From Methanococcoides sp. LMO-2 (GTDB lineage: Archaea; Halobacteriota; Methanosarcinia; Methanosarcinales; Methanosarcinaceae), in the NCBI RefSeq assembly GCF_038432375.1, contig NZ_JBCAUS010000003.1, positions 62,001-126,000 on the forward strand: a stretch of 64,000 bases of DNA. The letters run 5' to 3'. Made by a program: the position numbers and the translations under genes. Within the stretch, counting starts at the first letter, position 1; each line of letters opens with the position of its first letter. Shown piece by piece: positions 1 through 64,000 of the stretch. The notes under the pieces are model-generated. The model did not search any database. It was not told the DNA's origin and was given only the letters and a program-made list of their open reading frames with translations.

Positions 1-1
1 C

Positions 2-397
2 GAACTCCCAAGAGCAGCACTCACAGCAGACCAGATCGCAAAGGAAGCTGAGTTCTTCTCCTTCGGTACTAACGACCTGACCCAGACAACCTTCGGTTTC
101 AGCAGGGACGATGCAGGTAAGTTCTTACCATTCTACTTAGAAAGTGGCATACTCGAGGACGATCCATTTGCAGTGCTTGACCAGGAAGGTGTGGGCCAGC
201 TTGTAAAGATCGGTATCGAGAAAGGACGTGCCACACGACCTGACATCAAGATAGGTATCTGCGGTGAGCATGGTGGAGAGCCAAAATCAGTTAAGTTTGG
301 ACACAACGTCGGACTCAACTATGTCAGCTGTTCACCATTCCGTGTGCCAATTGCAAGACTTGCAGCAGCACACGCTGTTATAGAGAACAAGCAGTAA
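2..397 (+). CDS. ppdK: Pyruvate, phosphate dikinase, C-terminal part (5' end outside window)
   Basis: The frame is open from the window edge and ends with TAA. The last 131 residues match the PEP/pyruvate-binding TIM barrel of pyruvate phosphate dikinase. Visible motifs are SFGTNDLTQ (substrate and Mg binding) and GICGEHGG, whose Cys is the catalytic acid of the family. The enzyme interconverts pyruvate + ATP + Pi with PEP + AMP + PPi in the cytoplasm and feeds gluconeogenesis in methanogens. PEP synthase shares this domain, but the [13 protein letters not shown] segment and the tail are typical of PPDK. The N-terminal ATP-grasp and phospho-His domains lie outside the window. Confidence 0.93.
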
Positions 398-614
398 ACA
401 TATTATTCAACATCAATATCGTGTGGAAGTGCACGATATTGACAACTCTTTTTTGTTTGGTCACCAGGACCACCATAAGATCAAATTATTACAATAATTG
501 ATCTAGACACATATTTTTCATTGAGATGAGCTTGCAAATCATAAAGAGTTTCCAAAAAAGTATTAAATGATGATAACACAGTAGTCTACAGAAGAAAGTT
601 GAGGAGTTATTTCT

Positions 615-1058
615 GTGAGAAACTCTCTAAAGGTAGCACTTGTCATTGCATCGATCATTGCAGTACTGGTTGTTGTAAATTATTCATCTGTACTGAATTA
701 TACAACAAATAAGGAAAGTGCAGAACAGACAGCAGGTATATGGGGAGAACAACTGGAAAACGACGTCTTTGTTCCGGAAACTTATGGATATGAGGACAAA
801 CTTATTTTCACATTCATATTGCGTGATCCGGAATACTCAGCAGATTACTACGCCACATATGAGATTAAAGAAGATGGCAATACCATTGAAAGTGCTAACA
901 GCAAGTTATACGAGAATGTCACTTTGGATGAGCCCATCGTTATAGAGATTTCAAGGGAAACATCTTCTGTATATGAACTAGAAATGATGATTACAGATGA
1001 AGAAGAGAACAAAGTGCATCAGAGTGGCGTCACTATCGGAACAAAAGATCAAAAATAA
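615..1058 (+). CDS. Hypothetical membrane-anchored protein
   Basis: A 147-residue protein with a GTG start behind GAGGAG. Residues 7-24 form one hydrophobic segment (signal anchor or uncleaved signal peptide). The rest is acidic and polar, with a beta-rich look and alternating charged and aromatic residues, suggesting a domain outside the membrane. No lipobox is seen and I do not recognise a family. It stands alone between ppdK and the convergent pfkB, with about 215 bases of AT-rich spacer before it. Function unknown. Confidence 0.7.
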   Translation: MRNSLKVALVIASIIAVLVVVNYSSVLNYTTNKESAEQTAGIWGEQLENDVFVPETYGYEDKLIFTFILRDPEYSADYYATYEIKEDGNTIESANSKLYENVTLDEPIVIEISRETSSVYELEMMITDEEENKVHQSGVTIGTKDQK

Positions 1059-1160
1059 AGGACTAAACTGATCAACAATTAGTAAACTTCTAAATTTGAA
1101 ATTGAAGCCTTGAGATTAAAATAAAAATTAAGATTTTAATTTGAAGTTTTAACTTTAAGT

Positions 1161-1201
1161 ATGGAGTAAGGAAGACAGCCAGAAGCCGTCCTTCCATCCA
1201 T
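1161..1201. terminator. Imperfect inverted repeat between convergent genes
   Basis: An imperfect stem (ATGGAGTAAGGAAGAC pairing with GTCCTTCCATCCAT, with bulges) lies between the stop codons of the hypothetical gene at 615-1058 and the pfkB-family gene. The position fits a shared terminator. There is no clear T-run, so confidence is low. Confidence 0.35.
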
Positions 1202-1245
1202 ATTATTGATATATAGAATATTCAGCTTCCCACGAAAAGACATTA

Positions 1246-2145
1246 CTAATCAAGAGACGGGAAAGCGCCGAACTTACTTTCATACCTGGCAACCATATCA
1301 TCCCATGTAGGAAGATCTGTCTGGCAACCAACTGACTCAACAGCAAATGATGCGACCGTAGCTCCTGCCTTTCCACAGACATCCAGCGGATATCCACGTA
1401 CATATGATACAAGGAAACCTGCACGATATGCATCTCCTGCACCGGTTGGGTCAACTGCCTTTACCGGAACCACCGGGATCTCGTATTCAGCACCTTCAGA
1501 GAATATCTTACTGCCTTCGGCATCATAGGTTACGACCACAATGTCTATCTTTTCCTTGATGTCCTCAAAAGTGCTCTCGGTCATGTCGCAGACGCGCTTG
1601 ATCTCGTGCTTGTTGGTGAAAAGGACATCGGTGTTCTCAAGGATAATTTCAAGATTCTCTCTTGTGTACGTTATAAGATCCTGTCCGGGATCAAAAGATA
1701 CGAACTTTGCCTTCTGTGCAATCCTGGCATTGAAGTTCGGCTCAGATGTTGCAAGGTGGACAAAGTCAACTTCCGGAGGGTCCAGTTCCTTCAGCTTTGC
1801 GGATGCTCCCCAGTAGAAGTAAGTTGACTGATTGTGGAAAGGATCCGTATAAACATATGCAGCAGTTCCCTTCTCACCCTCGAGCCTGAAAAGCAGGGAG
1901 AGATCAACACCCAGCCCATCAAGATGCTCTTCATAACCCGATGTTGCAAAATCATCCCCTACTGCAGAGATCAGCTGGGAGTTTCCGCCAAGGATAGAGA
2001 TAGCTGCAACGATGTTCGCAGCCCCGCCTCCAAAGAACTTCTGATAATCAACTATCGGATATGACTCGTTCTGTCCTGCAATTCCCTCCACATCGAACAG
2101 GAAGTCTATTGCAGCGTGACCTACTACAGATATCACATCAGACAT
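1246..2145 (-). CDS. PfkB-family sugar/nucleoside kinase
   Basis: A 299-residue ribokinase-fold kinase. The N-terminal GGGAAN motif (residues 39-44) is the substrate-side signature. DPTGAGD (232-238) is the anion-hole signature with the catalytic base D238. It transfers a phosphate from ATP to a sugar or nucleoside hydroxyl; the substrate cannot be read from the sequence, and an archaeal nucleoside kinase is one option. The ATG follows AAGGTGT and lies 9 bases after the DUF555 gene, so it is the last gene of the HerA-DUF357-DUF555 operon. Its stop is UAG followed at once by in-frame UAA, the only UAG gene end I found in the window. Confidence 0.85.
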   Translation of the reverse strand: MSDVISVVGHAAIDFLFDVEGIAGQNESYPIVDYQKFFGGGAANIVAAISILGGNSQLISAVGDDFATSGYEEHLDGLGVDLSLLFRLEGEKGTAAYVYTDPFHNQSTYFYWGASAKLKELDPPEVDFVHLATSEPNFNARIAQKAKFVSFDPGQDLITYTRENLEIILENTDVLFTNKHEIKRVCDMTESTFEDIKEKIDIVVVTYDAEGSKIFSEGAEYEIPVVPVKAVDPTGAGDAYRAGFLVSYVRGYPLDVCGKAGATVASFAVESVGCQTDLPTWDDMVARYESKFGAFPSLD

Positions 2146-2154
2146 TCTGACACC

Positions 2155-2496
2155 TTACTCGAACTCTTCAACATCCACCACATTAAGTGGCACATCGCGT
2201 AATGCCCTGCCAATAACGGATTTTGCGATCCTTGATGCATGCTCTGAACTCTCTGCATCAAATACCTTCATCTCAAGGACAAGGCCGACGATTGCAGTAT
2301 TAGCAGCAATAAAAACGCTACCAAAAGGTTCATTGCATGCAGGGCAGAATGTCGTTCCCACATCGACCTCTACATAATCGAGTTGAGGGTTCAGTCTTTT
2401 TCCAGCTTCTGCAATAGCAACTCCAATAGCATCATCTGCAGTTTGTACGTCTCTTACCAACCAGGCAGCTTCAAGTGTAACATGAAAATTTGTCAT
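2155..2496 (-). CDS. DUF555 / UPF0212 family protein
   Basis: A 113-residue protein matching the archaeal UPF0212 (DUF555) family, found mainly in methanogens and relatives. A CPAC pair in the middle (in [13 protein letters not shown]) could bind a metal or be redox active. The function of the family is unknown. It sits between the DUF357 and PfkB genes on the same strand with tight spacing. The start is the ATG preceded by GGAGAG. Confidence 0.85.
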
Positions 2497-2567
2497 CGTT
2501 TCATTCTCTCCAGATATCTTATCTCAGACCTTCATTTCTTCTATTAATCTACGCTTCTTGAATACGA

Positions 2568-2903
2568 TCATATTGTGAACAGCACATCATCGTCAACATC
2601 AAAGACACCCAGGCGTGCACCTGCATCCAGCCAGGCATGACCATAACTGAAACAGATGAGCGCATTTACCGGATCCTCGGACTTTATGAAATGCATACCG
2701 TCCTCATAATAGGAACGTGCCATGTTCTTATAGTCCTCAGCCACTGCAAGCATGTGTGATCCCTTAATGGGACCTAGATCCGCCTTTGCGAGTGCTTCTC
2801 TTAACAGACGTTCGTATCTTTCGACCTTTTCGTTCAGATCTGCTGCCACATTTACACCATCTACATATAAATCATTTATAAACCCATCCGTTGGAAAGGT
2901 CAT
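2568..2903 (-). CDS. DUF357 family protein
   Basis: A 111-residue, mostly helical protein of the archaeal DUF357 family (ALICFSYGHAWLDAGARLG is the typical core, resembling a HEPN/TPR-like helical hairpin). Its ATG overlaps the herA stop by four bases (ATGA), so the two are translationally coupled. This suggests a link to the HerA-type ATPase, but the role of the family is not established. Confidence 0.85.
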   Translation of the reverse strand: MTFPTDGFINDLYVDGVNVAADLNEKVERYERLLREALAKADLGPIKGSHMLAVAEDYKNMARSYYEDGMHFIKSEDPVNALICFSYGHAWLDAGARLGVFDVDDDVLFTI

Positions 2904-4600
2904 TTCTCCGAACCGAAGATCTTCTTGAAAAGGCCTCCACCACCAGAATTGGGCTGCCTGTTCACCTGTCTGCTGGGCTGCCTCCTGGGTGGCGGACTTC
3001 CAGCTCCATCGGGCGCTTCAGCCTCTGCTTTTACAGGATCGAACCTCTTTGGTGGCTGGCTGACAGGCTTTGAAGCTCTTTTTGCAGGAGCAGGAGATGC
3101 TGTCTGTGCACTCTTAAGCACATTTACAGACTCGCCGCCATGCTTTGATTTCCTCACCCTGATATCCACAAGCACAGGCCTCTCGATATCGTTGCTCACA
3201 AGCATGGCAACACCGGGAGGCAGGCGCATCAGCTCATCTTCAACAAAAGAGTTCACACCTTCAAGTCCTTTACTGATGGATTTCAGGTCATTGGGGTTTG
3301 TCACCTTCATGATCACCTGTGTACCGCACTGGGAAAGCACATTCTTGTCGATCCTTGCCGGACGCTGGGATATTACCATCATACCAAGACCGAACTTACG
3401 TCCTTCCGACGCAATTGTACGCAACACCTCGGAACTCGCAGTCTTGCTGAAACCACGCTCCGGAGCAAAGTTATGAGCTTCTTCCACAACCAGCATACCA
3501 GGAGGTATGGCATTCATCTTGCGGGCCTCGAAAAGTGCACCGCAAAGCTGTGCCACGATCATACTCTGGAAATCCGGAGACACTCCCTTGAAGTCTATTA
3601 CCGCTGCCTTGCCCTTCTGCATGAGCTCTTCAAGGGATGTGGATGATGAGGACAGAAGATCGGAATCACGTATGTCTTCCAGAACGCTCATGACATTCCA
3701 GCGGGCTTTGCTCTCGTTATTACCAACTTCAAAGATAATGTCATCAAGAGTATAGGTTTCCATCTCGGCCCGGAGCTTCTGTATAGCCTCATAGAGTATA
3801 CCTGTATGAGTGCTGGTAAGGTTGTCCGGGAAGATCGCGGTCAGGTCTTTTGCACTCAGGTTGTTTCCGTTAAGCCTGAAAAGTTCATCCGCATTGGGAT
3901 TCACTGCCTTGTTGGCAGGAGTATATATTGTGATATTGGAACCATACCCTTTTGGAGATACACCGAACTTCTTGAGATCATCTGTTTTTGCTGCAGCTTC
4001 CTTCATGGAAGCGTACTCACTATGAGGATCGAGAATAAGAAGAGGAACCTTCCGGTCGAGAAGCTCTTCCAGCAGAACCGCTGCTGTATAGGACTTTCCG
4101 CTTCCGGTCTTTGCAAGGATACTGCAATGTTTCTGCACAAGACTGTTCACACTAAGGTGAACCGGGATGTCAGTGCCATCAAGCAGGCCAATATACATCT
4201 CATTACCGGACAGACCCAGGGCAGAACTTATCAGATCGTTGTCTGCTTTATAAACATCATCTCCGGGGCTAAAAGGTGTCTTGGGAGCCCTCAGGAGGCC
4301 GGAAGGATCACGACTGCCTATGACCGTAGCATCTGCAACTATACGATCGGAACTTTTCCTGTCCTTTCCACTCTTTTTGGATTCTTCAAAGACCTTCTTG
4401 GCTTCATCGAAGGAATGTTTTGTACTTACCTTATCACTGAACCTTTTGATCGAAAGCACCTGGCAAAGGACCCATCCGTCCTTCTCATGCCATGCCTTTA
4501 CATATTCCCCTCTATGTACAACCGTACTATCAGAAATCAAGAACTTAAAACCAAACGATCCGGTCTCACCTGAAATTATACCTACTGAGCCGCGCATCAT
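2900..4600 (-). CDS. HerA-like DNA translocase/helicase ATPase
   Basis: A 566-residue protein. Residues about 1-110 look like a HAS-barrel, followed by a DUF87/HerA ATPase with Walker A AKTGSGKS (163-170), Walker B VVEEAHNF (371-378) and the SQRPARID motif typical of FtsK/HerA hexamers. HerA enzymes pump DNA and work with NurA in break resection, but no NurA gene is adjacent. The last ~80 residues are rich in Pro, Ser and Arg and end in GLFKKIFGSEK, a flexible tail that may bind a partner. It is the first gene of an operon with DUF357, DUF555 and pfkB. Confidence 0.88.
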   Translation of the reverse strand: MMRGSVGIISGETGSFGFKFLISDSTVVHRGEYVKAWHEKDGWVLCQVLSIKRFSDKVSTKHSFDEAKKVFEESKKSGKDRKSSDRIVADATVIGSRDPSGLLRAPKTPFSPGDDVYKADNDLISSALGLSGNEMYIGLLDGTDIPVHLSVNSLVQKHCSILAKTGSGKSYTAAVLLEELLDRKVPLLILDPHSEYASMKEAAAKTDDLKKFGVSPKGYGSNITIYTPANKAVNPNADELFRLNGNNLSAKDLTAIFPDNLTSTHTGILYEAIQKLRAEMETYTLDDIIFEVGNNESKARWNVMSVLEDIRDSDLLSSSSTSLEELMQKGKAAVIDFKGVSPDFQSMIVAQLCGALFEARKMNAIPPGMLVVEEAHNFAPERGFSKTASSEVLRTIASEGRKFGLGMMVISQRPARIDKNVLSQCGTQVIMKVTNPNDLKSISKGLEGVNSFVEDELMRLPPGVAMLVSNDIERPVLVDIRVRKSKHGGESVNVLKSAQTASPAPAKRASKPVSQPPKRFDPVKAEAEAPDGAGSPPPRRQPSRQVNRQPNSGGGGLFKKIFGSEK

Positions 4601-4762
4601 ATCCTCTCACCAAAAAAAGGGACTACAGCCTTATATCTATTGTGCTTTACAAGGTTGTGATTTGCAAGGTTGCCGTTGTTGAAGAGAAAAAATGTGAAAA
4701 GAAGTAGAAAGATGTGTGGAAAGAAATGAAGGATGATGAGTAAAATAAATGTAAAAAGTAAA

Positions 4763-4787
4763 ATGATCGTTCAAAGAACGTGATCAT
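4763..4787 (-). terminator. Hairpin terminator of dphB
   Basis: ATGATCGTTC (4763-4772) pairs with GAACGTGATCAT (4776-4787) apart from a two-base bulge. On the minus strand it is followed by T-rich sequence. The dphB stop codon lies inside the stem. Confidence 0.55.
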
Positions 4788-5587
4788 TCCACATCTTCAA
4801 GTATTTTTTCAGGCCCACCTGCAAGTTTCACGAGAGCTTCCGCCTCCACAAAATGAAGGTCCGCAGGAATTATAAGTATATGCAGCGGTACACCAAAATC
4901 GAAGTCTTTCAGTTCTTCGGCATAATCAGCTTTTACCACAGGTGATGGCGATCCGGCACGGGCCACACCCACTGCAATACGGTCATTCATTATACCTTCA
5001 CCGCGCTTTCCCTCAACCTCAAGCAGGATAGAAAGAGCTTCATTTACAGTCATGTAGCCCTTATCCTTGTCAATATCAAGGAACACAGCCGTGTGGAGCC
5101 CGTTATCCCTGTTCATTTTAATAGTATCATAAGGTGTTTCGGATATCACCCTTGTACCACGGCTGGTCACATAAGGATGAGGAACGGTTGCTGCTTTTCC
5201 GAAGCGGTAGTTCTGCAGGCCGGACAGGCCACATATTGCGGATGCTATGGATGCACCATGAACAAGGGTTGTCTCGATTCCCATGGCAAGTGCTCGAAGA
5301 CGGAGGTCAACATGAGTTGTGGATACCATGGTGTCACCGCCTGTCAGGAACACAACATTCATGTCCTTTGCATCAGCGATCCAGTCCTCAGCATGCTGTT
5401 CTACATCCTCCCTTGAAAGGACCGTGATCTTCTTCTGGTAGAGCTCTTCCATCTTTTCAAGGTCAGTTCCCATTAATATGGAAGTGTAGAATTCCACATA
5501 GACCTTGTCCGCATTGCGGATCTTTTCAAGTCCTTTTAACGATATGTCCTTTTCATCGTAAAGTCCGAGTCCTACAAAATCAAGCAT
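4784..5587 (-). CDS. dphB: Diphthine synthase
   Basis: A 267-residue SAM-dependent methyltransferase of the tetrapyrrole methylase fold. The N-terminal FVGLGLYDEKDISLKGLE and the internal FLTGGDTM and VHGASI motifs are characteristic of archaeal DphB. It methylates the 3-amino-3-carboxypropyl group on the target His of elongation factor 2 in diphthamide synthesis. It is a single gene with its own terminator, full length for the family (about 260-270 residues). Confidence 0.95.
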   Translation of the reverse strand: MLDFVGLGLYDEKDISLKGLEKIRNADKVYVEFYTSILMGTDLEKMEELYQKKITVLSREDVEQHAEDWIADAKDMNVVFLTGGDTMVSTTHVDLRLRALAMGIETTLVHGASIASAICGLSGLQNYRFGKAATVPHPYVTSRGTRVISETPYDTIKMNRDNGLHTAVFLDIDKDKGYMTVNEALSILLEVEGKRGEGIMNDRIAVGVARAGSPSPVVKADYAEELKDFDFGVPLHILIIPADLHFVEAEALVKLAGGPEKILEDVE

Positions 5588-5662
5588 AAATACGCTTAAA
5601 ACCAGCTTTTATGTTAAACTTTTTGAGCAGGCAATATAAACACAGTAGGACCATTCGAAACG

Positions 5663-5745
5663 TTTTTATAGAACCATACACAGTTAGTTTCAATCAATTT
5701 TAGTAAAAACATTAGACCAATTCATATATCAGATCATCAGGAGGT
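5663..5745 (+). promoter_or_regulatory. Thermosome promoter and Shine-Dalgarno site
   Basis: A TATA element TTTTTATA (5663-5670) predicts a start of transcription near 5693. A strong ribosome site AGGAGGT (5739-5745) lies 9 bases before the ATG at 5755. Confidence 0.5.
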
Positions 5746-5754
5746 TCAGATCCA

Positions 5755-7374
5755 ATGGCAGGTCAGCCAGCAATGATAACAGATCCAAGGAAAGAACATA
5801 CAAAGGGCAAGCAGGCCCTCTACGCGAATATCGCTGCAGCAAAGGCAATTGCAAATATCGTAAAAACAACACTTGGTCCAAAAGGAATGGACAAGATGCT
5901 TGTGAACGCGGTGGGAGATATCGTGCTCACCAACGATGGTGCAATGATCCTAAGGGGAATGGATATCGAGAACCCTACTGCAAAGATGATCGTGGAGATC
6001 GCAAGGACACAGGAAGATATTGCCGGTGATGGTACCACCAGTGCAGCTGTTCTTGCAGGTTCACTTCTTGAGAAGGCAGAAGAACTTATCGATTCCGGAA
6101 TTCACCCAACTATTATAATCAAAGGTTTCCTCCAGGCAGCAGACAAAGCTTCAGAACTGCTTGACAACTACGCAATAGATGTCACAAAAGAGAACAAGGA
6201 AGTTCTGCTTAAGATCGCAAAGACCGCAATTGCAGGCAAAGGCGCTGAAGCTTACGGGGACCTGATTGCCGGACTATGCGTCGATGCAGCCCTTGAGGTC
6301 GAAGTTGACGGTAAGATAAATGTGAACGACAGCATCCTGATCACACAGGACCCTGGCCAGAGCATCACTGAAACTGAGCTTCTTGAAGGTCTCGTGATCA
6401 ACAAGGCACGTCTTCATTCCGCAATGCCTGAAGTTGTGGAAAACGCTAAGATAGCCCTTATATCTGCAGATATAATGGTACAGAAAACAAAGAACAAGTC
6501 AACATTCCAGATCAGTTCTGCAGACCAGCTGACCGATTTCCTGAAGAAGGAAGAGGAAGATTTCCACAAGCTCCTCGACAAGATAATCGATACCGGCGCC
6601 AATGTCGTAGTGGGAACAAAGAACATTGACCAGAATGCAGCTGACTACTTCCAGAAGAAAGGCATCTTTGCAATCAGGCGTATCAATGATGACAATGTGA
6701 AGAGCATTTCAAGAGCTACAGGTGCACACATCGTCAAGAACATCAATGACATCTCTGAAAAGGACCTTGGATATGCAGGTCTCATTGAGCAGATCGGAGC
6801 ATTCGACCTTGGTAAGACCTACTTCAGGGACTGTCAGGGATCAAAGACCGTAACCATTCTGCTCAGAGGTTCTACCGAGCACGTGACCGATAACCTCGAG
6901 CGTACAATTGACGACGCATTACAGGTCATCAAGAACGGTATCGAGGATGAAAAGATCGTACCTGGAGGCGGTGCATCAGAGATCGAGGTCGCACAGGGAC
7001 TTCGTGCCTTTGCAGCTACCATCGGCGGTCGTGAACAGCTTGCTATCTCAGCATTTGCAGAAGCAATTGAATCAATACCAAAGGAAATTGCAGTAAACGC
7101 AGGAATGGACGGTATTGACACGATCCTTTCACTCCGTGCAAAGCACGGTGAGATCAAGAACGCAGGTCTCGATGTTTACACAGGTGAGATCAGTGACGCA
7201 CTTGAGAAGGGCATCGTCGATCCACTCAGGGTAAAGAAACAGGCCATCAAATCAGCATCAGAAGTTGCTAACATGGTACTCCGTGTTGACGACATGCTCA
7301 AATCACAGAGAAGAGAGATGATGGACGTCAATCCTGAGCACAACATCCACAACTACGATGCACTCGGATTGTAA
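5755..7374 (+). CDS. Group II chaperonin (thermosome) subunit, divergent type
   Basis: A 539-residue ATP-dependent folding chaperonin forming double rings in the cytoplasm. [10 protein letters not shown] (40-49), TNDGA and GDGTT (91-95) form the ATP site, and the catalytic Asp residues are kept. It departs from ordinary archaeal thermosome subunits in several conserved places: GDGTTS instead of [13 protein letters not shown] instead of NDGVTIL, and an N-terminus with [12 protein letters not shown]. It also lacks the Gly/Met-rich tail, ending YDALGL. This suggests a paralogue like the extra chaperonin subunits known from Methanosarcina rather than the main alpha or beta subunit. Confidence 0.92.
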
Positions 7375-7389
7375 TTTAATATAAAATGA

Positions 7390-7411
7390 GTTGTAAGGGA
7401 AACCTTACAAC
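7390..7411. terminator. Bidirectional hairpin with GAAA tetraloop
   Basis: A perfect 9-bp stem GTTGTAAGG / CCTTACAAC closes a GAAA loop between the converging thermosome and DUF2119 genes. The DUF2119 stop codon lies in the stem. Confidence 0.7.
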
Positions 7412-7986
7412 CCATAGAACTTTTTGTAATCTTCAATTGCTTTTTTTGCTACTTTGGGATAATTTACCATCATATATTCGATGAACTCATCCCTTGAATC
7501 ACAGTCCTTCACAACATCAAGCATCCCTGATGCAAATTCACCGGACTGGTTGTTGTCTTTCTCGATCTCAAATGTCAGGCAAAGTGCCTCGACAGGAAAA
7601 TATTCCCTTCGAATGTGAGGGGAAACCGATCCCATAAGCACACCTTTTTCGAGGCTGCTGAAACCCGGAACTCCCACATTGTTAACCCTTTCCTTTGAGA
7701 CCAGTTTACAGAAATTGCCCTTTGAATAGGAATGGAGCTCCACATAGATATCAGGTTTATACTTCTCAACAACATCAACGATAGCTTCCCCTATACCATG
7801 GTAATAACCACTATCAAGCGTTGAGATGTACTTGCCCCTGTTGACCACAGGCATCACTGCCAGAGTACCTGAAAAGGGGCGCTCAAGGTTCAACAGGATA
7901 GATGAAGTATCGCGCCATTCCCGACCATGCAGGCCTCCGACAAAGAGTCTGAAAGGCCGCCCCTTTCCATAGATCTTCAAAAGCAT
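7405..7986 (-). CDS. DUF2119 protein, M14 metallopeptidase-like
   Basis: A 193-residue protein of the archaeal DUF2119 family, which has no assigned function. The sequence shows an M14 carboxypeptidase-like set: HGRE (H20, E23) and ELHSY (H85) as zinc ligands, VVNRG (N49-R50) resembling the substrate-carboxylate Asn-Arg pair, and FEIE (E140/E142) as a possible general base. The order and spacing match a short M14/AspA-AstE-type hydrolase. No signal peptide is seen, so it should be cytoplasmic. The zinc-hydrolase role is my inference from the motifs. Confidence 0.8.
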   Translation of the reverse strand: MLLKIYGKGRPFRLFVGGLHGREWRDTSSILLNLERPFSGTLAVMPVVNRGKYISTLDSGYYHGIGEAIVDVVEKYKPDIYVELHSYSKGNFCKLVSKERVNNVGVPGFSSLEKGVLMGSVSPHIRREYFPVEALCLTFEIEKDNNQSGEFASGMLDVVKDCDSRDEFIEYMMVNYPKVAKKAIEDYKKFYGL

Positions 7987-8010
7987 TGCCGATATTTCCT
8001 GAAAATAAAT

Positions 8011-8688
8011 TTATTCCATGGTTTCGTTGACAACGGTCTTCCGGCCGATCACATAGATCTCCTGCTTATGAGATTCCAGAACGTGCAAGATCTCGACCCC
8101 AAGCTCTTCAAATCTGGCAAGAACCGGTTCCCTGTCAATTCTCTTTGATGTCTTTATGACCTGAAGGAGCTTTCCGCCTGCCTTTAGCAGAGGAAGGACC
8201 CGCTCAAGAGCTGCCAGTGAATCCATTGGCTCCAGTGTCATGTCACTTAGGATCACATCCACAGGCTCCTCTGAAAGTTCCGCAAGAGGAACACTAAATA
8301 CATCATCGAAAATGATGGAAACATTCTCGTTCTCATGAGCAATCTGACCGAGCTCTGACCTGAAATCACGGCTGAATTCCAGACCATTGATCTTATCGGC
8401 AATCTCTGATGCGAACGTGATGAAACCGCCTGCACTTGAACCAAGGTCAATGATGCTATCGCCTTCACTGATGAGCCCTGTTTCTTCCTGGATCCTCTTT
8501 AACTTGAAATAACCTTTTGGCATATCGAGACCTTCATCAACCTCGATATTATCATCTATGGAAACATCCTTTGAAGGTTTTGTTACAACACTACCGTCTA
8601 TCTTCACATGACCGCCCTTAATAGCCTGTTTGGAACGCCCACGGGACTTGAAATTACCCATTTCAACAAGATATGCATCCAGCCTCAT
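8011..8688 (-). CDS. TlyA/FtsJ-like S4-domain methyltransferase
   Basis: A 225-residue protein. Residues 1-50 form an S4 RNA-binding domain (MRLDAYLVEMG, SRGRSKQAIKGGHVKIDG). A Rossmann methyltransferase follows, with the SAM motif DLGSSAGGF (81-89) and the FtsJ-like LSDMTLEPMDS segment. The architecture is that of TlyA/hemolysin-A-like rRNA 2'-O-methyltransferases, so an RNA target is likely. It is 24 bases upstream of, and co-oriented with, the DUF2119 gene. Confidence 0.85.
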   Translation of the reverse strand: MRLDAYLVEMGNFKSRGRSKQAIKGGHVKIDGSVVTKPSKDVSIDDNIEVDEGLDMPKGYFKLKRIQEETGLISEGDSIIDLGSSAGGFITFASEIADKINGLEFSRDFRSELGQIAHENENVSIIFDDVFSVPLAELSEEPVDVILSDMTLEPMDSLAALERVLPLLKAGGKLLQVIKTSKRIDREPVLARFEELGVEILHVLESHKQEIYVIGRKTVVNETME

Positions 8689-8744
8689 GAACTAATGAAT
8701 GAAAAGAAACTATAAAAAGATACGACCAGAGATCTAAAAAAGAA

Positions 8745-9839
8745 TTAAGCGGAATCGCCGAAATCATAACTACAGCGGATTCCATTGTGATCAAAACATC
8801 TGTTACAGGAAACACACCTCGCCCTGTCAGATATGCCATCCCTGAGCTTTACCACAAGGTCAGGCTCACTTATGAAAGGCCTGCTGAATGAGAGCATGTC
8901 CGCATATACGTTCAACAAAGATTCCATGACCTTCTTCGACCTGATACCCCCCACCAGTATGACCGGGATGTTTACGGTATCCCTAATCATCTTCGAGTAA
9001 CGTTTGAAGTATGCTTCCTTTTCCTCGGAATCGATGTTAGGCTGGGACATCACATCCCCTGCTTCAAATATACCGCCACTGACCTCGATAGCACATATCC
9101 CGGCCTTCTCAAGAACACTTGCGATCTCCACACATTCAGGAGCATCAAGTCCGAATTTACCTGAAGTAATGTCAAACCCATCCGTAGCGTTCATTTTCAC
9201 CATGATAGGGAAATCCTCGCCAACTCTCTCGCGGATGAGCCTTGTGATCTCTGTGATGATCCTTGCACGATTCTCAACAGAACCACCCCATTTGTCTGTC
9301 CTATGGTTCGTATATGGGGATATGAAACTGCTTAGAAGGAAACCATGAGCACAATGTATCTGCACACCATCAAACCCTGCCTCCTTTGCACGCCTTGCAG
9401 CCTCAACAAAATCCTCGATTGTGTTGAGGATGTCTTCCTCCGTCATTTCCACAGGTATTTTCCCTGATGCAGTGTCCTCCACAGCTGAAGGTGCAAGAAG
9501 AGGAATGCCTTCCTGTACCATGGACTGTCGGCCACCGTGCACGATCTGCGCCACGATCTTGCTATCATACTTATGAACCCTTGATGTGATCTTCCTGTAT
9601 GGTTCGATGAACCTGTCATCGTAGATGCCCTGCTGCTTATCATTGCTCTTTCCCTGCACGTTCACATAAGAATAGCCGGTGATGATCAAACCCACATCAT
9701 TGCGTGCAAGTTCCTCATACATGTCACCAATGGCATCAGTAGGGGTGCCATCTTCCTCTGCAAGCCACTCGTTGGTTGCTGAACGTACAAAGCGGTTCTT
9801 CAAGGTCAGATCTGCTATGGAAATTGGTTCAAAGAGCAT
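8745..9839 (-). CDS. NADH:flavin oxidoreductase (old yellow enzyme family)
   Basis: A 364-residue FMN-binding TIM barrel. It has QIVHGGRQ, IHCAHGFLLSSFISP and RTDKWGGSVENRARI, all signatures of the NemA/2,4-dienoyl-CoA reductase group. The end carries CVSCNRC and a further Cys (GIRC), a pattern linked to a 4Fe-4S cluster in this branch. The C-terminal FAD/NAD domain of full dienoyl reductases is absent. The substrate, some electron-poor alkene or enone, cannot be predicted. Confidence 0.9.
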   Translation of the reverse strand: MLFEPISIADLTLKNRFVRSATNEWLAEEDGTPTDAIGDMYEELARNDVGLIITGYSYVNVQGKSNDKQQGIYDDRFIEPYRKITSRVHKYDSKIVAQIVHGGRQSMVQEGIPLLAPSAVEDTASGKIPVEMTEEDILNTIEDFVEAARRAKEAGFDGVQIHCAHGFLLSSFISPYTNHRTDKWGGSVENRARIITEITRLIRERVGEDFPIMVKMNATDGFDITSGKFGLDAPECVEIASVLEKAGICAIEVSGGIFEAGDVMSQPNIDSEEKEAYFKRYSKMIRDTVNIPVILVGGIRSKKVMESLLNVYADMLSFSRPFISEPDLVVKLRDGISDRARCVSCNRCFDHNGIRCSYDFGDSA

Positions 9840-9931
9840 GCTACCTAATCGGCAACTATTCGTTTATATTTTTTGCTAGATGAAAAGAAAGGTATGGACA
9901 GAAAATGAAAATGAAGAAGGAAAAGAAGCTA

Positions 9932-10639
9932 TCATCTGAGGGTTGATCTCAATGTATTTGCCTCTTCCTCGAGCTTTTCATTGCCGATCTTGTATGAAGT
10001 GATAGCTGCGAAGACAAGTATGAATGCGATAATGTTCACGATCAGCGTTAACTGCAAAGATGTGCCTTCCAGCCCACCACCGGAGCCATAGGAAGCTTCA
10101 CCGAACATCAGCGGGTGTGCTGAGCGCCACAGGCGGATGGACAGGAAGCTCAGTGGTACCGAGACAAAACCCAGAATGCCGAAAACCGATGCAAGACGTG
10201 CACGTTTATCCTGGACATCAACTGCCTGACGTAACAACAGGTAAGCTACGTAGACAAGGAAAAGTGCGAGGGACGTGGTCAGGCGTGGTTCCCATATCCA
10301 GTACCATCCCCAGGTTGCCTTTGCCCAGATAGAGCCTGTGACCAGGACAAGGAATGCGAAGATCACACCCACCTCGGCGGCCGAGCGTGAAACAATGTCC
10401 CATTTGTATTCACTGCTTTTAAGATAGAGGATGCTTGATACGAAGACCGCTGTAAATGCAAGATAGGATGTTATTGCAATGGGCATGTGGAAATAGAATA
10501 TCCTGAAACTGCTGTCCAGAACTTCACCTGATTCGCCTTTCATCTCCGGAAGGTAAAAGAATATCATGCCGATTGCCAGCAGCATTGTTGCAGCAGCCAC
10601 CAGTGGCAAGACCTTACCTGTAAAGCTCCTATCCGACAT
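9932..10639 (-). CDS. ccmC: Cytochrome c maturation protein CcmC
   Basis: A 235-residue, six-helix membrane protein of the heme handling family. The WWD-type motif WGWYWIWEPRLTTS (residues 110-123) and the two flanking heme-ligand histidines H51 (YFHMP) and H175 (SAHP) are present. It delivers heme to the chaperone CcmE outside the membrane in System I. It follows ccmA and ccmB on the same strand after a 134-base gap. A ccmE gene was not found in the window. Confidence 0.92.
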   Translation of the reverse strand: MSDRSFTGKVLPLVAAATMLLAIGMIFFYLPEMKGESGEVLDSSFRIFYFHMPIAITSYLAFTAVFVSSILYLKSSEYKWDIVSRSAAEVGVIFAFLVLVTGSIWAKATWGWYWIWEPRLTTSLALFLVYVAYLLLRQAVDVQDKRARLASVFGILGFVSVPLSFLSIRLWRSAHPLMFGEASYGSGGGLEGTSLQLTLIVNIIAFILVFAAITSYKIGNEKLEEEANTLRSTLR

Positions 10640-10773
10640 TTGAAAACTCCGATAATAAGATTGAATGATGTAGGTAGTACTAACTCACCGGTATATAAGT
10701 ATTAATCTCTTAACCATTGGTCCCCAGGGAGTTGATCGAGCGAGAAACAATACTGTCCTTCGATCCTGTAACC

Positions 10774-11448
10774 TCAATCCTGTATAACATATTCGAAGAC
10801 CAGCTGTGCCACAAGGAAGAACACAACATCATAAACGACAAGCAATCTCAACTCCTGTGAAATATCCCAAAAGGATGCACCTGAAAGTGCACTTCCCGTT
10901 GCCATCACAGCAGGTATCAGCACTGGAAGGACCAACGGCAGAAGCAGCACCGGAAGCAGTATCTCGCGGGTGCGGGTGTTCACGGTCAATGCTGAGAGAA
11001 GTGTGCCCACACAGACAAAACCAATTGTCCCAAGAGCGATCACAAGAGCAAGCAATAGCAGGCCACCAATGCTGTAATTGAACAGGATGACGAACAGCGG
11101 TATCGTGATGAGTTCCACTATCAACATCAGGACTATGTTCGCAACGGCCTTTCCTGTGTAGATCACGGATCGGCTCACAGGACAGAGCTTCAGCCCTTCA
11201 AGGCAACCGTTCTCCAGTTCTGCTACAAAGGAGCGGGAGAGGCCGATAGAGCCTGCAAATATGAATGCTATCCAGAGAACTCCCGGAGCGACCATTGCCA
11301 CGTTCTCCGAAGAGCCAAGGATAGATCCGAAGGATATACTGAAGATGACGATAACGAGCAGCGAGAAGATCACCATGGAATTGAGCATCTGCTTTGTGCG
11401 GAATTCCTCTTTAAGGTCCTTTGCTGCGATATCAAGGATTCGTATCAT
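10774..11448 (-). CDS. ccmB: Heme exporter permease CcmB
   Basis: A 224-residue integral membrane protein with six hydrophobic segments. It starts IRILDIAAKDLKEEFRTKQM, the cytoplasmic N-terminus typical of CcmB. With the ATPase CcmA it forms the ABC module that releases holo-CcmE from CcmC in cytochrome c maturation. Its start is 13 bases after the ccmA stop, so the two are co-transcribed. Confidence 0.92.
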   Translation of the reverse strand: MIRILDIAAKDLKEEFRTKQMLNSMVIFSLLVIVIFSISFGSILGSSENVAMVAPGVLWIAFIFAGSIGLSRSFVAELENGCLEGLKLCPVSRSVIYTGKAVANIVLMLIVELITIPLFVILFNYSIGGLLLLALVIALGTIGFVCVGTLLSALTVNTRTREILLPVLLLPLVLPVLIPAVMATGSALSGASFWDISQELRLLVVYDVVFFLVAQLVFEYVIQD

Positions 11449-11461
11449 TGAAAACTCCCGA

Positions 11462-12190
11462 TCATACTGAAATGTGATTGCTGACCTTAGATAAGTAGAT
11501 CTCTTTTAGCTCTTCTGCTGAACTTATGTCAGACATGAGACTGTCGAAGACGACCTTTCCACCATCCAGTATCAAGACACGACTGCACATCTTGAACGTG
11601 TTCGTAATATCATGGGTTACCATCACCCTTGTATTGTCCTGAGGATCAAGCTCCTGAAGCACCTTCTCAAAGGTCAGGCTTGCATGCTGGTCAAGCCCTG
11701 TATATGGCTCATCCAGGAACAGGAGCTGCGGTTCATGTATCAGTGACCTTGCAATTGAAAGACGCTGTTTCATTCCTCTGGAAAAGGTGGAAACCCTGTC
11801 ATCAGCCCTGCCGGTAAGTTCTACCTGCTCCAGAAGTTCATCGATACGACCTTCCAGCTCACCTGCACCAATTCCATACATCTTCCCGAAGAAACGCAAG
11901 TTCTCCTCTGCTGTAAGGTCGTTGTAGAGATGTGTTTCATGAGAGATTACCCCAATCATGCTTCTTACTGAAGTCGTGTCATCTGCAACGTCATGTCCGT
12001 TGATCTCAACTGACCCTTCCGAAGGAGAGGACAGAGTGGACATGATCTTGACAAGGGTCGTCTTGCCTGCCCCATTGGGACCGAGTATGGCAAGGAATTC
12101 CCCTTTTTTTATGTCCAGATCAATGCCTTTGAGGACGGGAAAGTTCCCGTAGCTTTTAGAAACATTGCTTAGTGACAGTATGCTATCCAT
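11462..12190 (-). CDS. ccmA: ABC transporter ATPase CcmA
   Basis: A 242-residue ABC ATPase: Walker A LGPNGAGKTT, signature FSRGMKQRLSIARSL (the SRGM variant common in CcmA), Walker B LLFLDEPYTGLD and switch His in VTHD. The assignment to CcmA rests on the adjacent ccmB and ccmC. It powers heme-chaperone release in cytochrome c assembly and is the first gene of ccmABC, with about 180 bases of AT-rich DNA upstream, where the promoter shared with the divergent thiolase gene must lie. Confidence 0.9.
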   Translation of the reverse strand: MDSILSLSNVSKSYGNFPVLKGIDLDIKKGEFLAILGPNGAGKTTLVKIMSTLSSPSEGSVEINGHDVADDTTSVRSMIGVISHETHLYNDLTAEENLRFFGKMYGIGAGELEGRIDELLEQVELTGRADDRVSTFSRGMKQRLSIARSLIHEPQLLFLDEPYTGLDQHASLTFEKVLQELDPQDNTRVMVTHDITNTFKMCSRVLILDGGKVVFDSLMSDISSAEELKEIYLSKVSNHISV

Positions 12191-12369
12191 CGGAGTAAGA
12201 TTACTTTATGTGTAAATTAACGTTTTGATGTAGTAACAAGGACAGTTAGGAATTTCATAGATACAGCACAAGATAGAAGATAACTAGAAAGAACATTCAC
12301 TACCCACCTGTCAAAACCCCAAAGTTCTAATACCATCGTTCCTTTTGAGAAGGAAAGGAGCTAATTCAA

Positions 12370-13278
12370 ATGCCCATAAAATGTATGAAATGTAATAGGG
12401 ATGCCATTATTTTCCAGAAGTACTCAGGCATGCACCTTTGCAAAAAACATTTCATTGAAGATGTGGAACGCAAGATCAAGCTGACCATCAGGAAACAATA
12501 CAATGTCGAGAAGGGAGACATCATTGCTGTCGCACTTAGCGGAGGCAAGGACAGTGTTGTCCTGTTACACGTACTCCACAAGATATTCAGCAAAAGGCGG
12601 GATGTGGAGCTTGTTGCGATCACCATTGACGAGGGCATTGAAGGCTACAGGGAAGATACACTTAGAAAAGCAAGGGAACTCACTTCCGAGCTTGGTGTCA
12701 GGCACATTGTACGCTCTTTTAAGGACGAATACGGCAAGACGCTGGACGAGCTGACCGCACAGGAGAGAGAGCTTGGAGCATGCAGTTACTGCGGTGTGCT
12801 GAGGAAATCCCTGATGAACAAGATCGCAAATGAGATAGGGGCTACGAAACTTGCCACCGGGCACAACCTGGACGATGAGGCACAGACCGTCATGATGAAC
12901 CATCTGGGAGGCGATGTGGAGAGGATGATACGCCTGTCACCGCCAAGGGCACTGGAAGGTCTTGTGCTTCGTGCAAAGCCTTTACGCAAGGTTCCTGAGA
13001 AAGAGGTCGCACTTTACGCTATAGTGAATGAGCTTCCTTTCGACATGAGCGAATGCCCGTATGCCCATGAGGCCCTCAGGGGAGAGGTCAGGGACATGAT
13101 CAATGAGTTCGAGGTAAAGCACCCGGGAACGAAATATTCCATCCTCAGAGGCTTTGACAAGGTCGTAGGAATACTCGGGAAAGAATTCCCACAGGCAGAG
13201 CTCACGGATTGCAGAATATGCGGAGAGCCATGCACGGCTGACCTTTGTCAGGCATGCAAGTTGCTTGGGCGAAGCTGA
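12370..13278 (+). CDS. TtuA/NcsA-type tRNA 2-thiolation enzyme
   Basis: A 302-residue PP-loop ATPase. SGGKDS (57-62) binds ATP. The N-terminal zinc site is C5/C8/C24/H27 and a second Cys-rich site closes the protein (CRICGEPC, LCQAC). C138, C141 (ACSYCG) and C229 (SECPYA) match the three ligands of the catalytic 4Fe-4S cluster in TtuA. It adenylates and thiolates a uridine of tRNA, most likely U34 in archaea (Ncs6/Ctu1 role) or U54. The ATG follows AAAGGAG. Confidence 0.88.
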   Translation: MPIKCMKCNRDAIIFQKYSGMHLCKKHFIEDVERKIKLTIRKQYNVEKGDIIAVALSGGKDSVVLLHVLHKIFSKRRDVELVAITIDEGIEGYREDTLRKARELTSELGVRHIVRSFKDEYGKTLDELTAQERELGACSYCGVLRKSLMNKIANEIGATKLATGHNLDDEAQTVMMNHLGGDVERMIRLSPPRALEGLVLRAKPLRKVPEKEVALYAIVNELPFDMSECPYAHEALRGEVRDMINEFEVKHPGTKYSILRGFDKVVGILGKEFPQAELTDCRICGEPCTADLCQACKLLGRS

Positions 13279-13372
13279 TCCTGCGGGTATCTGTCAGCAT
13301 CAACCATAAGCCCGAATTTTATACTAGGAATTTAGCAGAGCAGCTCTGGCTTTGCCAATTGAAGGCTATCTT

Positions 13373-14278
13373 TTAAGGATAATCCAGCAGCTCGCTGATA
13401 TCATACAGCTCTTTTCCTGACCTTGACATGTAAAGCCTGGTCCACCAAACTGTAATGAGTGGCTGGATCACAGCGATGGAAAGGAAGAAGCTGGTAAATG
13501 CCCAGACAGCCCCGACAGCCTCTATGGCAGACATCGCTTCACTGAGCAGGTTGTTCAGGACAGATATGCTGATCATCACAAGGAAAAGCAAGAGGACGTC
13601 CAATTTGTTCCCCATGAAGAAACCATAGGCTCTTTTCAGACCGGACATCGGGTCAAGCCTGTCCACTACAAGACAGAACTCCAGGGGACTTAGAATCAGG
13701 CCGATTATCACGGCATAGATGACCCACAGGAGAAAACCAAAAAGGAGCATTGCACCCGGGACAACAGCGTTCTCGGGATTGGACATCAGTGCACCAAGAT
13801 CATTCGTAATGAGCGCTCCGGGCACGATAAAAATAACTCCTGCAAAGCTTATCAGGAATACCATGATCTTTGCCAGAAACAGGCTGATAACATTGTCATT
13901 TCCGTATCGGAACATATCGGACAAAGTTGTGTGACCGGTCTCTGAAGCTACTTTTGCCATCCCTACGGCACCTGCGGTGAAATATGCCTGCATAAATACC
14001 AGCACCAGCATTGTAAGAATACCAAATGCTATGACTATGCCAATACTATCATTTAACAGAGGCATTATCATCTCCATTGTCTCTTCCGGAGAAAGTGAAG
14101 ACGGATCCGCGATCTCTGAAACAGAAGGAGCCAGAACAATAAAAGAAAGAATAATGAAAGCGATAACAAAGACAAGCATGCTTAGAAGCATGTTAAAGAT
14201 GAAAGGAACAGCTATTCCTAAATTGCGTTTCCACGTTCCAAATCCTTTGTTGAGAACTCTTCCCAGATCTTCATGCAT
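13373..14278 (-). CDS. Hypothetical polytopic membrane protein
   Basis: A 301-residue protein with about six long hydrophobic segments, a soluble acidic stretch around residues 55-75 and a short cytoplasmic tail. The layout (GFGTWKRN near the start and a GLKRAYGFF segment later) resembles archaeal membrane proteins related to the glycerophosphodiesterase membrane domain (DUF7847-like). No catalytic motif is visible. Single gene, function unknown. Confidence 0.7.
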   Translation of the reverse strand: MHEDLGRVLNKGFGTWKRNLGIAVPFIFNMLLSMLVFVIAFIILSFIVLAPSVSEIADPSSLSPEETMEMIMPLLNDSIGIVIAFGILTMLVLVFMQAYFTAGAVGMAKVASETGHTTLSDMFRYGNDNVISLFLAKIMVFLISFAGVIFIVPGALITNDLGALMSNPENAVVPGAMLLFGFLLWVIYAVIIGLILSPLEFCLVVDRLDPMSGLKRAYGFFMGNKLDVLLLFLVMISISVLNNLLSEAMSAIEAVGAVWAFTSFFLSIAVIQPLITVWWTRLYMSRSGKELYDISELLDYP

Positions 14279-14434
14279 GTTTTTTATCTCCTCGAGATAG
14301 ATTTAAAGCGTTTCTGACTCTATATAAATATTGCTTAAATCCTGACAATGGCGAGGATAATATATGATAATAATACCCGGCATTTTATGAAGGATGTGAA
14401 GAATATTAGCATAGGTACGTGAGGAGGTACTACT

Positions 14435-14890
14435 ATGGAAGAAAAGAATGGAAAAGAGATACTGGTCATCGGACATTGCCTTGCAAATGTGCATTCCCGC
14501 CTCAAGGGCATCAAAGCTCCGCCTAAGATGGAAATATGCAGCAGGAACGTGATCCAGCTACCATGCCCTGAACTGATCTACCTTGGGACTGCTAGAAGGG
14601 AGATCACAAAAGACCAGCTTGAGACCCCTAACTACAAACGCTTTTGTCGCTCTCTTTTCAAGCCCTTCGCAGACATGATCGAACAGTTCTACCAGGAAGG
14701 CTATTCCATAAAGTTGCTCGGTGTCCCAAAAAGTCCGTCATGTGGTGCAGAGACCACGACAATAGGAGGACCTTGCGGTCGTGTCGATGAATTTACACAT
14801 GAGAATGTTGAAGGTATGGGAGTGTTCTACGAAGAGATAATGCAGGAACTTGGAGAAAGAGGTGTATTCTTTGAAATGTGCGATGCTTGA
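14435..14890 (+). CDS. TudS/DUF523-like predicted Fe-S protein
   Basis: A 151-residue soluble protein. Three separated cysteines, C15 (IGHCL), C44 (LPCPEL) and C103 (PKSPSCG), match the pattern of DUF523/TudS proteins, where three Cys hold a 4Fe-4S cluster used to remove sulfur from thiouracil. Overall similarity to true TudS looks remote, so substrate and activity are open. The ATG lies downstream of GAGGAGG. The protein is followed by the convergent methyltransferase gene. Confidence 0.65.
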   Translation: MEEKNGKEILVIGHCLANVHSRLKGIKAPPKMEICSRNVIQLPCPELIYLGTARREITKDQLETPNYKRFCRSLFKPFADMIEQFYQEGYSIKLLGVPKSPSCGAETTTIGGPCGRVDEFTHENVEGMGVFYEEIMQELGERGVFFEMCDA

Positions 14891-14927
14891 AGCTTCGTTT
14901 CACTTTATTTCATCGTATCTCAGTTCA

Positions 14928-15569
14928 TTACATATCACTTGATTTCACAGCACTGATCACCACAAAGGAGCCCTGTCCATGTCCCAGTAGCACGGGCTCT
15001 ATTTCCACTATATCCTTCAGTTCACTGAAGATCGTCTGTGTGCAGACGGGGTCATCAAACCCGGATTCGTTGAGAAGGTACACGACCTATTCCACAGAAT
15101 AGAAGGTTGCAAGTTCATAAAAAACATTGCTGGAACTTTTTCCCCGATATGACCTGCCAACAGGACTGTTTCTGTCTATAAACCCAATAACAAAGGATCC
15201 ACCCGGCGTCAGGATCCTATTCACTTCCCTGAATGCGGATACAATATCATCCAGGAAACAGATGGTTGTGGTCATCAGTACAAGGTCAAAGCTGGAATCT
15301 GTAAAAGGAAGCTTTTCAGCTACACCACGAACAACACCAATTCCTCTTTCCCGGGATATATCCAGCATGCTAGGCGAGGGGTCCAGACCCAGATGAATAT
15401 CCAGCGGTGATGCAAACCTTCCACTCCCAACACCGATCTCCACACCTCTTGAAAAGGATGGCATGTTGGCTCTCAATGCCTTCAGCTCTGAGTTGTAGAC
15501 AGGAGCGTTATCCTCGAACCACTTTTCATATCTGGAAGTGTACCTTTCGAATGGCATTGTCTTTGGCAT
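14928..15569 (-). CDS. Class I SAM-dependent methyltransferase with in-frame UAG
   Basis: The frame encodes 160 residues, a UAG codon (15087-15089), then 52 more residues to a UAA, 213 positions in all. The first part has the SAM-binding core (VEIGVGSGRFA, LGLDPSPSML) and post-motifs (FDLVLMTTTICFLDD, ILTPGGSFVIGFIDR). The part after UAG reads LLNESGFDDP, TQTIFSEL and GHGQGSFVVISAV, which is the usual C-terminus of this methanogen/clostridial methyltransferase group. So UAG is probably read through, perhaps as pyrrolysine, rather than ending the protein. The substrate is unknown. Confidence 0.8.
15087..15089 (-). other. In-frame UAG codon, candidate pyrrolysine site
   Basis: TAG on the minus strand after FYSVE, with the same frame continuing VVYLLNESGF. 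The family normally has a continuous helix here (FYSxEEVxxLLxxAGF), so the codon falls at a tolerant surface position. Confidence 0.65.
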
Positions 15570-15755
15570 GGAAAGTCAGACCTAGTGATCACTAAGAGAT
15601 CAGGCAAGCACAGGAACCAGCCAGATCTTAACAAATAGACATTTGATATCACAGCTCATCTGTCTTTCCCCACCACAAGTCGGGAAAACAAGCATAGTAT
15701 CTGAGAAAGAGATTCGAAGAACTTAAGAGAAAAATATCGAAAAAAGAAAAGAGTT

Positions 15756-15775
15756 GATCCGGTCAATACCGGATC
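15756..15775 (-). terminator. Terminator of hppA
   Basis: A perfect 8-bp stem GATCCGGT / ACCGGATC with a 4-base loop lies just past the hppA stop. On the minus strand it runs into CTCTTTTCTTTTTT. Confidence 0.7.
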
Positions 15776-15787
15776 TGTTTTTTAAAC

Positions 15788-17806
15788 TTAGAACAGGCCT
15801 TGTCCGATGAACAGGGAAGAGAACAGGATCGCTATCATGTTAACTACCTTGATCAGTGCGTTAAGAGCAGGACCTGATGTGTCCTTGAATGGGTCACCAA
15901 CGGTGTCACCGACAACTGCTGCCTTGTGAGCATCGGAACCCTTTCCGCCGTGTGCTCCATCTTCGATAAGCTTCTTTGCGTTATCCCATGCTCCTCCACC
16001 ATTGTTCATGGTCATAGCAAGGAGAAGACCTGCAACGATGATACCGATAAGCAATCCACCAAGGGCTTCCGGACCAAGCACGAATCCAACTAAAAGTGGA
16101 ACGAAGATAGCAAGGATACCTGGAATTGCCATTTCACGGATAGCTGCTGCGGTAACGATGTCTACACACTTACCATATTCTGGCTTTGCGGTGCCTTCCA
16201 TGATACCAGGGATCTCCCTGAACTGGCGGCGAACTTCGTTAACAATAGCGAATGCTGCAGTTCCTACTGCTCTCATTGTGACAGCAGTGAACAGGAATGG
16301 AAGCAGTCCACCGATGAGCAGACCAACAAGAACCACAGGGTTGTCAAGACTGAGTGAACCTGCCTCGAGGTTTACCTTGTGTCTGTAATCTGCGAAAAGT
16401 GCCAGTGCACCGAGTGCTGCGGAACCAATTGCGTAACCCTTTGTTACTGCCTTTGTGGTGTTTCCTACTGCATCAAGTGCATCAGTGATCTTACGTACGT
16501 CTTCAGGCATATGTGCCATTTCAGCGATACCACCAGCATTGTCGGTGATAGGACCATATGAGTCAAGAGCCACGATCATACCGGTTGTTGACAACATTGC
16601 TGCTGCTGCAATAGCAATACCGTAAACACCCATTGCAGGATCAGTTGCACCGCCTACTACGAAGTAGGATGCAAGGATACCAGCAACGATGATGATAAGT
16701 GGAAGTGCAGTACTTTCGAATCCAATTGCAAGACCGGAGATGACATTTGTACCAGCACCGGTTTCGGATGCCCCGGCAATTGTCTTGACCGGACGGAAGC
16801 TTGTGGAAGTGTAGTATTCTGTAAAGATTACCATCAATACCATTATGATAATACCCACAATAGATGCGTAGTATAATCTTATGTCGCCCATAAGGGAATC
16901 GGTCACGAAATAGAATGCGATCAGACTAAGAATTGCTGATACTGCAACACCCTTATAGAGCGCTTTCATGATCTTTCCATCGTTGCCTACTTTCACGAAG
17001 AAGATGGAAATGATGGAAGCAAAGATAGCCACTGAACCAAGGATCAATGGGTAAAGGATAGCGTTTGGATATGTTTCAAGGATAAGTGATCCAAGAAGCA
17101 TTGATGCGAGGACAGTAACGACATATGTCTCGAACAGATCTGCACCCATTCCAGCACAGTCACCAACATTGTCACCCACGTTGTCAGCAATGACACCGGC
17201 GTTCCTAGGATCATCCTCAGGAATACCAGCCTCGACCTTACCAACAAGGTCAGCACCTACGTCAGCGGCCTTTGTGAAGATACCTCCACCGACCCTTGCG
17301 AAAAGGCTGATAAGACTTGCACCGAAACCGAATCCGACTACAAGATCAACATCGCCGAAAAGGATGTAGAAACCACTGGTACCAAGCAATGCAAGACCTA
17401 CTACTGCAAGTCCTGTTACAGCTCCACCGCGGAATGCGACAGACATTGCTTCCTGCAAGCTTTTTGAAGCTGCGTGTGCTGTTCTGACATTAGCTCTGAC
17501 GGATACGTTCATTCCAACATATCCGGCAAGTGCGGATGCAGCTGCACCAACGATGAATCCGATTGCGATCTTGCCACTGTCATCTCCCAGAAGGAAGAAC
17601 ATAAGTGCAGCAAGAATAATTGCTACTACAGCTACGGTCTTATACTGACGGTTCAGATAAGCCATAGCACCCTCCTGGATCGCAAGTGAGATCTCCTGCA
17701 TCTCCTTTGAACCGGTTCCTTCCTTCAGGACACGGGAGGCAAAGAATGCAGCAAACACCAAGCTTACGATACCTGCCAGAGGGGCAAGGTAAATTAAACT
17801 CTCCAT
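15788..17806 (-). CDS. hppA: Membrane-bound proton-translocating pyrophosphatase
   Basis: A protein of about 672 residues with some 16 membrane segments. It couples PPi hydrolysis to ion pumping across the cell membrane. The active-site motifs [30 protein letters not shown] and a late DNGG..DNAKK equivalent are present. [10 protein letters not shown] carries Lys at the position that is Ala in K+-dependent enzymes, which predicts the K+-independent H+-pumping class (established for the family; here inferred from that residue). The start is the ATG at 17806, 7 bases after GAGGAG; an upstream ATG at 17812 is too close to that site. Confidence 0.95.
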
Positions 17807-18098
17807 AATCATACTCCTCTTTGTTTAGATCTAATTTTGATCGATATGATATTTTATAATAGTAACCATATACAAATCCAATTAGGGATTTTGTTGTTTA
17901 CTTATATATTAGTGCTAAAAGCAGGTTGAAATAGAACACACTAAATATGAATGTATCGATTGGAAAATGTTAAAATGTTATATTCTCAGTGTGATCTGTT
18001 CAATTTTTAGCACTTTGAACACATAATTCATTTCATTTGAGATTGTCATTCGGAAAAAATGCGTTAGTAATATTTACCTTTAATACAATCATGTTACC

Positions 18099-18548
18099 AT
18101 GAAAGTGCTTTCTTTCCTTGTATTGCTCATGATACTGTCCTCCGCCTCATTGACAGCATTAGCACAGGAATCCGATGAGGCCACTGATTTTATGCACTTT
18201 GACAGTATGGTAATGCGCTTTGATGGCACTGATGCCTACGTGACGGTCACATATGACCTGGACACCTTCGGGAGGATGTATGTACTTGCCTTTGGTACAC
18301 GCCACCTTGAATCTTCTTTTGAGACCATTTTTTCAGAATACGAAGAAGCAGAGGTAATTGAGATCGGCTATGATACTGCCATTATTACTTTGAAGGATGT
18401 TTCCAGATCAAGTGGCAACTATTATCTGCACGACGGTCGGGATCTGAGTACAGATATTGATTCCCTTAAGGTCATATATCCGGGTGGGACTTCAAAGACA
18501 CTAACATCTGTCACAGAAACACCAAACATATTCTATGGAAAGGAATGA
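18099..18548 (+). CDS. Hypothetical secreted protein
   Basis: A 149-residue protein with a clear Sec signal peptide (residues 1-22, cleavage likely after ALA). The mature part is beta-rich and acidic (FDGTDAYVTVTYDLDTFGRMY). No membrane anchor or lipobox. I do not recognise a named family. It stands alone, preceded by nearly 290 bases of AT-rich DNA between divergent hppA and this gene in which I see only promoter-like A/T tracts. Confidence 0.7.
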   Translation: MKVLSFLVLLMILSSASLTALAQESDEATDFMHFDSMVMRFDGTDAYVTVTYDLDTFGRMYVLAFGTRHLESSFETIFSEYEEAEVIEIGYDTAIITLKDVSRSSGNYYLHDGRDLSTDIDSLKVIYPGGTSKTLTSVTETPNIFYGKE

Positions 18549-18993
18549 CCATTCGACCGGTGTGTCCGACCACATATGATCGATTTAAATATATCCCATA
18601 TTAAAATATGCTATAGTATAAAATAGTCATGATTAATAATTATGTATTTATGTAATTAAGACAGTCTTTTAATTAGAGCGCAGGCTTTTCATACGTACCA
18701 CCACTCCCCGCCGGGTGATCCCCATTAATACTCTTGCCTGCGCTTCCCCTCACCTGGTAAAAGAAGTCACCAGGCAAGTTCCTGGACACATCAACCCTCA
18801 TTCTTCCCACCTGGACCCTTTTGACCCATAAATAACATAAACCTCAGAACACAAAACAAAAGTGTACTGTTTGAAATGAATTTCAACAAAAGGGGGATCA
18901 TGTGCTATAAAGATAAGGTATTTGACCACTACATATTTACCTGATTAATCATTATAATTGTCAACCGATCTTAAAACATAGTGGGGCTTGTGA
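18549..18993. other. Gene-poor stretch upstream of acs holding a GC-rich element
   Basis: 445 bases between the secreted protein and acs. The ends are AT-rich (TATA-like TTTAAATATA near 18592). The middle, about 18675-18830, is much richer in G+C than its surroundings and holds inverted repeats: GCGCAGGC (from 18678) with GCCTGCGC (from 18736), and ACCTGGT with ACCAGG near 18752-18773. A 14-codon ORF at 18900-18944 behind AGGGGG could be a leader peptide for acs, but its spacing is poor. Confidence 0.5.
18673..18801 (-). CDS. Possible 42-residue small ORF, or structured RNA element
   Basis: On the minus strand an ATG, 5 bases after CAGGTGGG, opens a 42-codon frame (MRVDVSRNLPGDFFYQVRG... ending TYEKPAL). 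It is Gly-rich, with no hydrophobic segment. The same bases form two inverted repeats, so this may instead be an RNA or a remnant of a mobile element. Base composition differs sharply from the flanks, which suggests acquisition. I cannot name a family. Confidence 0.35.
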   Translation of the reverse strand: MRVDVSRNLPGDFFYQVRGSAGKSINGDHPAGSGGTYEKPAL

Positions 18994-20940
18994 ATGACAG
19001 AAACAATTGAATCATTGCTCAAAGAACAGAAAAAGTACTATCCACCGGAAGAATTTGTCAGAAATGCTAACATGAAAGATCCTCAGATATATGAGAAGGC
19101 AGAAGAGGACTTAGAGGGATTCTGGGAAGAGCTTGCCTACAATATAGACTGGTTTAAAAAGTGGGATACAGTCCTTGACTGGCAACCACCTCATGCAAAG
19201 TGGTTCAGCGGTGCAAAACTGAATGCCTCCTACAACTGTCTTGACCGCCATATCTCAAAACATGGTGACAAAACAGCCCTGATATGGGAAGGTGAAATGG
19301 AGAATTCAGCAACCTATACGTACAGGGAACTTCTGGACGCTACCGCTCGATTTGCTGCTGCACTAAAGGAAATGGGAATTAAGAAGGGTGATGTTGTAAC
19401 AATATACCTTCCAATGATACCCGAAGCAGTAATATCCATGCTTGCATGTTCCAGGATCGGTGCACCCCACAGTGTTGTCTTTGCAGGGTTCTCTGCAGAT
19501 GCCCTTGCACAACGTATGAACGATTCTAATAGCCATTATCTCATCACATGTGATGGATACTTCCACAAAGGAAAACTCATTGAGCAAAAAGAAAAGGCAG
19601 ACATCGGTCTTGAAAATTGTAATTGTGTGGAGAAGGTGATCGTAACCAACCATGCTGCCAATGCCATCGCCATGAAAGAGGACAGGGACATCTGGTGGGA
19701 CGAACTGATCCACAATGTAGATTCGGAATGTGAACCCGAACACATGGATGCAGAGGACATACTTTTCCTGATGTACACAAGCGGCACAACCGGAAAGCCA
19801 AAGGGAGTTGTCCATACCACCGGCGGATATATGGTAGGTACAAATGTAACTTCAAAATGGATATTCGACCTGAAAGATGATGATATCTACTGGTGTACTG
19901 CCGATGTTGGATGGATCACAGGACATTCCTACCTTGTATACGGTCCACTCTCCAATGGTGCGACCATTGTAATGCATGAAGGTGCACCTGACTACCCTGA
20001 CAAAGGCAGGTTCTGGGACATCGTGGAAAAATACGGTGTTACTATCTTCTACACAGCACCTACTGCAATACGGACATTCATGAAATGGGGAGATGACATC
20101 CCTGCAAAGTATGATCTGTCCTCCCTGCGCCTGCTTGGAAGCGTTGGTGAACCTATCAACCCGAAGGCATGGTTATGGTACTATGAGGTCATCGGCAATT
20201 CCCACTGCCCAATCGTGGATACATGGTGGCAGACCGAGACAGGTATGATCATGATAAGTCCGCTACCCGGACTCACCACCATGAAACCGGGTACTGCAAC
20301 CAGACCATTCCCGGGAATCAAGGCATCTGTGCTTGATGATGACGGTAATGAGGTTCCTGAAGGTAATGGTGGTTCTCTTGCCATTGAGAGACCGTGGCCA
20401 AGCATGATCAGGACGATAAACGGTGATGAACAGAGGTTCCTGGACACCTACTGGAGCAAGTGGGGTACGGACCGCTACCTTGCAGGAGATGGTGCACGAA
20501 GGGACAAGGACGGTTACTTCTGGGTACTCGGACGTCTGGACGATGTGATCAAGGTTTCCGGACACAGACTCGGCACCATGGAGATCGAAAGTTCACTTGT
20601 ATCACATAAGGCAGTTGCAGAAGCTGCTGTTGATGGAAAAACTGATGAGATCAAGGGAGAAGTCGTTGTGGCCTATGTCATACTGGAAGCAGATGCAAAA
20701 GCCAGTGATGAACTCAAGCAGGAACTAAAGGAGCATGTAGTGGAAGAGATCGGACCCATAGCCCGCCCGAAGCAGATCATCTTCACGGACGATCTTCCAA
20801 AGACAAGAAGCGGGAAGATCATGAGACGTGTCCTGAAAGCCATTACCAATGACACGGAAGTTGGAGACATTACGACCCTCCAGAACCCTGCTGTTGTCGA
20901 GGAGCTCAAAAGAAAAGTTAATGAGCTAAGGGAGCATTGA
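18994..20940 (+). CDS. acs: Acetyl-CoA synthetase (AMP-forming)
   Basis: A 648-residue adenylate-forming enzyme, full length for Acs. It has the ATP loop [11 protein letters not shown], the TWWQTETG motif, [30 protein letters not shown] and the C-terminal [11 protein letters not shown] whose Lys is the catalytic, acetylation-regulated residue. It makes acetyl-CoA from acetate, CoA and ATP for assimilation. It starts with ATG and ends three bases into a TTG-containing overlap; pyrF follows on the same strand 53 bases later. Confidence 0.95.
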
Positions 20941-20993
20941 AACCGTCAGTACTACTAACACTTGTTCCGGGAAACGGATACAGGAGATGCACC

Positions 20994-21641
20994 ATGGAAA
21001 AGAAGAACTGCCTTATACTTGCCCTCGACGTGACGGACAGGGAAAATGCCCTTCGTATTGCAAATGAAGTATCCGAATATGTGGATTCCATCAAAGTCGG
21101 ATATCCACTCGTACTTGGAGAAGGGCTGGGCATCGTTAAAGAATTAGCTGAACTTGCACCTGTTATTGCAGATTTCAAGGTGGCCGACATACCAAATACC
21201 GACCGCCTGATCTGCGAACATGTTTTCAACGCCGGAGCAGATGCTATCATAACACACGGCTTCACGGGTCGTGACAGCCTGGATTCCTGTGTTAAGGTGG
21301 CAGAGGAATATGACAGGGATGTCTACGTTGTAACAGAAATGAGCCACCCCGGTGGCGTGGAGTTCTTCCGCCCTGTTGCAGAGACAATTGCACAAATGGC
21401 TGCAGATGCCGGAGCTACAGGTGTTGTCGCGCCTGCCACAAGACCTGAAAGGGTAAGGGACATCCGCAAGATCATCGGAGATGACCTGCACATAATCTCA
21501 CCTGGCGTAGGTGCCCAGGGTGGCAGTGCTGCCGATGTGATCAATGCCGGTGCTGACTGGGTGATCGTAGGCCGCAGTATCTACAACTCAGATTCACCTG
21601 CTGATGCCGCCATGAGAATATGCAATGAGATGAAATGCTGA
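20994..21641 (+). CDS. pyrF: Orotidine 5'-phosphate decarboxylase
   Basis: A 215-residue TIM barrel. LALDVTD at the start and [10 protein letters not shown] carry the catalytic Asp-Lys-Asp array, and PGVGAQGG and [10 protein letters not shown] bind phosphate. It makes UMP, the last step of de novo pyrimidine synthesis. The ATG at 20994 follows AGGAGATG; the upstream TTG at 20937 overlaps acs and lacks a ribosome site. pyrE is about 42 kb away in the window. Confidence 0.95.
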
Positions 21642-21814
21642 TATAATATCGCCTGTGATGATCAACCGTTCTGAGAAATGATGAACCCTATGAGTACTGA
21701 GGCGATATATATCCTTTAAACGAAATATGCGTTTATATTATTTCAGTAAATGTTATCAATTAAGAAAAGATATTAGCAGACACTGAAATAAGTATAACAA
21801 AAGGTAGTGGTCAG

Positions 21815-22915
21815 ACGGAACGAAAGATACTTTTTGAAACCTCTTCCGGGGAGCTTGCATATGTTCAGGACAGCTCTCTGGTCGTAAAGCTTCCCGAAGG
21901 AAGAAAGACCCTCACAACCTCATGGCTCAACGGAGGATACCATGAGGATATGGAAGCTGTATTCAATCACAAAATTCCACACCGAAGCTATGCTGCCGGA
22001 GATCTTGAAGGGGGAAGTGTTCCGGAATACCTTCGGATAGTTGCAGACAGGCTTCAGCTTACCCCTGAAAAGGCTTCAGGAATGCTCACTACCGCAAATA
22101 TGGAAAATGCGAAAATCGTTTCCGATTCATTCAGGGCACTTGAGGTCACTGCGATCGTTACAGCCGGAGTAGAGATCAATGGAGGACGCGCCGGAGACCC
22201 TGCATCGTACTATCAGGAAGACGAAAGGTTCGAACCCGTGGGTGGAACCGTAAATATCATTCTCTTGATAGGAGCGGACCTTCCCGAATATGCCATGTCA
22301 AGAGCTATTATAACAGCCACCGAGGCAAAGAGTGCTGCATTGCAGCAGCTTATGGCACCCAGCCGATATTCAAATGGACTGGCAACAGGTACAGGAACAG
22401 ACATGATATCTGTTGTTACGGATGCAACAAGTCCGATGAAGCTTACAGATGCCGGGAAACATTCAAAGCTCGGAGAACTTATCGGAAACTGTGTACTTGA
22501 AGCGGTAACGAATGCCGTGGGAATACAATCAGAGATCACACCAATCACCCAGCGTGATATGCTTGTTAGACTGGACCGCTTCGGCGTGGATGAAGCACAA
22601 TACTGGAAAGTGGCATCGACTCTTGAGGGGGAGAACAAAAAAACCCGCTTCACAGAGGAACTTCGCAAAGTGTCACGGAACCCTGCAATTGTAGCTGCAA
22701 CTGCATCTGTTCTCCACATCATTGATGAGATATCATGGGAACTCATCCCGGAAAATGCCGGACGTAAAGCTGCTTTTTCTATTATGAAGGAACTACCCCA
22801 AATGCTTGACATGAATGTTGCGATGCCGGCAGATGAGATTCTAAACGAGTACAACAGTATTCTTGACAACTGGGTCGTTGCTACCTCATGGATAGTAAAG
22901 AACAGAATGAGCTGA
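21815..22915 (+). CDS. cbiZ: Adenosylcobinamide amidohydrolase CbiZ
   Basis: The protein matches CbiZ, which cleaves the aminopropanol side chain from adenosylcobinamide so that it re-enters the archaeal B12 salvage route as cobyric acid. Family-like segments include TSWLNGGYHEDMEAVFNH and TAGVEINGGRAGDPASY, GTGTDMISV, and GKHSKLGELIG. The first in-frame ATG (21950) lies inside the conserved TSWLNGGY..EAVFNH block, so translation must begin upstream. The open frame runs back to a TAA at 21761 and contains no ATG, GTG or TTG. ACG at 21815 (giving a start before ERKILFETSSGELAY) is my best guess; ATA at 21827 is the alternative. Confidence 0.85.
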   Translation, partial: TERKILFETSSGELAYVQDSSLVVKLPEGRKTLTTSWLNGGYHEDMEAVFNHKIPHRSYAAGDLEGGSVPEYLRIVADRLQLTPEKASGMLTTANMENAKIVSDSFRALEVTAIVTAGVEINGGRAGDPASYYQEDERFEPVGGTVNIILLIGADLPEYAMSRAIITATEAKSAALQQLMAPSRYSNGLATGTGTDMISVVTDATSPMKLTDAGKHSKLGELIGNCVLEAVTNAVGIQSEITPITQRDMLVRLDRFGVDEAQYWKVASTLEGENKKTRFTEELRKVSRNPAIVAATASVLHIIDEISWELIPENAGRKAAFSIMKELPQMLDMNVAMPADEILNEYNSILDNWVVATSWIVKNRMS

Positions 22916-23036
22916 AAAAATCCTACTTTTTTTGATTCGACGCAATCCGACCCTATCTATACGAAACCTTTATCCATTGAACAGGAATATCGTCCACTAC
23001 AATAAAGATCATCTTAATCAATATGGAGTCCTCATT

Positions 23037-23900
23037 ATGAATATACGCGAACTGATCAGCCAGTATTGTGATAAAACTGAAAAAAAAGGAAACGGAATAA
23101 CCATCTATTCAGGTAGTGCTCCCGAACCAATAGAGACACCAGAACTTTTCGCCTATCTGGATTTCCTGTCCGATGAGCCTTCCAGAAAGATCTGGCACAG
23201 CGATGATTACAGGATGTTCTTGACAGAGATCGACGGAAAGATCACAGTCTATGAACATGTAAGACTGGCAAACTACAGGATACAGTTACTTGACCTTCAG
23301 GAAAAATACGGAGAAAAAAAGGAGAAGGAACTGCCGGATCTTGCTGATGCATTTGCGTTCGCCAACCGGGAACACAAGAACGATACAAGGAAATCAGGTA
23401 CCCCATATATAACACATCCAATGGACGTGGCATCCATCCTTCTCAAAGAGAATGCATCACATGAACTTGTTCTTGCAGGATTGCTCCACGACCTCGTTGA
23501 AGATACCGATGTTGATATTGAAACAATAGAAAGAAGATATAACCAGAATATCGCGGATTACGTGGATGCTGTTACAGAACCTGAAGAGTTCAGGCAGGCT
23601 GCAAACGAGGATAAGGCACAGAACTGGAAAGACCGGAAGGAATACACAATCAGAAAGATGGCCAGGGCAAACAGCGAGATCAAACTGCTCTCATGTGCAG
23701 ACAAGCTTGCCAATATCAGGGATCTCATCTGCGATATAAGAATGGAAGGAGAAGGGTTCTGGGACAAGTTCAATGCACCAAAGGAAGACCAGGAATGGTA
23801 CTATCGCTCAATGCTGGAATCTTTTGCCACAGGGCCACAGAACATCAAAGAGACCCGTGCATACCGTGATCTCGAGGAATGTGTGGAACAGCTTTTCTGA
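23037..23900 (+). CDS. HD-domain hydrolase, SpoT/MESH1-like
   Basis: A 287-residue protein. A unique N-terminal part (residues 1-100) precedes an HD domain of the RelA/SpoT hydrolase type: REHKNDTRKSGTPYITHP with H127, then LLHDLVEDT with H151-D152 and E155-D156, the HDxxED signature for Mn-dependent (p)ppGpp or NADPH hydrolysis. There is no synthetase domain, so it resembles stand-alone MESH1-type enzymes. The start at 23037 has GGAG 9 bases upstream; longer frames begin inside the cbiZ trailer. Substrate unproven. Confidence 0.8.
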   Translation: MNIRELISQYCDKTEKKGNGITIYSGSAPEPIETPELFAYLDFLSDEPSRKIWHSDDYRMFLTEIDGKITVYEHVRLANYRIQLLDLQEKYGEKKEKELPDLADAFAFANREHKNDTRKSGTPYITHPMDVASILLKENASHELVLAGLLHDLVEDTDVDIETIERRYNQNIADYVDAVTEPEEFRQAANEDKAQNWKDRKEYTIRKMARANSEIKLLSCADKLANIRDLICDIRMEGEGFWDKFNAPKEDQEWYYRSMLESFATGPQNIKETRAYRDLEECVEQLF

Positions 23901-23979
23901 AAAGAACAAGCAACCAGCAACAGATAAACGAACAAACAACAGATCAAAAAGTCTATTTTTTAATAGCCGGACTGTCTTT

Positions 23980-24489
23980 TCAGGCAGTTCTGGCACTTTG
24001 TTCCAGCGCAAGCAGGAACTCATGTGTCCTTTGTGAGCCGATGAGCAGATGCTTCCCATTCCTGAATTCCAGCCTGATCCCATCGTTGCCGCTTATGTTG
24101 TAAGCCTTACCGTTTCTGCCATAGCGTACACCCCAGCCACCGTAGTCCCTAAGAGCACTGTAGTGAACCGACCTATAGCTGGCAATATCCGCATATCCGA
24201 ATTTTTTAAAGGACAAATGGAATGGGAAAAAACGAACATAAACACCGTCACTGCGTACCTCGGTCACCATTTTCATGGAAAAGATGAATAAAGGGAACAG
24301 GAAACCAAAGATGATTGTCAGGATGACCATAGTGGTATCCGATGCCGGGTTGTTTCCAAAAGGCTGACCCAGAAACAGCTGTTTGTATGCCCCATAGAGT
24401 GTTACAACTGCAGGGATAAGTACCAGTGAACTTACCCAGAATTGCCTGAACTTCTGCACTTCCCTGAATGCCGTACTTTTGTTAAGCAT
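23980..24489 (-). CDS. Hypothetical membrane protein with PH-like domain
   Basis: A 169-residue protein with two membrane segments (about 18-36 and 53-72), then a soluble domain whose pattern (VRSDGVYVRFFPF, IRLEFRNGKHLLIGSQRTHEFLLAL) looks like a bacterial-type PH domain as in DUF6141-like proteins. No enzyme motif. Single gene convergent with the HD hydrolase. Confidence 0.65.
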   Translation of the reverse strand: MLNKSTAFREVQKFRQFWVSSLVLIPAVVTLYGAYKQLFLGQPFGNNPASDTTMVILTIIFGFLFPLFIFSMKMVTEVRSDGVYVRFFPFHLSFKKFGYADIASYRSVHYSALRDYGGWGVRYGRNGKAYNISGNDGIRLEFRNGKHLLIGSQRTHEFLLALEQSARTA

Positions 24490-24792
24490 ATATTTCCCAT
24501 GATATGACGATATTTATTGTATAATTTCTAAATATCGTCAATTGCATAAATATTTGTTGTATGATGGGAAGAAGAGGAGGGGAAGAGAAGAAACAGAGGA
24601 TTCCGACTAAAAGCCAAAGGATCAGAAAAAGGAAGGAATTGATAGCTAAAGAATTGATTTCCTAAAATATTTTGAGCACTATAAAAACTGGAAATTATTA
24701 TATCGAATTATACAGACAATTGCAAACAGCTTCGATCCACATGCTACAGGAAGCTGAAATATCCTGAAAAACGAAATTCATAAGGAACTCAA
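24490..24792. other. Intergenic stretch without a recognised gene
   Basis: About 300 bases, AT-rich, between the divergent PH-like membrane protein and the TctA-like permease. I see no ORF with a ribosome site, no RNA gene and no strong repeat; AAGGAACTC just before 24793 is the permease ribosome site. Confidence 0.5.
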
Positions 24793-26217
24793 ATGCCCTC
24801 CGACATAACCATCCCGATGCTGCTGCTGTCGGTGCTCATCGGATATGCACTGGGAATAATCTCAGGACTTATCCCCGGAATCCATACGAACAACTTTGCC
24901 CTGATGCTGGTGGCACTCTCCCCCATGCTAATGGACAGCGGAATACCGCCAGCATACATAGCTATAGCGATCCTGGCAAACTCCCTGTCACATACCTTTC
25001 ATGACATAATCCCAGCTGTCTATCTGGGAGCGCCCAACGACGACATGGCACTGGCAGTCCTCCCCGGACACCGGCTGCTGCTCGAGGGACGCGGATCAGA
25101 GGCCATACGCCTCTCAGCCCTAGGAAGTGCAGGATCGGTTGCATTCTCCCTAATTATCGCAGTTCCCCTCGCATTTGCTTTCAGCAGTATCTACCCGATA
25201 CTCCAGAACTACCTGGGATTGTTCCTTCTGCTGATCTCCATAGCCCTGATCCTGAGCGAGAAAGGAGAATACGTCATAAACCAGGGCTCGCTGGTAAAAT
25301 ACAGGTACAAGGCCTACGCTCTAATTCTCTTTATCCTCACCGGAATCCTCGGGATGTTCGCCTTCAGGATGGAGGCCTCAATGAACCCATTGATCGACTT
25401 CGGATCCCCGTCAATACTCCTCCCGCTTCTCAGCGGTCTTTTCGGAGCATCACAATTGCTCATCAGCCTGCTCTCCGATTCTCACATCCCACCCCAGAGG
25501 TATTCGAAAATGGACCTTCCTGCAAAAAGAATAGTAAGAGGAGTGATCACAAGCAGTGCAGCCGGTTCCATCGTTGCATGGCTTCCGGGGATTTCCTCAT
25601 CCATCGCTGCAGTACTCGCGAGATTATTCATCAAAAGCGATTTTGAAAGGAAGAAGAACATTAGGCATAGGGAAAATGAAAGCGCATCTGAATCTGAAGA
25701 CGATAATGAAAATGATGAAAACGAAGGATACTACCGCTACGATGATGACGAGTTCTACCGGGATGAGACCATCGAGAGCTCAAAGGAGTTCATCGTATCA
25801 GTATCAGGGGTCAACACCGCCAACGCGATCTTCGGCCTGTTCGCCCTGGCAGTGATCGGGAAAACAAGGAGCGGAGCCATGGTAGCCGTGGAAGAGCTCC
25901 TGCAGGTCGCGAGCCTCACGGCCCAGGATATCATCCTGTTCCTTCTGGTAATTGCCATCACGGCACTGCTATCTTATTTCTCAACAATAGCCATAGGAAA
26001 TAACATTCACAAGATGCTTGCAAGGCTCGATTATTCAATGATCTGCATCAGCGTGCTTCTTGGACTCGCATTGATGAGTCTGCTGTTCACCGGTTTCTTT
26101 GGCCTGCTGATATTTGTGATCGCGATTCCCCTTGGCATGTCAGCATCGTTCATGAAGATCAGGAAGTCACATGCAATGGGAGTGATACTGCTGCCGGTGA
26201 TATTGTATTTTTTGTGA
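24793..26217 (+). CDS. TctA-like tripartite transporter permease family membrane protein
   Basis: A 474-residue protein with about ten membrane segments. GIISGLIPGIHTNNFA near the start and ITSSAAGSIVAWLPGIS in the middle are the paired, repeated substrate-site motifs of the TctA/DUF112 family. An insert around residues 285-325 is extremely acidic (runs of Glu, Asp, Asn, Ser and Tyr) and should face solution. No TctB or TctC gene is nearby, as usual for the archaeal branch. The substrate is unknown. Confidence 0.8.
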   Translation: MPSDITIPMLLLSVLIGYALGIISGLIPGIHTNNFALMLVALSPMLMDSGIPPAYIAIAILANSLSHTFHDIIPAVYLGAPNDDMALAVLPGHRLLLEGRGSEAIRLSALGSAGSVAFSLIIAVPLAFAFSSIYPILQNYLGLFLLLISIALILSEKGEYVINQGSLVKYRYKAYALILFILTGILGMFAFRMEASMNPLIDFGSPSILLPLLSGLFGASQLLISLLSDSHIPPQRYSKMDLPAKRIVRGVITSSAAGSIVAWLPGISSSIAAVLARLFIKSDFERKKNIRHRENESASESEDDNENDENEGYYRYDDDEFYRDETIESSKEFIVSVSGVNTANAIFGLFALAVIGKTRSGAMVAVEELLQVASLTAQDIILFLLVIAITALLSYFSTIAIGNNIHKMLARLDYSMICISVLLGLALMSLLFTGFFGLLIFVIAIPLGMSASFMKIRKSHAMGVILLPVILYFL

Positions 26218-26256
26218 GTTGTCCATAAACGGGACTTGAAAGCAGACCTCAAAAAA

Positions 26257-26757
26257 TCAACTAAAATAGAACACCGAGTAATTTGCCTTATTGATCACCA
26301 GTTCCGGGTAAACCTTTTTAAGTTTCCATCCGGTTTGCTCTTTGAACAATTCAATTTCCCGGATTTCCAGAAGGTTCTGGTTAAATCCAGATCCATTTGA
26401 TCCGGACTCATGGAAAGCTGACATGTTTGACTCCCCTATAACATAAATCCATACTATTGCATATTCATCAGCAATCACTTCAGTTTCATTGATGACTTTA
26501 AATAATTGATAATTGGCAGAACTTTTACCTTCGATCCTTAGTTGATTCCTGAAAACACTAAGATCATGCTCGTTTTGGTAATCTTCAGACATCAGATCAT
26601 AGCACCCCTGATCATTGTTCTTTGTTTGAAGATCAAAAAACTGCTTAACGAAGTCAGATGGGGATTCTTCTGTAATATCAACACATCCAGACATGCTAAT
26701 ACATCCGGATATGACCACCATAGAGACAATAAGTAAAAATAAAATATTTATAGCCAT
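26257..26757 (-). CDS. Hypothetical lipoprotein
   Basis: A 166-residue protein. A hydrophobic signal (residues 3-18) is followed by a lipobox-like VISGC at C19. The mature part (SDFVKQFFDLQTKNNDQGCYDLMSEDYQ) looks like an NTF2/DUF4878-type fold, often found in exported lipoproteins. No enzyme motif. It ends 40 bases from the convergent permease gene. Confidence 0.6.
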   Translation of the reverse strand: MAINILFLLIVSMVVISGCISMSGCVDITEESPSDFVKQFFDLQTKNNDQGCYDLMSEDYQNEHDLSVFRNQLRIEGKSSANYQLFKVINETEVIADEYAIVWIYVIGESNMSAFHESGSNGSGFNQNLLEIREIELFKEQTGWKLKKVYPELVINKANYSVFYFS

Positions 26758-26909
26758 ACTTTATATTATTTTTATATATTTGTTAATATTATCCCCAGAT
26801 GATGAAAGTTGCATTAACTTCAACGAACCATGACCACAATTAAGCAAAATATGGTCAAGGTATTGATATGATTGAACAAATGATATACTAAATCAAGGAG
26901 GGAAATATC

Positions 26910-27017
26910 ATGGAAAACATCAAAATCAACAAACAAAACCTGGTAGACAGCTCCATATGTGCGATTATAATCATGTTTACAGTGTGGGCCGAATGGATGA
27001 TCGTGCGTCTCGTGTGA
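26910..27017 (+). CDS. Small 35-residue membrane peptide
   Basis: ATG at 26910 lies 7 bases after AAGGAGGG, one of the strongest ribosome sites in the window. The frame encodes 35 residues: a polar N-terminus (MENIKINKQN) and one hydrophobic segment (about 14-26) ending EWMIVRLV. It is too short for standard gene calls. The ribosome site plus a membrane-helix pattern support a real gene; function unknown. A minus-strand frame over the same bases has no such site. Confidence 0.5.
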   Translation: MENIKINKQNLVDSSICAIIIMFTVWAEWMIVRLV

Positions 27018-27116
27018 ATCATGACAATGATATATGATATCGCGCTGCAACTTCACCACTTCCTTTCATTCCCGGAGAGATCAGAAAGTGAACTTCTTCT
27101 TTTTGATAAATCCTGA

Positions 27117-27182
27117 GAGCCATAGAGGAGTTTTAAATTCGAGTGCTTAACCCCCGTCCGGAATTAAAACCTCTAATGGCTC
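27117..27182. repeat. Long imperfect inverted repeat
   Basis: GAGCCATAGAGGAGTTTT plus AAATTC (27117-27140) pairs with GAATTAAAACCTCTAATGGCTC (27161-27182) apart from single-base bulges, around a 20-base C-rich loop. It lies 100 bases past the small peptide gene and could be its terminator, an RNA hairpin or a relic of a mobile element. Confidence 0.6.
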
Positions 27183-27262
27183 AAACCCATTGATCAATAC
27201 ATTAATTTATACCAAAGTACCAGTCATTGATATATTGCACCTGATTTTTTGAAATGTACAAA

Positions 27263-27420
27263 TTTAAATAAAAAAACAGATATTCTATTTAATGAGTTCT
27301 TTAAGAAATATTCCTCTTAATATACCACGCCAGGTGTATCATTCTTAAAGAGCTCGGTGGTAGTATCCTATTTCTTCCCAATTAACCGCTGGACCCATGT
27401 AAACCAGAATAAACAGCGGT
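27263..27420 (+). ncRNA. Predicted structured leader or small RNA ahead of superoxide reductase
   Basis: A consensus archaeal TATA box TTTAAATA (27263-27270) puts the transcript start near 27292. Directly there a long stem begins: GAGTTCTTTAAGAA (from 27294) pairs with TTCTTAAAGAGCTC (to 27355), and an inner stem TATACC/GGTGTA sits inside it. A second hairpin ACCGCTG (27385) / CAGCGGT (to 27420) follows. The coding region begins only at 27497, so this is either a 200-base structured 5' leader or a separate RNA. This is prediction from sequence alone. Confidence 0.5.
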
Positions 27421-27496
27421 TCCGTAACAACCACAACAAGCATATATCGCAACCAATGATAACTATTAAAAATAAAAAACAAAAGGAGTGAATATT

Positions 27497-27859
27497 TTGA
27501 ACTTTGGAGAGTTAGTCAAAGGAAAGGACATTGAAGCAGAAAGCACAATGAAGGAGAAACATGTACCTACTATCGAGATCCTCAAAGGACATGGAGGATC
27601 AGATGCGGACCTTGTTAGGGTAATCGTAGGTAAAGAGACTGCACATCCAAATACCGTTGAGCACCACATTGCATGGGTAGAGCTCTATGGCAGGAAAGAT
27701 GGTGGCGAGGTCGTTAACCTCGGCAGGGTGAACTTCAGCCCAGGGAACACAAAGCCTGACTGCTGGTTCAAGCTGGAGAACATTGGTGAATACACAGCAT
27801 TCTGCGCTCTTGGATACTGCAACATCCACGGCCTGTGGGAAAACTGTATCGAGGCATGA
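27497..27859 (+). CDS. Superoxide reductase (class II, neelaredoxin type)
   Basis: About 120 residues. EKHVP (E20, K21, H22), H50, EHH (H56) and CNIH (C108, H111) supply the four His and one Cys that hold the catalytic iron. No N-terminal desulforedoxin domain is present, so this is the 1Fe class. It reduces superoxide to peroxide without releasing O2, important for a strict anaerobe. The start is TTG at 27497, eight bases after AAAGGAG; the GTG at 27488 overlaps that ribosome site and is unlikely. Confidence 0.92.
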   Translation: MNFGELVKGKDIEAESTMKEKHVPTIEILKGHGGSDADLVRVIVGKETAHPNTVEHHIAWVELYGRKDGGEVVNLGRVNFSPGNTKPDCWFKLENIGEYTAFCALGYCNIHGLWENCIEA

Positions 27860-27925
27860 TCGGGCCATACCTGATCAACACTTTTTTGAATTTATTAAAA
27901 TCGTATCTTCATTTAGTTTTTCAAT

Positions 27926-28579
27926 TTATTCCACCCGGAGTGCATCCACAGGACACTTCTGAACGCACTTCATGCAGCTGATACAGGCCGTGTCCCGGAC
28001 AACATCCTTCCTGGAAACATCTATCCACATGGGACATACCCTGTCACATATACCACAGGAATTACAGAGCGAAGGGTCACGCCTGATCTTCCTGATCTTC
28101 ACAAGATTTGTCAATGAAGCTGCTGCCCCTTCCTTACAGAAGTACCTGCATGCAGCCCGGTCCACGAAAAAGGACAGGAGGATCGAGACCACCATTATGA
28201 CGATCAATCCATCTATGACCACTGATTCCATGATAGCATCATCAATGATCCGAAGCTCATGCAGCATCATGGCAATCAGCAGGAAGAGCAATACAACATA
28301 GCGGAAATATGAAAACGGCTTATGAAGCCTTTTTGGAACTAGTTTATTATATCTGGTACCAAGGACCCTTTTCCCCATGGAGCCAATGACATTCTGGAAC
28401 ATACCCCTCGGGCACATCCAGCCGCAGTAGACAGGACCAAGCAGCAGGGCTACAGGGATGGAAAGCAGTACAACATAGAAAGTTGACTGGGAACCAAAAT
28501 AGATAAAGATCGCAAGGCCCACGAGCTGGAGAGCCAGCCTGAACCTTTCAGCCTTTTCGGTCTTTTGCAACCTTTCCAT
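27926..28579 (-). CDS. NapH/CcoG-like membrane ferredoxin
   Basis: About 217 residues. Several membrane segments hold the CGWMCPRG motif of the NapH/NosR/CcoG family, then CRYFCKEG, and a C-terminal bis-4Fe-4S domain (CNSCGICDRVCP and CISCMKCVQKCP). This layout suggests electron transfer between the membrane pool and a soluble partner. The ATG at 28579 has AGGA 7 bases upstream; the GTG at 28600 is less likely. No napG or cytochrome gene adjoins, so the partner is unknown. Confidence 0.85.
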   Translation of the reverse strand: MERLQKTEKAERFRLALQLVGLAIFIYFGSQSTFYVVLLSIPVALLLGPVYCGWMCPRGMFQNVIGSMGKRVLGTRYNKLVPKRLHKPFSYFRYVVLLFLLIAMMLHELRIIDDAIMESVVIDGLIVIMVVSILLSFFVDRAACRYFCKEGAAASLTNLVKIRKIRRDPSLCNSCGICDRVCPMWIDVSRKDVVRDTACISCMKCVQKCPVDALRVE

Positions 28580-28760
28580 GATATTTCCTGTGGATCTCAC
28601 TACTTTTGCCCCGGATAATCGTTAGTATTGTGTCGAACAATGTATTTGAAAAACGCCTATTCAATATATAGTTTATTAAGGATGCAGACAAAAGTTAACA
28701 ATAAAGGAATAGCCATTCCTAGAAAATGAATATGAAATGGAAAAAGGCTTGAAGACCTGA

Positions 28761-29123
28761 TCATTCCAGAAGTTCAGTATCCTCATGAGAATATGCAGGT
28801 GAACAACAGCATAAGATCTTCAGTTCACCTTCACCGGTGTTCTCGATCTTATGTCCGACACCCGGATCGATCAATATGGTGTCACCGGCACTAACCTCGA
28901 ACACATCATTCCCCAGTGTCATAAGGCCCGTCCCGGCAGTTATATGGTAGATCTCCTCTACCTCATGATGTCGATGCTCAAGTGTTTTGCACCCTACAGG
29001 GACGGTTGCCTCCGCAAGACTCTGCTTTTGGCTACCAATGTTATTTGGATGCATCAATTCACGTATTGTCGAGCCGTCCTTTGTGGTGAACGGTTCGACC
29101 TGCGAGTATTCAGTTCTCTTCAT
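28761..29123 (-). CDS. Cupin-domain protein
   Basis: A 120-residue single-domain cupin. Motif 1 (EHRHHEVEEIYHITAGTG) and motif 2 (AGDTILIDPGVGHKI) supply the metal-binding His/Glu set. A CCC run (ILCCCSPAY) near the end is unusual. Its ATG lies within the last 14 bases of the CooC gene, so the two are translationally coupled and perhaps work on the same metal. Substrate unknown. Confidence 0.85.
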   Translation of the reverse strand: MKRTEYSQVEPFTTKDGSTIRELMHPNNIGSQKQSLAEATVPVGCKTLEHRHHEVEEIYHITAGTGLMTLGNDVFEVSAGDTILIDPGVGHKIENTGEGELKILCCCSPAYSHEDTELLE

Positions 29124-29886
29124 CCTTGCTGAAGCTCTCGATCATCTCAAGCATCTTATCCTTGATCTCCACAAATGCAGTAATGCTTTCAGTTCCTGAA
29201 TCGATCGGGGACTTGCCTTCAAAATCAGCATTCATAAGGTCAGGCGAGAACGGGATCTCGCCAAGTACCGTAATGCCAAGTTCTGCGAGTTTCGGTTTGA
29301 CATCAGCAGAAGTTCCCTTGTTGACCACCGCAGCAAGGTTCTTTACACCAATGCCGCCTGCGAGTTCCTTGATACGTCCGGCAGTTTCAATGGACCGCAT
29401 TCCGGGCTCCACCACGATGATCATAAGATCGATACCACGGGTCGTTCCACGGCCAAGGTGTTCGATACCGGCCTCCATGTCCATGATAAGTGCACTGCTG
29501 TCCTTCAGCACCACATGGCGAAGAAGTGCTCTCAAGAATGCAGAAGCAGGACACATGCAACCGCTACCCCCACGCTCCACCGTGCCCATCACCAGCATCT
29601 TAACACCATCCGGACCCACAACACCGAACTTGTCTACAATATCATCCACCTTCGGGTTGTACTTGAACATGCCACCAACCTCACCGGCACGCTCATCGAT
29701 CATCTCCTTATACTCCGTGAGCGGGCGTGGTGGTTCAGCTATACCCAATGAAGATGCAAGGTTCATGTCCGAATCAGCATCAATTGCAAGCACCTCATAA
29801 CCGTCCCTTGCAAGCAATCTTGCCAGAGTTCCGGACAGGGTGGTCTTGCCAACACCCCCTTTACCTGTAACTGCGATCTTTACCAT
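29110..29886 (-). CDS. CooC-type nickel-insertion ATPase
   Basis: About 258 residues of the MinD/CooC family: P-loop GKGGVGKT (8-15), DADSDMNLA, and CMC (C110, C112), the Cys-x-Cys pair that binds nickel in CooC dimers. The family helps load nickel into carbon monoxide dehydrogenase/acetyl-CoA synthase. No CODH gene is in the window. The ATG at 29886 follows GAGGT by 7 bases; the longer frame from 29937 lacks a site. The product leads a two-gene unit with the cupin. Confidence 0.85.
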   Translation of the reverse strand: MVKIAVTGKGGVGKTTLSGTLARLLARDGYEVLAIDADSDMNLASSLGIAEPPRPLTEYKEMIDERAGEVGGMFKYNPKVDDIVDKFGVVGPDGVKMLVMGTVERGGSGCMCPASAFLRALLRHVVLKDSSALIMDMEAGIEHLGRGTTRGIDLMIIVVEPGMRSIETAGRIKELAGGIGVKNLAAVVNKGTSADVKPKLAELGITVLGEIPFSPDLMNADFEGKSPIDSGTESITAFVEIKDKMLEMIESFSKDEEN

Positions 29887-30050
29887 TAATAAAACCTCAT
29901 TGGAATTCCATTTATGAATATATAGGTAATTTGCCAATCATCTGTATGTTGTTAATTGTTAATAACAATAGGAGATATAATTATTTGCAAAGATGTTAAT
30001 TTCAACATAACTTTATATTACCCGTCAAAGATATTGATAGAAGGATAACC

Positions 30051-30920
30051 ATGGATGAACGCTCGAAAAAGATACAGCAGATACTGGTAATCATATTATT
30101 CCTTAACCTGATGGTAGCTTTTGCGAAGATAGTCTATGGTACACTCACAGACACGCTCAGCATGAAATCCGACGGTTACCATTCCCTTTTTGATGGCATA
30201 TCCAACATCGTCGGCATTATTGCCATCTTTGTGGCAGCAAAACCTCCTGACAGAAGCCATCCTTACGGGCATCAGAAGTTCGAGACCCTTGCATCCATTA
30301 TCATTGCAGTGCTAATAATCTTTGTCGGATTCGAGATCATACACAATTCCATTACAAGGTTCACATCCGACATACAGCCCACTGTAACCGGCATGAGCTT
30401 TATTGTAATGATAGGCACAATGGCCATTAATCTTCTCGTTACCGAATATGAGCGAAGGAAAGGGGAGCAGCTTAACAGCGAGATACTTCTGGCCGATTCC
30501 ATCCATACCAGAAGTGACATCTTTGTATCACTTTCAGTGCTCGTGGCACTGGTAGCTATCGAAGCTGGATTCCCAATAATAGACCCACTGATATCACTGG
30601 TAATAGCAGCTGTTATCGTCAAGGCCGGTCTCAAGATAATAATGAAAAGTTCCAACACATTGTGCGATGCAGCCCAGCTCGAGGAGGATGTCATCTGCTC
30701 ACTGGCCTACGAGGTAGAGGGAGTTCGTGACTGCCATAAGATAAGGACCAGAGGGTGTAAAGGTGATATACATATCGACCTTCACATCATGGTAGAACCT
30801 GACATGACCGTTTACGAAGCTCATGCGATCTCACATCGGGTCATTGATAATCTCAAAGAAAAGCTGAAAGACGTGAGCGAAGTATTGGTTCACATCGACC
30901 CATTCGGGGAACAAAAATAA
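30051..30920 (+). CDS. Cation diffusion facilitator (CDF) metal exporter
   Basis: A 289-residue protein with six membrane segments and a C-terminal cytoplasmic domain. KSDGYHSLFDG and ADSIHTRSD give the paired His/Asp sites of the transport pathway, and the C-terminal part has the regulatory metal-binding fold (GDIHIDLHIMVEPDM). It should export Zn, Fe, Mn or a similar divalent ion in exchange for protons. ATG after GAAGGATA. It is 27 bases ahead of aroC on the same strand. Confidence 0.9.
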   Translation: MDERSKKIQQILVIILFLNLMVAFAKIVYGTLTDTLSMKSDGYHSLFDGISNIVGIIAIFVAAKPPDRSHPYGHQKFETLASIIIAVLIIFVGFEIIHNSITRFTSDIQPTVTGMSFIVMIGTMAINLLVTEYERRKGEQLNSEILLADSIHTRSDIFVSLSVLVALVAIEAGFPIIDPLISLVIAAVIVKAGLKIIMKSSNTLCDAAQLEEDVICSLAYEVEGVRDCHKIRTRGCKGDIHIDLHIMVEPDMTVYEAHAISHRVIDNLKEKLKDVSEVLVHIDPFGEQK

Positions 30921-30947
30921 AATAACATCAAATGGAATTAGATTAAC

Positions 30948-32045
30948 ATGCCCGGAAATACCTTTGGACACTCGTTCAGGATCACAACCTGGGGAGAATC
31001 ACATGGAAAAGCATTGGGAGTCACAGTAGACGGAGTTCCTGCAGGACTTCCTCTCGAACCACAGATGATCCAGAAAGAGCTGGACAGGAGGCGCCCGGGA
31101 CAGAGCCAGGTTTCCACCCCCCGCTCCGAATCGGACAGCGTGGAAATCCTTTCAGGTATTTTCGAAGGAAAGACAACCGGAACACCAATTTCTATGATGG
31201 TATGGAACAAGGATGCACGATCAAGTTCCTACGACAATATCAAGGACGTTGCAAGACCAGGGCATGCAGATTACCCATACACAGAAAAATACGGCATCCG
31301 AGACTACCGCGGTGGCGGGCGCTCATCAGCCCGCGAGACCATAGGCAGGGTGGCTGCCGGAGCTATCGCAAAAGAGATACTGGCCAAATATGGTATCGAC
31401 GTCGTTGCTCATGTTATAGCCCTTGGAACAGTATGTGCAAAACCATTGCCACTCGATATGATCAAAGAGAATCTGGAAAAGACACCGGTAAGGTGCGCGG
31501 ACCTTGAAGCAGCAGAGAAGATGCTCAAGGAGGTCGAAGCAGCACGCGAAGAGCATGAAAGCATCGGCGGCATGGTGGAGATCATTGCAACCGGCGTTCC
31601 TGCAGGTATCGGGGAACCGGTATTTGACAAACTGGATGCCGATATCGCAAAAGCCATGATGGGGATCGGTGCGGTCAAGGCTGTAGAGATAGGTGCAGGT
31701 TTTGAGGCATCCCATCTAAAAGGCAGCCAGATGAACGACCCGTTCTTCATGGAGGGTGAGAAGGTAGTGACCAGTACCAATAATGCAGGAGGAATACTTG
31801 GCGGACTTTCCACAGGCATGCCCATAGTTTGCCGCACTTCTGTAAAGCCAACACCATCCATCTCAAAACCACAGCAAACAGTGAACCTGAAGGAGATGAA
31901 GGATACTGATATCACCATACAGGGGCGTCACGACCCGACCATCCCCCCGAGAATGGTTCCTGTTGCAGAGGCCATGATGGCACTGGTGATCGTTGACCAC
32001 ATGATAAGAAGTGGTCGAATCCACCCGAATTCGCTTTTGAAATAA
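30948..32045 (+). CDS. aroC: Chorismate synthase
   Basis: A 365-residue enzyme, full length. It begins [22 protein letters not shown] and has [32 protein letters not shown] and other FMN- and substrate-binding motifs. It converts EPSP to chorismate for aromatic amino acids. The gene follows the CDF exporter without a clear terminator, so the two may be co-transcribed though unrelated in function. Confidence 0.97.
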
Positions 32046-32192
32046 CAGAACTTACCACTGACCTTAATTCCTTTTTTCCAGACCTTCGGTTTAGCCAGAG
32101 GCAGAATAACTGAAAAAGAAGAAATGATGCCACCTGTATCGATGGCATTGCTCGTTTTTTAATAGATTCTATCTGAAATCGGATGTCTGACC

Positions 32193-33350
32193 TTAAATGG
32201 TCAGCTTTTCCATCCTTGCAACAGCCTCTTCGAGGCGGTCAGCGGACTGTGTAAGAGCGAATCTCACATAGCCTTCTCCGTATTCACCAAAGCCGACACC
32301 AGGTGTTGCTACGATACCTGCTTCCTCGAGAAGGAGCTTGGAGAATCCAATGGAGTCATACCCGTCTGGTATTGGTACCCACATGTAGAAGGTTGCCTTT
32401 GGTGCCTTTGCATCAAGACCAATGCCCCTCAATCCCTTAAGGAGGACATCCCTTCTCTCCTGATACATGGTGTTCATGTCTGCAACACACTGCTGTGAGC
32501 TTGAGAGTGCTGTGATACCTGCCCTCTGGACAGCATCGAATGCACCGGAATCGATATTGGACTTTGCCTTTCCGAAACCTGTGATGAGATCCTTGTTACC
32601 AACAGCGAATGCAAGTCTCCATCCGGTCATGTTGTAGGTCTTGGACATGGAGTAAAGTTCCATACCAACATCCATTGCACCGTCCACACTGAGGAAGCTT
32701 GGCGCCTTGTAGTCATCGTAGACCATTTCAGAGTAAGCGTTGTCATGAACTACCACAATATCGTTCTCCTTAGCAAACTCAACAACCTCTTCGAAGTACT
32801 TGACATCAGCAGTTGCAGATGTTGGGTTGTTCGGATAGTTCAGGAACATGAGCTTTGCTCTTGCAAGCTTGTCCTTAGGAATTGCCTCAAGGTCAGGAAG
32901 GAAACCGTTCTCCTCAAGAAGAGGCATGATGTGTGCTTCTCCACCGGCGAACTGTGTTCCGATCTTGTAAACAGGGTATGCAGGATCAGGGACAAGTGCC
33001 ACATCACCAGGGTTGATGAATGCAAGTGGAATGTGTGCAACACCCTCCTTTGAACCGATAAGTGTGAGAGTCTCTGTTGCAGCATCAAGCTCGAGACCAC
33101 GGGATTCCTTGCACCAGTCTGCTACTGCTTCCCTGAACTCCATCATACCGGTGTATGAAGGATACCTGTGGGTTGCAGGATCTTTTACTGCATCACACAT
33201 TGAATCGACAATGTGGGATGGGGTTGGCTGGTCTGGGTCGCCCACTCCGAGGTCGATAACATCGACACCTTTTGCTTTCTGTGCTGCCTTTGCTTCATCG
33301 ATAGTTGCAAATAAATAAGGAGGTAATGCGTTTATTCTGTCTGCGTACAT
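32193..33350 (-). CDS. dapL: LL-diaminopimelate aminotransferase (DapL) family
   Basis: About 385 residues of class I aminotransferase. [12 protein letters not shown] contains the PLP lysine, and YPNNPTSA and [11 protein letters not shown] are the usual cofactor motifs. The N-terminal [16 protein letters not shown] block is typical of the DapL2 branch of methanogens, which makes LL-diaminopimelate directly from tetrahydrodipicolinate in lysine synthesis. An aspartate aminotransferase role is the main alternative. The ATG at 33350 follows AAAAGGTGA. Confidence 0.88.
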
Positions 33351-33454
33351 AATATTCACCTTTTCCTGATTGGAATGTTCTCTTAGGTATTGTAGCGCTT
33401 CTATTGGTACAAACCTATTTAAGAATCATGGGTGAGAGGAAGTCATTTGCCTCC

Positions 33455-34297
33455 TCATTCCCCATCCTTTTCCACAGTATGGAGCTCAGTGCCTTTATCG
33501 CGTGAGAGATCAGCATTCATAAACCCGGAGGATTCCGGGAGCGAGAGTTCAAACCCTGCTGTGTGATCCACACTTACAGTGCCGTTCAGGATCACATAAT
33601 CAAGTACGTGGCCTCCCTTTCCCCGCTCTGAATCAATGAAATGGAAATGAAAACCCGGCACATTGATGCCTTCAACATAGTAAGGAAGCCAGAAGCCCAC
33701 AATGCTACCCTCAACATCCTCAAGCTCGAACACGGCCTGCTCATCCGCTATCACATCGACCAGAAGAGGATACGGTTCTTCCTGTGCAGGCACACTGCGC
33801 ACTTTCATGTGTTCAAAGGCACCATCTATCCTGATCGCATACATGATGTTCTCTGAAGGTAGGTTCTCCCCGATCAATAAAGCAACTTCTGAAGAATTCA
33901 GGTTCCCTTCCACTTTAATAGACTCATCTGATTCAAAATAGGTGACAGCTGCAAAAGGTGTGGTTGTTGTATCATCCACAGGATAAGCAATGCCGTCTGC
34001 CCTCATCTGGTAAACGTCACCATCGATAACGATCATCTCCCCATCCAGGGAATCAAAGGTACCAAGACCTGTATCACCATGCAATTTGAGTTCCTCCATG
34101 CTCACCTCTCCCCCATAGAGACCTTCAAGCAATGCATCAATGGTAGATACCTGATACAGAACATCATTCTGAATTACATTCTGTTCCCCCGGGTCAGCAG
34201 TAAATGAAGTATCTGAGGAATTATCAATACACCCGGAAACAACTACAAGAGACGAAACAAGTAATAAATAAAAAGATAAACAGATCATTTTTTTCAT
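33455..34297 (-). CDS. budA: Exported alpha-acetolactate decarboxylase lipoprotein
   Basis: About 280 residues. The N-terminus has a lipoprotein signal (LVVVSGC lipobox). The mature part is clear acetolactate decarboxylase: LYQVSTIDALLEGLYGGE, GDTGLGTFDSLDGEMI, MRADGIAYPV, and the zinc-binding PGFHFHFIDSERGKGGHVLDY with three His. The family makes acetoin from acetolactate in the cytoplasm of fermenters; a lipid-anchored form in a methanogen is unusual. The ATG at 34297 follows GGTGA. It diverges from the zinc transporter genes. Confidence 0.88.
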   Translation of the reverse strand: MKKMICLSFYLLLVSSLVVVSGCIDNSSDTSFTADPGEQNVIQNDVLYQVSTIDALLEGLYGGEVSMEELKLHGDTGLGTFDSLDGEMIVIDGDVYQMRADGIAYPVDDTTTTPFAAVTYFESDESIKVEGNLNSSEVALLIGENLPSENIMYAIRIDGAFEHMKVRSVPAQEEPYPLLVDVIADEQAVFELEDVEGSIVGFWLPYYVEGINVPGFHFHFIDSERGKGGHVLDYVILNGTVSVDHTAGFELSLPESSGFMNADLSRDKGTELHTVEKDGE

Positions 34298-34377
34298 GTT
34301 TTCACCATAATAATATAAGCAACATAACATAATTAATATGTTTATATTAAATTGTTTATCCACAATTAACAGAGATG

Positions 34378-34393
34378 TTTGGCATATGGCAAA
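34378..34393. promoter_or_regulatory. Palindrome between budA and znuA, possible operator
   Basis: TTTGGCATATGGCAAA is symmetrical except for the two G positions next to the core CATATG. It lies between the divergent budA and znuA genes, with a TATA box for znuA (TATATAAAT, 34441-34449) downstream. A metal-responsive repressor site is a guess from position only. Confidence 0.35.
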
Positions 34394-34556
34394 ACTCGGA
34401 AAGAAAATATGACTAAAAATCTGTTAAGAAGCGAAATGCATATATAAATCACATATCATAAATCAATTAAAAATGGACAAATTGTTTGTTTTTGGTATGA
34501 TGCCAAAAGTTCAAAAGGACACAACAACCAATGCAAAACGCGGTAAGATGGATAGC

Positions 34557-35507
34557 ATGAACAAAAATATAATACTTGTACTGACCCTCCTGACATTAAT
34601 GATATCGGTCTTCGCATCCGGCTGTACCAACCAGTCAGGAGAAGACATAACCCCTGAGGATGAGAAACTCGTTGTTGCAGTAAGTATACTGCCTCAACAG
34701 GAATTTGTGGAAAAGATAGCTGGCAACAACGTAAATGTGGTCGTCCTTATTCCCCCCGGAGCAAGTCCTGCCACCCATGAGCCAACTGCCGGTCAGCTCA
34801 GGGAAGTAGCAGATGCAAAAGCATATTTTACAGTAGGATCAGGATTGCCTTTTGAGAACGTCTGGCTCGACAAGATCAAAACCGTGAACGATGACATGCT
34901 GATATTTGATTGCTCCGAAGGTATCACCATAATGGAAATGCATGAAGAAGAGGAAGATCATCATGACATGGAAGTCGGAGAAGAGCACATCGAAGAGAAG
35001 GACACCCATGAACACGGAGGTCTCGACCCTCATATATGGACATCGCCAATAAATGCAAAGATCATGGTGGAGAACACATATCTCGGACTTATCGAGATCG
35101 ATCCGGATAACAAAGAGACCTACCTGCAAAATAAAGAGGCTTACCTGAAAGAGCTGGATGAAGCTGATCAGAGGATCAGGTCAACTCTTGGAGAAGAAGA
35201 TGGCAGCTTCATGACATACCACCCTTCATGGAACTATTTTGCAACCGAATACGGACTTGATATGATAACTATCGAAGAAGAAGGGAAGGAACCAAGTCCG
35301 AAGGACATGCAAAGACTTATTGATGAAGCTAAAGAGAAGAACATCAGCGTAATATTCGTACAGGCACAGTTCAGCACACAGAGTGCTAAAGCAATTGCAG
35401 ATGCAATTGATGGAGAAGTTGTAACGGTTGATCCGCTGGCAAAGGACTACATCAGTAATCTTGATAGTATTGCCGAAGCATTTTCACAAAGCATGATAAA
35501 AGAATGA
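34557..35507 (+). CDS. znuA: Zinc ABC transporter substrate-binding lipoprotein
   Basis: About 316 residues. A signal peptide with lipobox FASGC anchors the protein outside the cell. The mature part is a cluster A-I metal binder (VSILPQQEFVEKIAGNNV, GASPATHEPT, DPHIWTSP, FMTYHPSWNYFA). A His/Glu-rich loop (about residues 125-155, with HEEEEDHH and HEHGG) is typical of zinc specificity. The start is uncertain: ATG at 34557 or 34548, or even 34473, which lies close to the predicted transcript start. First gene of znuACB. Confidence 0.88.
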   Translation: MNKNIILVLTLLTLMISVFASGCTNQSGEDITPEDEKLVVAVSILPQQEFVEKIAGNNVNVVVLIPPGASPATHEPTAGQLREVADAKAYFTVGSGLPFENVWLDKIKTVNDDMLIFDCSEGITIMEMHEEEEDHHDMEVGEEHIEEKDTHEHGGLDPHIWTSPINAKIMVENTYLGLIEIDPDNKETYLQNKEAYLKELDEADQRIRSTLGEEDGSFMTYHPSWNYFATEYGLDMITIEEEGKEPSPKDMQRLIDEAKEKNISVIFVQAQFSTQSAKAIADAIDGEVVTVDPLAKDYISNLDSIAEAFSQSMIKE

Positions 35508-35516
35508 GGGTAATGT

Positions 35517-36272
35517 ATGGCAGAAGTTATCGATCTTAAGGACGTATGGGTAAAGTACGACAAACTTACCGTGCTGGAAGATGTGAACCTGAAAGTAGAG
35601 GAAGGCGACTTCCTGGGGATCATCGGCCCTAACGGCGGTGGGAAAAGTACGCTGTTGAAAGTGATCCTGGGATTGATAAAGCCACAGAAAGGTGAAGTGA
35701 GAATACTCGGGAAAACTCCTGAGAAGGCACGCCGGATGATAGGATATGTACCGCAGTACGGACCCTCGAACATAGATTTCCCAATCAGTGTATGGGAAGT
35801 GGTCCTCATGGGACGCCTTGGGACAAAAAGGATGTTCAGCCAATACAGCGAAGAGGACCGTGAGGCGACATACAAAGCACTGGAAGTCGTAGATATGCTG
35901 GAGTTCCGCGACCGCCAGATAGGAGAACTTTCCGGAGGCCAGCGCCAGAGAGTATTCATTGCACGTTCACTGGTAAGTGATCCAAAATTACTGCTATTAG
36001 ATGAGCCGGCAACAGGCATTGATACCCGGATGCAGAAAGAGTTCTACGAACTTCTCGAGAAGCTTAAGTCCAAAGTAACAATAATCATGGTATCCCACGA
36101 CCTGAGCGCGGTCTCGGTCCTTGTTGATAAGATAGCCTGCCTTAATGGGAAACTACATTACCATGGCTCAAAGGAGCTCATCCCTGCAGACATCGAACAG
36201 TCATACGGATGCCCTGTGGAGCTTATCGCACACGGAGTCCCTCACAGGGTATTACAGGTGCATAAACACTGA
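35517..36272 (+). CDS. znuC: Zinc ABC transporter ATPase
   Basis: A 251-residue ABC ATPase: Walker [11 protein letters not shown], signature [15 protein letters not shown], Walker [13 protein letters not shown], switch His in VSHD. The [17 protein letters not shown] segment is typical of metal importers of the ZnuC/MntB type. It starts 9 bases after znuA and is 11 bases before znuB. Confidence 0.92.
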
Positions 36273-36283
36273 GAGGAAAGTCA

Positions 36284-37111
36284 ATGATAGAGCTTTTACA
36301 ATACGAGTTCATGAGGAATGCCATCTTTGCCGGACTGCTGGCAAGTATAGCATGCGGAATAATCGGTGTTTATGTTGTAGTAAAAAAGATAGTTTTCATC
36401 AGCGGAGGTATTGCTCACGCCTCGTTCGGAGGTATCGGGATCAGCTACTTCCTCGGCATTAACCCGATCTTCGGAGTTCTCCCGTTCAGCCTTTTTTCAG
36501 CACTGACGATGGGGACCATAAGCAAAAGGTCTGATGTACCTGAAGACACCATTATCGGCATCCTCTGGTCCCTCGGAATGGCAATCGGAATAATATTCAT
36601 AGGATGGACACCGGGTTATGCACCCGACCTTATGACATATCTTTTCGGGAACATACTGACAGTCCCCGGCTCGGACATCTACCTGATGCTGGCACTGGAT
36701 GTGATCATAATCGGTACCGTTTACTTACTTTACAAGGAGTTCATGGCACTATGCTACGACGAGGAATTTTCAAGGGTGTCCGGAGTACCCACCGGCAAAC
36801 TGTACCTCTTACTGTTGTGCCTTATTGCATTGACCGTTGTAGTAATGATACGCGTTGTCGGACTTATACTGGTAATAGCACTTCTTACGATCCCTGCAGC
36901 ATTGAGCCGGCAGTACACAAGCAATATGAAGGTCATGATGTACCTATCCATACTGTTCGGAGCTATATTCACAATAACCGGACTGGCATTATCATACTAC
37001 TTCGATATCGCATCAGGAGCTACAATAATAATAGTGATGGCAACTGCATACCTGTTGAACACGGTTTTACAGAAATGGAAAAGGTCAACCGAAAGCATAT
37101 CGGAAAGCTAA
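36284..37111 (+). CDS. znuB: Zinc ABC transporter permease
   Basis: A 275-residue ABC-3 family permease with about eight membrane segments. Family motifs: [28 protein letters not shown] near the start and [18 protein letters not shown] later. It forms the membrane channel for the ZnuA/ZnuC system. Last gene of the operon. Confidence 0.92.
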
Positions 37112-37479
37112 AGGTCAGTATCGAAGTACAGGACGAAAAGCAACAACAGCTACTACAAATACAACAAATGCAACGTCTACTGCTACAACTGACATACAAT
37201 AACAGAAGATTTTAAAGGTTCTTTTATTCGAATAGTTGTTGTTCACAACTAAAAGACCATAATAACAACCCGAAGTATTTGCCTGATTTAACCCTTTGCT
37301 ATACTTTTCTTTTTTAATATGAGATTAACTATAATAGATAAACATATATTAGTTAAAAATGTTTAATGTGTGGGGCACATTACTAAAAGTATGTGGAAAT
37401 AAAAGCAAATTATGTAAGATTTTCAATACAGTTAGGAAACGTTAATATCGCATAATCTGCTTTTAAATTGAGGAGTCAT
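37112..37479. other. Intergenic stretch after znuB
   Basis: About 370 AT-rich bases. A 46-codon frame beginning inside znuB (37076-37215, +1 frame, rich in Gln and Leu) crosses the first hundred bases but has no ribosome site and is probably not a gene. The remainder has TATA-like tracts near 37320-37460 and GAGGAG (37470-37475), the ribosome site of the next gene. No RNA gene seen. Confidence 0.5.
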
Positions 37480-39645
37480 ATGAACTGGATGCAGATCCCA
37501 CTTAGGTCGAAACTTGTTCTTGCTGCTGTTACAGGAGTACTTCTTGTAATGGTACTTACAACTTCTATCACGATCACAACCCAGATCTCAGTGCAGGAAG
37601 AGCTTGCACATCAGCAGGCCATTGAGATCACAAATAGCTATGCTAACAGGTTCGACGGGGATATGCGCTCCGATCTTGCAATTGCCCGCTCGATCAGTTC
37701 CACACTGAGTGAATATGAATCCTCCGACAGGGATGAGATAAACAGGATACTGACTGCGATACTGGAAGACAATCCACACCTTATGGGCACTTATGTTTGT
37801 TATGAGCCAGATGCTTTTGATGGAAGGGATGAGGAATTTGCGAACACAGAAGGCTACGATAGCACAGGAAGGTTCTCACCATACTGGCACAAGATCGACG
37901 GGACCATTAAAATGGACCAATTGCAGAACTGTGAGGACTATGACTATTATATTTTCCCAAAGATCCTGAAAGAAGACGTTATCACAGACCCTTACTACTA
38001 CGACGGAGTATTCATGGTCAGCTATGGATCACCCATTATAAGAGATGGGGAATTCATTGGAGTAGGAGGGGTCGATGTCTCACTGGACTACATAGATGAG
38101 ATCGTAAGTCAGATCAAGGCATTCGACACAGGATATGCCATGATGACCGGCAGTTCCGGACTTATACTCTCCCAGCCTTACAATAAGGACTGGATAGGCC
38201 ACAAAACGATCTACGATTATGACAATGAGGGATTCTCCAAAGCAGCAGAGGACATCAAGTACAAGAAAAGCGGTTATGTCGATACGATCGATCCGGTCAC
38301 CGGGAAGGAAGTCGTTGTATTTTACGAACCAGTGGAGTCAAAGAACTATGGATTCTTCCTGATAATACCAAAGGAGGAAATGCTTGAAGGGACTTTTGCG
38401 CTCCGCGACAAGCTGATAGCCATCGGAATTCTATCAATATTCTTCACAAGTATTGCAGCCTACCTGGCCTCACGAACTGTAACTGCATCCATCGATGACA
38501 TTGTAAATGATTTCAAGGAAATGGCAGATTCCATAGCCCACGGAGAACTGAACATCCGGGCGAACACTGAGATCGACCAGGACTTCAGGGAGATACCGGA
38601 AGGTCTCAACCAGATCCTGGACGGTGTCGTGGTACCGATACATGAGACCACAAGGGTTGCAGTGGAATTTTCCAAAGGACACTTCGATGTCAGATTCGAA
38701 GGAGACACAGAAGGAGAGTTCAAGCAACTTGCCCAATCCATCAATTATTTTGCCAAGCTACTGGACGTCATCATAAACGAATCCAATGCAGTACTTGAAG
38801 CAATGGAAAAAGAGGATTTTTCAAGAACAATACATTTCCACGGACACGGTGACCTTAAGAAGTTGACAGAGGGTATCGAACAGACGCGTCTGGCACTGCA
38901 GCAGGCAAGTATTGACCGGGAAATAGCGGAGCAGGAGCTTAAGGAGTATGCAAGGAAACTGGAACAATCCAATGAGCTCAAGGACATGTTCACCGACATC
39001 ATGCGCCATGACCTACTTAACCCTGCAGGAGTAATAAAAGGCTTTACAGAACTCCTCTTGATGACGGAAACAGACGAGCAGTCGAAGCTATTGCTCGAAA
39101 GAATAATGAAGAACAACGACAACCTCATCGAAATGATACACTCTGCTGCAGAATTTGCCAAGCTGGAAAGCTCAGAAGAGCTTGAGCTCACAATGCAGAA
39201 CGTGACCAGTATAATCGAGCATTCTACTGAGATCCTGACAACACATGCAAGCAACAAGGAAATGGACATCGAGTTCAACGCAAAGGAACCACATTATGTA
39301 CTGGCCAACCCTATCATTGAAACCGTCTTCACGAACCTGATATCAAATGCTATAAAGTACAGTCCTGAAAAGAGCAAAGTGGTCGTTGATGTAAAAGAAG
39401 AAGGGGAGTTCACAGAGATCACTGTCACAGACTTTGGAGAAGGAATCAAGGATGAACACAAGTCTACCGTCTTTGACCGTTTCAAGCGGGTTAACAAGAC
39501 CGGAGTGAGAGGATCCGGACTCGGACTTGCGATCGTCAAGAGGACCATTGAACTGCACAAAGGGGATGTCGGAGTAAGGGACAATCCAGAAGGCCAGGGA
39601 TCTGTATTCTTTGTGAAACTGAAAAGGTATGCAGAGGAACCTTAA
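37480..39645 (+). CDS. Membrane sensor histidine kinase with Cache and HAMP domains
   Basis: About 721 residues. Membrane segments near 10-30 and 310-335 enclose an extracellular double Cache ligand-binding domain (DPYYYDGVFMVSYGSPI, GVGGVDVSLDYI). HAMP-type linkers follow, then a coiled coil, an H-box (TDIMRHDLLNPAG, with HDLLNP instead of the usual HELRTP) and a HATPase domain (NLISNAIKYSP, DFGEGI, GSGLGLAIVK). The ligand is unknown. The true start is ATG 37480 after GAGGAG; TTG 37468 is upstream of that site. No response regulator is adjacent. Confidence 0.9.
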   Translation: MNWMQIPLRSKLVLAAVTGVLLVMVLTTSITITTQISVQEELAHQQAIEITNSYANRFDGDMRSDLAIARSISSTLSEYESSDRDEINRILTAILEDNPHLMGTYVCYEPDAFDGRDEEFANTEGYDSTGRFSPYWHKIDGTIKMDQLQNCEDYDYYIFPKILKEDVITDPYYYDGVFMVSYGSPIIRDGEFIGVGGVDVSLDYIDEIVSQIKAFDTGYAMMTGSSGLILSQPYNKDWIGHKTIYDYDNEGFSKAAEDIKYKKSGYVDTIDPVTGKEVVVFYEPVESKNYGFFLIIPKEEMLEGTFALRDKLIAIGILSIFFTSIAAYLASRTVTASIDDIVNDFKEMADSIAHGELNIRANTEIDQDFREIPEGLNQILDGVVVPIHETTRVAVEFSKGHFDVRFEGDTEGEFKQLAQSINYFAKLLDVIINESNAVLEAMEKEDFSRTIHFHGHGDLKKLTEGIEQTRLALQQASIDREIAEQELKEYARKLEQSNELKDMFTDIMRHDLLNPAGVIKGFTELLLMTETDEQSKLLLERIMKNNDNLIEMIHSAAEFAKLESSEELELTMQNVTSIIEHSTEILTTHASNKEMDIEFNAKEPHYVLANPIIETVFTNLISNAIKYSPEKSKVVVDVKEEGEFTEITVTDFGEGIKDEHKSTVFDRFKRVNKTGVRGSGLGLAIVKRTIELHKGDVGVRDNPEGQGSVFFVKLKRYAEEP

Positions 39646-39817
39646 ACTTGAAACTGCCAAAACTTATTAATTTGAGCAGGATCAACTTAATTATGGGATA
39701 AGTTGTAGCTATTCGAGCGGAGCTCCACATAAATATGAGCAGATCCTCAAAAAGATCGATATCCTGTACCCACTAGCATTAGCTTCAACAAAAAACTGAC
39801 TCGTGCGAGGAGATGTT

Positions 39818-41761
39818 ATGAAGGGGTTGCCAGACAAACTGCTCGACAGCATGTATAAAGGGATATGGGCTGTCGATACCGACAACAAGTTCATCTATTT
39901 CAATGAAGGGATGGAAGATATAACCGGCCTCCCAGGAAACAGGATCATTGGAAAAGACCTTAAGTATTTTATGGAACTGGCACAGCTCAGCGTAGGGGAT
40001 GAAGCACATTTCAGGGAACTATCACTTCGTGTGAAAGATACGCTGAAACCTTCGCGTTATCACTCATTACAATTTCTGACCCCTAAAGGAAAACTTAGCA
40101 TTCAGACCGGGCATATTTTTCCAATGGTGGACGAAGCGGAGAAGTATTCCGGGATAATATGTACTGTGGAAAGCGTTTCAGAGCAGAAGATTCGCGAAAA
40201 GACCTTCAAGGACATGCTAAGCTCAAAGAAGAAACTTGAAGATATCTACAAGAACAGTCCGGTGATCGCATTCCTCTGGACAGCAGAAAAGGACTGGCCG
40301 GTGGAGTTCGTTTCAGATAACATATCCCAGTTCGGGTATACCCCGGAGGACTTTACATCCGGAAAACTGATATACGGAGACATAATCCATCCGGAAGATC
40401 TTGATTTTGTCCGTAATGACGTGACACAGCTTGAAATTGAAGGAAGGCAATTCTTTTCAAAGGAATACAGGATACTGACAAAGTCAGGTGAAATAAGATG
40501 GGTAGCTGAACGGTCACTGCTTGGATATGATGAGGAAAATAAGCCATCATACTACCAGGGCATCATGATCGATATCACCGACCGCAAACTGGCCGAGGAA
40601 GCCCTTCTGGAAAGTGAGAAGAAGTACAGGTTCATTTTTGAGAACTCACCGCTTGGAATATTCAATTTCGACGAAGATGCAAACATAACCCATTGTAATG
40701 ACAATATCGCAAAGATCATGGATGTACCAAAGGACAGGATCATTGGTATGAACATGATAAAGGATATCGATGACATGGCGATGAAAGAAGCTGTAAAGGC
40801 GATCTTCTCCAGGAAATCCGGACATTATGAAGGAAAGTACAAGAACCCATTAAGCGGAAAGACCACACCAATAAAAGCAGATTACAGCCCGAACATCTCA
40901 GATGACGGGAAACTGCTGGGTGGTGTCGGGATCGTTGAGGATATTACTGCCCGTGTCAAAGCAGAAGAAGCAATGATCAAATATGCGGAAGACCTTGCCA
41001 CGGCCAACGAGGAGCTCAAATCACTGGACAGGATGAAGGATGAATTCCTCTCCAACGTTAGCCATGAGCTCAAAACTCCCCTCACATCCATCAAAGGCTA
41101 TACCGAACTGATATCCGAGGAATCGCTGGGACCACTGACCGACAAGCAAAAGGAAGTGGAGACCACGGTGCTTCGCAACGCTGAAAGGCTGAAAAGGCTT
41201 GTGGATTCCCTGCTGTACATAAGCAGAGTGCAGTCAGGCACGGTAAAATATAATTTTGAACCGATATCTATTGGAGAGATAATCGACATGACACTTCTGG
41301 ATCTGAAAATACAGATCGAGAAGAAAGAGCTCAAAGTTGAGACGAATATCCCCACCGACCTACCCCTGGTAAATGGTGACAGGGACAAGCTCACTGATAC
41401 GTTCACCAACATCGTGGATAACTCCATCAAGTTCACCCCCGAAGGCGGAACACTCAACTTCACCGTTGAAGTGGAAGATGAATTCCTGCACATCGTCCTG
41501 AAGGACACAGGAATAGGCATCCCGCCTGACCTCATCCCGATGCTCTTCCGCCGTTTCTACCAGATCGATGCCACACGCAAGCGCAAATACGGCGGAACCG
41601 GCCTGGGACTCTACATCTGCAAGGAAATAGTCACAGCCCACGGCGGCAAGATCTGGGCAGAGAGCGAAGGAGAGAACATGGGAACGGAAATTCATGTCCT
41701 GCTTCCTAATAGGACAGAACCACCTGGCCCCGACATCCGGAATCAGAAGCATTCTATTTGA
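39818..41761 (+). CDS. Cytoplasmic PAS-domain histidine kinase
   Basis: About 647 residues and no membrane segments. Three PAS domains (about 1-115, 125-265 and 270-390; e.g. YKGIWAVDTDNKFIYFN, PGIMIDITDRK-like ends) precede a kinase core with H-box FLSNVSHELKTPLTSIKGY, DNSIKFTPEGG, DTGIGIPPDL and GGTGLGLYICKEI. ATG 39818 sits just past CGAGGAG; GTG 39803 overlaps that site. It is next to the Cache kinase but separately promoted; no receiver domain gene is near. Confidence 0.9.
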   Translation: MKGLPDKLLDSMYKGIWAVDTDNKFIYFNEGMEDITGLPGNRIIGKDLKYFMELAQLSVGDEAHFRELSLRVKDTLKPSRYHSLQFLTPKGKLSIQTGHIFPMVDEAEKYSGIICTVESVSEQKIREKTFKDMLSSKKKLEDIYKNSPVIAFLWTAEKDWPVEFVSDNISQFGYTPEDFTSGKLIYGDIIHPEDLDFVRNDVTQLEIEGRQFFSKEYRILTKSGEIRWVAERSLLGYDEENKPSYYQGIMIDITDRKLAEEALLESEKKYRFIFENSPLGIFNFDEDANITHCNDNIAKIMDVPKDRIIGMNMIKDIDDMAMKEAVKAIFSRKSGHYEGKYKNPLSGKTTPIKADYSPNISDDGKLLGGVGIVEDITARVKAEEAMIKYAEDLATANEELKSLDRMKDEFLSNVSHELKTPLTSIKGYTELISEESLGPLTDKQKEVETTVLRNAERLKRLVDSLLYISRVQSGTVKYNFEPISIGEIIDMTLLDLKIQIEKKELKVETNIPTDLPLVNGDRDKLTDTFTNIVDNSIKFTPEGGTLNFTVEVEDEFLHIVLKDTGIGIPPDLIPMLFRRFYQIDATRKRKYGGTGLGLYICKEIVTAHGGKIWAESEGENMGTEIHVLLPNRTEPPGPDIRNQKHSI

Positions 41762-41959
41762 TTTTAATCAAGTGAAACCAAGTCAAGTCGTATTAAATCA
41801 CTCTAAGTCAATTTCTCCGGAAATACACTCACGATTTGTCTCTGGCCTCAGCAATAAGTGCATGAATCTACAAGGGAAACCGATTCGTTTTTAAGTCTTT
41901 GTGGCATACCACGCTACATAACCTTTCCAATCCATTATTAGATAATCCCGAGGTATTGA

Positions 41960-43435
41960 ATGAGCGACATTTTAAGAAGAGGCCGACTGGCTTCCGTTCC
42001 TGATGAAGAGATCATAGAGTTCACCTCCTCAATGAGTGCTGACAAATGGATATTCAATTCGGATATCCTGGTTGACCTTGCACACACGGTCATGCTCAAA
42101 GAGAGAAATGTGATTAGGGCAGAGGACTGCCGGGAAATATTGAAAGGTCTCCTGAAGATCAGGGAGGAAGGCATCGAGAAGCTCGACCATACCTATGAGG
42201 ATATTCATATCTCCCTTGAGTCAAGACTTATTGACATGGTGGGAGAAGATGTCGGTGGACGTATGCACTCCGGCAGGTCACGCAACGACGAGGTCGCCAC
42301 CTGCATCAGGCTCACCCTCAGAAATGAGCTCTTAATGATCATGGAAGACCTGCTTGCACTTCGCAACACGCTGATCGATGTAGCCTCAGAAAATGTCGAC
42401 ACGCTCATGCCGGGATTCACACACCTTCAGCACGCACAGCCAACAACACTGGCACACCACCTGACAGCCCATGCAAATGCCATTGGCCGTGACTTCGAGC
42501 GTACAAGGGACTGTTACACACGCGTGAACATGAGCCCACTTGGCGCTGCTGCTTTTGCATCCACCGGATTTGATCTTGACAGGGAAAGGACAAGGACACT
42601 TCTCGGTTTTGACGGGATCGTTGAGAACTCCATGGATGCCGTAAGCTCACGTGATTTCCTGATAGAGACAGCATCTGTCTTCGCAAACCTGATGATCAAC
42701 CTGAGCAAGATGGCAGAAGAGCTTGTGATCTGGTCCACATCCGAATTCGCATTCATTGAACTGGATGACAGGTATGCTTCCACCTCATCCATCATGCCTC
42801 AGAAGAAGAACCCCGACACCGCCGAACTGCTGAGAGGGAAAAGCGGTGTTGCCATCGGTTCACTTATGTCGCTGATATCCATCTGCAAAGCACTCCCATT
42901 AAGCTACAACCGTGACCTTCAGGAAGCAACACCGAACATGTGGCGCTCCCTGAAGACAACAAGATCATCTGTCAGGGTGATGAACGGAATGATCGCAACC
43001 ATGAAGATCAACAAGGAGAACATGGCAGGCCTGGCAACAGCAGGTTTCACAACCGCAACCGAGCTTGCAGACACCATGGTACGTGTCTGTGACATCCCGT
43101 TCAGGACAGCACACCAGATCGTGGGTGTGCTTGCTCGCGGAAACGGCGAGCCGACACTTGGAGAGATCGATGCGGTCGCTCACAATGTTATCGGAGAGAG
43201 CCTGAGCGGAAGAGGACTGACCGAGCAGATGGTAAACGAGGCGCTCGACCCGATACTGAACGTCAGGAAGCGAACCGTGACAGGCGGACCATCACCGGAC
43301 ACCATGCAGCAGTTGGTCAGCAACTGCAGAAGCAGGTCATCCGGAGACGAGGATAGCCTTAAAGGACTGAAGGCAAATGTTGACAGCGCCATGGAAGCAC
43401 TGTTCAGTGTAGTGGATAACTACATGGATGCCTGA
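41960..43435 (+). CDS. argH: Argininosuccinate lyase
   Basis: A 491-residue member of the fumarase/aspartase superfamily. Signature SSIMPQKKNPDTAELLRGK, plus GGRMHSGRSRNDEVATC and FTHLQHAQPTTLAHH, which carry the substrate and catalytic residues. It releases fumarate and arginine in arginine synthesis. It is followed closely by gatD on the same strand (48 bases). Confidence 0.96.
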   Translation: MSDILRRGRLASVPDEEIIEFTSSMSADKWIFNSDILVDLAHTVMLKERNVIRAEDCREILKGLLKIREEGIEKLDHTYEDIHISLESRLIDMVGEDVGGRMHSGRSRNDEVATCIRLTLRNELLMIMEDLLALRNTLIDVASENVDTLMPGFTHLQHAQPTTLAHHLTAHANAIGRDFERTRDCYTRVNMSPLGAAAFASTGFDLDRERTRTLLGFDGIVENSMDAVSSRDFLIETASVFANLMINLSKMAEELVIWSTSEFAFIELDDRYASTSSIMPQKKNPDTAELLRGKSGVAIGSLMSLISICKALPLSYNRDLQEATPNMWRSLKTTRSSVRVMNGMIATMKINKENMAGLATAGFTTATELADTMVRVCDIPFRTAHQIVGVLARGNGEPTLGEIDAVAHNVIGESLSGRGLTEQMVNEALDPILNVRKRTVTGGPSPDTMQQLVSNCRSRSSGDEDSLKGLKANVDSAMEALFSVVDNYMDA

Positions 43436-43483
43436 TATGTTAGAATTAGAGATCATATTGATGACGAATTATGAGGGATGATG

Positions 43484-44734
43484 ATGGATTTTGAACTTGG
43501 TGACAGGATAAGGATAGAGAAGGACGGAAATGTTTACGAGGGCATCGTGATGCCAACCACCACCGACCATGTTGTGGTCAAGATGGTCAGCGGTTATAAT
43601 GCAGGGATTGACCCTGAAGGAGCAACGATAACCCTGCTTGAGAAAGCCCAACCTAAAGCATCAGCGAAAAAGACGGCAGAAGGGAAAGCAAAGCCATCAA
43701 AGAAACTCCCAAAGGTCACCATCCTATCCACCGGCGGAACGATCGCCAGTAAAGTGGACTACCGCACAGGCGCTGTCACAGCACAGTTCTCAGCCGACGA
43801 TATCGTGGATGCCATCCCGGAGATCACTGAGATAGCAAACATCAGCGGCAGGGTAGTCTACAACATCCTTTCCGAAAACATGAAGACCGAGTACTGGACC
43901 GAACTCGCCCAGGCTGTTGCCGAGGAGATCGAGAACGGTGCTGATGGAATCATCGTGGCACATGGAACAGACACCATGATGTACTCCGCAGCCGCCCTGT
44001 CCTTCATGCTTAAGACACCGGTGCCAATCGTCTTCGTGGGTTCCCAGCGCAGTGCTGACAGACCCAGCAGTGATAATGCCATGAATGCTATCTGTGCCAC
44101 AAAGGTCGCTGTCAGTGACATTGCCGAAGTATGTGTGGTCATGCACGACTCCGCCTGCGATGACCGCTGTGCCATCCATTACGGCACAAAGGTCAGGAAG
44201 ATGCACACATCCAGAAGGAACGCCTTCCAGTCCATCAACTCCGACCCGATAGGCTACGTGGATTACTCCACAAAGAAGATCGAGACAATCCTGCCATACA
44301 CCAAACGCGGCACCCATGAGCTGGAAGTCAGATCTACACTCGAGCCAAAGTGTGCTCTGGTAAAGTTCGTACCAGGTGCCGATCCGGACATCCTTTCCTA
44401 CTACGTCGACTCCGGTTACAAAGGAATCGTCATTGAAGGAACCGGACTTGGCCATGTTTCCACCGACTGGATCCCAAACATTAGGCGTGCCACCGAAGCA
44501 GGAATTCCGGTTGTCATGACATCACAGTGTTTGAACGGACGTATCTGCGACCGTGTCTACGATACAGGAAGGGATATACTGAAAGCCGGTGCTATCGAAG
44601 GTGAAGACATGCTTCCAGAGGTTGCGTTGGTGAAGTTGATGTGGACACTTGGGCAGGGTGGAAATCTGGAAGAGATCGCTGCAATTATGGCCACGAGTGT
44701 TGAGAACGAGATCACGGAATGCACGTTGAAGTAA
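43484..44734 (+). CDS. gatD: Glutamyl-tRNA(Gln) amidotransferase subunit D
   Basis: About 416 residues: an N-terminal beta-barrel ([19 protein letters not shown]), a Lys/Ala-rich linker, then an L-asparaginase-like domain with STGGTIASK and [13 protein letters not shown], the two catalytic Thr motifs. With GatE it makes Gln-tRNA(Gln) in archaea by releasing ammonia from glutamine. gatE is not next to it in this window. Of three adjacent ATG codons the third (43484) has the best spacing from GAGGG. Confidence 0.95.
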
Positions 44735-44785
44735 GATATCACTTCAACTGTTTTATAGCATAAATTGGATTTAAAAGGAGTATTT

Positions 44786-44801
44786 GGTGCAGTTATGCAC
44801 C
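44786..44801 (+). terminator. Terminator of gatD
   Basis: A perfect 6-bp hairpin GGTGCA-GTTA-TGCACC followed by ATTTTTCT, about 50 bases after the gatD stop. Confidence 0.7.
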
Positions 44802-44872
44802 ATTTTTCTAACTTTTAGAACCTGAAACCAGTCATATCTCCTTGACAGCAGACTTTGATACCAGATCCGCAT

Positions 44873-44989
44873 TCATGCAAGAAGTGCATAAGCTACAAGA
44901 ACAACAGCAGCAACTAAACCTATTGCAAACATAAGGAACTCCGGCATCACTGTTGATGCTGCATTTCCATTATCATTTTTTCCAACTAT
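44873..44989 (-). CDS. Possible 38-residue membrane peptide with non-ATG start
   Basis: On the minus strand GGAGGG (45001-44996) is followed after 6 bases by ATA, opening 38 codons: a polar part (VGKNDNGNAASTVMPEF) and one hydrophobic helix (LMFAIGLVAAVVLVAYALLA). A TATA-like TTTAAATG about 30 bases upstream fits. The layout recalls PEF-type anchored tails but lacks the basic end. If ATA is not used, ATG at 44947 leaves 24 residues. The gene lies downstream of two pilin genes on the same strand. Confidence 0.4.
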   Translation of the reverse strand: MVGKNDNGNAASTVMPEFLMFAIGLVAAVVLVAYALLA

Positions 44990-45139
44990 TTTTGACCCTC
45001 CAATAAGGTAAATGCTTGATTCCCATTTAAATTATTGGTACAGACTTGTAACATAGCGTCCGTCGATGCTATGGCATACGCAAAATAAGGCAATCTGCGG
45101 CATTAAGTAAAAAATGGATGATGCATGGCTGCACCATAC

Positions 45140-45631
45140 TTAGAATCTAACATCAAGATCAGCGATTATCTGTTGTGTGGCAATGTCAATAAACTTAACA
45201 TCAGACCCACCAGAAAAGATGTCACTCACATCACCAGCGGTAATTTCGGTATTCAACATATCAGTTGTTCCGACTGCAAACCCGCCAACATCCGCTTCTT
45301 TGAAAATGCATATGGTTTCACCGGATGTGAATTTCAAATCCTCATCAGTTGTCAGCAGTGATACATCAACAACTTCACCGCCAACCAACATCTTTGTGTT
45401 TGCGGTACCTAGATATAGTTCATCTCCGCCCTGATGCTCGAGCATGATAACATTGTATCCAGTTGCTGTATCTTCAACTGCATTGATATTTGATACGGGA
45501 ACTGAATCAGGTGCCCCCATTCCAAGTGCATACGCTGCAATGACGGCCGCAATGATGACAGCGATTGCAACCATCATGATTTCAGCAATAACTGGCGACA
45601 CAGCGTCTTCATTTCGACTTATGTTGAACAT
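45140..45631 (-). CDS. Archaeal type IV pilin-like protein
   Basis: About 163 residues. The N-terminus (MFNISRNEDAVSPVIAEIMM then a hydrophobic helix to about residue 36) is the class III signal/pilin N-domain, likely cut just before the VSPV segment by a prepilin peptidase. The rest is a beta-rich head with MLEHQGGDELYLG and ends QQIIADLDVRF. It should assemble into a surface pilus. The ATG at 45631 has AAAGGGG upstream. It is a tandem paralogue of the gene at 45741. Confidence 0.85.
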   Translation of the reverse strand: MFNISRNEDAVSPVIAEIMMVAIAVIIAAVIAAYALGMGAPDSVPVSNINAVEDTATGYNVIMLEHQGGDELYLGTANTKMLVGGEVVDVSLLTTDEDLKFTSGETICIFKEADVGGFAVGTTDMLNTEITAGDVSDIFSGGSDVKFIDIATQQIIADLDVRF

Positions 45632-45708
45632 ATGAATAACCCCTTTTGACATAATAAAAGTGAGAATGTTGCTTCGATTGAAGGCTTGATAGAAAATTAA
45701 AAAAAAGA

Positions 45709-45729
45709 ATGGTGCCGATTAAGCACCAT
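45709..45729 (-). terminator. Terminator between the two pilin genes
   Basis: ATGGTGC (45709-45715) pairs with GCACCAT (45723-45729). On the minus strand it is followed by TCTTTTTTTT. This suggests the upstream pilin is transcribed mostly alone. Confidence 0.65.
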
Positions 45730-45740
45730 GCTTATTGAAT

Positions 45741-46223
45741 TTAGAACCTTACATCGAGTGATGAAATCATCTGCTGGCTGGTAACATCAACGATTGATAC
45801 TTCCCTTATATCACTGGAATTACCAATGTTGTACAAATCTGCAGCTGCTACTAAATCAGCTTCAGTTGTAGTGTTACCTATCATGAAAGTACCATTTGTA
45901 CCAATGTACAGGCGCTCACCGGCAGTAAATCTCTCATCAACAGCAGAAGTATAAACGACTTCTTGTCCACCAACAAGGAATGTGGTACTTGTTGATGAAA
46001 GTACTATCTCATCTCCACCCTGATGCTCGAGCATTATAATTGCAAAACCAGTGTCTGTCTCAGCTGCACTTGCTCTTACACTAGCCTGTGGTGCCATCTC
46101 GGATGGTCCCATTCCAAACACGAATGCTGCAATAACAGCAGCAAGGATCACAGTGATTGCGACCATCAGGATTACACCGATGACCGGAGACACTGCGTCT
46201 TCATTTCTGTTCATTTTAAACAA
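45741..46223 (-). CDS. Archaeal type IV pilin-like protein
   Basis: About 160 residues with the pilin N-domain (NRNEDAVSPVIGVILMV followed by a hydrophobic helix ending FVFGMG). The head has MLEHQGGDEIVLS and ends QQMISSLDVRF, clearly paralogous to the next gene. Chosen start: TTG at 46223, seven bases after GGAGGA, giving MFKMNRNEDA, which lines up with MFNISRNEDA of the paralogue; ATG at 46214 and GTG at 46238 are less well placed. Confidence 0.85.
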   Translation of the reverse strand: MFKMNRNEDAVSPVIGVILMVAITVILAAVIAAFVFGMGPSEMAPQASVRASAAETDTGFAIIMLEHQGGDEIVLSSTSTTFLVGGQEVVYTSAVDERFTAGERLYIGTNGTFMIGNTTTEADLVAAADLYNIGNSSDIREVSIVDVTSQQMISSLDVRF

Positions 46224-46258
46224 AGTATATTCCTCCACTTTTATATTACTAGGTTCAA

Positions 46259-46462
46259 TTAAATACTTTTCTGTTGCTTCTTCTGTACCACTTTTTCTAG
46301 CTTATGAGTCCACATCTCATCACTCATGTCAGTGTACTCACACTCAAGATAGTGATCTACCGCCTTACTCAGGGCATCCTTTGTAGACGTTTCACCGGTC
46401 TTTTTCTTGAGTGCTTCAAGCTGGTCCTCAGCGAGTACAGTTTGTGCATGTACAATTTTCAT
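46259..46462 (-). CDS. DUF5371-like, ribbon-helix-helix-type small protein
   Basis: A 67-residue protein. VHAQTVLAEDQLEALKKKTGETSTKDALSKAVDHYLE has the beta-strand plus two-helix pattern of ribbon-helix-helix DNA binders and resembles the methanogen DUF5371 group. The tail is Lys/Gln-rich. ATG follows AGGAGAAGG. It lies just upstream of the pilin genes on the same strand, so it may regulate them; that is inference from position. Confidence 0.65.
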   Translation of the reverse strand: MKIVHAQTVLAEDQLEALKKKTGETSTKDALSKAVDHYLECEYTDMSDEMWTHKLEKVVQKKQQKSI

Positions 46463-46731
46463 GAGAACCTTCTCCTGATAAGAGCATCATGTGAACATAC
46501 ACACAACTAGCCTCATCATAATAATTATTATTATAATAAAAAGTATAAAACCATTTCGCCGAAGAAAAGTAAAATATAAGAAAATAAGACCTGATTATAG
46601 GAATGGAGATTTAAATATAATAAATGTTGCATAACACCAGAATTTTTGGATTATGATCACTTGGAAAAGGCGAAGGAATTAAAGAATACCTGAAGGCGGA
46701 GTAAATGAAAATATGAAAATAAGAAAATTGA

Positions 46732-46758
46732 AAAACTCCCCACCCAGGAGGAGCTTTT
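46732..46758 (-). terminator. Terminator of purP within a gene-free stretch
   Basis: AAAACTCC (46732) pairs with GGAGCTTTT (to 46758) with one bulge, and T-rich sequence follows on the minus strand. The rest of 46463-46785 is AT-rich and shows only an ATTATTATTATAATAA tract upstream of the DUF5371-like gene that may hold its promoter. Confidence 0.55.
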
Positions 46759-46785
46759 CTACTAAGGTAGATCGCCAGAGCGAAC

Positions 46786-47943
46786 TTATGTGATGATCTT
46801 GTCGAGCTGGCCGGACTCGATGGCGCGGCGAACTTCCATTGCTACACGTCTTCCGGTGCTCATTGGCTTGCGCCAGAGGGTGTTGCCGTATGGGTGACCT
46901 ACGGACATGTGGACGTTGGTACCGCCACCTACCCTTGGGGCAACATCATATATGTAGAAGTTAAGGTCCTTGTCGATGCAGGTCTGGAGACAGAACGGAC
47001 CGATGACCCCTGGGTCATAGTATTCTTTGGATGCCTTTATGTATGCCTCAGAGAGCTTGAAGACCTCCTCCAGGAGAGATTCACGGAGTGTTGCTGAATT
47101 GTGTCCGCAGACGGTGTATTCAGGAGTAAGTTGGTGCTCTGCAAGGGTCATCTGCTGTGGTGCAGGCAGCCTTACGTGACCGTCAAGGCTTGTCTCGAAT
47201 CTCCAGTCGATACCAAGCAGTTCGGTCTTGTTCATCTCTTCCTCGATCGGGGAGTAGAACAGGTCGAAGTTGAACACAGGGCCGATGATGTAGCGCTCGA
47301 TCCTTGCTTCCGCAAGAGCTTCCCTTGTGATGACACCCTGCCTGATGAGAGATTCGGACTTCTCGACGTATTCGCTGTAGGTTCCTGCTGTGAAGAAACC
47401 GCGTTCGAGCTTTTTGACAGCGTGAGGGAGCTTTACCATTACAAGCTCATCGATATCTTCCGGATCTGTGATACGCTCAGGGAAGGGGAGACCTGCCTTT
47501 TCAAGGAGCCAGTAGTAGTCCTGGTCAAGACCTCTCTCCTCACTGCGGAGCATGTTCCTGCTGCCCACCATAGGCACGCGGAAGTCGTTCTCCACTGCAT
47601 CGATGTCACAGTATGAGGTGAATGACCTGTTTGGAACGAAAAGAATGTTGTCGTCAATGAGCTTCTGCTGGTTTTCTGGACGCAGGATCTCATCGAACCT
47701 GTCATAGACAGCGTACTCATCAACAATGCCGCGAACAACATTGCCCTCAGCATCCCTCTGGGACTTGAAATAGTCGGTGTAGGTCTTCTCACGGCCGGAC
47801 TGGCATATCGCGTAGGTCTCAAATCCTTCCTCGATAGCACCATCAAAGACGTCCAGTCCTGAATGGGAAGCAACCGCTCCGATCTTGATATTATCAGTAT
47901 AATAGCTCTCAGCAATCTCAATAATCTCTTTCCTGTCGATCAT
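46786..47943 (-). CDS. purP: FAICAR synthetase PurP
   Basis: A 385-residue ATP-grasp enzyme. IGAVASHSGLDVFDGA at the start, the VPMVGSRNMLRSEE segment and PFCLQTCIDKDLNFYIYDVAPRVGGGTN at the end are typical PurP. It makes FAICAR from AICAR, formate and ATP, the folate-free step of archaeal purine synthesis. Single gene. Confidence 0.96.
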   Translation of the reverse strand: MIDRKEIIEIAESYYTDNIKIGAVASHSGLDVFDGAIEEGFETYAICQSGREKTYTDYFKSQRDAEGNVVRGIVDEYAVYDRFDEILRPENQQKLIDDNILFVPNRSFTSYCDIDAVENDFRVPMVGSRNMLRSEERGLDQDYYWLLEKAGLPFPERITDPEDIDELVMVKLPHAVKKLERGFFTAGTYSEYVEKSESLIRQGVITREALAEARIERYIIGPVFNFDLFYSPIEEEMNKTELLGIDWRFETSLDGHVRLPAPQQMTLAEHQLTPEYTVCGHNSATLRESLLEEVFKLSEAYIKASKEYYDPGVIGPFCLQTCIDKDLNFYIYDVAPRVGGGTNVHMSVGHPYGNTLWRKPMSTGRRVAMEVRRAIESGQLDKIIT

Positions 47944-48132
47944 CCTTTGTTCTCCGGATTTTTGTGATACAATAATTCAGTCGTATAAAAGGCTTATTAT
48001 TGCCATCCCTGATAAATTCCTTCATTGCAATGGCAAAAAGGGAAGAAAATGATCATTCAGATGATTCCTCGAAAATAAATGAGAAGCAGACTAAAGACAA
48101 ACAGGATGATAGCACAAAGAACAAAGATGCGA

Positions 48133-48855
48133 TCAGATGATGCCTGTATACAGGCCGATCACCACAGGCGTAATGAACGTCTCGATCCCTGCTGCCAGCA
48201 AGAGCATCGGCATAATAAAGCGGAAGAAGATACTGATACCCTGCCTGAACTCGCCTTTTATATCAACATATCTTCCTGCCATTGAGTTGATCACGTTGAG
48301 CCCCATTCTCACACCCATGGCTGCGGATATCAATATCATCGGAAGCTCGATGATCCCGTGGGGCATGATACCCAGAAAGATGTAGGTAAAACCATTCTCC
48401 TGAGATTCAAGATAGGTTACGACCCCAAGAATATAGCCATTGGACAGCACGAACAGTAGTGGGATCAATCCAAAACCAAGCCCCAGGACAAATGCAAAAA
48501 GGCTCTTAATGGCGTTGTTGAAGAAGATGAACAGCATGATCTCCAGAGGTGTCATGTTCATGATAAGCTCAACAAGCTCTTCCAGGCCTTCAAGGGCAAC
48601 ATCGGATGATGCAGGATTGAACGCAGTGTAGAGATATCCTGCGATACCGGATAATATGAACAACAGGACAACTACTGTGATCTCAGGGACAAGGCCTGAC
48701 AGGTAGGCACGGACCTTGCATAAGCCGCTTTCACAGACCATTTTATTTTCCTTTTTAAAGACGGAGACCTCAATGGTGTCAGTTACAATTTCATTTGTTG
48801 CGTCGCCATCCATTGGAATATCATCCACACCCGTTTCGCCGGTTTTCGCATTGTC
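48133..48855 (-). CDS. SpoIIM/DUF95-family membrane protein
   Basis: About 240 residues: a polar N-terminal part with CESGLCKVRAYLSG, then five or so membrane segments with FFNNAIKSLFAFVLGLGFG and IMPHGIIELPMILISAA, typical of the SpoIIM (DUF95) family. The family's role in archaea is unknown. The ATG at 48855 lies 8 bases past the DUF63 stop, so the two genes form a unit. Confidence 0.85.
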   Translation of the reverse strand, partial: DNAKTGETGVDDIPMDGDATNEIVTDTIEVSVFKKENKMVCESGLCKVRAYLSGLVPEITVVVLLFILSGIAGYLYTAFNPASSDVALEGLEELVELIMNMTPLEIMLFIFFNNAIKSLFAFVLGLGFGLIPLLFVLSNGYILGVVTYLESQENGFTYIFLGIMPHGIIELPMILISAAMGVRMGLNVINSMAGRYVDIKGEFRQGISIFFRFIMPMLLLAAGIETFITPVVIGLYTGII

Positions 48856-48863
48856 CATTAATA

Positions 48864-49715
48864 TCAGATCCCAAGAGCCATGCGGATCGTATTCCTGCAT
48901 GCAGGGGACAGACCCAGTACGATTATGACCATCTTCACGAATGTCCTCAGGTTGCGTGACTCTTCATCTGCTGTGAACTGTGTGTCCAGAAGATATATCA
49001 CAGGCAGGAATATGGCCATTTTCAGAGGATACATTACAAGGGCCGTGCCGGTCAGGTCGATGAGATAGGCAGGAACCACATGTTTCTCATAATATCCAAG
49101 GGTGTCAACCCCGATAAAGGTTGAGGATGCATCCAGCAGGTGTGCCCAGATGATGGTCATGTTGAGACGGTCATTCACATAGGACCATCCGGCCTTTTCC
49201 AGCATGAAATAGACAGCACCGGCAAAGAGCGTTCCAGAAGAAAGGATCGCGATCAGGGTGAAGGGACGTTCTATATCTTCAACCACAAGAAGGGTTATGA
49301 TGTTAAGTGTGAACCAGCCGAGTCCAAGTAATGCAAAGGACCTGTGCCAGTCAGTGACCTTCCCTGAGGAGTAAAGCCATCTTGAGAACAGAAGGCATAT
49401 AATAGTAGCAACGAACACGACGAAATAGATGTTCGGCGTTATGAAAAGATAGCTAAGGGGACGCTCAAATATGCCGGCATCCTCCATTACCCTGAGGGAA
49501 GAGCCTGCAAGAATAAAGGGAATGATTGAGAACACAAACCTCTCATCCACCTCAACTTTCCATTTATCAAGCAGCTTTGCCACTGCAAACACGCATATTC
49601 CCAGAATCAGTGCCCAGGTAAGAGTATTTACGGGATTATATCCACTATCCTGGAAAATGGGGTCAAGATAGTACTCATTAACAAATTGCATAATTTTATC
49701 TACGAACGGGCACAT
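48864..49715 (-). CDS. DUF63 family membrane protein
   Basis: A 283-residue integral membrane protein with about eight hydrophobic segments, matching the archaeal DUF63 family (PFILAGSSLRVMEDAG, WAHLLDASSTFIG, YYEKHVVPAYLID, MYPLKMAIFLP). Conserved His and Asp residues in the membrane suggest an enzyme or transporter but none is known. First gene of a pair with the SpoIIM-like gene. Confidence 0.88.
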   Translation of the reverse strand: MCPFVDKIMQFVNEYYLDPIFQDSGYNPVNTLTWALILGICVFAVAKLLDKWKVEVDERFVFSIIPFILAGSSLRVMEDAGIFERPLSYLFITPNIYFVVFVATIICLLFSRWLYSSGKVTDWHRSFALLGLGWFTLNIITLLVVEDIERPFTLIAILSSGTLFAGAVYFMLEKAGWSYVNDRLNMTIIWAHLLDASSTFIGVDTLGYYEKHVVPAYLIDLTGTALVMYPLKMAIFLPVIYLLDTQFTADEESRNLRTFVKMVIIVLGLSPACRNTIRMALGI

Positions 49716-49829
49716 TGATAATCACTTGAAAGAGCTATAGGAACAACCTAATAACACTAATACTTATTAATATATGGTATCTGAGATAACAGAAGATCGT
49801 AGCGATATCATACATCTATTATAGGGAAT

Positions 49830-50903
49830 ATGGACGTGACGCAGGATATGAACGCACAGAAGAAATGGATGCAACTTCCAAGGGATGTCGTAGTCGGACA
49901 TGGAGTCATCGACGACGTAAAGAATGTCTGCGCAGACCTGAAACTTGCCGACAATGCATTGATTGTCACAGGCAAGAGCACGAGAAAGATAGCCGGCGAC
50001 ATAGTCCACGACTCCCTGACGGACAGCGGCCAGAGAGTTGAAATGATCGTCTCAGAAGCTGCATCAATGAAAGAGGTGGACAGGGTCAGAAAGCAGGCCC
50101 TTGAATCAGGAGTTGAATACCTCCTGGGGGTAGGCAGCGGCAAGTCCATAGATGTTGCAAAACTTGCAGCCACCGAGATCGAGGTCCCTTTCATCAGCGT
50201 TCCAACAGCTGCATCACATGACGGGATAGTTTCATCCAGAGCGTCCATAAGAGATGGAAATAAAACAGCATCGATCCAGGCAAATGCACCCATGGCGGTC
50301 ATCGCTGATACAGATATCATTGCAGAAGCCCCGTACCGCCTGCTGGCATCGGGATGCGGAGACATTATCTCCAACTGTACAGCAGTGCTGGACTGGCAGC
50401 TTGCAACCCGCCTCCAGAACGTGCCCTTCAGTGAATATGCAGCAGCATTGTCAAGCATGACGGCACAGATCCTGATAGATTCTGCTGACACCATCAAACC
50501 GGAACTGGAAAGTTCAGTACGAATGGTGGTCAAGGCACTGGTCTCAAGCGGTGTTGCAATGAGCATTGCAGGCTCTTCCAGGCCGGCATCAGGTTCCGAG
50601 CACATGTTCAGCCATGCTCTTGACAAGGTAGCACCCGTACCGGCACTTCACGGGGAACAGTGTGGAGTGGGAACAATACTAATGATGTATCTTCATGGCG
50701 GCGACTGGAAGAGCATACGGGATGCGCTTCAGGTAATCAATGCCCCGGTGAGTGCAGAGGAGCTTGGAATTGAAGATAAGTATATATTAGAAGCACTTGT
50801 ACTCTCACATACCATCCGTCCCGAAAGATATACGATACTTGGCACCGGCCTGACGCCTGATGCTGCTGAGATAGTTGCAAGGAAGACAAAGGTCATATCC
50901 TGA
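49830..50903 (+). CDS. egsA: sn-Glycerol-1-phosphate dehydrogenase
   Basis: A 357-residue enzyme of the iron-alcohol dehydrogenase fold. [15 protein letters not shown] binds NAD(P). The zinc site is formed by Asp in ASHDGIVS and by His in FSHALDKV and ALHGEQCG. It makes sn-glycerol-1-phosphate, the stereochemical base of archaeal lipids. ATG at 49830 or 49848. It diverges from the DUF63 gene. Confidence 0.96.
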
Positions 50904-51097
50904 AAAGCTATTGAAAGCAGATTACAAAGGAACTATCGGCGGAAGATAGGGGTATACTAACTATAGTAGATAAACAATGAAAGATCAGATGGTCAGACAA
51001 CTAACGCAGATATCTACTATGAACATCATATTTCAAACATAATTTAAAGCATAACTTCAAAATTCATTACAATTTCATATAACACAAGGTGATTAAA

Positions 51098-51550
51098 ATG
51101 GAGGACATGGATACCGCAATAACACTCATTGGAACCAAACTTGCAAAGGAAGGCCAGGAGTTCTTTTTCGAAGGCGAAGCACCGGAATGTGAACAGTGCA
51201 AGTTAAAGAACACCTGCATGGGTCTTGAAAAAGGAAGGAAGTACAGGATAGTCAAGGTAAGGAACCAGACAGTTCATGAGTGCTTTGTCCATGACACCGG
51301 AGCAATGGTGGTAGACGTGATCAAAGCACCGATCATTGCAGCTATCGACTCCAAAAAGGCGATCAAGGGCGCAACCATACGCTACCAGGCACCAAATTGT
51401 GACGCGGACCTGGATACTGAGACATACGACCTGTGCTATCCAAAGGGACTTCGTAACGGGGACAAATGCACCATCAATGAAGTGATGGAAAGCGTGGAGA
51501 TCGAATCCGACCCATCAGTTTCCCTGAAGAAAGTGGAACTATTGCTCTGA
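51098..51550 (+). CDS. UPF0179 family protein
   Basis: A 150-residue protein of the UPF0179 family of euryarchaea. Cys residues in CEQCKLKNTC, HECFVH, PNCDAD and LCYPKG suggest a metal or Fe-S site. Function unknown. ATG at 51098 follows AAGGTGAT by 4 bases; the GTG inside that site is excluded. Confidence 0.9.
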   Translation: MEDMDTAITLIGTKLAKEGQEFFFEGEAPECEQCKLKNTCMGLEKGRKYRIVKVRNQTVHECFVHDTGAMVVDVIKAPIIAAIDSKKAIKGATIRYQAPNCDADLDTETYDLCYPKGLRNGDKCTINEVMESVEIESDPSVSLKKVELLL

Positions 51551-51631
51551 AACGGTTCGAATGTCTTTTATATGAATACTGGAAACATGTCCTACATAAA
51601 AGCATAAGTGACAATAAAACGAGGTATCAAG

Positions 51632-52249
51632 ATGCCAGAAGCTCATGAAAAAATAGATCATGAATTTTATACAACGGCTCGCTGGAACAACTGGCTTGGA
51701 CAGGTGAAGGAAAGCGGGTTCGAATTCAAAGAAGAAGAAAACACTGAGAAGGAAGGTGCGGTCTTTGTGAACATGACGGATGATATCATTCTCGCATGTC
51801 TCAAAGTAATTGCAAAATATGAAAGCAATGCCCTTTCTGCAGAAGACGCCATGGCAATACTTGATGATATCAGGGGAATTGCACTGGCAGAGGTCGAACC
51901 AATATCCGAAGACATTGACCTTATGATCGAATCCCTCCAGACATCCCTCATCGGCAGCTTTGCTGCATGTGAGTGCTTCATTGCTGAAGGATTCGACAAG
52001 AAAGCAAAGATCGATGATCTCATCAGTGCAGCTGTGGAAGCCGAAGAAGCCGAGGACATTGACTCTGCAATTGGCTATGTCGCCCAGATAGGGGCACTTG
52101 TGCTTGATGGAAACTCACTTCCTGAATCAATGGAAGAACTCCCATACGGACTTGTCGCAGAATGGCTTGACGGGATCGACTCCATCGAAGCTGCTATGAT
52201 CGGCGCTGACAGTTACAAAGAGGATGACGGCGATTACGACGTCGTCTGA
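51632..52249 (+). CDS. DUF2150 family protein
   Basis: About 205 residues, acidic, mostly helical, matching the methanogen DUF2150 family (FYTTARWNNWLGQV near the start). No catalytic motif seen. ATG at 51632 follows GAGGT by 6 bases. It precedes the F430 operon, from which it is separated by a T-rich tract and a new promoter. Confidence 0.85.
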   Translation: MPEAHEKIDHEFYTTARWNNWLGQVKESGFEFKEEENTEKEGAVFVNMTDDIILACLKVIAKYESNALSAEDAMAILDDIRGIALAEVEPISEDIDLMIESLQTSLIGSFAACECFIAEGFDKKAKIDDLISAAVEAEEAEDIDSAIGYVAQIGALVLDGNSLPESMEELPYGLVAEWLDGIDSIEAAMIGADSYKEDDGDYDVV

Positions 52250-52430
52250 TCTTTTTATATTATTATTTTCTTTTCTTTTCTTTTCTCTTCTTTACTGATT
52301 TTCTTTTTTACAATTATTATTGAGGCAATGTTATCAGGGTATTTTAACCTGGTTTCTTTTGTCTTAATTAACACCGCAGATAAAATCCGAATTGTTTTTA
52401 TGTAATCACATTATCTAAGGAGTAACACAA

Positions 52431-52466
52431 ATGGTGTGCAATCGTATGAACACCATGAATAAATAA
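52431..52466 (+). CDS. Possible 11-residue leader peptide of the F430 operon
   Basis: ATG 7 bases after TAAGGAGT opens MVCNRMNTMNK then UAA. It ends 28 bases before the cfbA start, which has its own AAGAGGT. A TATA-like TTTTTATG at about 52394 is placed so that the transcript would begin close to this site. A short frame with so good a ribosome site before a cofactor operon may be a translated leader; not proven. Confidence 0.4.
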   Translation: MVCNRMNTMNK

Positions 52467-52494
52467 TCAAGTTCAAACATAAGAGGTAATAAAA

Positions 52495-52890
52495 ATGAGC
52501 GAAAAGATCGGAATTCTGGCTATTGGACACGGAAGCAGACTGCCTTACAACAAGGAAGTTGTTTCAGAAATTGCAGACACAATTGCAAAGAAGCACCCAG
52601 AATACGTCGTGAAGGTCGGTTTCATGGAGAACTGCGGCCCATCCGTAGATGAAGGACTTGCATCCTTTGAAGGTACAGGTGTTACAAAGATCGCAGCAGT
52701 GCCTGTGTTCCTTGCATCCGGCGTACACATCACAGAAGACATCCCGGAGATCCTCAAGCTCGATGCTGAGACCAACGAGGGCAAGTACACAGTCGATGGT
52801 CAGGAAGTTCCTGTTGTCTACGGCAAGCCACTTGGTCACCACGAGCTTCTTGCAGACCTTGTGTTCGAGAGAGCATCCGAAGTACTGTAA
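52495..52890 (+). CDS. cfbA: Sirohydrochlorin nickelochelatase
   Basis: A 131-residue small CbiX-type chelatase. H12 (AIGHGSR) and H78 ([10 protein letters not shown]) are the metal-binding pair. It inserts Ni into sirohydrochlorin, the first committed step to coenzyme F430. The small, homodimeric form is typical of methanogens. First gene of the cfbA-E-D-C-B operon, which also decides that the substrate is nickel rather than cobalt alone. Confidence 0.95.
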
Positions 52891-52908
52891 ACAATAAACT
52901 CACAGAAT

Positions 52909-54297
52909 ATGACTGCAGGTCAAAGGGATGCTGTCGTGCTCGACCTGACGCACGCCGGCATACCGATCGCTAAAGAGATGGTGCGACTTGGATACAATGT
53001 ACGTGCCATTGACGTCTATGATACATTGGACAATGCGACTATTACCGACCTGCAGCAGATATTCCCTGTTCTTTCTTCAGGTGAAGCTTTTGAACTTAAA
53101 ACCACAGAAACAGTAGTTGCACCTGTACATCTTAACCCTGAGTACCATGTACTGAAAAGTGCAAGAGAAAAAGGGAACACGATCATCAGCCACCATACGA
53201 TGGTGGGAAAACTTATTCTGGAAAGCGGAAGGCTTTCGACTTCAAAGGTCATCGAACTTACAGGTACAAAGGCCAAGACCAGTACCGCTTCTATCCTTGC
53301 AGACATCCTCTCAAGAAGCATGGATGTCGTACTCCACACATCCAGAGGACTGGAATACTGGAAAAACGGAATTGCTACCATCGTTCACAAGGGCTTGAGC
53401 ATAGCTCCCGGAAGCATCCTTTCTGCTATCGCAAAAACAGAAGAGGCGAACATCAGACCGGAAGTGTTCATCCTCGAGACATCCATAGGCGGCACAGGAT
53501 GTGCTGATATTGGAGTCATAACATCCCTTGAACAGGACTACGGGATCGCAAATAATACCGCCCTTGCAAGCGATGCTAAACTGCAGATGCTGGACAATGC
53601 AAAGGAAGGAAGTATGGTCATCGTAAATTGCGACGCCGGAAAAGCACTGCAAAGGGCTGCAGAGAAAGACCTTGAAATGATCACATTCAGTGATAAAAAC
53701 GATAAAAATGCAGACTTTAGCCTTGAGATCAACGGGAACAATGTTGTTATATCTTCAAAGGACCGGTCAATAGAACCAATTATGGAAGAGGGATTCGACC
53801 TTTCGGCTTACAGGACTGCATTTTCCGCTGCTACTGCTATCTCGATAACCATGGGAATTGAAGAGAAGCAGATCGTTGGGACATTACAGAATTTCAGGGG
53901 CCTTACAGGAAGGATGGTAAAAGATGAGCTCGAAGGCAGAATACTAATTGATAACTCAAATTCGGGCATGGACATCCGTTCTGTGGAAAAGGCACTTGAT
54001 TATGCTTCCGCTATTGCATCGGATATCAATTCCGACTCCAATGGCATGGAAATTGTCATGGTACTGGGAGAAGAAGCTGAACAGGTGTGTGAAGGCCTCC
54101 CGCCGGAGGACGTTTCTGACTTCTTAATGAAAAATGGAAAATATCTTAACAAAATTGTGTTAGTCGGAAGCCGGATGCGTGATATAAAATATGATGACGC
54201 ATATTATGCAGGATCATTTGAGGAAGGACTATCCTCAGCTTTACAATGTACCAATATTGGCGATATAATTATATTATGTGTTAAGTGTTTCAGATAA
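52909..54297 (+). CDS. cfbE: Coenzyme F430 synthetase (Mur ligase-like)
   Basis: A 462-residue protein of the Mur ligase superfamily. ELTGTKAKTSTAS (P-loop at 119-126) binds ATP and ILIDNSNSGMD matches the Mur domain hinge. CfbE closes the six-membered carbocyclic ring F of 15,17(3)-seco-F430 to give F430, using ATP. It starts 18 bases after cfbA. Confidence 0.93.
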   Translation: MTAGQRDAVVLDLTHAGIPIAKEMVRLGYNVRAIDVYDTLDNATITDLQQIFPVLSSGEAFELKTTETVVAPVHLNPEYHVLKSAREKGNTIISHHTMVGKLILESGRLSTSKVIELTGTKAKTSTASILADILSRSMDVVLHTSRGLEYWKNGIATIVHKGLSIAPGSILSAIAKTEEANIRPEVFILETSIGGTGCADIGVITSLEQDYGIANNTALASDAKLQMLDNAKEGSMVIVNCDAGKALQRAAEKDLEMITFSDKNDKNADFSLEINGNNVVISSKDRSIEPIMEEGFDLSAYRTAFSAATAISITMGIEEKQIVGTLQNFRGLTGRMVKDELEGRILIDNSNSGMDIRSVEKALDYASAIASDINSDSNGMEIVMVLGEEAEQVCEGLPPEDVSDFLMKNGKYLNKIVLVGSRMRDIKYDDAYYAGSFEEGLSSALQCTNIGDIIILCVKCFR

Positions 54298-54325
54298 AAC
54301 GAATCGATGAAAATGAGGACCTGTC

Positions 54326-55441
54326 ATGGATAATAAGAATATTTCGATCATACACCCACGACCAAGCTCCATCGTGGCCGCATTGTATACTTTGAGGGAC
54401 CTGAACGTTGATGTTGCAATACTTCACGGTCCGCCAGGATGCTCTTTCAAGCACGCAAGACTGCTGGAAGAGGACGGGATACATGTTGTGACAACAGCCC
54501 TTGATGAAAGCGGTTTCGTTTTCGGAGGACATCGTGAACTTGTCAATGTGCTCCACAAGGTAAACGACATGTTCCACCCAAAGCTCATCGGAGTTGTAGG
54601 AACCTGCGCAAGCATGATCATAGGCGAGGAGATGCATGAACCGGTAATGGAAGCAGATCTGGATGTGCCCGTCATTGAAGTAGAGGTCCACGCAGGATAC
54701 AGGAACAACACCAAAGGTGTGCTCTTTGCACTGGAATCCGCCCTTAATGCAGGCATCATCGACATGGAAGAGTTCAGCAGGCAGCAGCACCTTTTGGAAG
54801 AGGCTACTAACGTTGAACTGCGCCACGGTGCTGCAAGTAAGGAATACCTTGCACCATCCCGCGGTGATGTGAAGTACAAGGTAGCACAGAGGATCATCGA
54901 ACTTCTCAAGGAAGGCAAGCGCGGAATCACTATCATGAACGCCAAGAAAGAGACCGGTTACATGTTCGCAGACATCACTGTCGCTGTGAATGAGATAGCT
55001 GAACAGCTTGGCAAGGCAGATAATATCATCAATATGTCCAACACCGACGTTGGTCTTGGGCTTCCGAGGGTGCGCCACCATGCAGAATGCATCATGAGAG
55101 ACTTTGAGGAGAAGGACATTCCGATCCATGAGATCATTGGCGGACTGGACGAGTATCCGGTTGCAGGCGCTACCATCGATAAGCTGATAGAGGAGAAGTA
55201 CAGCGACTACGACTTTGCCGTGATAACCGGAGTTCCACACGCCATACCAATGGACCACCTGTCCGACATGGAGATCATTTCCGTCACCAACGGCCCAAGA
55301 CAGGTACTGCCTCTCAAGGAACTGGGACATGAACATGTTCTGGTGGAGATCGACCTGCATCCAAAGACACTTGGTGTCAACCACATAGTAGAATCCGAGT
55401 TCGGAGCCACATTAAGGGAAGTTGCAAAAGAATCAATTTGA
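54326..55441 (+). CDS. cfbD: Ni-sirohydrochlorin a,c-diamide reductive cyclase, NifD-like subunit
   Basis: A 371-residue nitrogenase-like protein. C39 (GPPGCSF) and C94 (VGTCASM) match Fe-S ligands of the NifD/BchN family; far fewer Cys than in nitrogenase. With CfbC it carries out the multi-electron reduction and gamma-lactam ring formation of Ni-sirohydrochlorin a,c-diamide. The minus strand has a 364-codon open frame here, which is only a shadow. Confidence 0.95.
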
Positions 55442-55456
55442 ACGGAGCATTCAGAG

Positions 55457-56251
55457 ATGACAATACAGAAAAGAATAGCCATCTATGGAAAGGGCGGTAT
55501 CGGAAAATCAAGCACCGCATCCAACGTTGCAGCTGCCTGCGCAGATGAAGGATACAAGGTAATGATCATAGGCTGTGACCCGAAGAGCGATTCATCCATT
55601 ACTTTGCTTGGAGGCAAGCGCATACCAACGATCCTTGATCTTCTGCGTGACGGCGTCGATGTGAAAGAAGAGGACGTTATCCACGAAGGCTACAAAGGCG
55701 TAAAATGTGTAGAGGTCGGCGGACCTGAGCCCGGAATCGGATGTGCCGGACGCGGAATCATCGTTGCTATCCAGACTCTCAAGAAGATATCAAAATCACT
55801 TAACGAAATGGACCTTATCATCTACGATGTCCCCGGAGATATCGTATGTGGCGGCTTTGTCGCACCTATTCGCAAGGGACTTGTGAAGGAAGCCTACGTG
55901 CTGACATCCGGTGAGTACATGCCACTCTATGCCGCTAACAACATCTGCAGGGGACTTGCAAAGATCAATACGCCTCTTAGCGGAATTATCTGCAACTCCC
56001 GTAGCGTAAGCCGTGAGGAAGAGATCGTCACAAAGTTCGCATCCGAGATCGGAAGCGAGCTCATGGCATTCATCCCTAAGGAGCAGATCGTACAGGACTG
56101 CGAGAGAGACGGTTTCTCTGTAATGGAAAAAGCACCGGACTCCAACGTAGCACAGGTCTATCGCAAACTTGCACAGGCTATCATGGAAAGGGACAGTTCG
56201 GTCATGCCGGAAGCCCTTGATGATGAACGCCTGAGAGAACTTACAAGATAA
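55457..56251 (+). CDS. cfbC: Ni-sirohydrochlorin a,c-diamide reductive cyclase, NifH-like reductase
   Basis: A 264-residue NifH-like ATPase. P-loop GKGGIGKSS (11-19), switch II DVPGD, and C96 (GIGCAGRG) plus C131 (IVCGGF), which bridge the dimer's 4Fe-4S cluster. It passes electrons with ATP hydrolysis to CfbD. It begins 15 bases after cfbD. Confidence 0.96.
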
Positions 56252-56265
56252 AAAGAGAACATCTC

Positions 56266-57738
56266 ATGCCAGCTGAAACAGCAGACAGAAAAATGGACAT
56301 GCCAAGAATTCTCCTGGCAGCCGACAGGTCTTCCTCAGGCAAGACCACCATCACAGCAGGACTGCTTGCAACCCTCACTTCCAGAGGATACAGTGTGCAG
56401 CCCTTTAAGGTCGCACTTGATTACATCGATCCCAGCTATCACTCTGAGATCACCGGGCGACGTGCTCGTAACCTCGACGGTTACCTCATGGAAAAGGAAG
56501 GCGTGCTTGATGTGTTCACACATGCATGTGAGGTCGACGGGAAAGCGGACATTGCTGTTATCGAAGGCGTGAGAGGACTTTTCGAAGGGCTGGAAAGCCT
56601 TGGCGAAACGGGAAGCACTGCCCAGGTAGCCAAGATGCTGAACTGCCCTGTCATTCTGATCATCAATGCACGCAGTATCACACGTTCCGCCGCCGCTCTT
56701 GTGAACGGCTATAAGAACTTCGATCCCGACGTCAACATCGTTGGCGTGATACTGAACAACATCGGCGGCATGAGACATGCTAAAAAGGCAAAGGAAGCTG
56801 TGGAGCATTTTACAGGCGTCCCTGTTCTTGGAATAATCCCAAGGGACAATGCTATGCAGATATCCATGCGCCATCTGGGACTTGTCCCCGCCATCGAGGA
56901 GAGGCGTAGGATCAACGATCTTGATGAACGCATCACTGCTATTGAAAAGAGAGTTTCCGAAGGTATCGATATCGATAAAGTGCTGGAGCTTGCGAGGCAG
57001 GCTGAAGCCGTGGAAAAGCCAGCAACTACCATTTTCACCGCACGCAAAACTGAAGGCGAGGCCCCGGTCATCGGTGTTGCACTTGATGAAGCATTCAATT
57101 TCTATTATCACAATAACCTTGAGCTTCTGGAGCTTGCAGGAGCAAGGATCGAGTACTTCAGCCCGATCCATGACAAGAGCCTTCCGGATGTGGATGCACT
57201 TTACCTCGGAGGCGGCTATCCGGAGCTTTTCGCTTCCGAACTTGAAGCCAACGAGAGCATGAGGCAGGATATCAAAAAGGCAGCAGAGGACGGACTTCCC
57301 ATCTATGGAGAATGCGGCGGCCTTATGTATCTTACTGAACGCATCACCACAGGCGTAAAAGGAAAAGGCACATACCATATGGCGGAAATGCCGGAATCAA
57401 CACATGAGATGGTTGGAGCACTGCCAGGACATTCGCTTATGGGTCACAAGCGCGTGGTCAGCTACAACATCGGAGCACTTGATGTTGATACGGTCATAGG
57501 GAAATGCGGAAACTCATTCATCGGACACGAGTTCCACCATTCCGAAGTAACAGAAATACCATCCGATGCAAAGTTCGCAATAAAACTATCACGAGGAACA
57601 GGGATCGTAGACGGATGGGACGGACTGGTGAAAAATAATACACTTGGAGCATATGCCCATCTGGAAGCATCCTCATACAGGGACTTTGCCACATCTTTTG
57701 TGGATGCAGCAGCAAGATACAGGAGTGAAAAAGCTTGA
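56266..57738 (+). CDS. cfbB: Ni-sirohydrochlorin a,c-diamide synthase
   Basis: A 490-residue CobB/CbiA-like amidotransferase. An N-terminal ATPase domain with SSSGKTT (22-28) is followed by a class I glutaminase with nucleophile Cys in YGECGGLMYL and His in FIGHEFHHSE. It amidates the a and c acetate chains using glutamine and ATP. The operon context favours F430 rather than cobalamin as product. It ends in a TTGA overlap with endA. Confidence 0.93.
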   Translation: MPAETADRKMDMPRILLAADRSSSGKTTITAGLLATLTSRGYSVQPFKVALDYIDPSYHSEITGRRARNLDGYLMEKEGVLDVFTHACEVDGKADIAVIEGVRGLFEGLESLGETGSTAQVAKMLNCPVILIINARSITRSAAALVNGYKNFDPDVNIVGVILNNIGGMRHAKKAKEAVEHFTGVPVLGIIPRDNAMQISMRHLGLVPAIEERRRINDLDERITAIEKRVSEGIDIDKVLELARQAEAVEKPATTIFTARKTEGEAPVIGVALDEAFNFYYHNNLELLELAGARIEYFSPIHDKSLPDVDALYLGGGYPELFASELEANESMRQDIKKAAEDGLPIYGECGGLMYLTERITTGVKGKGTYHMAEMPESTHEMVGALPGHSLMGHKRVVSYNIGALDVDTVIGKCGNSFIGHEFHHSEVTEIPSDAKFAIKLSRGTGIVDGWDGLVKNNTLGAYAHLEASSYRDFATSFVDAAARYRSEKA

Positions 57739-58790
57739 AAGCAGAAATAATCAAAGATCGTGTGCTTGCAGAGAAAAAAGCCGTTAACGAACTCTATAAC
57801 ACCGGCTATTATGGAAGACCAAAGGACGAAGGTCTGGAACTTACACTTATTGAAGCTGCCTATCTTGCATACCGCGGGAAGATCGAAGTGGAGAATAAAG
57901 GCGAGGTGCTTGATTTCGCAGGATTCTTCAAGACCGCATCGACCCTGCAGCCATCTTTCGAGCTAAAATATATCGTTTACAAGGACCTCAGGGAAAGAGG
58001 GTTCTACGTCCAGCCCGGAGTTACCGATTTCAGGGTGTATCCCCGTGGAAGTCACCCCGGAAAAGGTGCTGCAAAACAGTTCGTGTATGTCAGGTCTGAA
58101 AGAGTGCCAATGCCACTCAAAGATCTGCTCAGGTCACTGAACGCAGCGGAAAATGTCCGCAAGCAGATGATCCTGGCTATTGTAGATGAAGAGAGTGACA
58201 TCACATTCTACGAAGTGAAGAGACCACGCATAAAGGGCGGAATGGGAGATTCACTTTACCCGGACATCAATACTGATGCCACGTTCCTCGAGGACAGGGT
58301 CATAATCTGGGACGAGGATGCATCCACCGTGCTCTTTGAGAACGGTTTCTATGGCAAACCGCTTGATAAGCAAAGGCTTCAGCTTTCCCTTGTGGAATCA
58401 CGATACCTGATGGAAAATGGTGTTATCAATGTCAGAGACAGGCAGGACAATGTGATGGACAGCGAGTCATTTACAGAGATCGCTTCGAAGATCGAGCCGG
58501 AGTTCCTTTTGAAGAACAGTGTTTACACAGACCTCCGTGAGAAAGGAGTAGTTCCAAAAACAGGATTCAAGTTCGGCAGCCATTTCCGTGTCTATGCACA
58601 GGTGGAATCCCCTGCAAAGATACCTCACTCTGAATATCTGGTACATTCAATTCCTTCAGACCATGAGTTCAGACTTCCTGTAATGTCAAGGGCTGTCCGC
58701 CTTGCTAACAGTGTCAGGAAAAGCATGCTATATGCGGTTCCTGAAGATGATGGTATCGACTACATTGATATTGGAAGAGTGAAGATGTGA
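57735..58790 (+). CDS. endA: tRNA-splicing endonuclease, fused duplicated subunit
   Basis: A 351-residue protein made of two EndA-like halves (about 1-185 and 186-351). Only the C-terminal half has the full catalytic triad: Y287 (FRVYAQ), H298 (IPHSEY) and K329 (VRKSML). The N-terminal half keeps a Tyr and a Lys in matching places but not the His, as in the alpha2-type enzymes of Methanosarcinales and Archaeoglobus. It cuts introns at bulge-helix-bulge sites. TTG start 7 bases after AGGAGTG, overlapping the cfbB stop by four bases. Confidence 0.95.
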   Translation: MKAEIIKDRVLAEKKAVNELYNTGYYGRPKDEGLELTLIEAAYLAYRGKIEVENKGEVLDFAGFFKTASTLQPSFELKYIVYKDLRERGFYVQPGVTDFRVYPRGSHPGKGAAKQFVYVRSERVPMPLKDLLRSLNAAENVRKQMILAIVDEESDITFYEVKRPRIKGGMGDSLYPDINTDATFLEDRVIIWDEDASTVLFENGFYGKPLDKQRLQLSLVESRYLMENGVINVRDRQDNVMDSESFTEIASKIEPEFLLKNSVYTDLREKGVVPKTGFKFGSHFRVYAQVESPAKIPHSEYLVHSIPSDHEFRLPVMSRAVRLANSVRKSMLYAVPEDDGIDYIDIGRVKM

Positions 58791-58850
58791 TATTCCACAT
58801 CAACACTTTTCAAAATAACATTTATTAACTATCTTTTCAAATTATCTGGC

Positions 58851-59555
58851 ATGGAAGCACTTTATCTGAAAGACTGTTACGTCAGGGAATTCGAAGCCAC
58901 TGTTTTGAGCGTGACGGATGACAAATTCGTTGTCCTCGACAGGACCGCCTTTTACCCAAAGTCCGGCGGCCAGCCATACGACACCGGAGTTCTAATAAGC
59001 GATGGGAAGGAGTACAAGGTCGTTTTCGTAGGGAAGTTTGACGGCCAGATCAGCCACGAGGTCAGTGAACCGGGACTTAAGGAAGGCGACAAAGTAAAAG
59101 GGATCATCGACTGGGACAGGCGTACCCTTTTCATGAACTATCATACCGCATCCCACATCCTCAGTGCGATCATTCACAACGAGACCGGAGCGAAGATCTC
59201 AGGGAACCAGATCGCAGAGGAGAAGACACGAGTGGACTTCAATCTGGAGAACTTTGACAGGGAACAGATCGGCTCATACGAAGCAAAGGTAAATGAGGTC
59301 ATCGACAGGAAAATTGATGTGAAGATCGACATCCTCCCCAGAGAAGAAGCACTAACGATACCCTCGGTGGTCAAGCTCAAGGACGCATTCCCTCCAGAGA
59401 TAGAAGAGATCCGTGTTATCAGGATACCGGAGATCGATGATCAGGCATGCGGTGGGACACATGTGAAAAATACAGGTGAGATCCCGCACATCGAGATCTT
59501 CAAGGCAGAGAATAAAGGAAAGAACAACAGGAGGATATATTTCAGATTCGCCTGA
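58851..59555 (+). CDS. alaX: Alanyl-tRNA editing protein AlaX
   Basis: A 234-residue stand-alone editing domain. An N-terminal beta-barrel (YVREFEATVLSV, FYPKSGGQPYDTGVL) precedes the zinc site HTASH and CGGTH. It removes Ser or Gly wrongly attached to tRNA(Ala). Size and barrel place it with AlaX-M. It is 60 bases past endA and may be part of the same transcript. Confidence 0.93.
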   Translation: MEALYLKDCYVREFEATVLSVTDDKFVVLDRTAFYPKSGGQPYDTGVLISDGKEYKVVFVGKFDGQISHEVSEPGLKEGDKVKGIIDWDRRTLFMNYHTASHILSAIIHNETGAKISGNQIAEEKTRVDFNLENFDREQIGSYEAKVNEVIDRKIDVKIDILPREEALTIPSVVKLKDAFPPEIEEIRVIRIPEIDDQACGGTHVKNTGEIPHIEIFKAENKGKNNRRIYFRFA

Positions 59556-59631
59556 TCTTCTTTTTTAAATGTCTAATTTCATTTTTATACTTAAACTTAA
59601 GCTTAAATTGACACTACCGATCGTAATGATA

Positions 59632-60699
59632 TCAATCCTCATCATCCTCGAAGTACCTTCTTACAAGCAGAACAAGACTTGAACCGAGAAGTAGCAACAG
59701 GAAGATAGCGATGACCATGCCTTCCAGAGTAAAGTCCTGCCATGAGTGTACCGATACCCACATACCGCTACGGGTAACGAATGTTGCGAATATGACCAGT
59801 ATGAAGGAAGTCACTGCAAGCATCGGCGCGAGGAACCTGTATTCCCCATGTTGGACCCTTGTCTGGGCATGAAGGTAAGCGGTGGCAGTTATCCAGGGGA
59901 TCAGTGAGGATGTCTCAACAGGGTCCCATGTCCAGTACCATGCACCCCAGCCGAGGACCTCGTATGCCCAGAAACCGCCAAGTCCGATACCTGCTGTGAG
60001 GAAGAGCCATGCCATCCTCATCCAGTCCCGGGATATCTTTATCCATTTCTCATCATCGATGATAAGGGTTGCAAGAGCAGCTGCGAATGGAATTGTGAAA
60101 GCTGCATAACCAAGGAACAGTACCGGAGGATGGACTGCCATCCACGGGTTTCTCAGGAGAGGATTCATACCCTGTCCGTCCGTAAGCGGATATGCTGATA
60201 CGAACGGGTTCCAGTTGGAGATCTCCACGTATGAACCTACATCTCCATAATACATGGAGAACGGGTTCTTCAGTACCAGCAACATCAAGAAGACGGTAAC
60301 GATAAGCAGGCATATGGCCCGGGTGATGTTCATGACCCTGCTATCGAACAGCTCCTTAGTATGCCCTGTGTACTGCATTGCCAGAAGCATCAGGAGTGTA
60401 AACCATGTCCAGAGCAGGAAGGAACCCTCCTGGCCTGCCCACAATGCGGAAAGACGATAGACAAATTCAAGGTCGACGCTTGAATGCATGTAGACATAGA
60501 CGTAGGATGCCGATACCGTAAGCAGGTAATAGGTCAGCATCAGGATCGCAAGAGTGATAGCTGCCGTACAGCCAAGCTCAAGCTTCCTGGAAAGTGAACC
60601 TGCACTGGTACTGTTTGTACGCAGGTGGATGATGGAATATGCAGCTGAAGCCGCACCGAGGATGAAGGCTATCCAGATGAGGATCATTCCAAAGTTCAT
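59632..60699 (-). CDS. ccmF: CcmF N-terminal half (heme lyase, WWD domain)
   Basis: About 355 residues with nine or so membrane segments. It carries the WWD heme-binding signature GWGAWYWTWDPVETSSLIPW and the flanking ligand His (AVHPPVLFLGYA). It begins MNFGMILIWIAF at an ATG overlapping the stop of the C-half gene (ATGA, 60696-60699). CcmF ligates heme to apocytochrome c outside the membrane. In most organisms it is one protein of about 650 residues; here the second half is a separate gene placed first. Confidence 0.9.
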   Translation of the reverse strand: MNFGMILIWIAFILGAASAAYSIIHLRTNSTSAGSLSRKLELGCTAAITLAILMLTYYLLTVSASYVYVYMHSSVDLEFVYRLSALWAGQEGSFLLWTWFTLLMLLAMQYTGHTKELFDSRVMNITRAICLLIVTVFLMLLVLKNPFSMYYGDVGSYVEISNWNPFVSAYPLTDGQGMNPLLRNPWMAVHPPVLFLGYAAFTIPFAAALATLIIDDEKWIKISRDWMRMAWLFLTAGIGLGGFWAYEVLGWGAWYWTWDPVETSSLIPWITATAYLHAQTRVQHGEYRFLAPMLAVTSFILVIFATFVTRSGMWVSVHSWQDFTLEGMVIAIFLLLLLGSSLVLLVRRYFEDDED

Positions 60700-61691
60700 T
60701 TTTTGCCTCCCTTGCGGCTTTCTGGGCCATTGTCCCATTTTCCTTTGATCTTAGCCACAGTGTTTGCAGCTTTTCCATCAACCGAATAATCGATAATTCC
60801 AAGAATACTTATTCCGGCAAGCATCAGGAAAAGGCCACCCCAGATGAATGTGATGAAAGGTACGGTTCTTACATATATGCTGACCTCACCACTGTTCTCG
60901 TTCAGCGCTTTTGGAGCGATGAAAAGTTCTTCGAATATTCCACGATGCACGTATGTGGTCGTGTAGGTCTGGCCCCATTTGAAATCGGTGATGTATTTCA
61001 CCTGCCCACTGTCAAAATAAGCACCGTTTTTGTAGACATCGAAATCCACATAGGTTGCATAGGATGAACCATGATACTGTTTGTAATGTGAACCTTCGAA
61101 AACGGAATCCATTCCGGTAACCGAGACCATGTAGTTCTGTCCTTCGAACTAACCGGCAGAGTCCATGGAGACAACAGCAGAACCATCCACTTTCAGGTTA
61201 CTGCTGGCGACGATACCTATGAGGATGAGGATGATTCCAAGGTGGATGACGTGTGCACTGACCCCGCGCAGTTTCATCATGTTGGAATCCCTTTGCAGGG
61301 ACATATAGATCTTGTAGAATGTAGCCACCAGACCCATGCTCACTATTGGGACCGAAACATCAAGGGGAAGGTTTCCGAATGGTGAAAGAAAAACAAATGC
61401 TATGGACATTGCTACTGTGAGACCTCCCACGAACAACGTTCTCTTCGCACCGAAGTAACCATAGAGCAAATACATCGTGAGCAATACCACCAGTCCTGCG
61501 GTTGGAAGAGCGCTCCTGTTATTGAAGTACTCAGGAGTCATAGCCATTTCAACTCCTGTGGTCAGCCTGACTATCAGTGGAGTCAGCATGCCCACGGTTA
61601 TGAGAGCAGCAAGGAGCAGCATGGTCAATACCGCTACCAGCATAAGGTTACTGCTGTTCACGAGGTCTTTGCTTTGTTTCATGAAATTCAC
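60696..61691 (-). CDS. ccmF: CcmF C-terminal half with in-frame UAG
   Basis: 180 codons, a UAG (61149-61151), then 150 more codons in the same frame to UGA. Before the UAG: membrane segments, TPEYFNNRSALP and RGVSAHVIHLGIILILIG, which match the CcmF region after the WWD domain. After it: GQNYMVSVTGMDS, the VDFDVYKNG part and FITFIWGGLFLMLAGI, which match the periplasmic loop and last helix of CcmF. Both parts belong to one domain, so the UAG is probably decoded (pyrrolysine) rather than ending translation. A separate start at ATG 61130 is the alternative. Starts: GTG 61691 or ATG 61682. Confidence 0.82.
61149..61151 (-). other. In-frame UAG codon, candidate pyrrolysine site in CcmF
   Basis: TAG after VVSMDSAG and before FEGQNYM. 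CcmF proteins usually carry a short loop with Gly-Tyr here, so the residue would lie in the outside loop near the heme site. Confidence 0.65.
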
Positions 61692-61834
61692 AATCGTTAT
61701 GTCTGTTCAAATATGTATCGGTACTGACATTAAAAAAGCAGGATCAATAATGACAGAATATTCCTGGGATAATTATTTACGGAAAAGAAAGTTTGAAAGG
61801 CGGCATAGCCCGCCTTACAGAAAATACCTGTTGT

Positions 61835-62326
61835 TCACTCCACCTTGCTGAATTTTGAATGAACAGCACCACAGACAGGACACCTTTCGGGTGCTTCGCC
61901 TTCCACGGTATAACCACATACCTCACAGACATAGTAGTCTGCATCTTCATTATCATCCATATTGTCCAGTGCTTTCTGGTATAGCTCAGCATGGACCTTT
62001 TCGACCTGGTTTGCCATATCAAAGCTGCGTACAGCCTTTTTGTTGCCTTCCTTTTCTGCTTCCTCGATGAAGGCAGGGTACATCTCGCTGAATTCCATGG
62101 TCTCTCCGGCAATTGCTTCCTGAAGGTTCTCCTCAGTGCTCTTTACCTCTCCCAGTACCCTCAGGTGATTGTGAGCATGTACTGTTTCTGCATATGCTGC
62201 AGCCCTGAACAGTTTGGCGATCTTCGTGAAACCTTCCTTGTCAGCCATTTTTGCAAAAGCAAGGTACTTCCTGTTTGCCATTGATTCACCTGCAAACGCT
62301 TCTTTCAGATTTTCGGTTGTACTCAT
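61835..62326 (-). CDS. Rubrerythrin
   Basis: About 163 residues. The N-terminal four-helix diiron domain (NLKEAFAGESMANRKYLAFA, YAETVHAHNHL, AGETMEFSEMYPAF) is followed by a rubredoxin-like CEVCGY..RCPVCGAVHSKF. It reduces hydrogen peroxide using rubredoxin-type electrons. The ATG at 62326 follows GGAGGA by five bases; the longer frame from 62371 has no such site. Confidence 0.95.
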   Translation of the reverse strand: MSTTENLKEAFAGESMANRKYLAFAKMADKEGFTKIAKLFRAAAYAETVHAHNHLRVLGEVKSTEENLQEAIAGETMEFSEMYPAFIEEAEKEGNKKAVRSFDMANQVEKVHAELYQKALDNMDDNEDADYYVCEVCGYTVEGEAPERCPVCGAVHSKFSKVE

Positions 62327-62514
62327 GAGATTCCTCCATTTTTTACGATATTGCAAGTTAACTGTGCACATATCTAATATATGATTAATGGAAGGAAGAA
62401 TCGGAGGAAGAGCATGTTAGAGGGACTGCCTGGTGAAAAGAAGAAAGGCCGGAGTTTGAGTTGGTTTTATATATCAATGGAGCAGATTAAAGCAAAAAAC
62501 ATTGAGTTGATAAC

Positions 62515-63075
62515 ACGATCGAGCTAATTGTTCTTGCAGTATGGTTAATGCTTCCGGCATACCTGCCGAATCCTTTTGCAGCTGTCTTTGGAGGCGGTCG
62601 CCCCATAGACGGTGGAAAGACAATGTCTGACGGCAGGCGCATCCTCGGGGATGGAAAGACCTTCCGCGGATTCTTTGCCGGACTTATATGCGGTACCCTT
62701 GCAGGACTATTGCAGATGAGGCTGATCGAAAGCTACCCTGTGATACTGGGAGCACAACTTCCGACATTCGGAACAGGCGGCCTGAACACTACCATCGTTG
62801 TGTTCGCTCTTGCTTTTGGCTCTCTCTTCGGAGACATGTTCATGAGCTTCTTCAAGAGACGTATGGGACTGAAACGAGGAGCTCCACTGCCTGTTGTGGA
62901 CCAGCTTGATTTCGTCATGGGAGCACTAATATTTGCTTACCTGGCATCACCATACTGGTTCTCCGAACAGTTCACGTTCAAGATCATACTGGTAATCCTG
63001 ATCATCACACCCCTGCTTCACCTTGTGACGAATATCATAGGTTACTTCATGGGTGTCAAGAAAGAACCATGGTAA
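62515..63075 (+). CDS. carS: CDP-archaeol synthase
   Basis: A membrane protein of about 186 residues. NPFAAVFGGGRPIDGGKTMSDG, RILGDGKTFRG and PVVDQLDFVMG are CarS (DUF46) motifs. It makes CDP-archaeol from CTP and unsaturated archaetidic acid. The first canonical start, ATG 62548, would remove half of the first membrane helix. The open frame upstream (IELIVLAVWLMLPAY) fits the family, but it has no ATG, GTG or TTG before the in-frame UGA at 62503. ACG at 62515, preceded by GAGTTGAT, is the likely start. Confidence 0.88.
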   Translation, partial: TIELIVLAVWLMLPAYLPNPFAAVFGGGRPIDGGKTMSDGRRILGDGKTFRGFFAGLICGTLAGLLQMRLIESYPVILGAQLPTFGTGGLNTTIVVFALAFGSLFGDMFMSFFKRRMGLKRGAPLPVVDQLDFVMGALIFAYLASPYWFSEQFTFKIILVILIITPLLHLVTNIIGYFMGVKKEPW

Positions 63076-63106
63076 ATACCTAGCATCATAAAAGGAACGG
63101 ATCACA

Positions 63107-63652
63107 ATGACAACATCATCAAATGAAAAGGAAGAACTTATAGAAGCGCTCAAGGCCTGCGGAGCTGTCAAGTTCGGTGAATTCACCCTGGCATCCGGCA
63201 AGAAGAGCAAATACTATATAGATATCAAGAAGGCCAGCTCAGACCCTGGCACATTGAAGATCATCGCAAAGCAGGCGGCTGCACTTATCAAGGAAATGGA
63301 CATCGACATTGTTGGCGGTGTTGCACTTGGTGGTGTACCAATTGCCACAGCAGTATCTCTTGAGACTAACATGCCACTCCTCCTAATACGCAAATCTGCC
63401 AAGGAATATGGAACCGGCGGAAGATTTGTAGGCGACGCGGAGGAAGGTGACAGGATCATCCTGCTGGAAGATGTGACCACCAGTGGCGGCTCTGTGCTGG
63501 AGGCTATCGGTGCAATAAGGGAGGCAGGATGCATCATTGACAAAGTGATCACCGTAGTGGACCGCGAGGACGGTGCAACTGAGAACCTCGGTGAGATCGA
63601 TGTGAAGCTTGTCCCGCTTGTGCGTGCAAGTGACCTCCTTGCTGACAAATAA
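63107..63652 (+). CDS. pyrE: Orotate phosphoribosyltransferase
   Basis: A 181-residue type I phosphoribosyltransferase. FTLASGKKSKYYIDIKKA and the PRPP motif ILLEDVTTSGGSVLEAI define it. It joins orotate to PRPP in pyrimidine synthesis. It starts 31 bases after carS, so both may share a transcript. Confidence 0.96.
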   Translation: MTTSSNEKEELIEALKACGAVKFGEFTLASGKKSKYYIDIKKASSDPGTLKIIAKQAAALIKEMDIDIVGGVALGGVPIATAVSLETNMPLLLIRKSAKEYGTGGRFVGDAEEGDRIILLEDVTTSGGSVLEAIGAIREAGCIIDKVITVVDREDGATENLGEIDVKLVPLVRASDLLADK

Positions 63653-63738
63653 AACAATAGGATTGCAGCAGTAAAGTTATTCTGCTGCAATTGGCTTTTT
63701 TTAGTTTATTTCCACTTACGGATTTTTGCCGCTCGCAC

Positions 63739-63832
63739 TTTAAATAGTTTTAACGACATAGCCTATAGAGGAGTGGGTTAGTAGCATTCATTTTGAAGTA
63801 TCAAAGTGGAAACTGCCTCTATAAGTAGCATT
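63739..63832 (+). promoter_or_regulatory. hcp promoter region with repeats
   Basis: TATA box TTTAAATA (63739-63746) predicts a start of transcription near 63768. An inverted repeat TATAGAGG (63764-63771) / CCTCTATA (63816-63823) straddles and follows that point, and a direct repeat AGTAGCATT occurs at 63780-63788 and 63824-63832. They may be operator sites or part of a leader. The rest of 63653-63929 shows nothing else. Confidence 0.5.
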
Positions 63833-63929
63833 ATCCCTGATATAACAGTGTTAACTCTCGAACACAATTGTATTTCGGGCAGAGAGAGCCACATACCTAC
63901 ATACCATACCTAAAATTCAAGGTGATAAT

Positions 63930-64000
63930 ATGTTCTGTTACCAGTGTGAAGAAACAATGAACGGGGAAGGCTGCACAAAGAACGGCATGTGCGGCAAGAA
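63930..64000 (+). CDS. hcp: Hybrid cluster protein, N-terminal part (3' end outside window)
   Basis: ATG after AAGGTGAT begins [16 protein letters not shown] and continues to the window end. This is the N-terminal Cys motif for the 4Fe-4S (or 4Fe-2S-2O) cluster of Hcp, formerly called hydroxylamine reductase, now linked to NO detoxification. Only 23 residues are visible, but the motif (CYQC..GC..GMCGK) is distinctive. Confidence 0.85.

Follow-up and report, generated by a model that had tools for sequence, protein, structure and literature searches.

The window, a stretch of 64,000 nucleotides from a Methanococcoides genome, carries a gene for a putative class I SAM-dependent methyltransferase whose reading frame is crossed by one in-frame UAG, and the comparisons presented here suggest that this gene is most likely functional, with UAG read as pyrrolysine, that is, as an incidental sense codon without catalytic role. 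We infer from sequence comparison that decoding of the codon, pyrrolysine as the inserted residue and neutrality of the insertion are each the most likely reading.

The interrupted frame and its product

Translation of the minus strand (MPKTMPFERY...ATFYSVE*VVYLLNESGFDDPVCTQTIFSELKDIVEIEPVLLGHGQGSFVVISAVKSSDM*) confirms the interruption that an earlier note on this DNA had read from the letters: starting with ATG at 15569, 160 codons are followed by TAG, 52 further codons and TAA (Table 1), with the TAG being the sole interruption of a frame that is otherwise intact and devoid of indels. Under translation table 11 the ORF stops at 160 aa, and a standard gene caller does truncate the gene, as had been predicted.

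Table 1. Coordinates of the methyltransferase gene, its parts and two further genes with in-frame UAG
Feature	Position	Strand	Basis or remark
Methyltransferase gene, TM1293/1vlm-like class I SAM-dependent (putative)	14928..15569	-	read-through translation, 213 codons
In-frame TAG (UAG), codon 161	15087..15089	-	pyrrolysine in the preferred explanation
TAA closing the full-length frame	14928..14930	-	translation, alignment
C-terminal segment, 52 codons	14931..15086	-	AlphaFold2 model, alignment
CcmF_C-like gene, second UAG case in the window	60696..61691	-	TAG at 61149-61151; Pfam and conservation
FrhB/FdhB-like gene	L084:16551-17723 (own genome C6:76551-77723)	-	UAG at codon 345

The assignment as a SAM methyltransferase, likewise proposed in the earlier note, is borne out by (i) a match of the read-through product to Pfam family Methyltransf_11 (8e-20) and (ii) its best solved relative, TM1293 from Thermotoga maritima (PDB 1vlm), with a profile match over residues 3-207 (3e-87) and, in the fold search, a TM-score of 0.95-0.98, an rmsd of 0.7 and 46% sequence identity over ~207 residues. 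A Rossmann-type methyltransferase fold is indicated by the Pfam match, by a glycine-rich motif I (E44 to G50, with E44, G46, G48 and G50 invariant), by the AlphaFold2 model of the full-length protein (mean pLDDT 94.5) and by the fold search, so that we classify the product as a putative TM1293-like class I SAM methyltransferase of ~210 residues. TM1293 resembles it over the whole protein, but is bacterial and devoid of a UAG; it is annotated as a possible histamine N-methyltransferase, which is an annotation only and does not establish the substrate. Membership in the MtmB/MtbB/MttB families was considered and rejected, since the Pfam matches are all of the SAM-methyltransferase type and the UAG site is not conserved. 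Those methylamine enzymes share with the present gene an in-frame UAG, the genome and the decoding machinery, but they belong to an unrelated family, in which UAG specifies a conserved active-centre residue.

A homologue search covering 60 relatives, a family-wide set (111 genomes) and a genome contig collection retrieved full-length methyltransferases (~207-213 residues) from many archaea and from bacterial MAGs, with overall identities of 91, 79, 77 and 70% within the genus; those from bacteria and from the remaining archaea share about 40-55%. The 52 codons after the TAG align with these proteins to their ends as well as with 1vlm, and since the homologues and 1vlm run full length, the stretch encoded past the UAG is genuine protein; the claim that it represents the expected C-terminus thus stands. 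Homologues ending naturally at the UAG, which the earlier note had named beforehand as evidence that would speak against it, were looked for, and none was found among the full-length homologues aligned.

In the AlphaFold2 model, residue 161 is located near the N-terminal end of helix 159-168, and the segment past the UAG comprises most of this helix along with the last two long sheet strands (171-179 and 202-209). This bears on the idea of a regulated gene with two products, in which termination would yield 160 residues and the supply of pyrrolysine would set the ratio to the 213-residue protein. Such an arrangement could draw on the accepted model of pyrrolysine insertion, according to which Pyl-tRNA competes with the release factor at UAG and no RNA element is required (PMC9499178). 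The short form would, however, be devoid of most of helix 159-168 and of both strands, a 160-residue form is absent from the aligned homologues, and the UAG is not conserved. The RNA following it is unremarkable as well, since a search for a PYLIS-like structure 3' of the UAG revealed nothing beyond shuffled sequences (z -0.9 to -1.1); an Rfam scan of the 64,000-nt window yielded no match. Hence, we consider a two-product gene highly improbable.

UAG in other genes of the genus

Judged by gene content, the cell is able to read UAG. The genome encodes PylS, PylB, PylC and PylD, all scoring over the NCBIfam cut-offs, and upstream of pylS a tRNA-Pyl with anticodon CTA, so that the pyl cassette (PylS/B/C/D plus tRNA-Pyl(CUA)) is complete in the same genome. 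Two mtmB genes with in-frame TAG are likewise present, as are two dimethylamine methyltransferase genes which, with TAG read through, match their family from end to end.

Samples of the own genome, comprising 75 kb around the window and about 330 kb of another contig, were compared with the sister species for their stop codons. Under table 11, only 12 of 381 aligned coding-like genes terminate in TAG, as opposed to 214 in TGA and 155 in TAA, and at least five of the 12 have, past the TAG, a long in-frame extension which appears coding-like in the two-species comparison. These five are the present methyltransferase, the CcmF_C-like gene, a dimethylamine methyltransferase, the FrhB/FdhB-like gene and a repeat-type protein. 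The last of these (L088:13268-14587; own genome C6:153268-154587, minus strand) has no Pfam match; in both species its codon 320 is TAG, and the frame after it is conserved.

The CcmF-like gene constitutes a stronger case than the methyltransferase. Its CcmF_C Pfam match (14-293) spans the UAG at codon 181, the TAG is kept in seven of the ten species of the genus and replaced by CAT (His) in the other three, and dN/dS after the UAG ranges from 0.04 to 0.15 when six carriers are compared. The TAG of the FrhB-like gene is kept in six of the ten species, with TAT (Tyr) in the rest; dN/dS after its UAG is 0.00-0.07, and this part of the protein shows zero amino-acid changes between the own genome and the sister. 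Since termination at these sites would not preserve such purifying selection past the UAG, the two genes provide, on sequence grounds, the strongest evidence for a sense UAG, independent of the methyltransferase. Their conserved UAG codons thus suggest that UAG is read as sense in the genus, and most likely in the methyltransferase too. The argument of the earlier note, that two cases within one window speak for decoding, is strengthened by the retention of the CcmF-like TAG across species, by the dN/dS values and by the complete pyl cassette.

As a control, 20 pairs of conserved neighbours separated by TAA or TGA were joined and scanned with Pfam. Domains were confined to one side of the stop codon, barring small overlaps at the domain edges (at most about 15 residues), which identifies these pairs as adjacent genes; in this sample, TAA and TGA interrupt no recognised domain. 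Four further TAG candidates on contig C6, namely aminotransferase V, DUF167, RadB/Rad51-like and NosD, were rejected: their recognised domain lies after the TAG, so that the upstream part is not demonstrably the same gene. In a sugar-kinase-like ORF of the window (1243-2145, minus strand; assigned by eye) the TAG is immediately followed by TAA, while the sister has GAG in its place and ends one codon later, representing a backed-up stop.

State and origin of codon 161 in the methyltransferase

The earlier note had asked whether the UAG site is conserved or is Glu, Lys or Gln elsewhere. It turned out not to be conserved: the aligned residue is Asp in G010, the sister with 91% identity, and elsewhere Glu, Asp or Gln, rarely Thr or His, and never UAG, with the codon being GAT in G010 and G007 and GAG in G005, G004 and G021. 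Among the genomes searched, UAG at codon 161 is private to this genome, and its own conservation therefore cannot vouch for decoding. An error of sequencing or assembly at a single base might be suspected, as the codon is seen in one genome, which is a 14-contig draft; yet just one clean base is concerned in a gene that is otherwise intact, and in-frame TAG is common in the genus, where several independent genomes confirm it in the genes concerned. We thus give an error of this kind hardly any credence.

A functional gene with a decoded UAG could have arisen as follows. An Asp/Glu codon would have mutated to UAG in this lineage, with GAG as the presumed ancestral state requiring but a single G-to-T change to become TAG. 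PylRS would then charge the CUA-anticodon tRNA-Pyl with pyrrolysine supplied by PylBCD, and the charged tRNA would compete with the release factor at the methyltransferase UAG, so that pyrrolysine is inserted and the full-length protein results. Position 161, being close to the start of a helix, variable and usually acidic, would be expected to tolerate many side chains; there is no indication that pyrrolysine has taken on a function there.

Internal stop codons were also surveyed at 65 methyltransferase loci of Methanosarcinaceae. Internal TAG occurs at three of these, i.e., in the present gene and in the homologues of two other Pyl-positive genomes, G014 (TAG at codon 40 of the match) and G006, and the sites all differ; internal TAA occurs at one of the 65, a third copy in G004, and internal TGA at none. 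Homologues from bacteria, or from surveyed archaeal genomes devoid of a PylS match over the cut-off, contain no internal TAG. The G006 homologue (L033, G006:C1:599096-599707), 42% identical to the methyltransferase of the window, carries two in-frame TAGs (match codons 111 and 185); its neighbours have Glu/Asp and Gln at these positions. Apparent internal TGA or TAA in G005, G007 and some others were dismissed, because they sit at codons 209-210 and are the natural ends. The third copy in G004 (G004:C9:276247-276875) is decayed, with TAA at codon 175, and G001 has a remnant of 65 codons which contains TAA (G001:C1:1301864-1302058).

Since G001 keeps only this remnant, the genus can dispense with the gene; a recent loss-of-function mutation is therefore a real rival. 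According to this alternative, the UAG would be the first lesion to inactivate a dispensable gene, and occasional read-through would be irrelevant to the cell. The loss in G001 and the splitting of the third G004 copy by TAA indeed show that relatives lose or degrade the gene, the UAG of codon 161 is not conserved, and the changes polarised onto the window branch before the UAG amount to five nonsynonymous and five synonymous (five amino-acid changes, versus two on the sister branch). On the other hand, the frame shows no other damage, and dN/dS between the methyltransferase and its sister is 0.15 upstream of the UAG and 0.28 downstream of it, values comparable to those of other family pairs. 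None of the polarised changes past the UAG falls on the window branch, and there is no sign of decay in this part; with a single carrier genome, however, this comparison is underpowered and comprises too little data to prove continued selection. Moreover, the cell appears to read UAG in the CcmF-like and FrhB-like genes, and in such a cell a gene could stay functional with a UAG at a tolerant site. Clean lineage-specific stops are also rare among the about 364 genes compared, and too few for statistics of TAG versus TAA/TGA. Taken together, we regard a recent pseudogene as unlikely.

Known precedents and implications

Incidental pyrrolysine in proteins unrelated to methylamine metabolism is already known, and the methyltransferase is one further such gene. 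A species-specific amber codon in Thg1 of Methanosarcina acetivorans is translatable and not essential for activity (PMC2933860). Like the methyltransferase, Thg1 is a non-methylamine gene with UAG in one species only, served by the ordinary Pyl machinery; pyrrolysine was physically observed in Thg1, however, whereas we infer it from sequence here. A 2005 study predicted UAG read-through in SAM methyltransferases, among them a 'putative methyltransferase' from Methanococcoides burtonii, and noted that UAG aligns with various amino acids (PMC1242214). The M. burtonii prediction resembles our case in being of the SAM type and in having various residues aligned with UAG, but concerns another gene copy, another species and another UAG site. 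Two overlapping M. burtonii entries of that study may correspond to the double-TAG homologue of G006.

It is then tempting to conclude, and we consider it probable for the combined reading, that UAG is a general sense codon in the genus which drifts into and out of ordinary genes such as the CcmF-like, FrhB-like and methyltransferase genes, and that the methyltransferase catches the gain of a UAG in a single lineage, with pyrrolysine being tolerated near the start of a helix. With the sister keeping an Asp codon, the gene offers a clean natural test of neutral UAG gain at a tolerant site. Since standard gene callers truncate this gene at 160 residues and also shorten the methylamine genes and those of the CcmF-like and FrhB-like type, genomes of such methanogens need to have TAG called as sense.

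A genome-wide 'Pyl code', in which TAG is throughout a sense codon for pyrrolysine, was reportedly described for archaea in 2025. The present genome shares with these archaea a low frequency of TAG termination and in-frame TAG in ordinary genes, but differs in having a few TAG ends that are plausible as stops, for example that of pylB. In both the own genome and the sister, pylB (L091:12051-13163, plus strand) has TAG as its end, and the frame runs on for 42 codons to a TGA; the TAG end of pylB is known from M. mazei, M. acetivorans and M. burtonii (PMC2933860).

Follow-up and report, generated by a model that had tools for sequence, protein, structure and literature searches.

A conserved in-frame UAG, most likely read as pyrrolysine, in the split cytochrome c heme lyase gene ccmF of Methanococcoides

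Introduction

The methylamine methyltransferases MtmB, MtbB and MttB are encoded by genes with an in-frame UAG, and their pyrrolysine is catalytic and nearly universal. An archaeal 'Pyl code', in which UAG is a general sense codon, has reportedly been described by Kivenson et al. in Science in 2025. For pyrrolysine in Thg1 (tRNA-His guanylyltransferase), neutral evolution has been invoked as the explanation (Heinemann et al. 2009, as cited in PMC2933860 and PMC3639795). The main texts of in-frame UAG surveys of 2005, 2007 and 2013 (PMC1242214, PMC1914089, PMC3639795) name no CcmF-like candidate, and a search of one literature library for CcmF and pyrrolysine together found no paper.

The gene described here codes for the C-terminal half of CcmF in Methanococcoides sp. 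LMO-2. It has the in-frame UAG in common with the methyltransferase genes, and MttB and MtbB copies with an in-frame TAG are found in the genome sample; unlike in these enzymes, the residue column is variable, and pyrrolysine would be limited to two genera. The gene resembles Thg1, as UAG is found outside the methyltransferases, relatives have ordinary residues at the site, pyl genes are needed, and no catalytic role is obvious, but differs from it because seven species share the codon, which is found again in that column in a second genus. As in the archaeal Pyl code, TAG is nearly absent as a terminator, and many in-frame TAGs mark varied genes; three possible terminal TAGs in the source-genome sample are a point of difference. 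The CcmF_C profile, the fold and a partner gene encoding the WWD-type N-terminal half are shared with CcmF/NrfE heme lyases (structure 6zmq). In contrast to these, the gene is split in two, with the C-terminal half first, and the putative pyrrolysine codon falls in the extracytoplasmic domain.

Materials and methods

The window is the whole stretch of DNA analyzed (64,000 nucleotides), and positions given without a locus name refer to it. The source genome measures 2.31 Mb, belongs to the genus Methanococcoides, and is 99.9% complete. The family survey covered 112 genomes: the gene is present in 79, and carries a TAG inside in eight. Eleven genomes are from Methanococcoides, ten of which have the ccmF C-terminal half. 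TAG usage was monitored in a sample of 404 kb, made by 17 stretches (340 kb) and the window, corresponding to 17.5% of the genome, in which 344 reading frames were called by codon usage; the tRNA scan covered the 340-kb sample. To compare depth of conservation, the CcmF site and five other TAGs outside the methylamine methyltransferases were each checked at the corresponding position in the genomes of the genus. dN/dS values were calculated according to Nei and Gojobori. A tree of four-fold sites (98 sites) was too short for a reliable branch order, and was left out of inference.

Results

The features of the locus are listed in Table 1. The minus strand hosts a frame of 332 codons, starting at the GTG at 61691-61689 or the ATG at 61682-61680 and ending with TGA, in which the only internal stop is the TAG at codon 181. 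As proposed in the initial annotation, both sides of this stop belong to the C-terminal half of CcmF. On the CcmF_C profile the two pieces align one after the other (34–206, then 239–315); each alone gives an E value of about 3e-4, below the Pfam cut-off, which the joined frame passes. In the CcmF/NrfE model TIGR00353 (578 positions), the joined frame matches positions 294–568. Six codons (TTC GAA GGA CAG AAC TAC) link the TAG to the next ATG with no change of frame, also as initially annotated. Frameshifting near the UAG is ruled out by the +1 and -1 frames, which close within 7–53 codons. The downstream gene, although listed as an open reading frame from 60738, has its conserved start at the overlap with the stop of the upstream gene, and the overlap suggests that translation of the two halves may be coupled. 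With CcmF_C (PF16327) in one half, the CytC_asm part (PF01578) in the other, and a fold match to 6zmq, the pair is identified as a CcmF heme lyase.

Table 1. Features of the split ccmF locus, in window coordinates
Feature	Position	Strand	Remarks
ccmF C-terminal half	60696..61691	-	PF16327 CcmF_C 50.6 bits (cut-off 28.7); 332 codons if TAG is sense
In-frame TAG, codon 181, proposed pyrrolysine codon	61149..61151	-	Column common to 7/10 Methanococcoides and G068
Next in-frame ATG, hypothetical restart of a two-product model	61128..61130	-	ATA (Ile) in TAG carrier G006 and in the His genomes
Downstream ccmF gene: N-terminal half with the WWD-type heme-handling part	59632..60699	-	PF01578 114 bits; TIGR00353 1–279
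ATGA overlap (TGA stop of C-terminal half, ATG start of N-terminal half)	60696..60699	-	All 10 Methanococcoides; also G068 and G017, both of another genus

Alignment of CcmF from related species, suggested in the initial annotation, revealed that homology continues through the site. Seven of the 10 Methanococcoides genomes have TAG at the identical codon, a pattern beyond chance, and the other 3 have His (CAT). The flanking Gly codon varies (GGT, GGC, GGA), while TAG is constant. Both Methanococcoides clades include TAG carriers, and the three His genomes form one group beside G006, itself a carrier. A single gain in the genus ancestor followed by one replacement would require two changes, as would two separate gains. 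At position -3 all Methanococcoides carriers have Ser and the His genomes Tyr; the shared Ser would fit a TAG ancestral in the genus. Synonymous divergence between the clades is at least 1.3, near saturation, with TAG unchanged.

dN/dS values, which include pairs in which both members carry TAG, range from about 0.03 to 0.15 upstream of TAG and from 0.03 to 0.12 downstream, and point to strong purifying selection on both sides. No interior TAA or TGA was found in the ccmF C-terminal half among the 79 family genomes with the gene. Given the low values on both sides and the lack of other interior stops in the family, a pseudogene or an error is excluded in practice, and the region past the TAG is translated.

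The AlphaFold model of the C-terminal half has a mean pLDDT of 82.7, and its best structure match is CcmF 6zmq (E 3.5e-11). The model starts with five helices, continues with a beta domain and closes with one more helix. A short strand (179–181) near the start of the beta domain ends in residue 181, and a loop comes next; strands 168–176 and 179–181 precede the break, and the remainder of the domain comes after it. According to the model, termination at 181 would cost most of the beta domain and the last helix. The 64 relatives without TAG feature 12 residue types in the site column (H, Q, S, T, A, D, E, F, I, K, N, Y). Residue 181 belongs to a turn of the extracytoplasmic domain that is very variable, rather than to an active site. 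H147 and H150, possible heme ligands, are invariant in A2 and belong to the membrane helix that precedes the site. Of 60 columns with the same variability outside the genus, 26 are invariant among TAG carriers, so that TAG is retained no better than an ordinary residue. Since the turn is very variable, a tolerated, near-neutral use of TAG is the simplest reading.

The eighth in-gene TAG of the family belongs to another genus (g8; genome G068, L137, C1:47600-49100), in the context ENTPV-TAG-FENLDY, and falls in the same alignment column as in Methanococcoides; the nearest relative (G071) has Ser (TCA). All eight TAGs hence share one column, spread over two genera whose CcmF sequences group apart. 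As the G068 protein groups with g8, and not with Methanococcoides, gene transfer is unlikely, and the TAG is an apparent independent recurrence. If the gains were independent, chance coincidence would be about 1/321 over all columns, 1/102 over the variable ones, 1/62 over variable polar ones, and 1/26 over those at least as variable, for a single coincidence spotted post hoc and based on two events. Gln encoded by CAG, one step from TAG, occupies the site in Methanolobus-like genomes. Because the column accepts 12 residue types and CAG is so close to TAG, the recurrence is well explained by a hotspot of tolerance; selection for pyrrolysine is possible.

A search for pylTSBCD, also suggested initially, identified the complete cassette in the same genome. 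Contig C6 carries the genes for tRNA-Pyl(CUA), PylS, PylB, PylC and PylD as one cluster (L057 10684-15039), with the tRNA gene (anticodon CTA) just upstream. PylS scores 687 bits, and PylB, PylC and PylD are likewise above the NCBIfam cut-offs. PylS is above cut-off in all 11 Methanococcoides genomes, in G068 and in the neighbor G071. tRNA-Pyl was the only CUA tRNA seen in the 340 kb scanned. The pylB gene (L057 12051-13163, plus strand) ends in a TAG one base before the start of pylC (13165), and reading past it adds 42 codons without coding character; this TAG may genuinely terminate pylB, or may provide feedback on the supply of pyrrolysine.

TAG ends 15 of the 344 frames of the sample, against about 31% expected from base composition; 134 frames end with TAA and 195 with TGA. 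Coding-like sequence follows 12 of the 15 TAG-ended frames, but only 25 of the 329 ended by TAA or TGA (Fisher p 1.4e-10). As TAG rarely ends frames, and most of those it ends run on, UAG looks like a near-general sense codon in the 17.5% of the genome sampled, and a rough extrapolation gives some 70 sense TAGs per genome. Among the genes with an in-frame TAG are two for MttB and one for MtbB, which are known pyrrolysine enzymes, but most such genes fall outside the methylamine methyltransferases, and include an NAD(P)H-hydrate repair enzyme (NnrD), an FrhB-like F420 oxidoreductase, an aldehyde dehydrogenase, a SAM methyltransferase, and sensor kinases. Pyrrolysine in a heme lyase had been regarded as unusual in the initial annotation. 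The assignment to a heme lyase holds, but the site looks less exceptional, being in a variable turn and in a genome where most run-on TAGs mark non-methyltransferase genes: it is one of many such sense-TAG sites, not a special case.

Three TAGs of the sample appear terminal, in pylB, in a pfkB kinase and in a histidine kinase gene, the latter with a second stop two codons on; UAG may perhaps not be sense everywhere. In the pfkB-family gene (window 1246-2145, minus strand), the final TAG is immediately followed by a second stop codon.

Of the six non-methyltransferase sites compared, the CcmF TAG is the deepest-conserved. TAG is private to the source genome in the NnrD, SAM methyltransferase and aldehyde dehydrogenase genes, and is found in three genomes in the kinase gene. 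In the FrhB-like gene TAG is present in six species of one Methanococcoides clade, Tyr in the other clade. The latter gene (L059 16554-17723, minus strand) encodes a YHS-ferredoxin-FrhB fusion. At the TAG (15087-15089) of the SAM-dependent methyltransferase gene (window 14931-15569, minus strand), the aligned congeners carry Asp or Glu. A PAS/PocR sensor kinase of 1454 residues (L067 3886-8247, plus strand) features two in-frame TAGs in one frame.

Discussion

It is highly probable that UAG is decoded as pyrrolysine by tRNA-Pyl in the ccmF gene, at a permissive, near-neutral site ancestral in the genus, to give a full-length C-terminal half. PylS would charge tRNA-Pyl(CUA) with pyrrolysine, and the charged tRNA would read UAG, so that a single full-length product is made; ribosomes would go on to the true TGA, and could restart at the overlapping ATG of the N-terminal gene. 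The codon would stem from a mutation that hit a permissive position in organisms already using UAG as a near-general pyrrolysine codon, and would have been carried since the Methanococcoides ancestor, with one replacement by His. The presence of pyl genes, the conserved codon and the low dN/dS downstream make pyrrolysine, initially raised as a possibility, the most likely residue 181; another residue inserted at UAG would leave identical sequence evidence. Some truncated product may be made besides the full-length one. No PYLIS-like fold was found downstream of the UAG (z +0.71; 151 of 200 shuffles fold equally well), which fits general rather than programmed decoding.

Pyrrolysine might be positively useful in CcmF: Methanococcoides and the second genus would have recruited it separately, two or more times in all, at the same turn, with for instance its reactive imine or long side chain aiding heme or apocytochrome handling near the apocytochrome, CcmE or heme docking site. 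The sharing of one column by all eight TAGs, in genera whose CcmF sequences group apart, speaks for such a role, as do the odds of coincidence (about 1/321 for all columns or 1/62 for variable polar ones, if the gains were independent), and the depth of conservation relative to the other five sites. We nevertheless consider this improbable: few columns of the protein vary as much, His occupies the site in three Methanococcoides species that have pyl genes, similarly variable columns are conserved as well as TAG, and the coincidence, noticed post hoc, involves two events. A little less probable again is a regulated switch, in which partial decoding of UAG ties the C-terminal half, and via the ATGA also the N-terminal half, to pyrrolysine supply, and hence to growth on methylamines. 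Pyrrolysine supply is linked to methylamine metabolism, and translation of the N-terminal half plausibly needs ribosomes passing the UAG; yet sister species manage without UAG, and a folded element downstream is lacking. Moreover, with UAG so commonly used as sense in this genome, a switch specific to one gene is unneeded.

That UAG is a real stop, with two short proteins, the second restarting at the downstream ATG, jointly making a split CcmF domain, is very unlikely. The ATG is the seventh codon past the TAG and is preceded by a weak AGGA, and CcmF is here already divided into two genes; but the AGGA lies within codons for residues also found in relatives without TAG, the break would land inside the modelled beta domain, and TAG acts as sense in most other sampled genes. 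Restart at this ATG is rejected because the carrier G006 has ATA, and the ATG is probably an ordinary Met codon; the making of only two short products, a refuting condition of the initial annotation, is contradicted. The chance of a pseudogene or a sequencing error is negligible. Nothing but the stop codon itself speaks for it; against it, the genome is nearly complete, seven separately assembled species genomes hold the identical codon, contradicting the suspicion of a sequencing error initially raised, and selection is not relaxed after the stop, dN/dS being far below 1 on both sides.

If UAG is read as pyrrolysine, cytochrome c maturation would join the functions dependent on pyrrolysine decoding in Methanococcoides, with an in-frame UAG kept since the genus ancestor in a gene unrelated to methylamines. 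Caution in annotation is advisable, because standard pipelines would halve the protein or label the gene a pseudogene. Recurrence in one column offers a clean, testable case of whether pyrrolysine is ever selected outside the methyltransferases; twofold recruitment in CcmF, if true, would mean functional pyrrolysine beyond methylamine metabolism.

In three genomes of other genera (G034, G028 and G101; L017, L031 and L172) a TAG is found a few codons before TAA or TGA at the extreme C-terminus of the CcmF C-terminal half, and the length of the tail hinges there on whether UAG is sense or not.
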